Shown piece by piece: positions 1-43,940 of a DNA stretch of 43,940 nt. How positions within the stretch are numbered: position 1 is the first letter of the stretch; every line of letters begins with the position of its first letter. Source of the stretch: Cytophagales bacterium (GTDB lineage: Bacteria; Bacteroidota; Bacteroidia; Cytophagales; CCMP332); assembly GCA_028279065.1 (NCBI GenBank), contig JANQSY010000077.1, positions 1 to 43,940 on the forward strand, in the 5' to 3' direction. The notes below the pieces were generated by a model that saw nothing but the letters and a program-made list of their open reading frames with translations, was not told the origin of the DNA and ran no database searches. The translations under genes and the position numbers were made by a program.

Positions 1-3000
1 CGGAATTGAATTGTATTGCTTCCGCCGGTAATGACAGAATTGTCATCGATCACTCTTTGAATATTCTCGGTGTCTCTAAACGTAAGCTGGACCCTGAAGG
101 TGACGTCATTCTTAAGGATGCTCGGCCTACCCTGAACCCTGAAAGGAAGTCTCATCCCAGCTTTGGTATAACCAAAGTTGATCACAAAATCCTGGTTGGT
201 GATCTCTGTCACCTGTCCATTTGACAGATTAAGGGTTATGTTTCGGCTTCTTCTGTATTCAACACCTCCCGACATCTTTGATTTTGTTCGGAAATCAATT
301 CCCAATAAGGGGCTGAACGATTCATTGATCGAAACAGCTGAAATATTGTAAACAGGGATGTATACCTGCCCCTCCCCAGTGTCCTGCTTAATTGAAGGCC
401 AGGGATAATTATCTGAGAAATCAAGCCAATTAATATCTGAGTTTATGTAATCGATGGAAGTGACCAGATTGGCGATTTGGTACTTAGCACTATAGGCGTG
501 CTTGATGTTGATGGATGAGAATTTCTTTCTTATCGCTGGGATATTTGAAAGACCCGAAAAATCCACTCTCCAATTTGGTAAAGGCCAATCTGGAAATGGG
601 GTAACCGAAGCCGTGGTCTGATCCTTGCTGGTGTAAGCATTCAAAAACGCGGGGATTAAAACATCCTGGGAATTCAAACCATAGCCCTCTCCATTTGGGT
701 TCAGCTGGTTCAATCTATCAGCAGTGATCTGCCGGTTCTGTTCGAAGGTTTGAAAAACCTCCGAGACATTGGTTCTATCCGGAACAAGATCACTGAAGGA
801 AGTTCCAATGGCGATCACAGTTACAGAATACGACCCGGTCCTATTGGGTTGGATCCCAATATCCGTGGAGTAGCCAGGAGGAATGTATTCTCCCGTGGCA
901 GTATCAAGCCCTCCAAGATTATATTTATATAGTTCGGTATAACTATCGGTCCGGTTTCGGTCCATATCTAGCTGTATCCGGAAACTTTTAACAGGTTCAG
1001 CGGCTACCCTTAAAGAAAGGGCCTCTGTTTGGGTTTTGGAAAACTGATTAAAGAAGTTCTGGTCCCTGGTGAGCCAACCATTTTCTGCCGCCCTTTGCCG
1101 TATCCCTGGGTCTTGGCTGCCGAGTACAAAATCCCAGCCAGGTGCGTAGAAGGAGTTGATCCCTGAGACCGGGTCCGTATAGGATTGTTGTACCCCAAGA
1201 ATATCAATCCCTGGCATGTATCCAGGAAGGTATGTACCCCTCCTAACAGAATAATTCAGATTAGCTGATTTGATCATCATCAGCAATCTGAGCATAGCCT
1301 TTAGTCCTTTAAGCTCGGGTGGGGGTTTCTTTTTGGTGCTATCGGTTTCAGCCTTGGCATTTCTGCCCGGTGCCTGTCTTTGGGGCCTTCTCCTCCTTGG
1401 GCTTTCAATCTTTTTAAGGAACCCACTCTTATGATATAATTTCCTAAAATCCACCCTACCTGTTAATGAGACATTTTGATTATTCTGTATACTATTCCCA
1501 AGATTTGAAACCTCCTGCGAGGCTGCCCTCCATGCATAGTTTACGTTGTAATTAAGATCTGCGCTGGTCCAGTCAAGAAGAGGGATCTTGTCCATAGGGA
1601 TGGAATAGTTGGCCGCAATGGTCTGGTCAAAATTCACAGTCCTGCCAAGATTTTTGATCTCATCCAGAAGCACATCCCGATATGCACCCCGGTTGGGCTC
1701 ACCCTCAGGTTCATCTATCATTGCCCTGACATTAGCATTGTAGTTTAGTGATATACTTTTAGTCAAATTCCAACGAACAGCATAGGTCCGGTTGAAATTG
1801 AAAAACTTTTGATAGAGTACCGGCATGCCATCCGTGGTAAGTTGAGCATTCCGGTTTTGGGTCTTGGTATAATCCCTGTTCAGGTCCCATCGAATGGTAT
1901 AAGAGTTCGGTAAAGGTGTCAGGTTGAAATCCTTGATCAACTTGAGCCAGGCAGATTTCATGGATTGGGATTTCTTGAAGGGCTGTATAACAACCGGCTT
2001 TGCAGAGAAATTATACCCCAATCCAAGGTTATGATTTGTCTTCTGAAACTGGGCTACTGTTGAACTGCTTCTTTTTGTTTCCGAGAAGCCTGCTGAAAGG
2101 CTGAAATTTTCAATATCATAGATATGGCTTTTTGACCTCGGATTTGTCTTGGATTTCTGGATATTGGTAAATCTAAAACTCTTCACCTCCTGTTTGGTCG
2201 ACACCTTATCATCATACTCTTCTGCCGCCTCTTCACCAGAAGCAGCTTCGATCACATCCAGTTTATCTTTGATCCTGACATCCGGGTCAAGAGGGTCAAA
2301 AACCGGCTGGATCTTTGTATTCTCATATCTCACAAAGAAGGGAACCTTCAATCCAGCTTTCTCGCCTATGAACTTTTCAAGATTCATATTTGATTGAATG
2401 TCATATTGCCTTTCCCATTGTCGGGACCTGTCTGAGATCTTATCCGAGATCTGGCCAAAACCCTCCGTAATATATTTTCCAGATGCTGCGACAGTAGCAA
2501 AATCAGCGAGGTTTGCATTGAGTCTTGCCGTGGCGGCCCAGCCAGCGTTCTTAATGAACTCTGCTACCCTTAACTCATTGAACCAGACATAAGCTGATTT
2601 GGTCTCATCAGATGACTCCCCATCATTTTTTACATTTCGAACTCCCATCATAACCACAAGGACATCACTGAGATCTGGTCGTCCTACAACCCGTATCTTG
2701 TATTTACCTTTAGTGTATTCAAAGGATTCGTAATCCCGGTAGGGATCATTTCCAAACTGAGCATTGAATTCAGCCCTCCTGGTTTTTGCTGCGGCAAGGT
2801 CCACAAGATCTACATCAAAATTGTTTTGTTCGGGCCAGATGTTTTCCGGGGTGTAATTAACTTCTAAGCCCATCGGGGTCATTTTGAGTGGTAGCTCTAC
2901 CTCATAGTAGTTCTGGTCGAAATCGGTTCCAAGCCGGACAAAGGCAGAAATATCTCCATCCTGGGTTTGATCGGTGGGATCATGAGCATGGACGTACATA

Positions 3001-6000
3001 CGAAGCTTTTTGTAGTTAAGAAGGTCGTAAACGACATTTTTGAAAACGGGCCTCCCCACACCTTGTTGAAGGTCTGTAACATAGACCTGAAGTGATTGTT
3101 CATTCAACTGCCTGGTCACCTGGGAGGTGTTATCAAAATCTCTTTGAACACCTGGAGGAAGTACATACGGTACCTTTTTGTCCTTATCGGAAGCTGTAAC
3201 AGTCCCATTCTCCTCAATGTTCACAGTGGAAACCACCATTCTGGATTCAATATCATCTGACCTTTCCAGCCCATTGTTTGTTGCATAAACCTCCTCTTCA
3301 AAGATCCTCCATTGAGCGGAGACCAATTGAAGGTCAACCATCCGGAGGACTACTGGTTGCTCCCATCCAGTAAGGAACATTCTCATCCACCGAATGGAGT
3401 TAAAGGTCAGCCCCGGGGAGCCTACCTGCTTGGCAGTGGTACCGTTCAGTTCCCTTAGAGGAATCCTAAACAGATACCAACTTACATCCTCACCATTCAC
3501 ATCATTGGTCACTTGGTCCACAATATACCTCGATCCGACCTCCAATTGATTGGGCCTCAAATCAAGCTCATACTGAAAGTATCTGTCCTGAAGGTCAAGG
3601 GTGAAATTTTTATTCAGGTCCTCTTCATCAGGCAAAGGGGAATTCGACGGGGTGAATTGATTGGAAGTACTTTGGGCAGGAGAATTACCCTCAAATCCAT
3701 TGAAGTATTTATACCTCTCAAGGATAGAAGGGTCAGGTACATCATAATCACCTTCCAAATAGTACACGAAATCATCCCCACTAGGATCCTCCTCAATTCT
3801 GGCATAGACACTTGGATCTAAAAAGCCTTCCAGGTTATTCAAGTAATCCTGATAAGCATCAAAACTATTTTCCCCATCATTGTCAAGACCATCCAAACCA
3901 ATATCCTGCTGATTTCTGGCATTGGGATCATTGTCAAAAGCCCTTGTAATGTTTGAAATTGTAGGGACCTCTCCCCAATCCGTTGCCTGAGTTGTTCCTA
4001 CAGGAGGAAGCCCGTTCTCAAAAGAGTATTGGCCATCATTCAACACATCTTCGGATATATCCCCAAGGTTGAAGTACAACTTTCCTCCCGTGGTATTATT
4101 GGTTCCCTCAGTTCCATTGGTACCTGTAGCAACCCTTCCATTAGCCCCTTCAAGGAAGGGGTCCATCAACCAAAACTCAAGATATTGAATATTGGCAGCA
4201 TCAAAATTGTTGTTGAAAGTGATAGCCCTGGTCACACCAGCCCAGTTGTCTTCGGCAACTTCAGGCGGGAACTTTCCCGTGCTTGGATCAAGTACATTGA
4301 CATCTGGATTGTAATTATAAGGTCCCCTTTCATCCGGATAATAAGCGAAATCCAGGGTCTGTTCATTGAAGTTTACGGCCTGACCCTGTCTTCCTGGGAA
4401 AACCTCATTAAATGGAACAGCCCTTACGTAGTGATTTTCAAGCTGTTCATCGGAGATGTTGCTGGGTTTTCCTCCCCCATCATTTCGGTAGAAAACATTG
4501 TCGATGGTGTACCAGGCCATTCTTGCCCTTCGGAAGCCGGCTTCCCTGTCTGGCTCATTGTATCCGGGGATATCCAGGGGAGTAGAAGCTATCCTCCAGG
4601 CAACTGGCACGGTTGTGAAATCGTAAGGGATCTCAGCCCCTTCAAAATCGTCAATGAAACTGTTTCCTCCGTCACCCAACCTTTTATGAGATCCCGGGAA
4701 AAGTGCAGCCGCTTCCGCATTCAAATTAACCTTGGATGGAACCTTGGTTGATAGACCCGGAACTTTATCTATGATCTTGGTTATCAACTGGGATTCCTTG
4801 GAAACACTGTAATCCACCCCCACCATGGTATTTTTAGCCGGTTCATCCCCAACGCTAACCCTTGTGATTATCGGCCTTTCATTCAATTGCATTATAGTAG
4901 CCCCAAGGTTCATGTCCCGGTTAAGTTTATAATCGAACCTACCTCCAAATAAGGATCTCGATTGAAAGTTGAAGAGGTCAGCCTTTTCATATTGGATCCT
5001 CAGGTCACTTCCTGAATTCAAAACTCCTTCATTTGTGATCAAAACCCTTCCTAGGTTATAATCAACTGTATAATCCTGACCTTCCACCAAAGCGGATGAA
5101 CCGGCAAATACCCTGACCGATCCAGGGGAAATATTGAAACCAGGTAGATTGATCTCCGAACCAGCCTCTCCCTGGTAAGCCCCCACCAGCCGGAATTTAT
5201 TCTTATCAGCATCCAGCCTTGCTATGGCTCTTGGACCGGTATAGAGGGTATCAAACACATATTTGTTAATCAGCACTCCTTCGGTGCTGGGATCAAAGTA
5301 ACTTTCCAAATGAGCTCCAAAAGGCTCCAATACAGGGAATATGATCCTGCCTCTTCTAGCATCGATTAAAATCGGTTCAAATTCGCTTTCAGTAGAGTTA
5401 TCAATAAAATCCCAATTTCCGTCAGGGCCAGGGTCATTATTGGGGTTTAGATTGTCAGTTCCCATCAACTGCACAATCGGCACATCCTTGGTGCGCGTAC
5501 CTTCATGCAAACTAGGGTTATCGATTCCAGTATTGTCATCACGATAAATGATCTGCAACTGGAAATTATTCCTGGATATCTGACTTGCTCCCATGGAATA
5601 GATATTTTTCATCATCAAGTCCCAGGTAGGGTTTTCAAGAAGGGGACTTGAAGCAGGCCTCAGAAGCTTCAGGTACATGTTTTCATTGTTCTGGATATTT
5701 GGATCCTGCAACTCACCTACCCTGAAAGCTCTTCCGTTAACCACATATTCATAGGCCACAGCAATAACCACATCCTGCTGAAAACTTTGGTTAATTGATA
5801 CATATCCAAGTTTCGGATGGAAGCTGAACTCAGATGGTTGAAGTTTCCTGGCACCTTTTAAGAATTCATAATCCTGACCTACCTCGAGGGAATATTGGGC
5901 ATCCATATATTCCACGGTTGCTGAAGCAATACTTCTCACATTTGGATCATTATTCATCGTGGAATAAATATTATTCGCGGAATTATCAGCAGGGCTGTTA

Positions 6001-7259
6001 GGAGGAAGGGTATTATCAAAGGCCGGGTTGAACTGATATCTGGAATTATCCGGATTGGCCTCTCCAAGATCGGTAAAGGCAATAATATTCCTTTGGTTTT
6101 GTGTCTCCTGTTGGCGGTTGGTGATATATACATCCACCCTTGTGATCTGAACGCCGGAATTGATCTGTGGAAGTTGTTTCAGCCATGATTCGTAGTTATC
6201 CCTGAAGTAGTGAGATAGGAAAAAGTGGCGATCTTCTTCATAGTCAGAAACCGGAACATCGAAGTTGGTATTCTGGGAGCCACCAGATGAAATGGTAACG
6301 GATTCGGTTTTTCCTCTTTGTTGAGAAAAGACCGCTGTAACATCGAGTTTTCCAAATTTCAACTTGGTCTTAATCCCCATAAGGTTTTGTGAGCCCTGGA
6401 TAAGGGTACTTGGTGGATTGAATGCGATGTTACCGGCCTCTATATCCTGGATAATGTCTTCTTCAAAACCCTGGTAGTCCAGTTTCACTCTGTTCTCAAA
6501 ATCAAAACTTGATTTGGTGTCCCAGTTAGCGGTCAGTTTAAGTTTCTCTCCAACCTTACCGATCACATTCATTGAGATCTGCTGGTCAAACTCAAAACCT
6601 CCATTCCTTTGCTGACGGATTGGAATGGCCGGATTCTGAACCCTTTGCCACCTTGCACCAAAATTCAGCGTAACAAAGCCATTAGGTCTGATATCGACGA
6701 AGTTTCCGCCAAAGATCCGGTCGAAAGCAGGGTGAAGGTGGATCACGGGGATCAGGCCTCTGTCTCCTCCCAATGGATCCTGATCATCAGCATTTCCGGA
6801 TATCTGCCTGAAATAATCCTGTTCAAGTTGGGCATTTCTAACCCGCTTGAACTCTTCATAGGTTAAGATCGAGGGAGGACGGAAATCGTCCTCCCCAACC
6901 TTTTCGTATATAGTATAATACTTAAGGCTATCGTCTACTTCGATGCTCCTGGAGATGTTATTGGGTAATCCAAGGTATAACGGAGATCGGGATAGACGAT
7001 CGATCAAAGGGCTGCCATGAATATCCTGCATTCCGTACAGTGGTTCACGGCTTTTCTTGTAGGGTTGTGGTCCGGGAGGGGGCTGTTCGGTTTCTATGGT
7101 TGAGTCCTGACCAAGGGAGTCAGCAAACAAAACCCCTGGAGAATTGTTTAGATATAGGTCATCTATTAGGTAAGAACTACCAGCAGGGTAAACGGCAGAA
7201 ATCCCGCAACCCACTGCCAGGGCTACTAGCAGCAGTTTTCTTTTAATTACAAACTTCAA
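1..7259 (-). CDS. sprA: SprA (Sov) type IX secretion outer-membrane translocon, 3' end cut by window
   Basis: SprA is the very large single-chain beta-barrel pore of the T9SS; in Flavobacterium it is a 36-strand outer-membrane barrel working with PorV and plug proteins. The reading frame stays open from 7259 to the left edge, about 2419 residues, and I checked the same codon phase near 7259, 5000, 2999 and 5, so there is no net frameshift. SprA family stretches are readable, such as SLFGGRFDYKL near residue 760, PYVLPPGVQRDFDNTSQVTR near residue 1360 and KLRMYVHAHD near residue 1420. Family length suggests only some tens of residues are missing. The only start able to keep a signal peptide is TTG at 7259 (KFVIKRKLLLVALAVG follows); an in-frame TAA lies eight codons upstream. 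It starts 7 nt after the ruvA stop, implying co-transcription. Family is certain; the TTG start is likely. Confidence 0.96.
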   Translation of the reverse strand, partial: MKFVIKRKLLLVALAVGCGISAVYPAGSSYLIDDLYLNNSPGVLFADSLGQDSTIETEQPPPGPQPYKKSREPLYGMQDIHGSPLIDRLSRSPLYLGLPNNISRSIEVDDSLKYYTIYEKVGEDDFRPPSILTYEEFKRVRNAQLEQDYFRQISGNADDQDPLGGDRGLIPVIHLHPAFDRIFGGNFVDIRPNGFVTLNFGARWQRVQNPAIPIRQQRNGGFEFDQQISMNVIGKVGEKLKLTANWDTKSSFDFENRVKLDYQGFEEDIIQDIEAGNIAFNPPSTLIQGSQNLMGIKTKLKFGKLDVTAVFSQQRGKTESVTISSGGSQNTNFDVPVSDYEEDRHFFLSHYFRDNYESWLKQLPQINSGVQITRVDVYITNRQQETQNQRNIIAFTDLGEANPDNSRYQFNPAFDNTLPPNSPADNSANNIYSTMNNDPNVRSIASATVEYMDAQYSLEVGQDYEFLKGARKLQPSEFSFHPKLGYVSINQSFQQDVVIAVAYEYVVNGRAFRVGELQDPNIQNNENMYLKLLRPASSPLLENPTWDLMMKNIYSMGASQISRNNFQLQIIYRDDNTGIDNPSLHEGTRTKDVPIVQLMGTDNLNPNNDPGPDGNWDFIDNSTESEFEPILIDARRGRIIFPVLEPFGAHLESYFDPSTEGVLINKYVFDTLYTGPRAIARLDADKNKFRLVGAYQGEAGSEINLPGFNISPGSVRVFAGSSALVEGQDYTVDYNLGRVLITNEGVLNSGSDLRIQYEKADLFNFQSRSLFGGRFDYKLNRDMNLGATIMQLNERPIITRVSVGDEPAKNTMVGVDYSVSKESQLITKIIDKVPGLSTKVPSKVNLNAEAAALFPGSHKRLGDGGNSFIDDFEGAEIPYDFTTVPVAWRIASTPLDIPGYNEPDREAGFRRARMAWYTIDNVFYRNDGGGKPSNISDEQLENHYVRAVPFNEVFPGRQGQAVNFNEQTLDFAYYPDERGPYNYNPDVNVLDPSTGKFPPEVAEDNWAGVTRAITFNNNFDAANIQYLEFWLMDPFLEGANGRVATGTNGTEGTNNTTGGKLYFNLGDISEDVLNDGQYSFENGLPPVGTTQATDWGEVPTISNITRAFDNDPNARNQQDIGLDGLDNDGENSFDAYQDYLNNLEGFLDPSVYARIEEDPSGDDFVYYLEGDYDVPDPSILERYKYFNGFEGNSPAQSTSNQFTPSNSPLPDEEDLNKNFTLDLQDRYFQYELDLRPNQLEVGSRYIVDQVTNDVNGEDVSWYLFRIPLRELNGTTAKQVGSPGLTFNSIRWMRMFLTGWEQPVVLRMVDLQLVSAQWRIFEEEVYATNNGLERSDDIESRMVVSTVNIEENGTVTASDKDKKVPYVLPPGVQRDFDNTSQVTRQLNEQSLQVYVTDLQQGVGRPVFKNVVYDLLNYKKLRMYVHAHDPTDQTQDGDISAFVRLGTDFDQNYYEVELPLKMTPMGLEVNYTPENIWPEQNNFDVDLVDLAAAKTRRAEFNAQFGNDPYRDYESFEYTKGKYKIRVVGRPDLSDVLVVMMGVRNVKNDGESSDETKSAYVWFNELRVAEFIKNAGWAATARLNANLADFATVAASGKYITEGFGQISDKISDRSRQWERQYDIQSNMNLEKFIGEKAGLKVPFFVRYENTKIQPVFDPLDPDVRIKDKLDVIEAASGEEAAEEYDDKVSTKQEVKSFRFTNIQKSKTNPRSKSHIYDIENFSLSAGFSETKRSSSTVAQFQKTNHNLGLGYNFSAKPVVIQPFKKSQSMKSAWLKLIKDFNLTPLPNSYTIRWDLNRDYTKTQNRNAQLTTDGMPVLYQKFFNFNRTYAVRWNLTKSISLNYNANVRAMIDEPEGEPNRGAYRDVLLDEIKNLGRTVNFDQTIAANYSIPMDKIPLLDWTSADLNYNVNYAWRAASQEVSNLGNSIQNNQNVSLTGRVDFRKLYHKSGFLKKIESPRRRRPQRQAPGRNAKAETDSTKKKPPPELKGLKAMLRLLMMIKSANLNYSVRRGTYLPGYMPGIDILGVQQSYTDPVSGINSFYAPGWDFVLGSQDPGIRQRAAENGWLTRDQNFFNQFSKTQTEALSLRVAAEPVKSFRIQLDMDRNRTDSYTELYKYNLGGLDTATGEYIPPGYSTDIGIQPNRTGSYSVTVIAIGTSFSDLVPDRTNVSEVFQTFEQNRQITADRLNQLNPNGEGYGLNSQDVLIPAFLNAYTSKDQTTASVTPFPDWPLPNWRVDFSGLSNIPAIRKKFSSINIKHAYSAKYQIANLVTSIDYINSDINWLDFSDNYPWPSIKQDTGEGQVYIPVYNISAVSINESFSPLLGIDFRTKSKMSGGVEYRRSRNITLNLSNGQVTEITNQDFVINFGYTKAGMRLPFRVQGRPSILKNDVTFRVQLTFRDTENIQRVIDDNSVITGGSNTIQF

Positions 7260-7266
7260 ATACCAG

Positions 7267-7857
7267 TCAAGAAGACTTTAATACCCATTTTATTACCTCC
7301 TCAAGGGAGGCTTCAGACCCCATCTCCAATAAGGCCTGATGAATGCCCTTTTCTGCCTGGGATTTGGCAAAACCAAGGGTAATTAAGGCTGATAACGCTT
7401 CTTCGCGTAGGGTATTGTTAAGATTGGAGGGAATATTTTTAATTTCTGAATCACCGATTGAACCAAGTTTGTCTCTCAGTTCCAATATTATTCTTTCTGC
7501 GGTTTTGGCACCTATACCTTTAATTGATTTTATCCTTGGTACATCTCCCTGAACAATTGCTGTATTCAGCTCTTCAGGAGACATGGAGGAGAGAATTACC
7601 AAGGCTGTATTTGGGCCAACGCCAGATATTGATATCAGGTGTATGAATGTCTCCTTTTCCCTTTCAGAATGGAAACCAAAAAGTATTTGAGCATCCTCTC
7701 TGACATGATGATGAGTAAAGATCATTATCTCTCCCTTATCAGGTATGGAGGAAAAGGTTTGAAGACTAATCCTGACCTCATAACCAACTCCATTTGAATC
7801 CAACCAGATATAACCGGGGGTTTTCCGCTCTACTAAGCCTTTGATAAAACTTATCAT
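7267..7857 (-). CDS. ruvA: Holliday junction branch migration protein RuvA
   Basis: RuvA binds four-way DNA junctions as a tetramer and loads the RuvB helicase for branch migration in recombination repair. The 196-residue length matches the family (about 190-205). The N-terminal OB-fold begins [19 protein letters not shown]. The central helix-hairpin-helix pair is visible as [15 protein letters not shown] (about residue 78) and [19 protein letters not shown] (about 110). The C-terminal RuvB-binding domain has [12 protein letters not shown] (about 151). Its ATG overlaps the maeB stop by 4 nt (ATGA) and its stop lies 7 nt before the sprA start, so it is embedded in a maeB-ruvA-sprA unit. No ruvB or ruvC is in the window. 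I recall ruvA lying next to sprA in other Bacteroidota, but that needs a genome comparison. Confidence 0.97.
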
Positions 7858-10124
7858 TTCAAAGCCTCCTTATGTTGGGCATCCACAACTCCAACGGCTA
7901 CCATATTTACAATCTCTCTTACTGAGGAACTTCTTTGGAGGATTTGAACAGGACGATTCATTCCCATTAAGATCGGACCAATGCCTTCCATTCCGCCAAT
8001 CTCCATTAAAAGGTTATAGGCGATATTACCAGAGTCCAGGCTTGGAAAGATCAGGGTGTTCGCCCCCTTTTCTGCAAGTTTTGAAAAGGGATGATTCCTT
8101 TTTTGCAGGTCTGAAGAAACAGCAACATGGGCTTGGAATTCTCCATCAATAAGAACATCGGGATACTCTTCCCAAGCTTTCTTTAGCACATTCTGCATCT
8201 TATGCGGGATCTCGCCTTTTGCGGATCCTAAATTAGAATAGGAAAGAAGTGCTATCCTTGGTTCGATTCCATATGATTTTATGGTATCAGCCGTAAGCCC
8301 AATGACCTGAACAAGGTCGTCCACAGAAGGGCTTGGAATAATGGTGGTGTCGGCCAAGAAGAAAAGTCCTTTCTGCCCCATAAGTGCATACATTCCGGCA
8401 ACCTTTCCATGGTTTGGGTCAGGACCAATGACTTCCAAAGGTGGGAGAAAGCATTTGGGGTACTCCCTGTTCATTCCAGAGATCATCAGGTCCGCATCTC
8501 CCACTTCAACCATGGCGGAGGCAAAGTAATTTCTCTCCCTCATCAACCGGATTGCCGAATAATAGGTCACCCCTTTTCTCTTCCTTTTCTGGTAAAGCAA
8601 TTCTCCGTATTTCTCCATCTTCCTGGGATTGGCCTGTGGATCAATGATCTTGCACTTTATATCCACTCCATGCTCTTTCATCCTTTCCTTCACCCTGGAC
8701 TCGTTGCCAAGAAGGATTGGGACTCCAATACCCTCTTCCATTACCAATCTGGCAGCTTTTAGGATCTTGGGGTTATCCGCTTCTGCAAAAACAATGCTTT
8801 TGGGATCTTTTTTGGCCTGGTTGATGATCCGCGAAATAAATCTTTGGTCAAGGCCAAGGCGGGTTAAAAGTTGATTTTCATAATCACCCCAATCCTTGAT
8901 CTTATGCTTCGCCACCTTGGATTCCATAGCTGCTTTGGCAATTGCTGGTGGGATCCTAGTTATTAATCTTGGATCCAAGGGCTTGGGAATCAAATATTTG
9001 GGACCAAATTCCATGATCTTTTCACCATAGGCCTTTTTCACCATTTCGGGAACGGGTTCCTTGGCCAACTCTGCAATTGATCTTACCGCCGCAAGTTTCA
9101 TCTCCTGATTGATCTCGGTAGCCCTCACATCCAAAGCTCCTCTGAAGATGAAGGGAAAACCGAGTACATTATTTACTTGATTGGGGTGGTCAGATCTTCC
9201 TGTGGCAACCATTGCATCCGGTCGGGTCTTTATTGCAAGATCATAATCCACTTCAGGAACAGGGTTAGCAAGGGCAAAAATGATGGGCTTTTTTCCCATG
9301 GACTTGAGCATTCCGGGTTTCAGGATATTCCCTACCGATAATCCTATAAATACATCGGCTCCAATCAGGGAATCCTTGAGGGTTTTTATATCCCTTGATG
9401 TAGCAAATCTTTGTTTGGTTTTATTGAGATCATTCCTATCCTTCCTGATCACTCCTTTGCTATCCAACATCACAAGATTCTTCTGCTTTGCTCCCATCTC
9501 CAAAATGAGATTGGCACATGAAATTGCTGCAGCGCCGGCACCATTTATGACGATACTAACATTTCCCAATTTCTTTTTTGCAAGTGAAAGAGCATTAACC
9601 AAGGCTGCAGAGGCTATGATGGCGGTACCATGCTGGTCATCATGCATGACCGGGATCTTCATTCTCTTTCTGAGCTCTTCTTCTATATAAAAAGCCTCGG
9701 GCGCCTTTATATCCTCAAGGTTGATCCCCCCGAATGTAGGTTCTAAGGCCTTTACAACCTCTACAAACTTCTCCGGGTCGGATTCATTGACCTCGATATC
9801 GAATACATCAATTCCTGCAAAACGTTTGAAAAGAACTCCCTTGCCTTCCATTACTGGCTTTGATGCTTCCGGCCCAATGTTACCCAGGCCAAGTACAGCT
9901 GTCCCATTCGTGATCACAGCAACCAGGTTTCCCTTGGAAGTGTATTTATAAACATTCTCTTTTCTGGAATGGATCTCCTTACAGGGCTCTGCAACGCCTG
10001 GTGAATATGCCAATGCAAGGTCAAGTTGGGTTGCAAGGGGCTTTGTCGGAACTACTTCGATCTTTCCGGCCTGACCTTGAGTATGGTAATTTAATGCATC
10101 TTCTTTCCTGAAATTAATAGCCAT
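7854..10124 (-). CDS. maeB: NADP-dependent malic enzyme, MaeB type with C-terminal phosphotransacetylase-like domain
   Basis: Cytosolic enzyme that oxidatively decarboxylates malate to pyruvate with reduction of NADP, linking the TCA cycle to NADPH and acetyl-CoA supply. At 756 residues it has the usual MaeB length. The malic N-terminal domain shows [13 protein letters not shown] (about residue 39) and [19 protein letters not shown] (about 94, with the conserved Lys). HDDQHGTA (161-168) carries metal-binding Asp. The Rossmann segment [15 protein letters not shown] lies near 195. From about 430 onward the protein is a PTA_PTB-type domain, which in this family is regulatory and binds acetyl-CoA rather than being an active phosphotransacetylase. 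It is first in the maeB-ruvA-sprA unit, with a promoter match just upstream, and overlaps ruvA by 4 nt. The ATG at 10124 gives the usual family N-terminus. No key residue appears lost. Confidence 0.96.
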
Positions 10125-10145
10125 GGAGGCAGGGGTTGTTTAGGA

Positions 10146-10174
10146 CAAAGCTAATCCCTTTTGAAAAAAATCAA
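10146..10174 (-). promoter_or_regulatory. Bacteroidota-type promoter candidate upstream of maeB
   Basis: Reading the minus strand, TTG (10174-10172) is followed after 18 nt by TAGCTTTG (10153-10146), an exact fit to the TAnnTTTG -7 element of the phylum's housekeeping sigma factor with a -33 TTG at nearly the usual spacing. Transcription would begin around 10140, leaving a short leader before the maeB ATG at 10124. The -33 element overlaps the last codons of the upstream DUF4837 gene, so maeB-ruvA-sprA could be transcribed both from here and by read-through. Confidence 0.55.
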
Positions 10175-11235
10175 TCCGGAGAAAAGGTATAGAGATTTGC
10201 CTCCAATTCCCGCATCATTCCCCTCTTGATCTTGTTTGGAGCATAGAGAAATGCTTCAATGTAATAGAGTCTTTGGGTTTCTTCGTCATTGAACACAAAA
10301 GCCACAAAAGGGCCCCCTCTCAAAAAATTTTTAAGCCTCCAAAGCCCTCTGAGTTCAATTGAATAATTGCCGTTGAATGACACCACCCGCCCCTCTACCG
10401 GCAAATAGCGCTGATCTGTTACCATGTATGATGAGGTATCCTCTTCTCCAGAGCCAAATAAATACTTTCTTCCTACCGAGTTGCGCCATTTAACCAATGA
10501 ATCCTTATCAAATTGTTGCTCCGAATCGTAAGGCTTCCAGGTGATGAAAATATTCCGGAATAAGTCATTACCAAGCTGACTTAGCCAAAGAAAGTCGTCT
10601 TTCTCTCCTGCGATCTCATAACCGAAGGGGACCCTGATCTTAAAACCATATTTGGAGTTTATTGACTTACTCAGCCCTTTTTGCTCTTTGCCTTCGAAAA
10701 TCTCCCTGGTGATCCTTTTCCTTTCCCTTTGATTGAAAAAGTTTCGCAGCTCCTCACAATTTGTTTCGATGTTTTGAATAAGTTGTTCGCTGGTCTGTCC
10801 GAAAAGGTAAAGTGTGAATTGATCGGTAGCGAATTCATCCTTCCTTACAAATTTGTATAACCCTTCATCCTGGTCCACCTGATCTTTAGATTCATCTGAA
10901 AACCATGACTGCATTATTTGAGAGGATTTGGATCTTGAGTCAAAGGTCGTGACCACCATAATATTTGAGGACAGTTTAAGAAGGCCATCAAAACTTTCAG
11001 GTGGGATTACGCGAAGATTGAATTCCGCTTCTGCCTGGGGAAGTCCCGGAAATGGCCTTCTGAAACAATTTTGAATCACGAGCCCTAGGGAATCTTTATA
11101 AAGGGCGGTATCCGTGACTAAAACGATCTCACCATAAGCTCCCCTACTTTTCTTTCTCAGGTTAAGTTTTTTGGAGGTTTCGGATCCACAAGAGAAGAGG
11201 AATCCTAAGATAAAAAGCAGAAGCAGTCCTCTCAT
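10171..11235 (-). CDS. DUF4837 family lipoprotein
   Basis: A 354-residue envelope lipoprotein of unknown function, restricted as far as I know to Bacteroidota. The signal peptide ends in a lipobox, ILGFLFSC, with Cys16 the likely lipidated residue. The start of the mature chain, GEIVLVTDTALYKDSLG and the following RPFPGLPQAEAEFNLRVI, is characteristic of DUF4837. No catalytic motif is apparent. The ATG overlaps the stop of the upstream thioredoxin-like gene by 4 nt (ATGA), so the two are probably translationally coupled. After its stop comes a 46-nt gap containing the maeB promoter. Its place downstream of the ABC-M1 transporter genes hints at a shared envelope role, but that is inference. 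Confidence 0.88.
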   Translation of the reverse strand: MRGLLLLFILGFLFSCGSETSKKLNLRKKSRGAYGEIVLVTDTALYKDSLGLVIQNCFRRPFPGLPQAEAEFNLRVIPPESFDGLLKLSSNIMVVTTFDSRSKSSQIMQSWFSDESKDQVDQDEGLYKFVRKDEFATDQFTLYLFGQTSEQLIQNIETNCEELRNFFNQRERKRITREIFEGKEQKGLSKSINSKYGFKIRVPFGYEIAGEKDDFLWLSQLGNDLFRNIFITWKPYDSEQQFDKDSLVKWRNSVGRKYLFGSGEEDTSSYMVTDQRYLPVEGRVVSFNGNYSIELRGLWRLKNFLRGGPFVAFVFNDEETQRLYYIEAFLYAPNKIKRGMMRELEANLYTFSPD

Positions 11236-11759
11236 TCCAGATAGGATTCGATCTGCTCCATCTTTTCGTCAGAATAGGCTCCTTCTGTTCTATAAAGGAT
11301 GTTTCCTTCTTCATCCAGAACGAAAAAATAAGGGGTACTGGAAGATTTCATATCCAGCTCATCCTTGTAATCCTTGACCGAGCCTCTGTACATAATTACA
11401 TGCTTGTGGAGCTTTGGATCAATCCCTTCTTTCAGTTCCTTTTCAATTTTTCCACCAACCGTTTTGGCCAACCCTTGGAGCATGGGAATGAAGTAGATAT
11501 TTCCTTCGAACGGATCTTCTGGTAAGAAGCTAACTTTTGGAGGATCGATAAACTTCGTATAAGCAGGTTCAAACCAGGTCCTGAGGTCTTCGTCTGCCTT
11601 TTTGGAAAAGGCAAGCCCAAGTACAGATTTCTTTCCTATCAGGTTTTCCGGAACCTTTACGGTAACACCCTCCAAGCTCTCTCCTTCAAGATCCGGGAAG
11701 CTACCCTGTGAAAAAGTCATGCATGGCAAGAGCAAAAGGAGAAAAAAGATCCTGTTCAT
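11232..11759 (-). CDS. Secreted thioredoxin-fold protein without CxxC
   Basis: A 175-residue exported protein. A signal peptide is visible (MNRIFFLLLLLPCMTFSQ, cleavage likely after it). The mature chain opens FPDLEGESLEGVTVKVP, as in peroxiredoxin or ATP10-like thioredoxin-fold proteins. Near the C-terminus it has SSTPYFFVLDEEGNILYRTEG, the cis-proline loop and beta-hairpin of the thioredoxin fold. The only cysteine is in the signal peptide, so thiol-disulfide chemistry is excluded and a binding or chaperone role is more likely. It is linked by 4-nt overlaps to the ABC-M1 fusion upstream and the DUF4837 gene downstream. The weak similarity to the mitochondrial ATP10 family is from memory and untested. 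The fold call is firm; function is unknown. Confidence 0.75.
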   Translation of the reverse strand: MNRIFFLLLLLPCMTFSQGSFPDLEGESLEGVTVKVPENLIGKKSVLGLAFSKKADEDLRTWFEPAYTKFIDPPKVSFLPEDPFEGNIYFIPMLQGLAKTVGGKIEKELKEGIDPKLHKHVIMYRGSVKDYKDELDMKSSSTPYFFVLDEEGNILYRTEGAYSDEKMEQIESYLE

Positions 11760-14700
11760 ATTATACTACCTTTTTCAGATACAACGGTTTTGTTGTCATC
11801 CGGATTGCGATCCACCAATTTAATATATGGATCAATTCCAGCCTCTTCTGGTTTGCCATTTACCACTATGCTAAGCTTTTCTTCTCCTTTTTTGAATTTG
11901 TGTTTCTTGAGATAAAGAGTGGTTTCTATCTCTTGACCATTGATCTTTTTTGAACCAAAAATCCCAATGTCAACCCAGTCAGGAACCTTAGGTCCGTCAA
12001 TCTCCATCCCAAGGCTATCCTCATAAAACTTATTCATGCTGAGATCAAGGGTCACTCTATAAGTACCATCTCCAAGGTCCTCATATTCCGCATCCTTTAC
12101 CCGGTTCTCAAAAAGAACCCGCCGTGTAAATAAATCATCGATAAATCCCTTGAGGGAATCTGGAGCAGCGCCTTTGATATGTTCATACAATTCAAGTGAA
12201 CTTGTAAATGGGGCGGCCTGGAATGCAACACTGTCCACATACTTCTTCAGGGCGGTATTTAATTTTTCTTCTCCCAGGTAATCTTTTATAGAGTACATGG
12301 CAAGGCTTCCTTTTCTATAGTGGACATATCCCTGGCCTTCGTTATTTAAAAGTGTTGGTTCATACTTATTCTCACCTGCCCTTCCGCTTAGGTAACTTCT
12401 CAACTCATATTCTAAGAATTTTGAGATCTTATCGGGACCATATTCCTTTTCCATGACCATCAAAGCGGAATACTGAGACATCGATTCAGAAACCGTACTT
12501 GAACCATTGGTTGCCCTCGGCATAACCTGATGCGCCCACCATTGATGCCCTACTTCATGTGCAGTCACATAAAAAGCATAATCGATGTCATCTTCGTCGG
12601 AGAAGTCAGACACAAACCCAAAAGCTTCTGAATAGGGAACCGTGTTGGCAAAGGACTGTGCAAATCTGCTATATCGAGGAAATTCCAAGATCCTCAACTG
12701 ACTGTGTTGGTATGGGCTGAAGTTTCTGGAATAATAGTCCAGAGAATTTTTCATACCCTTCATCATACGATCAAGGTTTTTGTCGTGGCCTTTTAAATAA
12801 TAGATCTCCAGATTTACGCTCTTTCCTTCGGGAGAAACCCATGTATCCATAAGAATCTCATACCTTGCAGAAAGTATCCCGAAATAGTAAAAACCCGGAG
12901 CTTCGGTTTTGTAATGGAAATACCTTCTTCCATTTTCCTCCCAGGTCTTTTGTAAATAGCCTGAAACAACGGCAATTTGATCCGGATCAGTTCCAACTTT
13001 CACTTCTAATTGAACATAATCCGCTCCGGTATTGATAAATGAAATGTACTTATACTTTGGATCATCAATTGGTATACTGGTGACCTGAGGTTCCAATCCA
13101 TACTCTTTTCGTGTTTCATCCGAAACCAGTTCCTTTCCATAGTTATAGCCGAAGGAGGGCAACCAGTCGGTCCTGAAGAATGATCCATTATAGTTCAAGG
13201 CACTGGGGGGTATCTCATTGGTGAATCCGCGATATTGTGCATACATCTCAAATTCCATTTTTAAGGAATCATTGATTTCAATAGGTTCTTCCAGATCAAA
13301 AATTGCCATATTGTACAACTCGCTGGTCCAGGAAGGCTGTATTAATTTTCCTGCAATTTTCAATTGTTTGAATTTTTCAAAATCCCGAAAGTTCAAAAGC
13401 AGAGTATCAATCCTTTTTCCGGTGTTGTTAGTAAGCTTAAACACACCGATTATGTCGGCTTTTCTATCAGCAGGATATATTTCAACATCAAGCTTAACAT
13501 CATAGATCTTTGGTTGAGCAAGGTTTTCCCATCCTTTATACTTCTTTTCAAACTCAGCCCTTTCCTTTTCTATTGTGTCTCCAAGCTTGTATTCATTCAA
13601 GAAATTGGTGTTGTAAAGGATCCATGCCCCAAAACCGATCCAAATAAGGAACCCTAATCCGATTGCGGCTTTTGGAAGAGAGCCAAATCTCTGCTTTGCA
13701 AGAGAGTTCCTTTCTTTTAAACCGGCAACAACCCCTCTAGGCCAGTAAACATTCCCAATGACTAAAAGAATGACGGAGAAGGACAACCAATACCCCGTGA
13801 AGGACAACAAAGGCATCAGGTAGTGACCAAATCCGTTCATGTCTGAATAGATATAATTTGGACGGTTGCCTACATAGAGCATGTTGTGGTCATAGTCCAT
13901 TAGCGTCAGACCTATTCGGGCCAGCCAGTAAAGCAATATCACCCCAAAGCCAACAAATTTGTTGTTGACCAAAATCATGATAAAGAAGACGAAAATTGCC
14001 ATGACGAAGTAAAAGGGTAAGGTCAACAGGTACATATCGGTAAAATATAGTCCGAATTCATAGTTGAAATAACCTTTGATCGTTTGGACCAACACCCCGA
14101 TGAAAATAACCGTTGAAGCCAGGATGAAACAGATATAGAACATGGCCAGCAATTTGGAGCCATAGACCATCCAATTTGGAATCGGCAGTGCATCAATGAT
14201 CTGATCAAGCTTCAAACTCCTTTCCTTGTAGATCATTTCCCCGCTGTAATAGATCAGGATGATCAGGACAAAAAGGACGAAGTTGTTGTTCTTGCTCTCA
14301 ACCATATAATAGGTTACCGGCATCGCAGGGGTACCATAGGTTTCATTTGGAAGAAAGCAATCGATAAACAGGAATACTCCCCCGGCAAATAGTATAGAAA
14401 TAAAGTATGGATTGGATACCGCATTCTTTAGCTCAATCCAGGAAAGACTGAGCATTTGCTTAAAGTGAGTTGCTGCACCTATTTCGGGGATCTCAATCCT
14501 TGGAATAGAGCTGACTTGGGGGATCTTGTCCAGGGCCTGAGCTTTTGCTTTCTGGCCAAGCTCCTTAAACGTGGAAAAGCTAAATCGATTAAAGGAAAGG
14601 ATCAGAAGCAAAAGACTGACTGAGGTCCATAAGATCCGGTTATAGAGAAGCCCTCCGGAAAAGGGAAGTAGATTATTGTTCTGCTGAAAAATGGACCAAT

Positions 14701-15364
14701 ATCTTGTGATCTCTGATACGCTGGTAAACGCGAACGGATCCAAGAGTTCCGCAAGCCATTTTTTATCCAGATCATTGGTAAAATTGACCGATATAATATA
14801 AGCTACGAGTAGTATAACAGAACCCGTATAAGCTGCCATGATCCTTCTGGTAAGGGCAACAAGGCTAAAGAATATTGAACCGGTAAAAAGCAGGTTGGGA
14901 ACAAGGAGTATAAAAAACGCCTGAAGATGTGCCCCCCACATTATCGGGCCAATCTTATCCTGGTTGACCCAGGGCATCATGGAGCCTATCAATATGGCGA
15001 CTTGAACAGATGAAAAAATAAAAAGGAGAACGATAAACGAACCTGTAAATCTTCCCAGTAGGTAATCCTTTTCCTTCAATGGCAGGGAGAAATAAAATTT
15101 ATCGGTTTTGAATTCAATGTCCCTGTAAAGGGGAACCCCCATAACTGCTGAAGCGACCAGGATCCCAAAAGCAGACATTAAGATCACATAATTGAAAATT
15201 ACTGTCGGGGAGTTTTTGAAGACTTTTTCTGAGGCTGCTCCAATGGTAACATTATCAGAGGTGATCGCTCCAAAACACAGGATAAAGAATATCAGAAAAT
15301 AAAGGTATGTGGCAGGCCTTTTCTTCCTATATGTCAACTCAAAACCAAGGACTTTGGACCACAT
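11756..15364 (-). CDS. ABC transporter permease fused to M1-family aminopeptidase domain
   Basis: A 1202-residue inner-membrane protein. Residues about 1-560 form two ABC-2-type permease blocks with many hydrophobic helices, for example FLIFFILCFGAIT near 25 and a second set from about 320. A long extracytoplasmic region follows. A zinc-metallopeptidase site lies at HEVGHQWW: His936, Glu937 and His940, with Glu960 (in VSESMSQYSALMVMEKEYG) as third zinc ligand; the spacing is one residue longer than in classical M1 enzymes but is normal in this fusion family as I recall it. The ATP-binding partner lies directly upstream with a 1-nt overlap (TAATG). The substrate is unknown; the architecture suggests export coupled to peptide trimming, or sensing by an M1-like domain. 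The 4-nt overlap with the downstream gene supports one operon. Confidence 0.92.
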   Translation of the reverse strand: MWSKVLGFELTYRKKRPATYLYFLIFFILCFGAITSDNVTIGAASEKVFKNSPTVIFNYVILMSAFGILVASAVMGVPLYRDIEFKTDKFYFSLPLKEKDYLLGRFTGSFIVLLFIFSSVQVAILIGSMMPWVNQDKIGPIMWGAHLQAFFILLVPNLLFTGSIFFSLVALTRRIMAAYTGSVILLVAYIISVNFTNDLDKKWLAELLDPFAFTSVSEITRYWSIFQQNNNLLPFSGGLLYNRILWTSVSLLLLILSFNRFSFSTFKELGQKAKAQALDKIPQVSSIPRIEIPEIGAATHFKQMLSLSWIELKNAVSNPYFISILFAGGVFLFIDCFLPNETYGTPAMPVTYYMVESKNNNFVLFVLIILIYYSGEMIYKERSLKLDQIIDALPIPNWMVYGSKLLAMFYICFILASTVIFIGVLVQTIKGYFNYEFGLYFTDMYLLTLPFYFVMAIFVFFIMILVNNKFVGFGVILLYWLARIGLTLMDYDHNMLYVGNRPNYIYSDMNGFGHYLMPLLSFTGYWLSFSVILLVIGNVYWPRGVVAGLKERNSLAKQRFGSLPKAAIGLGFLIWIGFGAWILYNTNFLNEYKLGDTIEKERAEFEKKYKGWENLAQPKIYDVKLDVEIYPADRKADIIGVFKLTNNTGKRIDTLLLNFRDFEKFKQLKIAGKLIQPSWTSELYNMAIFDLEEPIEINDSLKMEFEMYAQYRGFTNEIPPSALNYNGSFFRTDWLPSFGYNYGKELVSDETRKEYGLEPQVTSIPIDDPKYKYISFINTGADYVQLEVKVGTDPDQIAVVSGYLQKTWEENGRRYFHYKTEAPGFYYFGILSARYEILMDTWVSPEGKSVNLEIYYLKGHDKNLDRMMKGMKNSLDYYSRNFSPYQHSQLRILEFPRYSRFAQSFANTVPYSEAFGFVSDFSDEDDIDYAFYVTAHEVGHQWWAHQVMPRATNGSSTVSESMSQYSALMVMEKEYGPDKISKFLEYELRSYLSGRAGENKYEPTLLNNEGQGYVHYRKGSLAMYSIKDYLGEEKLNTALKKYVDSVAFQAAPFTSSLELYEHIKGAAPDSLKGFIDDLFTRRVLFENRVKDAEYEDLGDGTYRVTLDLSMNKFYEDSLGMEIDGPKVPDWVDIGIFGSKKINGQEIETTLYLKKHKFKKGEEKLSIVVNGKPEEAGIDPYIKLVDRNPDDNKTVVSEKGSII

Positions 15365-16257
15365 TATTCTACAGTTTGGGGATTTGCATCATGATCAAGA
15401 ATAGTGTTGAAGTAAACATCTTCAAGGTCAGGATCAACAGTAGAAAATCCGTTATTTGGATCAGTTTCTGAATAAACGTGAACTACGGTTTTGCCAGCAA
15501 AGAGGTCCGAAGAAATTACCTTGTAGCGCGATTTATACTCATCCAATTCCTCTTTGGCGATAGTCTTCTTATAGATCTTTTGATCCAGGGAAGAAATGAT
15601 CTCAGAAGGCACTCCCTGCAGTACGACTTCTCCAAGGTTTATAATCGCCATGTTAGAGCAAAGGTGACTAACATCCTCCACGATGTGAGTTGAAAGAATT
15701 ACAATGGTATTCTCACCGATTTCACTTAGCAGGTTATGAAACCTATTCCTCTCAGTTGGATCCAGCCCAGCTGTGGGCTCATCTACAATGATAAGTTTGG
15801 GATTTCCAAGTAGCGCCTGGGCTATCCCAAATCTTTGTTTCATGCCACCGGAATAAGTCCCAAGATTTTTTTTCTTATGCTCATGGAGGTTGACCTTTGC
15901 CAGGAGGGCTTCTACAATATCCTTTCTTTCTCCTTTTGAAGTAATGCCCTTAAGGGTTGCAATATGGCTTAAGAGCTCTTCAGCGGTTACTTTTGGGTAC
16001 AATCCAAATTCTTGAGGAAGGTAGCCAAGGAGTTTTCGAACCTTATCCTTATCGTAGAGAACGTTGAGGTCTCCCAGCAAGATCTGGCCGCTATCAGCTT
16101 CTTGCAAAGTGGCGATAGTTCTCATGAGGGTAGATTTCCCAGCCCCATTAGGCCCTAAAAGGCCGAACATTCCATTGGGGATCTCGAGAGAAACATTTTT
16201 TAAGGCCTGAACTCCATCGCCATAGGTCTTATTCAGGCCTTGAATACTTAGTACCAT
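15364..16257 (-). CDS. ABC transporter ATP-binding protein
   Basis: A 297-residue nucleotide-binding subunit, certainly partnered with the permease/M1 fusion that follows after a 1-nt overlap. Walker A is GPNGAGKST (about residue 35), the Q-loop lies in LGYLPQEFGLYP, the signature motif is YSGGMKQR (about 139), Walker B is LIIVDEPTAGLDP (about 156) and the H-loop is STHIVED. The last 80 residues form a tail beyond the core fold. All catalytic elements are intact. It is the first gene of the long minus-strand run; the 163 nt between it and the divergent gene at 16421 must hold its promoter, although I found no clean -33/-7 pair on that strand. Subfamily is ABC-2 export type; the substrate is unknown. 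Confidence 0.95.
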   Translation of the reverse strand: MVLSIQGLNKTYGDGVQALKNVSLEIPNGMFGLLGPNGAGKSTLMRTIATLQEADSGQILLGDLNVLYDKDKVRKLLGYLPQEFGLYPKVTAEELLSHIATLKGITSKGERKDIVEALLAKVNLHEHKKKNLGTYSGGMKQRFGIAQALLGNPKLIIVDEPTAGLDPTERNRFHNLLSEIGENTIVILSTHIVEDVSHLCSNMAIINLGEVVLQGVPSEIISSLDQKIYKKTIAKEELDEYKSRYKVISSDLFAGKTVVHVYSETDPNNGFSTVDPDLEDVYFNTILDHDANPQTVE

Positions 16258-16391
16258 GGTAATCTATTAAGACGATAAATTGAAGATATTAAAAAGACAT
16301 ACCACCCGAAAATGAGGATGAAGGGTTATTTACTTGTTTCAAGATCAAAATCAGTCCCCTTAACAGGAAGCCCTAATTGAAGTGAACATAG

Positions 16392-16399
16392 TATTTTTG
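16392..16399 (+). promoter_or_regulatory. -7 element candidate before the DNRLRE gene
   Basis: TATTTTTG fits the TAnnTTTG -7 consensus and lies 21 nt before the ATG at 16421. No TTG stands at the expected -33 distance (the nearest, at 16377, is only 12 nt upstream), so the match is partial. It helps choose the start: a start at 16382 would place this element inside the coding region. Confidence 0.3.
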
Positions 16400-16420
16400 G
16401 AAATCAATAACCCTGTAATC

Positions 16421-17311
16421 ATGACAAAGTACTTCCTTTGGTTTATACTTATTTCATCTATCACTTCGAACTTAGAAGCACAATTCATTACCTTAAGGCC
16501 AGGCCCGGCCCTGGGAAAAGATGCCTACTTAAGGAGCTTATCTCCAAATCAAAACCTTGGGCAGGCAATAGATTTCCTTGCTCATGCTTGGACTAATTCA
16601 GGGCAGGACGTTTTTGTCCGTGGCCTAATCGAATTTGATCTGGACACTATCCCAACTAATGCAATAATCGATTCCGCGTTTCTATCATTATATTCTTTCA
16701 ATTCTCCAGCTAATGGCCATCATGAAACAACGAGTGGTTCTAACGAATCGTTTTTAAGAAGGGTATTGCAGCCATGGGAAGAGGATGTTGTTACTTGGAA
16801 CAACCAACCAGCAACAACGATCCAAAATGAAGTCCTGCTGGACTCAACCATTTCACCGATCCAGCATTTTGAAAATATCGATGTCTCCGAACTGATCAAA
16901 GACATGATAGCGAACCCCCAACAGGGCCATGGTTTCCTATTTCAGTTAAAAACTGAGCAAAAATTCAGGAGGATGCTTTTTTCAAGTAGCGACAATCCAG
17001 ATTCTACTTTGCATCCCAAATTGGAAGTTTACTATTCTATAGTTTCAAATCTGAAATCCAAAACGCCGAAGCCTGATTTAATAAAATTTTCTCAGAGCTT
17101 ATGGGATAATACGCTGAGTATAGTTAGCGTCACAAACGAACCTACAAACCTGAAATTCTTTTCTCCAACAGGAAAACTTTTAAGTGTACATCAAATCCAA
17201 CCCAAAGAAACATTAATTTTGGATTTAAGTTTTTTTTCGGAAAAACTACTAATTATTCGAGGCGAATCCTTTAATGGTCAGGTTCAATTTTCAAGGTTCC
17301 TCATTTTTTAA
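16421..17311 (+). CDS. Secreted DNRLRE-domain protein with weak T9SS-like C-terminal tail
   Basis: About 296 residues. The ATG at 16421 is preferred over 16382 because it begins a normal signal peptide (MTKYFLWFILISSITSNLEA). The mature chain follows the DNRLRE/CBM96-like pattern: DAYLRSLSPNQNLG, then RGLIEFDLDTIPTNAIIDSA, then EEDVVTWNNQPATT and VSELIKDMIANPQQGHGFLF. This beta-sandwich family is found in carbohydrate-binding and other cell-surface proteins. The last 60 or so residues (NLKFFSPTGKLLSVHQIQP, then LILDLSFFSEKLLIIRG) resemble a type A T9SS sorting domain but lack the usual PNP start, so export by T9SS is possible and unproven. No enzyme domain is present. The region is AT-rich compared with neighbours (20 G/C in the 60 bases 16441-16500). 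Confidence 0.75.
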   Translation: MTKYFLWFILISSITSNLEAQFITLRPGPALGKDAYLRSLSPNQNLGQAIDFLAHAWTNSGQDVFVRGLIEFDLDTIPTNAIIDSAFLSLYSFNSPANGHHETTSGSNESFLRRVLQPWEEDVVTWNNQPATTIQNEVLLDSTISPIQHFENIDVSELIKDMIANPQQGHGFLFQLKTEQKFRRMLFSSSDNPDSTLHPKLEVYYSIVSNLKSKTPKPDLIKFSQSLWDNTLSIVSVTNEPTNLKFFSPTGKLLSVHQIQPKETLILDLSFFSEKLLIIRGESFNGQVQFSRFLIF

Positions 17312-17344
17312 AGTTTGCCATTGTTCTTTTTATCATCGCAAAAA

Positions 17345-18118
17345 ATGGATTACGGAATAACAGTAAAAATTCATAACTGGATAGATGGGATATTAAAATT
17401 TCCCAATTTGAAAAAAGGAGAGGTTGGAATCCAAATAGGATTTGATATGAGTTCAAAAAGCCTTACCAGCGATTTAGTGGTTATGGGAGGAAAAACTAAG
17501 AAAAATGGGTTGGTTTTGGGAATTGATCCTGACCCTTTCAACCTTGATCGGGTTACAAAAAATAAAAGCAAGCTAAGTTTTAAATATAAACTTGTATTAA
17601 AAGGAACCTATTCCAAGCAAACGAATGAAAAGCTGATAATGGCGAAAAAAGCTTCGTGGAACAAACTTGAAGTCATTGATACGGAAAGGACTCAAAATTT
17701 CACAGACGGATCCATTGAAGTAGAATTAGATACACTAGATAACATAGTGAAGGAGTTGGATATAAGTATTGAAAAAATTGGGCATATCAACATAACAAAC
17801 AATGGAGCAGAATTTGATACTTTATTGGGAATGGAAAAAATTCTTTCCCAATCAAAGGATCTTTCTATAACTGTAATTGCTGGAAGACCAGGAAAAATGG
17901 GTCAAGTAGGTGGAATGAAAGATTTTGAGGCAATTGGAGAGCTACTGGATAGATATGGTTTTACCCATAAGCTGGAAATGAAAAGTAAGCTGTTTTGGTG
18001 GGGGCCATTTCACCAAGGACTTCTGAAACGAAGGAAATACAAGGGCAAGAGTGATTTTGGCGTTATCATGGCTGGGAAGGGGAAAAAAACCCCTAAATGG
18101 TATCAATCCTTTTCATAG
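17345..18118 (+). CDS. FkbM-like methyltransferase with divergent SAM motifs
   Basis: About 257 residues from ATG 17345; an alternative TTG at 17315 adds ten residues that look unlike protein. The order of elements follows FkbM (Methyltransf_21): a glycine region GEVGIQIGFDMSSK, then GLVLGIDPDPFNLDRV, then VELDTLDNIVKELDI, then HINITNNGAEFDTLLGMEKIL. In typical members motif I reads close to DiGanxG and the later motif KiDvEGAE; here they are IQIGFDM and NITNNGAE, so SAM binding or activity may differ. The C-terminal EAIGELLDRYGF block is family-like. No signal peptide is seen, so it is probably cytoplasmic. The gene is strongly AT-rich (15 G/C in the 60 bases 17341-17400; 17 in 17761-17820), suggesting recent transfer. 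It follows the DNRLRE gene and converges on rlpA. Confidence 0.68.
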   Translation: MDYGITVKIHNWIDGILKFPNLKKGEVGIQIGFDMSSKSLTSDLVVMGGKTKKNGLVLGIDPDPFNLDRVTKNKSKLSFKYKLVLKGTYSKQTNEKLIMAKKASWNKLEVIDTERTQNFTDGSIEVELDTLDNIVKELDISIEKIGHINITNNGAEFDTLLGMEKILSQSKDLSITVIAGRPGKMGQVGGMKDFEAIGELLDRYGFTHKLEMKSKLFWWGPFHQGLLKRRKYKGKSDFGVIMAGKGKKTPKWYQSFS

Positions 18119-18121
18119 TAT

Positions 18122-18820
18122 TTAAAACTCGTAAACAAAGCACTCAGGGAAATCTTTCTTTAGGGCGTACCTTAGATCTTCTGCTTTTTGCCTTGTTTTC
18201 GCTCCGGATACAATGATCTTATAAACCTTCTGGTCATTGACAACCGCAACTTCTACAATGACCTTCTTTTGGTAGGATTTTTTTAAGTGCTCTACTACAG
18301 CAACCATATTGGCAAACTCACCATAACTACCGATTTGAACTCCATAGCCATTTGGCCTCACTGGCTTCGAATGCAATTCATGGTACTCTCTTGAAATCTC
18401 CATTGGAGAATCATATACCTTTTTGTGGGTTGCTTGACCTGCAATCGCTTCGGAACTTTCCTTGATCACTTCGATCCTCACCTCGGCTAATCCTTCCTGA
18501 ATGAAATCGAGTTTCCTGGCAGCTTCTCTGCTCAGATCAATAATCCTCCCTTCCACAAAAGGCCCCCTGTCATTGATTCGGACCTCACAACTCTTTCCAT
18601 TCTTCAAATTCGTAACCTTTACCACAGTTCCAAAGGGTAACATACGGTGGGCAGCAGTCATTTTTGAGGGGTTGTACTTCTCCCCATTTGCGGTGGTCCT
18701 CCCGTCAAACTTGTCTGCATAATAAGAGGCTGTACCCTTTTGAAGAAAATTGTTCTGTGCTAAGGTGTAAGCAGGCAAAAGGAAAAACACCAATAGGATC
18801 GAAAGAATCGGGTATTTCAT
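18122..18820 (-). CDS. rlpA: RlpA-like septal protein with DPBB and SPOR domains
   Basis: An exported cell-wall protein of about 232 residues from ATG 18820, which begins a signal peptide (MKYPILSILLVFFLLPAYTLAQ). The longer reading frame to 18943 adds 41 residues before that signal and is less likely. The double-psi beta-barrel follows directly: GTASYYADKFDGRTTANGE, AAHRMLPFGTVVKVTN and INDRGPFVEGRIIDLS, the RlpA signature. The C-terminal 75 residues, beginning YGVQIGSYGEFANMV, form a SPOR domain, which binds denuded glycan strands at the division septum. RlpA in Pseudomonas is a lytic transglycosylase for naked glycan; activity here is inferred. It ends 3 nt from the convergent methyltransferase gene and is divergent from alkB. 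Confidence 0.9.
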   Translation of the reverse strand: MKYPILSILLVFFLLPAYTLAQNNFLQKGTASYYADKFDGRTTANGEKYNPSKMTAAHRMLPFGTVVKVTNLKNGKSCEVRINDRGPFVEGRIIDLSREAARKLDFIQEGLAEVRIEVIKESSEAIAGQATHKKVYDSPMEISREYHELHSKPVRPNGYGVQIGSYGEFANMVAVVEHLKKSYQKKVIVEVAVVNDQKVYKIIVSGAKTRQKAEDLRYALKKDFPECFVYEF

Positions 18821-18945
18821 CTCTGGAAGGTAATTTTTCCCTAAGAAGGCTAATTTTCTTTTTAAATTCTGTACTCCATGGAAAAAGATATCCACTAGTT
18901 CATCTCTACATTTATCTGAACTAGGTCTTTCTGGATCGTTCAATT

Positions 18946-19509
18946 ATGAAAGTTATTCTTGCTCAGATCATTGATTTCGTCGCCCCCTCAAAGCAATTAA
19001 AGACAATGCAATTGATCACCAGGGATAGTGCGCTAAGCGAAAGAAAGATCAAACTTTTTGGAAAAGAGGTCCTGCAACCCAGGCTGATCGGTTTTCAAGG
19101 AGATAAAAATGTGAAATATACTTACTCGGGAAAAATGCTTATGGCAGACTCCTGGTCCCCAGAAATTATTCAGCTTCGGGAACAACTCTATCGACTTCTC
19201 GAGATAGATTTTAACTCTTGCCTGATCAATTATTATCGAAATGGTAAAGACTCCATGGGGTGGCATTCAGATGATGAAAAGGAACTAGGAAGAGAACCTA
19301 CCATTGCTTCCATTAGCTTTGGGGAAGACCGACCTCTTCTATTCAAGGGTAAAAAGGGAATATCGGTCCAACCCTTTTCCATAGGGCAACCCTCGGGTTC
19401 TTTGTTGATCATGGCAGGCCAATGCCAAAAGGTCCTACTGCATTCCATTTCCAAAAAGAAAAGCAGTCAGGCCAGGTTGAATCTGACTTTTCGGACTGTT
19501 TCTACCTAA
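18946..19509 (+). CDS. AlkB-family 2-oxoglutarate/Fe(II) dioxygenase
   Basis: A 187-residue enzyme that oxidatively removes alkyl lesions from nucleic-acid bases. The iron site is readable: GWHSDDE gives His107 and Asp109, and LLHSIS gives His166. The 2-oxoglutarate-binding arginines are in ARLNLTFR (Arg177 and Arg183). DFNSCLINYYRNG and TIASISFGEDR are the conserved substrate-lid and barrel strands. The N-terminus is short compared with most bacterial homologues of about 200 residues; an in-frame TAG at 18922 rules out a longer start. Cytoplasmic, acting in DNA or RNA repair. It is divergent from rlpA and may be co-transcribed with the CPBP gene 40 nt downstream. No Ada-type regulator is nearby. 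Confidence 0.93.
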   Translation: MKVILAQIIDFVAPSKQLKTMQLITRDSALSERKIKLFGKEVLQPRLIGFQGDKNVKYTYSGKMLMADSWSPEIIQLREQLYRLLEIDFNSCLINYYRNGKDSMGWHSDDEKELGREPTIASISFGEDRPLLFKGKKGISVQPFSIGQPSGSLLIMAGQCQKVLLHSISKKKSSQARLNLTFRTVST

Positions 19510-19549
19510 AGATTAAATTGGACACTCATATCCACCAGGAGTAGAAAAC

Positions 19550-20236
19550 ATGAGAGCATCCATTTTCGGCTTCCTTACCAACAAATATTTTCTGCTTGTC
19601 AACCTCGGCCTAATTCTTAACCTGATCATTTTCCATGGCCCGTTAGGGTTCTTTTGGGGCTTTTTTTCAGTTATAGTATGTTTTTGGACCTCGGGTTGGA
19701 ATTGGAGCTTCCTTGGCCTTAGTAATCCTGATTGGAAAAGATCGATCATTCATTCTTTAGGCTGGGCAGTAGGGATCTTCCTTTTCGTCGATGTATTGAT
19801 CCAACCCCTTATTGAGAATTTCTTTGGAAAGATCGACCTATCGGGATTTGATTCAATGAAGGGAAATCTTGTTGCTTATCTCATCTATGTTTTAATAGTG
19901 TGGACTGTAGCCGCAATTGGTGAGGAAGTGGTATTCAGAGGGTATATCCAAAAGCAAATTGCTGAAAAACTAGGGGACTCCAATTCATCATGGATCATTG
20001 CAGCTTTGATTTCTTCTATACTTTTTGGTTTAGCCCATTTGTACCAAGGATATTCAGGGGTGATCTCTACTGGCCTTATCGGGTTTATGCTGGCATTGGT
20101 CTTTTCCTTCAATAGACAAACACTTACCCTTACCATGTTTGTCCATGGTTTCTATGATATGATAGGGTTAACCCTACTGTACCTTGATCTGGAAAGGGTT
20201 CTGGTCGACCCTGTGACAAGGTTTTTCTTTGGCTGA
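19550..20236 (+). CDS. CPBP family intramembrane metalloprotease
   Basis: A 228-residue polytopic membrane protein of the CAAX protease/bacteriocin-processing (Abi) family. The three catalytic motifs are intact: EEVVFRG gives Glu125, Glu126 and Arg130; FGLAH ends in His163; HGFYD gives His199 and Asp203. Hydrophobic segments are spread through the chain, including YFLLVNLGLILNLIIF, SLGWAVGIFLFVDVLI, YLIYVLIVWTVAA and GLIGFMLALVFSF. In this family the glutamates and histidines bind the catalytic metal within the membrane. The substrate is unknown; members process prenylated proteins, bacteriocins or anti-sigma factors. The sigma factor gene lies 300 nt downstream, but the microorganism's sigZ has no recognisable membrane anti-sigma gene beside it, so a regulatory link is speculative. 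Confidence 0.92.
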   Translation: MRASIFGFLTNKYFLLVNLGLILNLIIFHGPLGFFWGFFSVIVCFWTSGWNWSFLGLSNPDWKRSIIHSLGWAVGIFLFVDVLIQPLIENFFGKIDLSGFDSMKGNLVAYLIYVLIVWTVAAIGEEVVFRGYIQKQIAEKLGDSNSSWIIAALISSILFGLAHLYQGYSGVISTGLIGFMLALVFSFNRQTLTLTMFVHGFYDMIGLTLLYLDLERVLVDPVTRFFFG

Positions 20237-20279
20237 GGATGACAATTTGTCTTTTTGATCTATTGGCTCGCCTTTTGAC

Positions 20280-20465
20280 ATGGGAATCCATATGTTATAC
20301 ATTCAAAAGGCCATTGTTCTTATTCGAAAGATCGCTTGGACACTGATCTTGGCCTTTATGATTGCCTGGCATAATGTTTACAGAGAGGAGGTAAAGGCCC
20401 CAGATTTTATGGTGATCGAAATGGAAGTCGATTCCGAAATTTCCGACTCAGCACCAAAAGACTAA
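20280..20465 (+). CDS. Small predicted single-pass membrane protein, unknown
   Basis: I do not recognise this 61-residue product. It has one hydrophobic segment with basic flanks (KAIVLIRKIAWTLILAFMIAW, about residues 10-30) followed by an acidic tail rich in Glu and Asp (IEMEVDSEISDS). A second in-frame Met at residue 5 could be the true start. It lies 43 nt after the CPBP gene and 78 nt before sigZ, on the same strand. That position and topology would suit a small regulator or membrane anchor, but there is no sequence evidence for this. If it is not real, 20237-20543 is a 307-nt intergenic region in which I see no RNA gene, terminator or clear promoter. Confidence 0.45.
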   Translation: MGIHMLYIQKAIVLIRKIAWTLILAFMIAWHNVYREEVKAPDFMVIEMEVDSEISDSAPKD

Positions 20466-20543
20466 CCGTGTACCAAAAGAAGATCAAAAAAAATATTGCA
20501 CTAAATCTGCGTCCTTCATGTTTTTCCAACGTCCCCCAGGAGT

Positions 20544-21119
20544 ATGATAGCGACAATAAACACAGAATCGGTTTGGAGATCATTCTCGGATGAACTTCGT
20601 CCCTTTATTTTCCGAAGGGTGAAAGACAAAGACCTTGCTAATGATATCTTACAAGATGTATTCATTAAGGTCCATCAGAAACTCGACCACCTAAAGGAAG
20701 AGGACAAACTGGGTTCATGGGTATACTCAATTACCAGGAATACCATCTCTGACCATTTTAGAAACAGAAAAACCATCAGTCTGGAAAATGAAAAAGAGGT
20801 GATGGATGATGAGCCTCTATTGAATGGGCATAGCTTTGAAGAGTGCCTTATCCCTTTCATCAATGCCCTTCCGAATAAGTACAAGGAGGCCTTGATGCAT
20901 ACTGAGATCTATGGCATTTCTCAAAAGGAATATGCTGATGTGGCAGGAATCACCTATTCGGGAGCAAAATCACGTGTTCAAAGAGCAAGGCTTGAGCTAA
21001 AAAAGTTGTTTGTAGCCTGCTGTAACCCTAAAACCGATGTATATGGGAACGTTGTAGAAAAAGATGAAGTGGAGGGTTGCCCAATAAATGCGTCTTTTTC
21101 TTCAAAACGCAGTCAATAG
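20544..21119 (+). CDS. sigZ: ECF RNA polymerase sigma factor SigZ
   Basis: A 191-residue extracytoplasmic-function sigma factor. Region 2 is clear: LRPFIFRRVKDKDLANDILQ (about residue 18), then FIKVHQKLDHL and GSWVYSITRNTISDHFRNRK. Region 4 holds the DNA-binding helix-turn-helix, ALPNKYKEALMHTEIYGIS then AGITYSGAKSRVQRARL. The C-terminal extension is typical of SigZ: Cys159-Cys160 followed by DVYGN and then Cys179. These cysteines could bind a metal or sense redox state, which is inference. No anti-sigma gene of known type adjoins it. The next gene, 20 nt downstream, encodes a tiny cysteine-rich peptide before a shared terminator. CGTCC occurs twice upstream (20510, 20530), but no complete ECF promoter could be built from it. 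Confidence 0.92.
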   Translation: MIATINTESVWRSFSDELRPFIFRRVKDKDLANDILQDVFIKVHQKLDHLKEEDKLGSWVYSITRNTISDHFRNRKTISLENEKEVMDDEPLLNGHSFEECLIPFINALPNKYKEALMHTEIYGISQKEYADVAGITYSGAKSRVQRARLELKKLFVACCNPKTDVYGNVVEKDEVEGCPINASFSSKRSQ

Positions 21120-21139
21120 GGAAACAAAACTTAATAATC

Positions 21140-21199
21140 ATGAAAAGAAGAGATAATTGTTGCGGAGGCGGTTGCTGTGGCGGATGCTGCGGAGACTAA
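21140..21199 (+). CDS. 19-residue Cys/Gly-rich microprotein downstream of sigZ
   Basis: The complete product is MKRRDNCCGGGCCGGCCGD, with ATG at 21140 and TAA at 21197. Six of nineteen residues are cysteine in three adjacent pairs (7-8, 12-13, 16-17) separated by glycines, after a basic start and before an acidic end. Such a pattern is very unlikely in random DNA and looks designed for metal or thiol chemistry. It follows the sigZ stop by 20 nt and is followed after 9 nt by a strong terminator, so it is most simply the last gene of the sigZ transcript. There is no leader with a GG cleavage site and no radical-SAM or other maturase beside it. I cannot name a family. Possible roles are metal buffer, sigma-factor modulator or redox reporter; all are inference. 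Confidence 0.6.
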   Translation: MKRRDNCCGGGCCGGCCGD

Positions 21200-21203
21200 A
21201 AAA

Positions 21204-21239
21204 CAGAGCCCCAGGACCTAGTCTTGGGGTTTTGATTTT
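21204..21239. terminator. Strong convergent terminator between sigZ unit and DUF5723 gene
   Basis: CCCCAGGAC (21209-21217), loop CTA (21218-21220), GTCTTGGGG (21221-21229): nine pairs with one G-U wobble, extendable outward to 21204/21234 in the plus transcript with A-U and G-U pairs, then GATTTT. On the minus strand the same stem is followed 5 nt later by six T. The loop triplet is, on the minus strand, the TAG stop codon of the facing gene, so the hairpin serves both directions. Confidence 0.8.
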
Positions 21240-22588
21240 AAACTAAATGCTGCTCCAAAATATACATTTAGATAATCTCTCTCAGACTCACTAAACAAAC
21301 CTGTCCAAAGGTTGGAGGATCCAATGAAATAGCCTTTATAGTTAAAGGATATCCCAAAGCTGTTTTTCAAGCCATTTCTAATAATATATGGAGCCGTCAC
21401 TCCAAACTTATCATTATCAAACCTTGGAATGATCGTGTACTCGTAATAGTTCTTATTAGAATCAAAACTGGTGAATGATCTTAGCCAATAGTTAAACTGC
21501 ATGTTCAGGAAAAAATCCTTATAGACATTTAGATCTCCATGGAGAACCAATTGTGTTGGAAGGTTAGCCACGATATTGTCAGGTTCCTCACTAAAATCCA
21601 GATCCCTTTCCTTCAAAGTATCCACCAGGCTGGATATACCCGGACCAGAGTTCAAAAAATTGAGATTCAAAGTGTTCCTGCCAAAATCAATATCAATACT
21701 ATTCTCGGAAGGCTTGTAAGAAATACTTCCCAGATCGATCAATGAAACCCCTACATCAAAGAGATAGTCATTGGATACGCTCTCTTCATTAGACCTGAAA
21801 TAGCTGTACCGGAGTCCAATATCGCCTCCAATGCCGGTATGTTTAAACAAGTCGAATTGAAACTGATTTTCAGAAACCACCCGATCGAATGAATTATCAA
21901 AACGAAAGGAAAAACTTCCATTTAACGAAAATGAGTCTGAACCGGATCTCTGGACCTCTACCCCATTGACCTCAAAGATCCCGGAGGAATTACCCGACAA
22001 AATGCTTAATGCACCTCCTACCTGAAGCCTGTTCTTACCATCATTATATAGTTCATAGGCGACCGGAAACTTAAAATCGATCCAGCTATGGATGAAAACA
22101 GTTGCAAATTCTGCAGTGGTAGAACTGGAGTAGCTACCTGACTGCTGTTGCTTCTCCATAATACCTTGCATGAAACCTTTAAAATCAGGGTTTCTGTACC
22201 TACCCAAGGCAATGGCCCTCATTTGGGGAATGAATCCTATGGCAAATCTTTTGTTGAACTTATAGATCAATCCAGGAAACATGGTTCTTGTATAAAAGAT
22301 CGCGTCCGCTGACTCAGTGAAAGCAAGCTTTAAAAGATCTCCATTTCCAATAGAGCTTAGTGTCTCATCAGAAGGAGTAGCATCCCCTCCTATTATTAGG
22401 TTCAGGTCAGAACCAAGTACATTGAAGTTCCACTTTTGCTTAAGGTCGAGAATCCTGGCTGGTTGCATTGGAGTAGCATAGACACCAGCATTTTTGACCG
22501 AATTATAACCCTTGTAGTTTTGAGCAAGGGAAGGAGCCGAAATGAGGAGAAGAAAAAAACAAAGGATTAAAAAGACCCGAGGAAGCAT
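21218..22588 (-). CDS. DUF5723 family outer-membrane beta-barrel protein
   Basis: A 456-residue exported protein. The signal peptide is MLPRVFLILCFFLLLISAPSLAQ. The mature N-terminus NYKGYNSVKNAGVYATPMQPA and the block KLAFTESADAIFYTRTMFPG resemble DUF5723, a Bacteroidota outer-membrane family of unknown role. Alternating hydrophobic and polar strands continue to the end (for example FFLNMQFNYWLRSF and FGISFNYKGYFIGSS), and the last strand GAAFSLKSKPQD ends near the C-terminus as in barrels. No catalytic motif is apparent. The gene is divergent from the porin gene at 22641 with 52 nt between starts, so both promoters must overlap. Its stop codon lies in the loop of the shared terminator. The family call is from memory of the N-terminal pattern. 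Confidence 0.75.
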   Translation of the reverse strand: MLPRVFLILCFFLLLISAPSLAQNYKGYNSVKNAGVYATPMQPARILDLKQKWNFNVLGSDLNLIIGGDATPSDETLSSIGNGDLLKLAFTESADAIFYTRTMFPGLIYKFNKRFAIGFIPQMRAIALGRYRNPDFKGFMQGIMEKQQQSGSYSSSTTAEFATVFIHSWIDFKFPVAYELYNDGKNRLQVGGALSILSGNSSGIFEVNGVEVQRSGSDSFSLNGSFSFRFDNSFDRVVSENQFQFDLFKHTGIGGDIGLRYSYFRSNEESVSNDYLFDVGVSLIDLGSISYKPSENSIDIDFGRNTLNLNFLNSGPGISSLVDTLKERDLDFSEEPDNIVANLPTQLVLHGDLNVYKDFFLNMQFNYWLRSFTSFDSNKNYYEYTIIPRFDNDKFGVTAPYIIRNGLKNSFGISFNYKGYFIGSSNLWTGLFSESERDYLNVYFGAAFSLKSKPQD

Positions 22589-22640
22589 TCCTGATTATCT
22601 TGGATTTCAAAACAGAGTTCGAATATCCCAATCTTTTTTG

Positions 22641-23705
22641 ATGCGACAAACCCTCATTGCTATACTTCTTTTTCCGCTCATTTCATTTGGGAACGACTCA
22701 CTGGAAATTGGCATTAGTGGATTTGTGGAGAGCTATTTTGTATACGACCTGAACCAACCCACTACACCTTACAGACAAACTTTCCTTGTAAACCACAATC
22801 GGCACAATGAGTTCAATATAAACCTCGGATTGGTGGAAGTATCTTTGGACCATAAGAGATATCATGCTGTCATTGGCTTGCAGGTGGGGACCTACGGTCA
22901 GGATAATTATGCGAGCGAACAAGGGTTGCTAAAAAATATCTATGAAGGGTATGTTGGCTTTTCATTTGACAAAGAATCCAAGGTTTGGCTTGATGCGGGT
23001 GTATTCCTTTCTCATTTGAGTTTTGAAAGCCTGGTAACCCCTGAAAACCCGACAATGACCAGAAACCTTATTACGGAAAATATCCCATACTATCTTTCTG
23101 GGCTAAGATTGACTTACAAGTTTGCCCCTAACTGGTCAGCCACGGGGTATTTGACCAATGGTTGGCAAAATATTCAGAGAGAAGAAGGAAATAGTACCTA
23201 TTACATCGGAACCGAGATTAAGTACCAGGATCCAAAAAATGGTGGGTTTCATTGGAGCACATATTCAGGGCGATCAGGGCCGGATAGCACAAGCAAGCTT
23301 AGATTATATAACAACATAGATATTGGTTTTGTCATAAAGGAAAAGTGGACTCTCTTGGTCTTTTATGATCATATCTTCCAACAAAAGGCTAAGGGCAGCA
23401 ACGAGTTGGACCAAACTATCTCCGCCGGCTTTGTTGCAGGATACTATTTCACAGAAAAATGGCACTCAGCTTTTCGATTTGAGATCTATGACGATCCTGC
23501 TATGATCATCACCAATAATACCAGCCCAAATCCTTTTTCCACTCTGGGATATTCCCTTAATCTTGATTACTCACCCTGGGAGAAAGTAATGATCCGATTG
23601 GAAGGTCGTATATGGTCATCACCGGAAGAAATATTTCCGAAGAATGAAACGTTCGTAACTAGTAACTTTTTTATCGGAACTTCACTTTCTGTAAAAATTC
23701 AATAA
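22641..23705 (+). CDS. Outer-membrane porin, putative beta-barrel porin-2 (OmpL-like)
   Basis: About 354 residues from ATG 22641; the longer frame from 22542 puts 33 basic, non-signal residues in front and overlaps the divergent gene, so it is rejected. The signal peptide is MRQTLIAILLFPLISFG. The barrel sequence fits the BBP2 porin group: FVESYFVYDLNQPTT at the start, RHNEFNINLGLVEVSL, GYLTNGWQNIQREEGN in the centre and FFIGTSLSVKIQ as the final strand. Such porins allow diffusion of small solutes across the outer membrane; the solute is unknown. The gene downstream starts 24 nt after its stop, so the two probably share a transcript. Confidence 0.8.
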   Translation: MRQTLIAILLFPLISFGNDSLEIGISGFVESYFVYDLNQPTTPYRQTFLVNHNRHNEFNINLGLVEVSLDHKRYHAVIGLQVGTYGQDNYASEQGLLKNIYEGYVGFSFDKESKVWLDAGVFLSHLSFESLVTPENPTMTRNLITENIPYYLSGLRLTYKFAPNWSATGYLTNGWQNIQREEGNSTYYIGTEIKYQDPKNGGFHWSTYSGRSGPDSTSKLRLYNNIDIGFVIKEKWTLLVFYDHIFQQKAKGSNELDQTISAGFVAGYYFTEKWHSAFRFEIYDDPAMIITNNTSPNPFSTLGYSLNLDYSPWEKVMIRLEGRIWSSPEEIFPKNETFVTSNFFIGTSLSVKIQ

Positions 23706-23729
23706 TAAATGCCTACTTTAAACTGATAA

Positions 23730-24290
23730 ATGAACAAGAAGGCCTTTTTATTCTTCATTTGTTTCCTCTCAATTTCGATCCTCTCCTTTGCCCAGGATAA
23801 AATTGTTCTAAACAATGGCACAGTCTTTTTAGGCCTGGTTTGGGATATCAATAAAGACGGATTGATGTTCCTGAGCAAGGATGGCTCTTTGTCAAATTAT
23901 TCACCAGACGAAGTATCTGAAGTGTACCTGGATGAAAACGAGAGCAAGGCGATGATCAAAAAGATCAAAAAGGGCTCACAATCAGGATATCAGAGGGGAA
24001 AGGAAGCAGCCGAGGGAAGAGTTGGAATGGGACTACTCAACTTTGGAGTGGGAATAATTTCCGGAACAACCGGAGTGATCCCCATTAACGGTCTCCAAAC
24101 CGAAGAGATGATCAGGCAGGAAGTGGATGATTATTCCGGTCCTGATAAGATCGAATACCAGGCTGGCTATGTTCAAGCTGTGCAAAAGAAGAACAGAAGG
24201 GCCTTCAGCCTTGGTTTTATCGGCGGGGTGATCTCCAGCTTTATCACTAACCCAAGCCCAGGGTTTGGAACTGGCCGAATCGGTTTTTAG
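23730..24290 (+). CDS. Secreted protein of unknown function
   Basis: A 186-residue exported protein that I cannot assign to a named family. The signal peptide is MNKKAFLFFICFLSISILSFAQ. The next 45 residues (KIVLNNGTVFLGLVWDINKD, then SPDEVSEVYLDE) look like a small beta-barrel seen at the start of many Bacteroidota envelope proteins. The middle (KKIKKGSQSGYQRGKEAAEG) is basic and glycine-rich. Two glycine-rich hydrophobic stretches follow, GLLNFGVGIISGTTGVIPI and FSLGFIGGVISSFI, which may be membrane-associated. It follows the porin gene by 24 nt. Its TAG stop overlaps the stop of the facing 62-residue gene by 4 nt, leaving no room for an intergenic terminator. Confidence 0.7.
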   Translation: MNKKAFLFFICFLSISILSFAQDKIVLNNGTVFLGLVWDINKDGLMFLSKDGSLSNYSPDEVSEVYLDENESKAMIKKIKKGSQSGYQRGKEAAEGRVGMGLLNFGVGIISGTTGVIPINGLQTEEMIRQEVDDYSGPDKIEYQAGYVQAVQKKNRRAFSLGFIGGVISSFITNPSPGFGTGRIGF

Positions 24291-24475
24291 TCCGGAACCT
24301 GATATTCCTTTATGGCAAGTTCGATCTGATCCACCATATATTCGAAGGCTTCCTTTCCGATGGTGGTAGAAACCAACTCCATCATTTCCTCCTCTTCAGA
24401 AAGCAAGGGAAGTGAATAATTGAATCTTACAATTTCTATTGCCCTTTTTTGGGCGATCCTTCTCGACCTTCTCAC
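24287..24475 (-). CDS. 62-residue protein, last gene of the amine cluster, unknown
   Basis: I do not recognise this product. It has a strongly basic start (MRRSRRIAQKRAIEIVRFNY), an acidic patch (LLSEEEEMMELVS) and an amphipathic helical end (AFEYMVDQIELAIKEYQVP). No signal peptide or membrane segment is seen. Its first base is the last base of the C45 hydrolase stop codon (1-nt overlap), which strongly suggests translational coupling and makes it a real gene of this operon. It might be a small subunit or regulator of one of the enzymes; this is inference. Its stop overlaps the convergent gene's stop by 4 nt. Confidence 0.65.
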   Translation of the reverse strand: MRRSRRIAQKRAIEIVRFNYSLPLLSEEEEMMELVSTTIGKEAFEYMVDQIELAIKEYQVPD

Positions 24476-25467
24476 TATAATGTCATTTTTCCTGTTACTG
24501 ATTTTCCCAAATGAACCATGGTTTTTCCTTCGTTAAAGGAATCAAATCCAAAATCAAACTGCTTTGCCGGCCAAAAAAGGGACAAAGTACCTCTGGAAGG
24601 AAAATATGCCGCCGTATAAAGGGTAGCATAAGAATTCTTGGGTTGAATGGTGTAAAGGGGGGGGTGCAAAAATTTGTTGATCAGGTTGGTATTAGTAGGG
24701 CTTTCAAAATGTAGATAATTGAGCAACTCTGCTTCTCTTTCAACTGTTGCAGTCATCTCAGCATATTCAGGCCAGTCTATCATCTCCTGATGATTTGTGC
24801 AGATTGCTGCGTTCCTAATGCCAATCTCCCTATCAGGACCAAGAAACAAGGAAAGCACTTGCCCTCCCTTATCGGTAAGCGTCACATTATATACCATATG
24901 GCAAGGGACCACCTTAAAGGCTTCAACTGCAGATTTGACATCCGAACATGTTTCCAACACATATCTCATGATCAGAGGGATGCCAAATCCCTTCCCGACA
25001 ACCTTCCTTCCTCCAAAGGTCAATGAGATGGCAAGGCCATCCAGGTTCATGCCATCTAGTAGCCCCCAATTACAATCCACCATGCCAATGACAGGTTTTA
25101 GCCAGGAACTCTTAAGCAATACCCCTTCGAAAAGCTTTGGATTATAATCGTAATTACGGATCAAACATGGCTCCGGAAAGGTCCAACCAATTTGGGTACA
25201 TCCACTCATAAAAGCTGGCGGATTGTACAGGCTTAAATACCTGGAGACCAGATCTCCTCCTCCTGCCAACTCCGATAATTTTTCATAAATCGGAAAGATC
25301 TCAGGCATCGTTTCTTTGATTGCCTTACTTGAACTTAGGTATCCCGAACGGGCCTGCATACCTTCCTGAGTGAACCACTTTTTATAATGCGGCCAGGTAT
25401 TCTCAAATTGCTTTTTCCACTTGCCCCCTGCTTTAGGCTCGTCAATGAATTTTACTGAAACGAACAA
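24475..25467 (-). CDS. C45-family Ntn-hydrolase (acyl-CoA:6-APA acyltransferase / carcinine hydrolase-like)
   Basis: A 330-residue cytoplasmic amide hydrolase or acyltransferase of the N-terminal-nucleophile superfamily, related to fungal isopenicillin N acyltransferase and to hydrolases of beta-alanyl amines. Cys90, in SGCTQIGWTF, is the likely nucleophile exposed by autocleavage of residues 1-89. It is followed by CLIRNYDYNP (about 101-110), matching the family's RNyD motif, and NWGLLDGMNLDGLAISLTFGG. AICTNHQEM carries another conserved Asn-His pair. No signal peptide is seen. It starts 2 nt after the ATP-grasp stop, a coupling that suggests the ligase makes an amide that this enzyme cleaves or transfers after modification. 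The substrate is not determinable from sequence. Confidence 0.85.
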   Translation of the reverse strand: MFVSVKFIDEPKAGGKWKKQFENTWPHYKKWFTQEGMQARSGYLSSSKAIKETMPEIFPIYEKLSELAGGGDLVSRYLSLYNPPAFMSGCTQIGWTFPEPCLIRNYDYNPKLFEGVLLKSSWLKPVIGMVDCNWGLLDGMNLDGLAISLTFGGRKVVGKGFGIPLIMRYVLETCSDVKSAVEAFKVVPCHMVYNVTLTDKGGQVLSLFLGPDREIGIRNAAICTNHQEMIDWPEYAEMTATVEREAELLNYLHFESPTNTNLINKFLHPPLYTIQPKNSYATLYTAAYFPSRGTLSLFWPAKQFDFGFDSFNEGKTMVHLGKSVTGKMTL

Positions 25468-25469
25468 GT

Positions 25470-26945
25470 TTACATCATTTTGAAGCCACCAATCTCTGCC
25501 ACTTTCTCTTCTATCTTGGACAGGTTCCTGGGCATCTGGCTGGAGAACTGACCCTTAATCGCATCAATCCATTTTTTGGCCCTGACCCTTAATTTGAAAT
25601 CATTGGTCATGAGTCTCCCCCTCATGACCACGATCCCCATATCGGCTCCCTCATACAGATAGTCCCCCTTTCTGGAGATCCTTAAGAAGAAAGCCTCATT
25701 ATCCTGCTCGACAGCCCTTCTGTGGGTATCCATTCTATCGAATTCAATATTGCCATCCCTATCCATTTTCCATATTCCGGACCTTGGAGCATCGGTGATC
25801 ATCTCAATGGTATCTTCGGTGTGTTTGATCACCAATTGTCCCCAATCATCAATGTTCTCCGGCTTGAACCATCTTTTGTTTATGGAATTTACACTAACCT
25901 CATAGGGTTGGCCCATCCATTCCAGCAGGTGGAAAATAAAAAGTGGAGCATCGGCGAGGGCAAATACAGCATGATTGGTAATTGAGCTCGCCCCGGTTAC
26001 CCTTGGATTAAGTTCACCCAAATAAACCCGGTTGGTTCCCTCTTCAATTAGGAAATCCAATTCAAAATATCCTTTATATCCCTCTTTCCTTAACTGATCA
26101 CCAAACAGCTGAGTGTATTTTCTGGCTTTTTTCCGAATTGATGGCGTGAAAGCTTCGGAATAGATCTCATTTCCACACCATCCTCCTTTGTATGGAGTAA
26201 GTTCCTTGAAACCCACTAACTCAGTCATGAGTGGGGCCACTATTGTCCCATGCCTCGTAACACAGGCCTCAATTGCCGAACCCCTGCACTTTATCTTTTT
26301 CATAACCTTGACCTCTTTTTCAGCGGTTATCTCATCCGCATACCTCTCATAATCCTCCTCATTCGATATGAAAAATGTCGTATGGCCCGAATCCCCAAAT
26401 GGTGTTTGAATAACAAGGTCGTTGCCCAATTTTTTTGATACCTGCTTCAGGTGCTTATAACTCTTAACCTTGGTCAAAACATTTGGAACGCAGGGAACAC
26501 CGGCTTTTTGAGCTATCCGATTTGTATTGACTTTATTGTCCATGAACTGACGCATCTTGGCGGAAGGAAAGCATACCTCCAGGCCATTCATCTTGGCAAG
26601 GCTTTCGGTCTTTTCATCGAACATCAGGAAAAGGGCTTTCCCGTTTTTTCCCCGGCTTTTGAGGTAATCAACCACCTCCTTATGTTCAAGCAAGTAGTTA
26701 TTGATATCCTCTATGCTTTGGAATTCATCGTGCGGGATCTCCTCCTTTGGAGAAAAGACATTTGGGTGGAGTCCATCAAAACATTCGATATAACATATGA
26801 ATTTGAAACCCTTTACCCATTCATCTGCACCCAACAAATTGAAATTGGTGGCTGAAATAAAGTAGATCGGAGTTTCATTTCTATAAAAGAACCTCCTGAT
26901 GTCTGATATCCCCTTCAGGGTTTTTTTCTTGCTCTTCTTTCCCAT
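25470..26945 (-). CDS. ATP-grasp ligase, biotin-carboxylase/carboxylate-amine ligase type
   Basis: A 491-residue cytoplasmic enzyme. ATP-grasp proteins activate a carboxylate as acyl-phosphate and join it to an amine or similar nucleophile. The preATP region is about residues 25-130. The fold then shows NKVNTNRIAQKAGVPCVPNV (about 137), the first nucleotide-binding strands LVIQTPFGDSGHTTFF (about 176), and the metal-binding segment YFELDFLIEEGTNRVYLGEL followed by NPRVTGASS (about 298-326), with conserved Glu, Asn and Arg. There is no biotin-carrier partner nearby, so carboxylase annotation would be misleading. It sits 7 nt after the decarboxylase gene and 2 nt before the C45 hydrolase gene. 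A natural reading is ligation of an amino acid to the amine made by the decarboxylase; this is inference. Confidence 0.85.
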   Translation of the reverse strand: MGKKSKKKTLKGISDIRRFFYRNETPIYFISATNFNLLGADEWVKGFKFICYIECFDGLHPNVFSPKEEIPHDEFQSIEDINNYLLEHKEVVDYLKSRGKNGKALFLMFDEKTESLAKMNGLEVCFPSAKMRQFMDNKVNTNRIAQKAGVPCVPNVLTKVKSYKHLKQVSKKLGNDLVIQTPFGDSGHTTFFISNEEDYERYADEITAEKEVKVMKKIKCRGSAIEACVTRHGTIVAPLMTELVGFKELTPYKGGWCGNEIYSEAFTPSIRKKARKYTQLFGDQLRKEGYKGYFELDFLIEEGTNRVYLGELNPRVTGASSITNHAVFALADAPLFIFHLLEWMGQPYEVSVNSINKRWFKPENIDDWGQLVIKHTEDTIEMITDAPRSGIWKMDRDGNIEFDRMDTHRRAVEQDNEAFFLRISRKGDYLYEGADMGIVVMRGRLMTNDFKLRVRAKKWIDAIKGQFSSQMPRNLSKIEEKVAEIGGFKMM

Positions 26946-26952
26946 TTTCAGT

Positions 26953-29724
26953 TCATTTTGAGCTTTTGATTTTCTTTTTGCCTAAAGATTTTACGGAACC
27001 TATACCATTTTCTATTCGGGTCAGGCTCTTGCTTTTTGCAGCCTTCTTCAATATGCCAGGGGTGAATAACCTTAACCCCAATTCTGGTCTATAACCATGG
27101 ATCTCTTTTACATCCAGTTTGATCAGAAACTCCAATATTTCCTCACTTACCACTTGCCCGGGAACAAGTACCGGGAACCCTGGTGGGTAAGGGATGACAA
27201 AATTTGCCGAAACAATATCTCCTCCATTCTTCAGGCTCTTTACACAATCCTCCAAAGGAGTATAGCAACAGTTCTGCTCTTTATAGGAAAGGAAAAAGGC
27301 CTTGCGAATATTTCCTCCTGGAATTCCCGGAACAGCCTGGAACGATGAATGAAAATGGCTAAAATCCGGAAGCGGAGGGGTTTCTTTGGTCAGGAACCTG
27401 ATCTTCTTTTTTAATATCCTGGTCTCCTCACGATTGTAAGAGGAATAGGTCTCATCAAGTTCATTGGCAATCCTGGATAAAACCCCCAGCAGGTACGCCA
27501 CAGAGCTTCTTGTGGTCCCGATATTCGTCATGAACAGTACCGTATTCCTGGAGGTCTTATTTATCTGAATACCGAACTTATCCATCAAAAACTTATTCTT
27601 GAAGGTATCCCCATCAACACCTGTTCTCCCGATATGGAGGTTGATCTTGGTAGGGTCAAGAACCAGTTCATCCGAAATCCATGCTTCCTCCATTCTACTC
27701 CATCCCGACCTTGTATTGAAGTACTCCTCAATTCCGCTTTTTCTGTATGCTTCAGGGATTACGTCCTTTACGGTTAGAACATCAAAATATTTTTTGAGTT
27801 GTGGATGTGCATGTATACGAGCACGAAGAACCATGGCCATCTCAATGCTTTTCTCAACCATCTCAAATCCCTCGAATTGAACCTGCCTTCTGCCTACATC
27901 TAGGGAGGCAAGGATCTGATAGTTAGGTGATGTAGAGGTGTGGGTCATGTAGGCTTCATGAAGGGATTCCTCAGTTCCTTTACGATAGTCCTGATCATAA
28001 ATATGGATCATTGAACCCTGCCTAAGGGATGAGAGGGTCTTATGAGTGGATTGTGTTGCATAAACCCTTATCCGAACCTTATCAGGGTCAGGAAAGGAAT
28101 CCTTTTTCTTTCCTTTTAAGCCCCTATACATCTGTCTGTATGATTCCGATTGATATTTTTTCTCGAGCTTTTTAGCGACGAACATCGCTGTTCGTTGCAT
28201 ATAAGTGTAGGTAAACCGTGCAAAGGCAAACCAGGCTTCGTCCCAAAGGAATATCATATCAGGTTTGATGGCCAGTACTTCTTCCATCATCCTTTCGACA
28301 TTGTATACCAGTCCATCGAAAGTACAATTGGTTAGGAGTACCATTTTTACCGCTTCCAGTCTTCCGGCCTTCTTAAGCCTTAGTAGCTTATCCCTGATAT
28401 GCTTGATTGGAACCGCGCCATACATTGAGTACTCCTCGATTGGATAAGAATCCAGATATACAGGAAACGCCCCTGTTAAGACCAGCCCATAATGGTGTGA
28501 TTTATGGCAATCCCTGTCGATCAGGACAAGATCACCTGGTTGAACTAATGCCTGGAGGACTATTTTATTTGCGGTGGATGTTCCATTTGTAACAAAGTAC
28601 GTGTGCTGGGAACCATAGGCCTTCGCGGCCAGACCCTGGGCTTTCTTGAGTGTGCCTGTTGGTTGAAGCAGGGAATCCAGACCACCTGTTGTAGCTGAGG
28701 TCTCAGCAAGAAAAATATTCCTGCCATAAAAGTCTCCAAAATCCCTTATCCATCTGGATTTGAAGACTGAATTACCCCTTGAAATCGGCATGGCATGAAA
28801 TACTCCCGTTGGTTTTTGGCTGTAATCCACCAGGGCCGAAAAGAAGGGAGTTTCAAGCCTTTCCTTAATGCCCCTGATTATGCTTAGATGTAATTCCTGG
28901 AGATCTTCCTTCCGATAAAAGATCCTCCTGAAACACTCCATCAAGGAATCCTCAATGTCGGAAAGGGATTTATCTGTGACATAAAACAGATCCAGTTCCG
29001 GCCTGAAGACTTTGATGACCTTTCCCAACGAGAGGCCAATCTCTTCATCTGTTCCTTTTCCCGGATTGAATTTCTTAACGCCTCCTAAGAAGGGTTTCAG
29101 TACTTCAAGGTTGTTCTCCGATTTGAAGGGAATACCATACCGTATCACACAGGACTGTATATTGGCATTGAACAACAGAGTGATCAAGGCGTCCTGATAT
29201 GACCTTGCGACCACCACATTATAAACTATGTGGTCCCTTTTCTCTCTCATTCTGAGCAACTTATCTTTCAATGCTTGCTCATCATCATCCCCGATCAGGT
29301 CCACAAACAATAACTCAAAGTAGTTTGTGTGGATGGCGGTTTTTTCCTCTTCCTCAACCTGGATTTCCGGTGTAACACTTAATTCAGGTCTAAGGTCCAG
29401 AACATCGGGATCGCTCCTGAACTGTTCACTGATCAGAATCTGAACAGTTTTGACTACTTCGGGTATGAATTCCTGAAATTCCCCGGCCTGGAATAGCCCG
29501 AAAAGGAATTTTACATGATCCATTCCCGGAAAAGCAAAGTAGGGCTCTATCACCCCAAGCAGTTCAAATGATCTCTTGATCTTAGACCTTGCCTTTCTCC
29601 CTCGAGGGTTGCCTTTTAGCTCCATGGCACCCTCCTTTAGGTAGGTCCAAATATCCCCACGAAACTGGGGGAGGTTGAAATAATCCTTAGCCCTGATCTC
29701 CTCAGTAGATAGCTTTCTGGCCAT
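26953..29724 (-). CDS. PLP-dependent Orn/Lys/Arg-type decarboxylase, long N-terminal region
   Basis: A 923-residue fold-type I enzyme expected to decarboxylate a basic amino acid to a di- or polyamine. The PLP domain starts near 340 (ETSATTGGLDSLLQPTG) and includes FVTNGTSTANKIVLQ (377-391), the Asp that binds the PLP pyridine in IFLWDEAWF (Asp495) and the PLP lysine in TQSTHKTLSSLRQGS (Lys562). The C-terminal domain shows VIPYPPGFPVLVPGQVVSEE, a hallmark of the Orn/Lys/Arg group. Residues about 135-260 look like the flavodoxin-like wing domain, preceded by about 130 extra residues of unknown role. This exceeds the roughly 710-760 residues of enterobacterial enzymes. Specificity for ornithine, lysine or arginine cannot be read. 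It is separated by 85 nt from the upstream nitrilase gene. Confidence 0.88.
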   Translation of the reverse strand: MARKLSTEEIRAKDYFNLPQFRGDIWTYLKEGAMELKGNPRGRKARSKIKRSFELLGVIEPYFAFPGMDHVKFLFGLFQAGEFQEFIPEVVKTVQILISEQFRSDPDVLDLRPELSVTPEIQVEEEEKTAIHTNYFELLFVDLIGDDDEQALKDKLLRMREKRDHIVYNVVVARSYQDALITLLFNANIQSCVIRYGIPFKSENNLEVLKPFLGGVKKFNPGKGTDEEIGLSLGKVIKVFRPELDLFYVTDKSLSDIEDSLMECFRRIFYRKEDLQELHLSIIRGIKERLETPFFSALVDYSQKPTGVFHAMPISRGNSVFKSRWIRDFGDFYGRNIFLAETSATTGGLDSLLQPTGTLKKAQGLAAKAYGSQHTYFVTNGTSTANKIVLQALVQPGDLVLIDRDCHKSHHYGLVLTGAFPVYLDSYPIEEYSMYGAVPIKHIRDKLLRLKKAGRLEAVKMVLLTNCTFDGLVYNVERMMEEVLAIKPDMIFLWDEAWFAFARFTYTYMQRTAMFVAKKLEKKYQSESYRQMYRGLKGKKKDSFPDPDKVRIRVYATQSTHKTLSSLRQGSMIHIYDQDYRKGTEESLHEAYMTHTSTSPNYQILASLDVGRRQVQFEGFEMVEKSIEMAMVLRARIHAHPQLKKYFDVLTVKDVIPEAYRKSGIEEYFNTRSGWSRMEEAWISDELVLDPTKINLHIGRTGVDGDTFKNKFLMDKFGIQINKTSRNTVLFMTNIGTTRSSVAYLLGVLSRIANELDETYSSYNREETRILKKKIRFLTKETPPLPDFSHFHSSFQAVPGIPGGNIRKAFFLSYKEQNCCYTPLEDCVKSLKNGGDIVSANFVIPYPPGFPVLVPGQVVSEEILEFLIKLDVKEIHGYRPELGLRLFTPGILKKAAKSKSLTRIENGIGSVKSLGKKKIKSSK

Positions 29725-29809
29725 TAGGTCTGGTCTCTGGAATGGGTCCTATTTTGGAACCATAATCGTACTAATCCATCAATTAAGCTGAGAAAGATAA
29801 CATTTTTCC

Positions 29810-30739
29810 TCAAGGAGAATCATGGTCGGGTTTCACATGACTTGCAGGGGGTGAAACTTCCGGATGTTGCATGACCTCTGTGATCTGGTTCAGCCTTGTT
29901 GGTTTGATGAGGTCCCCAAGAGAATCAAGGTATGGATGTGAGGTGTTCTTATTGTAGATGTCGAAGTCAACTTTTCTGTCTCTGAAACTCTTAAGTGGCT
30001 GGCCAAGACGCAATATCCCTCTTTCCCTGCTTCTCTTTACCCTTTCCATGTCTACCTCGATGGGCATCAATTCAGGGCCTGTTCCTGCCTGATATAGAAC
30101 CCTGCCATCCGGCCCACATACAATTGACCTTCCGGTTCCACCATCCCCTAATCCATTGATGTCAAAAATGAAGCACTGGTTTGTTGCAGCTGTAGCCTGA
30201 ACCAGGGAAAGTTCGATATCCCTGTCAATGGTTCCCGTAAGCGTCGGGTGGAGGATCACCTCTACTCCGTTTACCGCAAGGGTCCTTGATGTTTCAGGGA
30301 ACCACATATCATAGCAGATGGTCAACCCAAATCTACCCACAGTCGGAACGTCGAATATCATGAATCTATCACCGGCAGCTACCCCTGACTCATAGGGCAT
30401 AAAAGGGAACATCTTGTTATACCTCCCAACTATATCCCCGCTTGAATTGATGACCGTTGCGGTGTTGAAGATCTGGTCCTCCTTTTTCTGGAACATGGTC
30501 CCCGGGATAAGCCAGATATTGTATTTGGCAGCGATCTTTTGGAATTGCTCTTCAGTGGAATTAGGAAATACCTGGGCATTGTGGATCAATGGCCCAAAGG
30601 GAGACAACTCACTGCAAACCACCATTTGTACCCAAGGATAGACCGACATCATTACGTCGATCTGGTGGATCATTCTGTTGACATTGTTCTCGCTGGCCGA
30701 GACATGCATCTGGATGCCCGCAATGGAATAAGGTTTCAT
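29810..30739 (-). CDS. Nitrilase-superfamily carbon-nitrogen hydrolase (amidase)
   Basis: A 309-residue cytoplasmic hydrolase. The catalytic Glu-Lys-Cys triad is present: Glu44 in VVCSELSPFGP, Lys109 in VGRYNKMFPF and Cys142 in GLTICYDMWFPE. The family cleaves amides, carbamoyl-amines or nitriles; the WFPE context after the cysteine is common in aliphatic amidase and N-carbamoyl or omega-amidase branches, more than in true nitrilases. The last 50 residues are a proline-rich extension (HPEVSPPASHVKPDHD). It follows the aminotransferase gene by 10 nt, which ties it to that enzyme. A role in freeing an omega-amino acid from its amide before transamination would fit the cluster; the substrate is inferred only. 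Confidence 0.88.
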   Translation of the reverse strand: MKPYSIAGIQMHVSASENNVNRMIHQIDVMMSVYPWVQMVVCSELSPFGPLIHNAQVFPNSTEEQFQKIAAKYNIWLIPGTMFQKKEDQIFNTATVINSSGDIVGRYNKMFPFMPYESGVAAGDRFMIFDVPTVGRFGLTICYDMWFPETSRTLAVNGVEVILHPTLTGTIDRDIELSLVQATAATNQCFIFDINGLGDGGTGRSIVCGPDGRVLYQAGTGPELMPIEVDMERVKRSRERGILRLGQPLKSFRDRKVDFDIYNKNTSHPYLDSLGDLIKPTRLNQITEVMQHPEVSPPASHVKPDHDSP

Positions 30740-30749
30740 AAAAATTCGA

Positions 30750-32060
30750 TTAGGATAAAATCCTTGTTAGTTCTTCCTCCATAATCTGGAGACCCCTATC
30801 CAAATCTTCATCGGTGATGACAAGAGGGCTAAGGACCCGGATAATGTTCTTATGCGTCCCGGCCGAAATTAAAATTAGTCCTCTGTCAAAACAGGCATTC
30901 ATTAAAGCAGAACATGTATCTGCATCGGGCTGGCGTGGATCATTATCTTTCACAAACTCCATTGCAACCATTGCACCTACTCCTCGAACATCTCCAATGG
31001 CAGTAAACCTTGATTTGAGTTCTTCGAATTTATGGGTGATCCTGTTTCCGATCTCCATGGCCCTTGCATTCAGGTTTTCTTCCTCCATCATTTTGATCGT
31101 AGCCAGAGAAGCAACACAGGAAAGTGGTGAGCCAATATAGGTCCCTCCTATGGTTCCAGGAGCCGCGGAATCCATGACCTCAGACCTTCCAATTACCGCG
31201 GCAATCGGCAATCCTGACCCCATCGCTTTCGCGACAGTAGTTATATCGGGTGTTACTCCATAGTGCTGATAGCTGGCCCAATTACCCGTGCGGCCAAATC
31301 CGCTTTGGATCTCATCGAGGATCAACATGATGCCATGCTGGTCGCAAAAATCTCTTAATCCCTGAAGATACCTTTTGGGAACAGGATTGAATCCTCCCTC
31401 TCCTTGTATTGGCTCCATGATAATCGCTGCCAGGTTATCAGGGTCGACAACATTCAATCCTGATTCCCTTAATCTTTTCAATTCCTGATCGACGAATTGG
31501 TCCTCCGTAAGCTCCCCGCTGTATCGGTAATAATTTGGAAAAGGGAGACGGTAAACCTCAGGTGCAAAGGGTCCGCAGTTGGTTTTATACCCAACTTTTG
31601 AAGTTAGGGTCATGGCCATCATCGTCCTTCCATGGAATGCCCCAGTGTAACAAAGCACAGCCTCCTTTTTTGTGGCCTGCCGGGCAATTTTAATTGCGTT
31701 TTCCACTGCTTCTGCCCCGGTACTTACCAACATTGCTTTGGTTTTCTCTCCATGGGGTAAGAGTTCCGCCAATTTTTCGCACAGTTCTATATATGGCTCA
31801 TAGGTGACCACATTGAAACTAGTGTGAAGGTATTTTTCAGCCTGATCCTTAATAGCCCTGACAACAGGTTCCGGTGAATGGCCGGTATTCACTACCCCTA
31901 TCCCAGCAGCAAAGTCAATCAATTCCCTGCCGTCTGCATCTTTGATAATTGCCCCGGAAGCGGAATCCACTGTGGCTTTGTTAAAAACCCCAACTCCGTT
32001 GGCAACTGCGTTCTTCCTTCTTTCGAGAAGTTCCTCGCTCTTTAGTTTTGTCTCAATCAT
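30750..32060 (-). CDS. Class III aminotransferase, 4-aminobutyrate aminotransferase-like
   Basis: A 436-residue PLP enzyme that transfers an omega-amino group to 2-oxoglutarate; best guess GABA or a similar omega-amino acid, giving the semialdehyde. Motifs: VSTGAEAVENAIKIAR (about 112-127, very close to GabT), AFHGRTMMAMTLTSK, EPIQGEGGF, the PLP aspartate in LILDEIQSGFGRTG (Asp249) and the Schiff-base lysine in TVAKAMGSGLPIAAV (Lys278). Length and motif order are complete. It is the first gene of the minus-strand amine cluster; the 195 nt before it hold no exact TAnnTTTG promoter. A paired succinate-semialdehyde dehydrogenase gene is not in the window. Acetylornithine or diaminobutyrate aminotransferase activity is a less likely alternative. 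Confidence 0.9.
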   Translation of the reverse strand: MIETKLKSEELLERRKNAVANGVGVFNKATVDSASGAIIKDADGRELIDFAAGIGVVNTGHSPEPVVRAIKDQAEKYLHTSFNVVTYEPYIELCEKLAELLPHGEKTKAMLVSTGAEAVENAIKIARQATKKEAVLCYTGAFHGRTMMAMTLTSKVGYKTNCGPFAPEVYRLPFPNYYRYSGELTEDQFVDQELKRLRESGLNVVDPDNLAAIIMEPIQGEGGFNPVPKRYLQGLRDFCDQHGIMLILDEIQSGFGRTGNWASYQHYGVTPDITTVAKAMGSGLPIAAVIGRSEVMDSAAPGTIGGTYIGSPLSCVASLATIKMMEEENLNARAMEIGNRITHKFEELKSRFTAIGDVRGVGAMVAMEFVKDNDPRQPDADTCSALMNACFDRGLILISAGTHKNIIRVLSPLVITDEDLDRGLQIMEEELTRILS

Positions 32061-32255
32061 TTTTTTTGAAAAATTTTCTACCCCCTTTCATATAGAATTG
32101 AAGGGACACTTTGGTATTTAATTCCAATTTCAAACCAGGAAATGGTAGGAGAAATATGCTGCTTCTCTGCGTTTTTTCAACCCTCTTTCGTCCTGCGAAA
32201 CGCTAATGCAAAGGGATTAAATCTTTCTAAGAATTCAAACTTTTAAAACCTTTTC
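32061..32255. other. 195-nt intergenic region before the amine cluster
   Basis: This gap must hold the promoter of the aminotransferase gene and the 3' end of the macB-like transcript. The visible structure is a pair of mutually exclusive hairpins: TTTCG/CGAAA (32186-32190 with 32196-32200) or GCGTTT/AAACGC (32169-32174 with 32198-32203). No exact -33/-7 promoter was found on the minus strand. Confidence 0.35.
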
Positions 32256-34667
32256 TTACTCAGATTTTAAAGCATTAATAGGATTTGAAAGACCGGCTTT
32301 TGTCGATTGGTAACTTACTGTGATTAGTGCGATCAAGACCCCGATCACCCCTGAGATAAGGAATAGATCTATCCCAATTTCAGTCCTTTTGGGGAAGGAT
32401 TCCAACCATCGGGTCATGACAAAATATGTAGCTGGCCAAGCGATGACATTCCCAATGATAATGAGGAATAGGAAGTCCCAGCTAAGAAGTCTGAATATTT
32501 GGCTGGCACTAGCACCCAAAACTTTCCGAATTCCAATCTCGCGGGTCCTTTGTAAGGTGGAATAGGAGGACAAACCAAAGAGACCAAGACAAGCGATAAC
32601 TATTCCCAGAAAGGAAAATAGCCCAAAGACCTTTCCAAACTGCACGAAGGATACATACTGTCGGTTGAAGTAATCATCAAGGAAAAAGAAAATAAAGGGG
32701 TCATTTGGAAAGGTACTTCTGTATTCCTCCTCAATGTCTTTTAATGTGGATGAGACCTCCCAATCCTTCAATTTGACAGAATAAAAGGACCGGATATCTG
32801 GTATAAGCCTCATAACGATTGGGTAGAGTTCTTTGTCGAGCCCCATTTGATGATAAGAATCCAATACGCCAACGATCTTATAGCGATCATCTCCCTGTTT
32901 TAAGTACTCGCCCACTGCCGCCTCCTGATTTGGAAACCCTAATTTTTCCATTGCAGCAAGGTTTAAAATGGCCGCCGAATCGTCGGATGGGAAGTCCTTA
33001 GAAAAATTCCTACCAGAGGCAAGTTCCAGCCCGTATTGACCAAGGAAGTCATGGTCTATTCCCACCACATAGGAAATGATCTCGGCATTTTCATCTGCCT
33101 TTGCCCACTTAAAACCACGGGTCCAAAAAATCTCCCTACCGGGAATACTGCTAGAACTGCTGATCCCTTCCACACCGGGAATATCCATCATCCTCTTCTT
33201 AAACCCTTGGTATTTATTTAGGTAAAGGCTATCAGCACCAACGATTTCTGCCCCATTCAGAATCAGCGTCTGGTCCATTTCAAAACCCAGATCATAATTT
33301 TTCATGAAGTTGATCTGGCGTTGCACCAGGATCGTACCAGCAATAAGGATAACAGAGGCAGCAAACTGGACTATGACCAGTCCTTTCCTTAAGGTTGCCC
33401 CCCTGGCCTGACTTCCAAAACTCCCCTTCAAAACGGTTACCGGATTAAAGGAGGAAAGAAAAAAGGCAGGATAAACGCCTGAAAGCAAGGAGCCAATAAA
33501 AAAGATAGACAAGAAAGCCAGAAAGTAAGGACTCTTCAAGAAAACCATTAGATCGAGAGGCTTCCCGGTTAAATCCTGGAAGAAGGAAAGAGAAAGAAAT
33601 GCAACTAGAACGGCGAAGACCAGGGATAGAATATTTACCAACAAGGCTTCATACATGAATTGCCTGATCAATTGGTTCTTAAATGCTCCGATTACCTTTC
33701 TTATACCCACTTCCTTTGCTCTCTCTAAAGACCTGGATGTACTAAGATTGACGAAGTTCACCCAGGCAATGATCAATATGCATATGGCAATAAGGGTAAG
33801 AAAGTATACCGCTTCTCCATCTCCTGGAGGTTCGGATTCCTGGAGAAGATTTGAAAAAAGATGAATATCCGCCAATGGCTGGTAAATGTATCTCACCTCT
33901 CCATTCCTTTGCCTAAGTTTTTCCCCTCGGTGTCTTTCAATAAAATCAGGGATTTTGGCCTGTAGCAATTCGATATCCGTTCCTTCCTGGACAAGTACAT
34001 AGGTATTGAAATCGTACCAACCCCAACTTTGGTCCATATTTTCTGCCCACTCGTATGTGCTAAACGTAGAATAGGAAGCAAGGGCATCCATATAGATGTG
34101 GGAGTTTTCGGGATGATCCTCATAAACGGCGGTAACTTTATATAACTCCTCCCCGTCAGCACGTATCATCTTTCCGATCGGATCGGTTTCTCCAAAGTAT
34201 TTTTTGGCTGTGCTTTCTGACAATGCCATCGTAAAAGGTTCATCGATGGGTTTCTCCTTGTTTCCCTTAATAATATTCAGAGTAAAGATCTTAAACACAG
34301 CAGGGTCAGCTATATGCACCTTTTCCTCCTTAAAGGTGATCCCTTCATATTCAAAGATTGCAGAGGTAGGAAATAGCCTGGCGAACTCTTCGATTTCGGG
34401 GAAATCCTTCTTCATTGCCGGGCCAACGGCAGGGGTCGCCGCAGCACACTCAAATTGAACCTCCCCATTTTTTATATAATCATATCTGACTCGGTAGATC
34501 CTATCGATCTTCTCATTATAATGATCATAAGACTTTTCGTAGGCTACATATTGAAGAATTAATATGCACGCCGCCATTCCAGTGCCCAGTCCCAGGATGT
34601 TCAAAAAGGTAAAAACCTTGTGCTTTTGGAAAAATCTGATTGATGAGACGAAGAAATTTTGCAGCAT
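32256..34667 (-). CDS. MacB/FtsX-type ABC transporter permease
   Basis: An 803-residue inner-membrane protein with the standard layout of the large Bacteroidota FtsX-like permeases: an N-terminal helix (FTFLNILGLGTGMAACILIL, residues 18-37), a first MacB_PCD periplasmic domain (about 45-270), three helices with the coupling motif ERAKEVGIRKVIGAFKNQLI (about 314), then a second helix-plus-MacB_PCD unit and another coupling motif, TREIGIRKVLGASASQIFRL (about 711). It ends in ALITVSYQSTKAGLSNPINA, typical of the group. These proteins work by mechanotransmission with an ATPase; no matching ATPase gene is adjacent, which is usual for this group. The substrate may be a peptide, lipid or drug. It is divergent from the K+ channel gene by 127 nt. 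Confidence 0.92.
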   Translation of the reverse strand: MLQNFFVSSIRFFQKHKVFTFLNILGLGTGMAACILILQYVAYEKSYDHYNEKIDRIYRVRYDYIKNGEVQFECAAATPAVGPAMKKDFPEIEEFARLFPTSAIFEYEGITFKEEKVHIADPAVFKIFTLNIIKGNKEKPIDEPFTMALSESTAKKYFGETDPIGKMIRADGEELYKVTAVYEDHPENSHIYMDALASYSTFSTYEWAENMDQSWGWYDFNTYVLVQEGTDIELLQAKIPDFIERHRGEKLRQRNGEVRYIYQPLADIHLFSNLLQESEPPGDGEAVYFLTLIAICILIIAWVNFVNLSTSRSLERAKEVGIRKVIGAFKNQLIRQFMYEALLVNILSLVFAVLVAFLSLSFFQDLTGKPLDLMVFLKSPYFLAFLSIFFIGSLLSGVYPAFFLSSFNPVTVLKGSFGSQARGATLRKGLVIVQFAASVILIAGTILVQRQINFMKNYDLGFEMDQTLILNGAEIVGADSLYLNKYQGFKKRMMDIPGVEGISSSSSIPGREIFWTRGFKWAKADENAEIISYVVGIDHDFLGQYGLELASGRNFSKDFPSDDSAAILNLAAMEKLGFPNQEAAVGEYLKQGDDRYKIVGVLDSYHQMGLDKELYPIVMRLIPDIRSFYSVKLKDWEVSSTLKDIEEEYRSTFPNDPFIFFFLDDYFNRQYVSFVQFGKVFGLFSFLGIVIACLGLFGLSSYSTLQRTREIGIRKVLGASASQIFRLLSWDFLFLIIIGNVIAWPATYFVMTRWLESFPKRTEIGIDLFLISGVIGVLIALITVSYQSTKAGLSNPINALKSE

Positions 34668-34742
34668 TTTTTTGGGGCCTTTGGTTCAAGAAAAATAAGT
34701 GAATCAATTCCTCAATCGAATGACAATTATTCTAACGGCAAA

Positions 34743-34773
34743 TTGGAGTCAGATTACAGAGTTTTTTATTTTG
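34743..34773 (+). promoter_or_regulatory. Weak promoter candidate for the K+ channel gene
   Basis: TTG (34743-34745), 21 nt, then TATTTTG (34767-34773), one base short of TAnnTTTG. It lies 21 nt before the proposed TTG start codon at 34795. The spacing is right but the -7 element is imperfect. Confidence 0.3.
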
Positions 34774-34794
34774 GAATATCGAATCGTTTGAGTA

Positions 34795-35601
34795 TTGAAA
34801 TCCCTAAAGGATAAGCTGTTCATTATCGTTTTTGGCCATGAGACCAAGGCGGGGAAAATTTTCGACGTATCCCTTCTTTGGTTTATCGTCATAAGCGTGA
34901 TCACTGTGATGGTCGAAAGCATCCCGAGTATTGGAGCGAGGTACGAAAGTTTCTTTTTCACTATCGAGCTGATCTTCACCGGGATCTTTACCCTTGAGTA
35001 CATCCTTAGGATATTGATAAGCCCCAGGCCTCTGAGGTATATTTTCAGTTTTTGGGGAGTGATCGACTTTCTGGCAATAATCCCTACTTACCTTGGGTTC
35101 ATCTACTCAGGGGTCCATTCCTTCAGGATCGTTCGGACATTAAGGCTCTTACGGGTGTTCAGGATCCTGAAACTTGCCAAATATTCCAAAGAATCAGTGG
35201 TCCTATTTAACGCTTTGAGATCGGCTTCTTACAAGATCATGGTTTTCCTTGCTTCGGTTTTATCTGTTGTGATCATCATGGGAACGCTCTTGTATGCTGT
35301 AGAGGATAATAACTATGGATTTACCAGTATTCCTTCAAGTATATATTGGGCTATTGTTACTGTTACCACGGTTGGCTACGGAGATATAGTCCCTCAAACT
35401 GTAGCAGGAAAAATAATTGCATCGGTAATTATGATCACCGGCTATGCCATCATCGCAATACCAACTGGAATTGTAACGGTTGAACTAACAAGAAGCTCGA
35501 AGAAAGGAATTGAATGCCCAAACTGTAAAACGGTCAATCCCGAAACTTCAAGGTATTGCTCCTTCTGCGGCACGCTACTCTACGATGAGGTCAGAGAATG
35601 A
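34795..35601 (+). CDS. Voltage-gated potassium channel with C-terminal zinc ribbon
   Basis: A 268-residue inner-membrane channel of the six-helix Kv type. Helices S1-S3 are readable (VSLLWFIVISVITVMV; FFFTIELIFTGIFTLEYILR; FWGVIDFLAIIPTYLGF). S4 has regularly spaced arginines, RIVRTLRLLRVFRILKLAKY (111-130). The pore loop TVTTVGYGD holds the K+ filter (TVGYGD, 192-197), and S6 ends about residue 230. After S6 a zinc ribbon follows, CPNC (241-244) and CSFC (255-258), which is not part of the basic channel and may gate or tetramerise it. The start is TTG at 34795; no ATG gives a complete S1. Its stop overlaps the next gene's ATG by 4 nt. Confidence 0.93.
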   Translation: MKSLKDKLFIIVFGHETKAGKIFDVSLLWFIVISVITVMVESIPSIGARYESFFFTIELIFTGIFTLEYILRILISPRPLRYIFSFWGVIDFLAIIPTYLGFIYSGVHSFRIVRTLRLLRVFRILKLAKYSKESVVLFNALRSASYKIMVFLASVLSVVIIMGTLLYAVEDNNYGFTSIPSSIYWAIVTVTTVGYGDIVPQTVAGKIIASVIMITGYAIIAIPTGIVTVELTRSSKKGIECPNCKTVNPETSRYCSFCGTLLYDEVRE

Positions 35602-38600
35602 GGGCCTTAAGGTTGCCTCTTTTTTTCCTTGGAATTTTTATCTCCCTGCAATTCCTTCTTTCCTGTAGTACTGGTGCTAAGGAGGCAAAAGAGGAAACCA
35701 AAGAGCCCCTACCCCTTTTTAGAAGACTGCCCCATGAAAGAACAGGGGTCACTTTTTCAAACATCCTTAAGGAGAGCCCAGAGCTTAATATTCTGACGTT
35801 CGAGTATTTTGCCAATGGTGGCGGAGTGGCAATCGGGGACATAAATAATGACGACCTCCCTGACCTCTATTTTACGGGGAATATGGGCCCAAATCGCCTA
35901 TATCTGAATGGAGGAGATTTCAGATTCAGGGACATTACAAAAGAATCGGGGACGGATGGCGGACCAGGTTGGAGTAATGGGGTGGTGATGGAGGATATCA
36001 ATCAGGATGGCTACTTGGACATTTACGTTTGCCGATCAGGGGGGTTCTCAGAGGAACTAAGGAAAAATCAACTTTTCATTAACAATGGGGATAATACCTT
36101 TTCTGAAAAAGCAGAAGATTTTGGACTGGCTATCCCTTCTTATTCTACCCATGCAGCTTTTGTGGATTATGACCGGGACGGGGACCTGGATATGTATCTT
36201 TTGAACCACAATATCTCCGCACCTGAAAATCTATCCCCAACAGAATTAAAGGAAATGTATGACCCTCTTGCTGGTGATAAATTTTTAGAGAACCAGGACG
36301 GAGTATTTTTTGATGTCAGCCAGAAAGTTGGAATCCACCAAAATCCTATAGGTTATGGATTAGGCGTGGGGATCAGCGATCTGGACAAGAATGGTTTCCC
36401 TGATGTGTATATCTGCAACGACTTTCTGGAACATGATTACCTGTATATGAATAACGGGGATGGGACCTTCACTGAAAAGCTCAAGGATTACATCAAGCAT
36501 GCCTCAAACTACTCAATGGGCTGTGATATCGCAGATATTGATAATGACGGCCTGCAGGACATTTTCGTCTTGGACATGGCCCCGGCGGACAATTATTCAA
36601 GCAAAACCAATATGGCCGGAATGAATCCGGAAAGGTTTTTCGGGGCGGTGAACACAGGATTTCATTACCAATATATGATCAATACCCTTCAGTGGAACCG
36701 CGGAAGAAATGTCTATAGCGAAATAGCTTTTTACTCAGGACTAGCAAAGACTGATTGGAGTTGGGCACCCTTGTTTTATGACCTGGACAATGATGGGTTG
36801 AAAGATGCCTTTGTTACCAACGGCTATAAAATGAACTCCAGGAACAAGGATTTTGAGAAGATCGAGATGAAATACTTTGAGAGAGTTCGAAATACTCCGA
36901 CTGAGAATCATGCCCCATTGATAAGAGAACTATTGGAAAAAATGCCAGAAATAAAGATCCCAAATTATGTCTTCAAGAATGAAGGTGATCTGAAGTTCCG
37001 GAACATGATAAGCTCTTGGGGCATGCAGGATGCCTCATTTTCAAATGGGGCTGCTTTTGGGGATCTGGACCTTGACGGGGATCTGGACCTGGTGATAAAC
37101 AACATTTCTCAAGAAGCCTTCATCTATGAGAATCAAACCAGCAACCCATCGGCAAGAATAAAACTCAGAGGTCCAAAGGAAAATGTAAATGGAATAGGAG
37201 CAAGGATTACACTGAAGCAGGGGACAAGCGTACAGTTCCTAGAGAATTACACATCCCGAGGTTATATGTCCTCAAATGATCCTATAGTTCATTTCGGTTT
37301 GCCTGAAGAAGATGCCAAGGTTGAGATCGAGGTGATCTGGTCAGATGGAAAAAGATCAAGCTTGGAAACAGACCCTAAAAATGCAAGGATCGAGATCGAC
37401 TATAACAAGGCGGAATCTTTCAATGAGATTGGCCACGAAATGGATTATCCGTTCAAAGAGAGGTCAGCTGAAATGGGAATCGATTTCCTACACCAGGAGA
37501 ACGACTTTAACGATTTCGAAAGAGAGATCCTTCTTCCTCATAGGATGTCCACCCTTGGGCCATCGGTTTCGGTAGGTGATATCAATGCTGATGGGCTGGA
37601 TGATTTTTTTGTTGGAAATGGAGCGGGTTTCTCTGCAATAATGTATCTGCAACAGGAAACTGGCAAATTCGAATCAACCAATAAAGACCTATGGGCCTCG
37701 GAGGCGGTTTATGAAGATATAGGCTCAGCTTTCTTCGATCTAGAAAATGATGGGGACCTTGACCTATATGTAGTAAGCGGAGGAACCCGAAGGGAAGAAG
37801 GAGCATCAATTTATCAGGACAGAGTTTACCTGAATGATGGCCTTGGTAATTTCTCAAGAGCTAATGGAATACTTCCTAAGGAAGGCATTTCTGGCGGTGC
37901 GGTCCTGCCTTTTGATATGGATGAGGATGGCGATATTGACCTTTTTATTGGAGGAAGGGTGATCCCCGGAAAGTACCCTTTTGCTCCTGAAAGCCAGATA
38001 CTGGAAAATCAAAATGGTAGCTACAAAAAGACGGATCCTGAAAGGCTTTCATCTCTTCAATTTTCTGGTATGGTTAGTTCTGCTGTTTGGGCGGATATCA
38101 ATGGGGATGCAAAGAAAGAACTTGTGGTAGCCGGCGAATGGATGCCCGTCCTGGCTTACCAGAATTCTGGAGGGGAATGGATCTTAGTCGACACCCTTGC
38201 ACCAACAGGGTGGTGGTACCACCTGATTTCTGTTGACTTGAATAATGACGGTGTTGAAGAGATTATCTGTGGAAATCTCGGTTCCAATTACAAATACAAG
38301 GCTTCCGAAAGCGAACCGTTCCATGTTTTCTCAGGAGACCTGGATGGTTCCGGAACCAATGATATTTATCTTGGTTATCACCAGGAGGGACAGGTTTTTC
38401 CTGTTAGAGGAAGGGAATGCTCAAGTCAACAAATGCCTTTCATTTCTGAGAAGTTCAAAAGTTACAGCGACTTTGGAAAGGCTGATATTTTCCAGGTTTT
38501 GGGGGAATCGGCTGAAGGAGCTCTTCATTTGCAGGCAAAAGAGTTCAGAAGTGGATGGCTAAATTTTACTCAGGAAGATCCCTTCAAACCTTTTCCTTTT

Positions 38601-38918
38601 GAAGTACAGCTTTCCGCTGTACAAGGAATTGTGAACTTGGACCTTGACCGTGATGGATTTCAAGACCTTGTAATGGCAGGCAATCTGTACGGTTCTGAGG
38701 TGGAAACTCCCAGAAATGATGCAGGGATTGGATCGGTTCTTCTTTCGGAAAATGGGACCGGTTTTTATCCGATGGCCTATTTGAAATCGAATTTCTTTGC
38801 AGATGGAGATGTAAAGTGCCTCAGAAAAATTGATCTGGCCAATGGGAAAACCGGGATTATTGTGGCCAGAAATTCAGGGCGTCTATCACTTTTTGAAATT
38901 TCTATAAATGTCCCTTAG
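35598..38918 (+). CDS. VCBS/FG-GAP repeat lipoprotein with ASPIC/UnbV domain
   Basis: A 1106-residue surface lipoprotein; the lipobox is FLLSC with Cys23. Repeated calcium-binding propeller motifs are numerous: IGDINNDDLPDLYFTGN, MEDINQDGYLDIYVC, VDYDRDGDLDMYLLN, ISDLDKNGFPDVYIC, GDLDLDGDLDLVI and, after a spacer, VGDINADGLDDFFVGNGAG and similar. An ASPIC/UnbV domain lies between the two propeller halves (about residues 519-590: IKLRGPKENVNGIGARITL, then VIWSDGK). The family (CRTAC1-like) is common in Bacteroidota, often near SusC/SusD genes; none are here. It probably binds glycans or proteins at the surface, by inference. Its ATG overlaps the K+ channel stop (ATGA), an unusual pairing. Confidence 0.92.
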   Translation: MRALRLPLFFLGIFISLQFLLSCSTGAKEAKEETKEPLPLFRRLPHERTGVTFSNILKESPELNILTFEYFANGGGVAIGDINNDDLPDLYFTGNMGPNRLYLNGGDFRFRDITKESGTDGGPGWSNGVVMEDINQDGYLDIYVCRSGGFSEELRKNQLFINNGDNTFSEKAEDFGLAIPSYSTHAAFVDYDRDGDLDMYLLNHNISAPENLSPTELKEMYDPLAGDKFLENQDGVFFDVSQKVGIHQNPIGYGLGVGISDLDKNGFPDVYICNDFLEHDYLYMNNGDGTFTEKLKDYIKHASNYSMGCDIADIDNDGLQDIFVLDMAPADNYSSKTNMAGMNPERFFGAVNTGFHYQYMINTLQWNRGRNVYSEIAFYSGLAKTDWSWAPLFYDLDNDGLKDAFVTNGYKMNSRNKDFEKIEMKYFERVRNTPTENHAPLIRELLEKMPEIKIPNYVFKNEGDLKFRNMISSWGMQDASFSNGAAFGDLDLDGDLDLVINNISQEAFIYENQTSNPSARIKLRGPKENVNGIGARITLKQGTSVQFLENYTSRGYMSSNDPIVHFGLPEEDAKVEIEVIWSDGKRSSLETDPKNARIEIDYNKAESFNEIGHEMDYPFKERSAEMGIDFLHQENDFNDFEREILLPHRMSTLGPSVSVGDINADGLDDFFVGNGAGFSAIMYLQQETGKFESTNKDLWASEAVYEDIGSAFFDLENDGDLDLYVVSGGTRREEGASIYQDRVYLNDGLGNFSRANGILPKEGISGGAVLPFDMDEDGDIDLFIGGRVIPGKYPFAPESQILENQNGSYKKTDPERLSSLQFSGMVSSAVWADINGDAKKELVVAGEWMPVLAYQNSGGEWILVDTLAPTGWWYHLISVDLNNDGVEEIICGNLGSNYKYKASESEPFHVFSGDLDGSGTNDIYLGYHQEGQVFPVRGRECSSQQMPFISEKFKSYSDFGKADIFQVLGESAEGALHLQAKEFRSGWLNFTQEDPFKPFPFEVQLSAVQGIVNLDLDRDGFQDLVMAGNLYGSEVETPRNDAGIGSVLLSENGTGFYPMAYLKSNFFADGDVKCLRKIDLANGKTGIIVARNSGRLSLFEISINVP

Positions 38919-38927
38919 CCGGGAAGC

Positions 38928-38953
38928 ATTCTGATTCAAGTCAGGATTCTTTA
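38928..38953 (+). terminator. Weak terminator-like hairpin after the ASPIC gene
   Basis: ATTCTGA (38928-38934), loop TTCAAG, TCAGGAT (38941-38947): seven pairs with one T-G wobble, then TCTTTAT. The stem is short and the T-tract interrupted, so termination would be partial. Confidence 0.35.
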
Positions 38954-38966
38954 TACGAGGTATTCC

Positions 38967-38974
38967 TATTTTTG
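38967..38974 (+). promoter_or_regulatory. -7 element candidate for the M1 peptidase gene
   Basis: TATTTTTG matches TAnnTTTG exactly and lies 23 nt before the ATG at 38998, giving a short leader as seen at maeB. No TTG is at the usual -33 distance, so activity is uncertain. Confidence 0.4.
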
Positions 38975-38997
38975 GTACTGAGGTCAAAATTCAATCC

Positions 38998-40932
38998 ATG
39001 AAAAGAACTGTTCTATTCCTGCTTGCCTTTCTTCCTTCAATGCTTTCTTCGGCGCAATTCAGCTTTGATCATTGTAAGGATCATGATGAATTAGCCGAAA
39101 GAGAAATGCTCTCAAATATGGGAGTGCACGCTTTTAGAGCAAATCCATTAACCGAGAACTATGATGTAAAATATCATAGAATGAATTGGGATATTGATCC
39201 TGCGGTCCTTTTCATCAGCGGATCAATCACAACATACTTCATTCCTGTCGTCACAGGGTTTACAGATATAAACTTTGACCTTTCGAATTCTCTGGCTGTC
39301 GATTCTGTTGTGCACTCTTCCGGGCAGCTCAGTTTTTCTCAAACAGCATCTAACCTGAATATCAGTTTCCCCTCAACCATTCCTCAGGGTAGCCTGGACA
39401 GTGTCACGGTTTTTTATAAAGGGGTACCTAGTGGCTCCGGATTTGGATCCTTTGCGAATGGGACCCATGCTGGCGTTCCGGTATTATGGACCTTGTCTGA
39501 GCCCTATGGAGCAATGGAATGGTGGCCATGCAAGCAAAGCCTGAATGACAAAGCCGATTCGATCGATGTTATCGTTACCACTGACACGGCCTATAAGGTA
39601 GGTACTCAGGGATTGCTGATCCATACCACCACCAGCGGATCTCAGGTCACCTACCATTGGAAACACAGATACCCGATCCCTGCCTACCTCGTTTCCTTGG
39701 CAATCACCAATTATGCCGAGTACTATGACAAGGTACCTGTTCCGGGTGCAGACACTATTCAGGTTTTGAATTATGTATACCCTGAGAACCTTGCGGCGGC
39801 TCAAAGTCTAACATCCAATATCATCCCGATCATGGATCTTTTCAACAACCTGTTTGAGTTGTACCCTTTTGCAAGCGAGAAATATGGCCATGCCCAGTTC
39901 GGTTGGGGTGGTGGTATGGAACACCAGACTATGAGTTCAATGGGAAGCTTTTCCTGGGGCTTACAGGCTCACGAAGTGGCCCATCAATGGTTTGGAGACA
40001 AGATCACTTGCGGGAGTTGGGAAGATATTTGGTTGAATGAAGGATTTGCAACTTACCTCACAGGTTTGACTGCAGAACACCTGGGTACTCCAGCGGACTG
40101 GAATGGATGGAAAGCCGGGACCATTGGCAGCATTACAAGCCAACCGGATGGATCGGTGTGGGTAGATGACACCACCAGCGTTTCAAGGATCTTCAGCGGA
40201 AGGCTTTCTTATTCAAAGGGCGCCTATTTGCTTCACATGCTACGTTGGATCATGGGCGATGCGGATTTCTATCAGGCAAACCAGAATTATTTGTCAGACC
40301 CCAACCTTGCTTTTGGTTATGCAAAAACTCCCCAACTTCAGGCACATTATGAGGCCCAAAGCGGATTGGATCTGGATGAATTTTTTGACGATTGGTTTTT
40401 TGGGGAGGGATATCCCAGCTATACAGTGACCATTGATATGACCCATCTGGGTACTGATAGTGTTACAATTGACCAAAGCACCTCCCATCCCTCGGTTTCT
40501 TTCTTTGAAATGCCTGTACCCATCCGTTTTGTAGGGTCCAGTGGCCAGGATTCAATCATTGTCTTTGACCATACTTTTTCAGGCCAGACATTTCCTCTGG
40601 ATCTGAACTTTGATCCCCAGTTTGCATTCTTTGATCCTGATAGATGGCTAATCTCCAAAAACAATTCCATCAATTGGGTAATTTCAGGATTAAGAGACAT
40701 TGATGCAGGGTTGCAAAGGTTGTATCCCAACCCTACTTCAAATTCGATCAACCTGGATATGGATCGATCAGCAGAGTACCACTTGATTGATAAACTTGGA
40801 AAGGTCAGGGAAAGTGGAAATGTCCTTAAAGGAACCAATACAATCAATATGGAAACCCTTGAGTCAGGGATCTATATTATTTCAATAAGTACCAATTCCG
40901 GAACGATTCAGAAGAAGATCACCAAGAAGTAA
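38998..40932 (+). CDS. Secreted M1-family metallopeptidase with T9SS sorting domain
   Basis: A 644-residue zinc aminopeptidase exported by the Sec and T9SS pathways. The signal peptide is MKRTVLFLLAFLPSMLSSAQ. The M1 N-terminal beta domain follows. The catalytic domain has GGGMEHQTMSS (about 304-314; the GAMEN loop with His for Asn, normal in this branch), HEVAHQWFGDK (His325, Glu326, His329), Glu348 in WLNEGFATYLTG, and the probable transition-state Tyr405 in GRLSYSKGAYLL. The last 70 residues form a type A T9SS domain: LQRLYPNPTSNSINLDMD, then GIYIISISTNSGTIQKKITK. It needs SprA, encoded in this window, for export. The ASST gene follows after 25 nt and may be co-transcribed. Confidence 0.95.
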   Translation: MKRTVLFLLAFLPSMLSSAQFSFDHCKDHDELAEREMLSNMGVHAFRANPLTENYDVKYHRMNWDIDPAVLFISGSITTYFIPVVTGFTDINFDLSNSLAVDSVVHSSGQLSFSQTASNLNISFPSTIPQGSLDSVTVFYKGVPSGSGFGSFANGTHAGVPVLWTLSEPYGAMEWWPCKQSLNDKADSIDVIVTTDTAYKVGTQGLLIHTTTSGSQVTYHWKHRYPIPAYLVSLAITNYAEYYDKVPVPGADTIQVLNYVYPENLAAAQSLTSNIIPIMDLFNNLFELYPFASEKYGHAQFGWGGGMEHQTMSSMGSFSWGLQAHEVAHQWFGDKITCGSWEDIWLNEGFATYLTGLTAEHLGTPADWNGWKAGTIGSITSQPDGSVWVDDTTSVSRIFSGRLSYSKGAYLLHMLRWIMGDADFYQANQNYLSDPNLAFGYAKTPQLQAHYEAQSGLDLDEFFDDWFFGEGYPSYTVTIDMTHLGTDSVTIDQSTSHPSVSFFEMPVPIRFVGSSGQDSIIVFDHTFSGQTFPLDLNFDPQFAFFDPDRWLISKNNSINWVISGLRDIDAGLQRLYPNPTSNSINLDMDRSAEYHLIDKLGKVRESGNVLKGTNTINMETLESGIYIISISTNSGTIQKKITKK

Positions 40933-40957
40933 AAGTTTAAGAATCCATAAGAATTTA

Positions 40958-42736
40958 ATGAATAAAATGACCAGATTCAATTTTGGCCTATTCCTTATTG
41001 CGGGTATTTTTGTGATCTCCTGTTCAAAGGATGAAGACAACAATCCTGTAAATAGCCCATTTCAAAATGCAAAATCCTTTATAGAGAACTCGGTAAACGA
41101 AAACAACCTCTTATTGGATACCTTCCACTCATCGGCACATTACAATCTTGAGTTTGAGAGTGGTGATACCATAAGATTACCTAAGGCAAGGGTCAGCACT
41201 TTAATTATTGAACGTCCAAAATGGAATAGCACTGTGACCTATACCAACGGAGAGGTTCAAAACATCCTGACCTTGGGGGATTCATTGGGAATCCAGGCTT
41301 CCGATATTGATCTGAATCCAGCCGGGTTTTCACCCCTCTCAGCAGAGATCTCCTATACCGGGATCGTAGATGGCCGTTTCAAGTCCATCGTAAAGGGAAA
41401 AAATGGGATTGAAAGCAATGTTGAGGTCTTCCCTGAATATTTTGGAAAAAACCACACCATAAAGGTTCATGGCCTTTACGCGGACCATAATAACACGGTG
41501 GAGATTGTTTTTACAAATAAGGAGGGCGTTTCTCGAATCTCACAGATAATTCAAATTCAGACAGGTTCAATAAGCCCAAACCTACCCCATGTGGAAATTG
41601 ACGTAAGCAACCCTGGAGACATGGAGCCAGGACTGACCTTTGTGAGTTATAGGGGGACAAATGACCCTCATATGCCGTGTATGATTGATGCATTCGGGGA
41701 CATAAGGTGGACTTTGGACTTCAGTACTTCTCCTGAGCTTGGGACCATGGACTATGATAATGGCATGGAACAACTTGCTAATGGCAACCTTTATTTTGGA
41801 AATGAAACTGACCATTCCATTTATGAAATAGATTTTTTTGGAAGAACTGTGAATACCTGGACCCTTGGTGTCTATAAATTCCATCACCAGGTTTTTGAAA
41901 AGCCAAATGGGAATTTCCTTGTATGCGTTGATAAGCCTGGAAGCATGCATCTGTTAGGTGTAGAAACCATTGAGGATTACATCATTGAAGTCGACCGAAA
42001 TTCAGGTTCCATAATCAAGGAGTGGGACTTAAAGCAATCCCTTGATGAAACCAGATTCTCTCTAAAGTTGGATACCCAGGATTGGATACATGTAAATGCG
42101 GTTATCTACGACGAACGGGACAACAGCATTATAGTTTCAGGAAGAACTCAGGGAATAATCAAGCTTTCTGACGACAACAAGGTCAAGTGGATCCTTTCAG
42201 GCCATAAGGGCTGGAAAACCGCCAGGAACGGAGACGATATGAATGATTTCTTAATGACACCTCTGACAGCTTCAGGTACTGAGATCACCGATACCGCAAT
42301 TATCAATGGTAATGTTCAGCATCCTGATTTTGAATGGCCCTGGTACCAACACGCAATGAAATTAATGCCTGATGGAAAGCTGGTGTTCTTCGATAACGGA
42401 TCATTCAGAGAATTTGGGAATACCACAGATGTATACAGCCGGGCCGTGATATATGAATTGGATGAGGCTGCCATGACCGTAAGGCAGGATTGGTCCTATG
42501 GCAAGTCCAGGGGCGTGGATACCTATTCAAGAATAGTCTCAGATGCAGACTATTTGCCTCAAAAGGACAATGTGCTTTTCTCACCCGGATTTAATGTAGA
42601 CAATGGAAGCGGGGTCGGAGCCAGGATCGTGGAAATCGATCGACAAACCAAACAGGTGCTTTTCGAAGCCAGAATAAATGCCAAGAACGGCTTGATGGGG
42701 CTCCATAGAGCAGAAAGGTTGTTCTTTCCCAATTAA
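40958..42736 (+). CDS. Arylsulfotransferase (ASST) family lipoprotein
   Basis: A 592-residue lipoprotein; FVISC marks Cys22 as the lipidated residue (Met4 could also be the start). ASST enzymes transfer sulfate from aryl sulfate esters to phenols without PAPS. The C-terminal two thirds form the ASST propeller. Catalytic residues of the E. coli enzyme (two His, Arg and the nucleophilic His) have likely counterparts: KFHHQVFE (His309/310), DWIHVNAVIYDERDNS (His378), SGRTQG (Arg396, with the same 18-residue spacing) and PWYQHAM (His465). The N-terminal 200 residues are an immunoglobulin-like region (YNLEFESGDTIRLPKARVST). It is followed by a terminator hairpin. Whether it acts on sulfated algal phenols or other donors cannot be told. 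Confidence 0.88.
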   Translation: MNKMTRFNFGLFLIAGIFVISCSKDEDNNPVNSPFQNAKSFIENSVNENNLLLDTFHSSAHYNLEFESGDTIRLPKARVSTLIIERPKWNSTVTYTNGEVQNILTLGDSLGIQASDIDLNPAGFSPLSAEISYTGIVDGRFKSIVKGKNGIESNVEVFPEYFGKNHTIKVHGLYADHNNTVEIVFTNKEGVSRISQIIQIQTGSISPNLPHVEIDVSNPGDMEPGLTFVSYRGTNDPHMPCMIDAFGDIRWTLDFSTSPELGTMDYDNGMEQLANGNLYFGNETDHSIYEIDFFGRTVNTWTLGVYKFHHQVFEKPNGNFLVCVDKPGSMHLLGVETIEDYIIEVDRNSGSIIKEWDLKQSLDETRFSLKLDTQDWIHVNAVIYDERDNSIIVSGRTQGIIKLSDDNKVKWILSGHKGWKTARNGDDMNDFLMTPLTASGTEITDTAIINGNVQHPDFEWPWYQHAMKLMPDGKLVFFDNGSFREFGNTTDVYSRAVIYELDEAAMTVRQDWSYGKSRGVDTYSRIVSDADYLPQKDNVLFSPGFNVDNGSGVGARIVEIDRQTKQVLFEARINAKNGLMGLHRAERLFFPN

Positions 42737-42745
42737 GGCCTTGAC

Positions 42746-42765
42746 ACTGGGATTCCAGTTTTTTT
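42746..42765 (+). terminator. Rho-independent terminator after the ASST gene
   Basis: ACTGG (42746-42750), loop GATT, CCAGT (42755-42759), then a run of T to 42765. Only five pairs, but compact, GC-rich at the loop side and followed by seven T including the last stem base. It starts 10 nt after the ASST stop. Confidence 0.6.
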
Positions 42766-42800
42766 GGCACGATATTTCCATTCCTGAAGAAAAAATTGTT

Positions 42801-43349
42801 ATGAAAAAGCTAAGCTATCTCATCATACTGTTTCCCTTGGTTTTGATTTCCTGCAAGGGAGGAATGTTTGGAAAAAAAGTTAAGGAACCGTTTTCCGGAT
42901 CTGCTTACCAAAGCAATGCAAGGTTCTGGAGGGGAACAGGAAAAGGAGTTAGTTCCAAGGACAATATCGCAGAGGGAAAGGCGGATATTGAGGCCAAGGC
43001 AGAACTGGCCGGACAGGTAAATACCACAATGAAACAGGTCACTGACCAATATCTGGGCCAAACCGAGAACGAGAATGCTGCTGATGTGGCTGATAAATTC
43101 CAAAGTCTCGTAAGGCAGGTCATGAACACCAGTATTTCAGATCTAAGAAAGATTGGCGAGAAAAAGTACTATGATGACAAAAGTGGCCAATATACCGTTT
43201 TCATGGCCTATGAGATCAAAAAGAACGCCATGTTGAAATGGATGAAAAAGGAGGCAAAGACCGACCAAAAGATCGATCAAAGGCAGAGAAAGGTGATAGA
43301 AGATATCATCGATAAGGAGTTGGAAAAACTGGATGAAGACGGAGGATAA
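42801..43349 (+). CDS. LPP20-like lipoprotein
   Basis: About 182 residues from ATG 42801, which opens a lipoprotein signal (MKKLSYLIILFPLVLISC, Cys18); the in-frame start at 42741 would read through the upstream terminator and is rejected. The chain resembles the LPP20 family: RFWRGTGKGVSSKDNIAEGK, ADIEAKAELAGQVNTTMKQV and SISDLRKIGEKKYYDDKSGQ, then VFMAYEIKKNAML. Families of this type are envelope lipoproteins of unknown function, partly tied to flagella or LPS in proteobacteria. The C-terminal 35 residues are a charged helix (KIDQRQRKVIEDIIDKELEK). The gene begins after a terminator, so it has its own transcript; no clear promoter was found. Confidence 0.75.
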   Translation: MKKLSYLIILFPLVLISCKGGMFGKKVKEPFSGSAYQSNARFWRGTGKGVSSKDNIAEGKADIEAKAELAGQVNTTMKQVTDQYLGQTENENAADVADKFQSLVRQVMNTSISDLRKIGEKKYYDDKSGQYTVFMAYEIKKNAMLKWMKKEAKTDQKIDQRQRKVIEDIIDKELEKLDEDGG

Positions 43350-43359
43350 GTGCTAATGC

Positions 43360-43385
43360 ATACGAAAACCTAGGTTTCTTCGTAT
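43360..43385. other. Imperfect inverted repeat between two envelope genes
   Basis: ATACGAA (43360-43366) and TTCGTAT (43379-43385) flank AACCTAGGTT, itself a palindrome, with a TC bulge on the right arm. The palindrome CTTATAAG (43386-43393) follows directly. There is no T-tract, so it may be an operator or processing hairpin rather than a terminator. Confidence 0.4.
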
Positions 43386-43412
43386 CTTATAAGTGACTAA
43401 CATGACGTAACA

Positions 43413-43940
43413 GTGAATTCAAAGCTTTTCCTATTAACCTCTATTTTTTGCCTTTCAGTCCTTTATGTCCCCGTGGAAGGCCAACAAACGGAAACGGTTC
43501 TTTCACATAAAAAGAACACCCATTCGGTAGGGGGAATGTTCCTGCCCTATCCAGGGATCCAAGGGTATTACTTTACCAATCTTCGTTATTCCTATGCCAT
43601 TAAAGAAAGAATTGAGATCGGATTGGATTTTACAGGTATCCTCCGTTTTCCCAGTCAAAGCTCTTCAGCGCTTAATGAACAGCCATCTTTGTATTTCAAT
43701 TACATTCACACTGGTCCCTTCATCAGATATTATTTTGGAAAGAAGAATTTTGGAGTTTTTGGAGAGTTGGGGTACAAATTTATTTTCCAGAATCAGTGGT
43801 CAACCGAATACCCCGATGCCACAGAGAGTGAATTTTACTATATAAACCAAAAGCAAATGCTAGCCACAGGAATTGTTGGAAGTGTAGGCATTTACTACCA
43901 CGGTTTGGCCAAAGGAAGGCTAGGGCTGGAACTGGGTTTA
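43413..43940 (+). CDS. Outer-membrane beta-barrel protein, N-terminal part, cut by window
   Basis: The frame opens at GTG 43413 and runs 176 codons to the right edge. An in-frame TAA at 43398 makes GTG the only start that keeps the signal peptide (SKLFLLTSIFCLSVLYVPVEGQ). The mature chain shows alternating beta-strands typical of an outer-membrane barrel: NTHSVGGMFLPYPGIQGYYF, RYSYAIKERIEIGLDFTG, FNYIHTGPFIRYYFGKKNFG and VFGELGYKFIFQ. The spacing GPFIRYYF then GVFGELGY is common in OmpW/OmpA-like eight-stranded barrels of Bacteroidota. Role unknown. It follows the LPP20-like gene by 63 nt, with the inverted repeat in between. Confidence 0.8.
   Translation, partial: MNSKLFLLTSIFCLSVLYVPVEGQQTETVLSHKKNTHSVGGMFLPYPGIQGYYFTNLRYSYAIKERIEIGLDFTGILRFPSQSSSALNEQPSLYFNYIHTGPFIRYYFGKKNFGVFGELGYKFIFQNQWSTEYPDATESEFYYINQKQMLATGIVGSVGIYYHGLAKGRLGLELGL

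Follow-up and report, generated by a model that had tools for sequence, protein, structure and literature searches.

The window analyzed here, a stretch of 43,940 nucleotides that makes up contig C152 of the host genome G000 (3.59 Mb, 191 contigs), carries on its forward strand a sigZ gene (20544..21119, ATG start) whose 191-aa product is an ECF sigma factor with the domains Sigma70_r2 and Sigma70_r4_2. In a profile search with TIGR02959 this protein scores 173.0 bits (cut-off 168.65) and is both the best-scoring and the sole match above the cut-off among 17 matches in the genome, which are ECF-like; with NF007215, a second SigZ model, it reaches 188.2 bits, below the cut-off of 212. The protein has cysteines at positions 101, 159, 160 and 179, the last three of which had been pointed out in the original prediction and are confirmed in the translation. 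SigZ is known as an ECF factor in Bacillus, where to our knowledge it has been assigned no clear function.

Located 20 nt after the sigZ stop and on the same strand, a small open reading frame (21140..21199, ATG AAA AGA AGA GAT AAT TGT TGC ... GAC TAA) encodes the 19-aa cysteine-rich peptide MKRRDNCCGGGCCGGCCGD. An intrinsic terminator follows (21204..21240, forward strand), with a stem at about 21204-21234, 14 bp long in the fold, and a T-rich 3' side and tail, and it is predicted to end the peptide transcript; direct reading and folding thus agree with the earlier claim that the frame lies between the sigZ stop and a terminator. The terminator, which was seen by folding and is unlisted by a simple terminator scan, overlaps the end of a convergent gene for a DUF5723 protein. 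The gene order is identical in G001, a genome of another species of the same genus, with a CPBP protease gene before the sigZ-peptide pair and the DUF5723 gene after it; there, SigZ is 62% identical to the protein of the window, and a hairpin of different sequence stands in the place of the terminator. G002, which was sought as an empty-site comparison, has neither SigZ nor a DUF5723 homologue, and its CPBP protease is only 35% identical. Between the CPBP protease gene and sigZ, the window also contains an ORF (20280-20465) whose 61-aa translation includes a hydrophobic stretch; no counterpart was seen in the shorter spacer of G001.

Six of the 19 residues of MKRRDNCCGGGCCGGCCGD are cysteines, arranged as CC-GGG-CC-GG-CC, and the peptide is thus small and cysteine-clustered in the manner of bacterial metallothioneins, with a cysteine content above the 15-20% used as a minimum for such proteins. 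Among the window's 446 ATG-initiated ORFs of 12-60 aa, no other combines five or more cysteines with a cysteine content of at least 20%, which argues that it is more than a chance reading frame. At the equivalent place after sigZ, G001, the only other genome of the genus in the sample, encodes MNRKDECCGGGCCGGCCND. Frame-breaking third-base changes had been named beforehand as evidence against a gene; in the core CCGGGCCGGCC, comprising 11 codons, all six nucleotide differences between the two genomes are synonymous, an outcome that random placement matched in 0 of 20,000 trials. Over the whole ORF, 14 nt differ, 10 of them at third positions, and the changed codons comprise seven synonymous and four non-synonymous ones (P = 5e-5, or 1e-3 with transition bias). 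A search for the core with up to two mismatches in 390 genomes of the order returned only G000 and G001, in each case beside sigZ. These comparisons are strong evidence, though from two sequences, for selection on the peptide, which is probably translated. At E 1e-3 the 19-mer had no Pfam or NCBIfam profile match, a test limited by the very short query.

A bipartite promoter-like motif connects the peptide with its sigma factor. In a set of 113 non-identical SigZ loci, the pattern TGYRTC-N14-17-CGTC was detected downstream of sigZ at 43 and upstream of it at 39, as compared with dinucleotide-shuffle means of 0.13 and 0.09, respectively, and with 5 downstream and 1 upstream flanks on the reverse strand; elsewhere in the same loci it was met in 21 of 4356 windows. 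Although spacers of 14 to 17 were permitted, 81 of the 82 motif sites have 15 or 16. The resulting consensus is of the ECF type (tTGCGTCYTTTT / tTGCGTCtTTTTt, with TGCRTC and CGTCtAta set 15-16 nt apart), CGTC being a usual ECF -10 core, and we infer that SigZ reads this motif.

The window holds two such sites on the forward strand. Upstream of sigZ, the site at 20508..20539 combines TGCGTCCTTCATGTTTTTCCAACGTC (TGCGTC-N16-CGTC, 20508-20533) with a -10 tail and is predicted to mediate autoregulation of sigZ; it is the one exact match to TGCRTCYWTN{11,14}CGTC in the 3.59 Mb of G000. The second site (21089..21123), with TGCGTCTTTTTCTTCAAAACGCAGTCAATAG from 21089 onwards, reads TGCGTC-N16-AGTCAATAG, has the same spacing as the upstream site, overlaps the last sigZ codons and is predicted to drive the 19-aa peptide. 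Its -10 core is AGTC in place of CGTC, and the peptide might therefore depend on read-through or co-transcription from the sigZ promoter; the counterpart in G001 is a full match, TGCATCCTTTTTAATGCCCGCACGTCTATAG, which begins past the sigZ stop. After C179-P180, SigZ of the window ends in INASFSSKRSQ (21081-21119), the codons of which overlap the downstream promoter, and because SigZ of G001 stops before the promoter, this C-terminal extension looks accidental. Relaxed-motif matches in G000 other than the 21089 site were rejected, as they are without a T-run. G001 has three matches, one before sigZ, one after it and one on contig C87, the last of which lies inside an unrelated patatin-like ORF and was dismissed as a regulon member. 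A genome-wide pattern search of G002, which is without SigZ, found no exact motif, and outside the SigZ loci the motif is almost missing from these genomes. According to the scans of G000 and G001, the visible regulon in this genus consists of sigZ and the peptide.

The pairing of SigZ with tiny cysteine-rich peptides, originally predicted for this locus, recurs far beyond the genome. When short ORFs with at least 18% cysteine are counted on the 3' side, they are present in 22 of 112 SigZ 3' flanks vs 5 of 440 control flanks, which were taken from other genes at these loci. Eighteen of the 22 have an exact motif just upstream on their own strand, and a 19th is that of the window, with the relaxed form; eight of the 18 are convergent to sigZ, each with its own motif. 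The cysteine-rich ORFs of L029, L066 and L126 are not preceded by a motif and resemble chance ORFs or parts of longer ones, and those of L069 and L090, which have the motif but are hydrophobic and signal-peptide-like, count weakly. With both sides of sigZ and the relaxed motif considered, a motif-preceded tiny cysteine-rich ORF is found at 30 of the 113 loci, in ten cases before sigZ, and the same criteria reveal none adjacent at the other 83. Examples include MKDQDSNCTCNCNCNCCGNSENSCC, MENNCCGSTCCCCGTSGSGCC, MNQSCCNENCNCNCGCNCKCSCNCECCKGKCC and, from Chryseolinea serpens, MENQLDPGACCGDDCCGGLNSGCC. Since the sequences are too variable outside cysteine and Gly/Asn, no homology argument can be made between the peptide families. 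Ten related SigZ-linked peptides had no Pfam or NCBIfam match at E up to 10, where short queries again limit the test, and the codon test on the G020/G268 peptide pair, the members of which are too similar to each other for it, gave P values of 0.07-0.14. The trait is scattered across the SigZ tree and requires at least 11 changes. A peptide-first order (SigZ motif, cysteine-rich peptide such as MTYKGECTCNCDGCKTGSCTNCTCENCTCSNCNC, then sigZ) was observed at loci from several families of Bacteroidota and from a single Myxococcota bin (L016, L030, L032, L034, L035, L041, L042, L082 and L099).

In an evenly drawn sample of the class, 16 of 28 SigZ genomes have a motif-preceded peptide, which lies at the sigZ locus in 15 of them. 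In the remaining genome, G254, sigZ has no neighboring peptide, and a genome-wide motif scan led to an intergenic site on another contig, 42 nt past which a 72-aa cysteine-rich ORF was found (MENQNCGCGNQNTNC...CNCGGGRCC). This match, obtained from the motif alone, is the best test of the SigZ-peptide idea made here. Because the peptide genes have a SigZ motif of their own, and can lie on the opposite strand (eight relatives) or on another contig (G254), the peptide is most plausibly an effector under SigZ control, an output and not half of a sensor; the two-part sensing unit envisaged in the original prediction is thus unsupported.

The nature of the other genes behind the motif points to the signal that may be sensed. 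Longer proteins directly follow the motif in 54 cases, which include 25 arsenite methyltransferases (NF008823), five ArsI/CadI proteins (NF041414), five DUF2703 proteins and two ArsP_1 permeases, and arsM replaces the peptide at many SigZ loci. ArsM, ArsI and ArsP are typical of ars operons. Motif loci span Bacteroidota, Ignavibacteriota, Bacillota, Chloroflexota, Acidobacteriota and Pseudomonadota, among others. The dominance of arsenic genes among the identifiable targets points to arsenic as the signal and bears out the thiol or metal theme put forward at the outset. The host itself has an arsM gene (G000:C74:913) with no SigZ motif upstream, and SigZ is thus not the only arsenic control of G000. 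On plasmids, sigZ is accompanied by genes for a thioredoxin-family protein and a permease in Arenibacter, and has arsC and ACR3 nearby in Hymenobacter; a Priestia plasmid record has nothing arsenical beside sigZ.

A candidate sensor lies in the tail of SigZ itself, where the codons for C159-C160 (21018-21023) and C179 (21078-21080) are predicted to specify a three-thiolate metal(loid) site. Three thiolates form the usual As(III) site. The tail cysteines are conserved in 105 (C159), 100 (C160) and 99 (C179) of the 113 SigZ proteins, and among those predicted to drive arsM, arsI, ArsP or a peptide, none has fewer than three cysteines in the tail; members with exactly three include arsI- and arsM-associated ones. 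The Chryseolinea/Cyclobacteriaceae branch has lost the CC and has C...C(X)C in its place. In the AlphaFold model of SigZ from the window (mean pLDDT 85), a helix spanning residues 138-160 ends at C159-C160 and leads into a short beta element, after which C179 falls within a low-confidence tail; the model is compatible with, and no proof of, a three-thiolate site at C159/C160/C179.

Taken together, SigZ may be a stand-alone metalloid-sensing ECF sigma factor, which would become active when As(III) or another thiophilic metal(loid) binds C159, C160 and C179. The SigZ-RNA polymerase complex would then read two promoters of the form TGCRTC-N15/16-CGTCtA, of which the one before sigZ would provide positive feedback and the other would drive the CCGGGCCGGCC peptide. 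The peptide would act as a minimal metallothionein-like chelator, binding the metal(loid), thereby shielding the cell, and stopping induction by lowering the free inducer. We consider this whole circuit reasonably likely. Its readable parts, namely the promoters and their recurrence, the coding conservation of the peptide, the recurrent association of SigZ with cysteine-rich peptides, and the arsenic identity of many other targets, are seen in the sequences, and motif recognition by SigZ, As(III) as the inducer, and translation of and metal binding by the 19-aa peptide would complete it. A broader proposal, to which we give about even chances, is that a one-protein, As(III)-activated SigZ is widespread, that a dominant output in Bacteroidota is a class of gene-encoded micro-metallothioneins of ~17-90 aa, which would lie outside the family libraries and tend to be missed by gene callers, and that the whole regulon of the host species consists of sigZ and MKRRDNCCGGGCCGGCCGD.

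Several other explanations have to be weighed against this circuit. The metal might be one other than arsenic, such that within the same SigZ circuit the peptide chelates Cu, Cd, Zn or Hg, sensed by the SigZ of this lineage. Peptides rich in CXC or CC bind many soft metals, Cd and Zn elicit the response of the metal-sensing ECF factor CorE2, whose tail contains a CC (PMC9023288), and no arsenic gene with the SigZ motif was found in the window or in G001; the dominance of ArsM, ArsI and ArsP among identifiable targets across the family, together with the occurrence of arsI- and arsM-associated SigZ among those with exactly three tail cysteines, nevertheless makes this rather unlikely. It is improbable that the peptide modulates SigZ as a feedback regulator or co-sensor, either taking metal from the SigZ tail or binding to it. 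The tight linkage of sigZ and peptide in both species of the genus would suit such a role, and a SigZ-dependent chelator would in any case exert negative feedback automatically, by removing the inducer. However, the peptides vary widely in sequence and length and offer no common surface, their genes can be convergent or unlinked, and arsM takes the place of the peptide at many loci, as would be expected of outputs and not of sensor subunits.

A small RNA as the active product, with an incidental reading frame, appears very improbable, despite a transcript of ~115 nt with a strong terminator and a whole-transcript fold z-score of -4.0, because the terminator hairpin makes up much of that fold, the CCGGGCCGGCC core changes only at third positions between the species, relatives retain cysteine-rich coding potential in varied sequence, and no Rfam family exceeds the threshold. 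We give least credence of all to a RiPP precursor or a peptide signal destined for modification and export: such a role would fit the very short, Gly/Cys-rich peptide and the gene for a CPBP-family membrane protease upstream, but the scanned neighboring genes of the window encode neither a known RiPP-modifying enzyme nor a known peptide exporter, and in relatives the genes that accompany SigZ through the motif are for the most part arsenic genes.

The metalloid-sensing circuit that we favor has its closest parallels in CorE and CorE2 of Myxococcus xanthus and in OrbS, ECF factors in which a cysteine-rich C-terminal extension binds metal (PMC8999054, PMC9023288). Like these, SigZ is a stand-alone ECF factor; metal binding is proposed for its C-terminal cysteines, and its predicted targets belong to metal homeostasis. 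In contrast to CorE and CorE2, its tail is short (CC-X18-C) and has three cysteines instead of the four or five of their motifs, and the CXC of the CorE-type sigma2-sigma4 linker (PMC8999054) is absent, the only other cysteine being C101. The targets differ as well, comprising predicted arsenic genes and micropeptides for SigZ, and Cu oxidases and ATPases, Cd/Zn resistance and ornibactin genes for CorE, CorE2 and OrbS. As it lacks the CXC linker and belongs to a separate family (TIGR02959), SigZ is not classed here as CorE-like (former ECF44 / ECF238). Unlike ArsR-family sensors, the predicted SigZ sensor is an activating sigma factor with a dedicated ECF promoter.

With regard to the peptide, a parallel exists in phytochelatins, which bind As(III) and Cd(II) and are made enzymatically from glutathione; the 19-aa peptide resembles them in being a very short thiol peptide, but is gene-encoded. 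Another relevant comparison is MymT, a copper-protective metallothionein of the RicR regulon of M. tuberculosis (PMC10141476), with which it shares the features of a small cysteine-rich protein, a presumed chelating role and predicted metal-responsive control. It differs from bacterial metallothioneins in having 19 aa and six cysteines in CC pairs, and the SigZ-linked peptides resemble those proteins in make-up only.

In the open-access literature, nothing was found that links SigZ with arsenic or with such peptides, or that addresses the SigZ-peptide theme among reports on ECF factors with arsenic or metallothionein; most subscription papers are outside this coverage. The analysis assigns a promoter sequence to SigZ and predicts its signal and regulon, and it points to a recurrent class of tiny cysteine-rich proteins that gene callers tend to skip and that can be found via their promoter. 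If true, the circuit would complement ArsR with an arsenic sensor of the sigma-factor type and would add a minimal gene-encoded chelator, both of which would be useful for biosensors and arsenic biochemistry.

Taken as a whole, the SigZ family is not exclusively arsenical, since some members drive PhzF, MalY, PAP2 or PIG-L genes, and the remaining longer targets include six PAP2 proteins, two PhzF proteins, two aminotransferases and two PIG-L proteins. The two SigZ proteins that drive phzF (L095 and L120) have one tail cysteine each and belong to a single-tail-Cys subclade that by sequence also includes L028, L094, L100, L121 and L122, and which may sense another signal through the same kind of promoter. 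The motif also precedes PAP2-superfamily proteins of ~300 aa with an RGHYKQL-like motif in L011, L020, L078, L103 and L106, and lies before one further downstream in L066; in L011, L020, L078 and L106 the PAP2 gene is divergent from a short cysteine-rich peptide. In L061 and L065, a SigZ-like motif with CGTG stands before a PIG-L/BshB-like deacetylase gene (MKIMYIFPHPDDESF), a type of target possibly linked to low-molecular-weight thiol synthesis. Finally, for the SigZ relatives of L033, L039, L040 and L200, a variant element (in L033 and L200, TGTGTCTTTT...CAGACTACATAG) precedes a gene for a small, thioredoxin-like SSCCA protein, which on the Arenibacter plasmid is followed by a permease.
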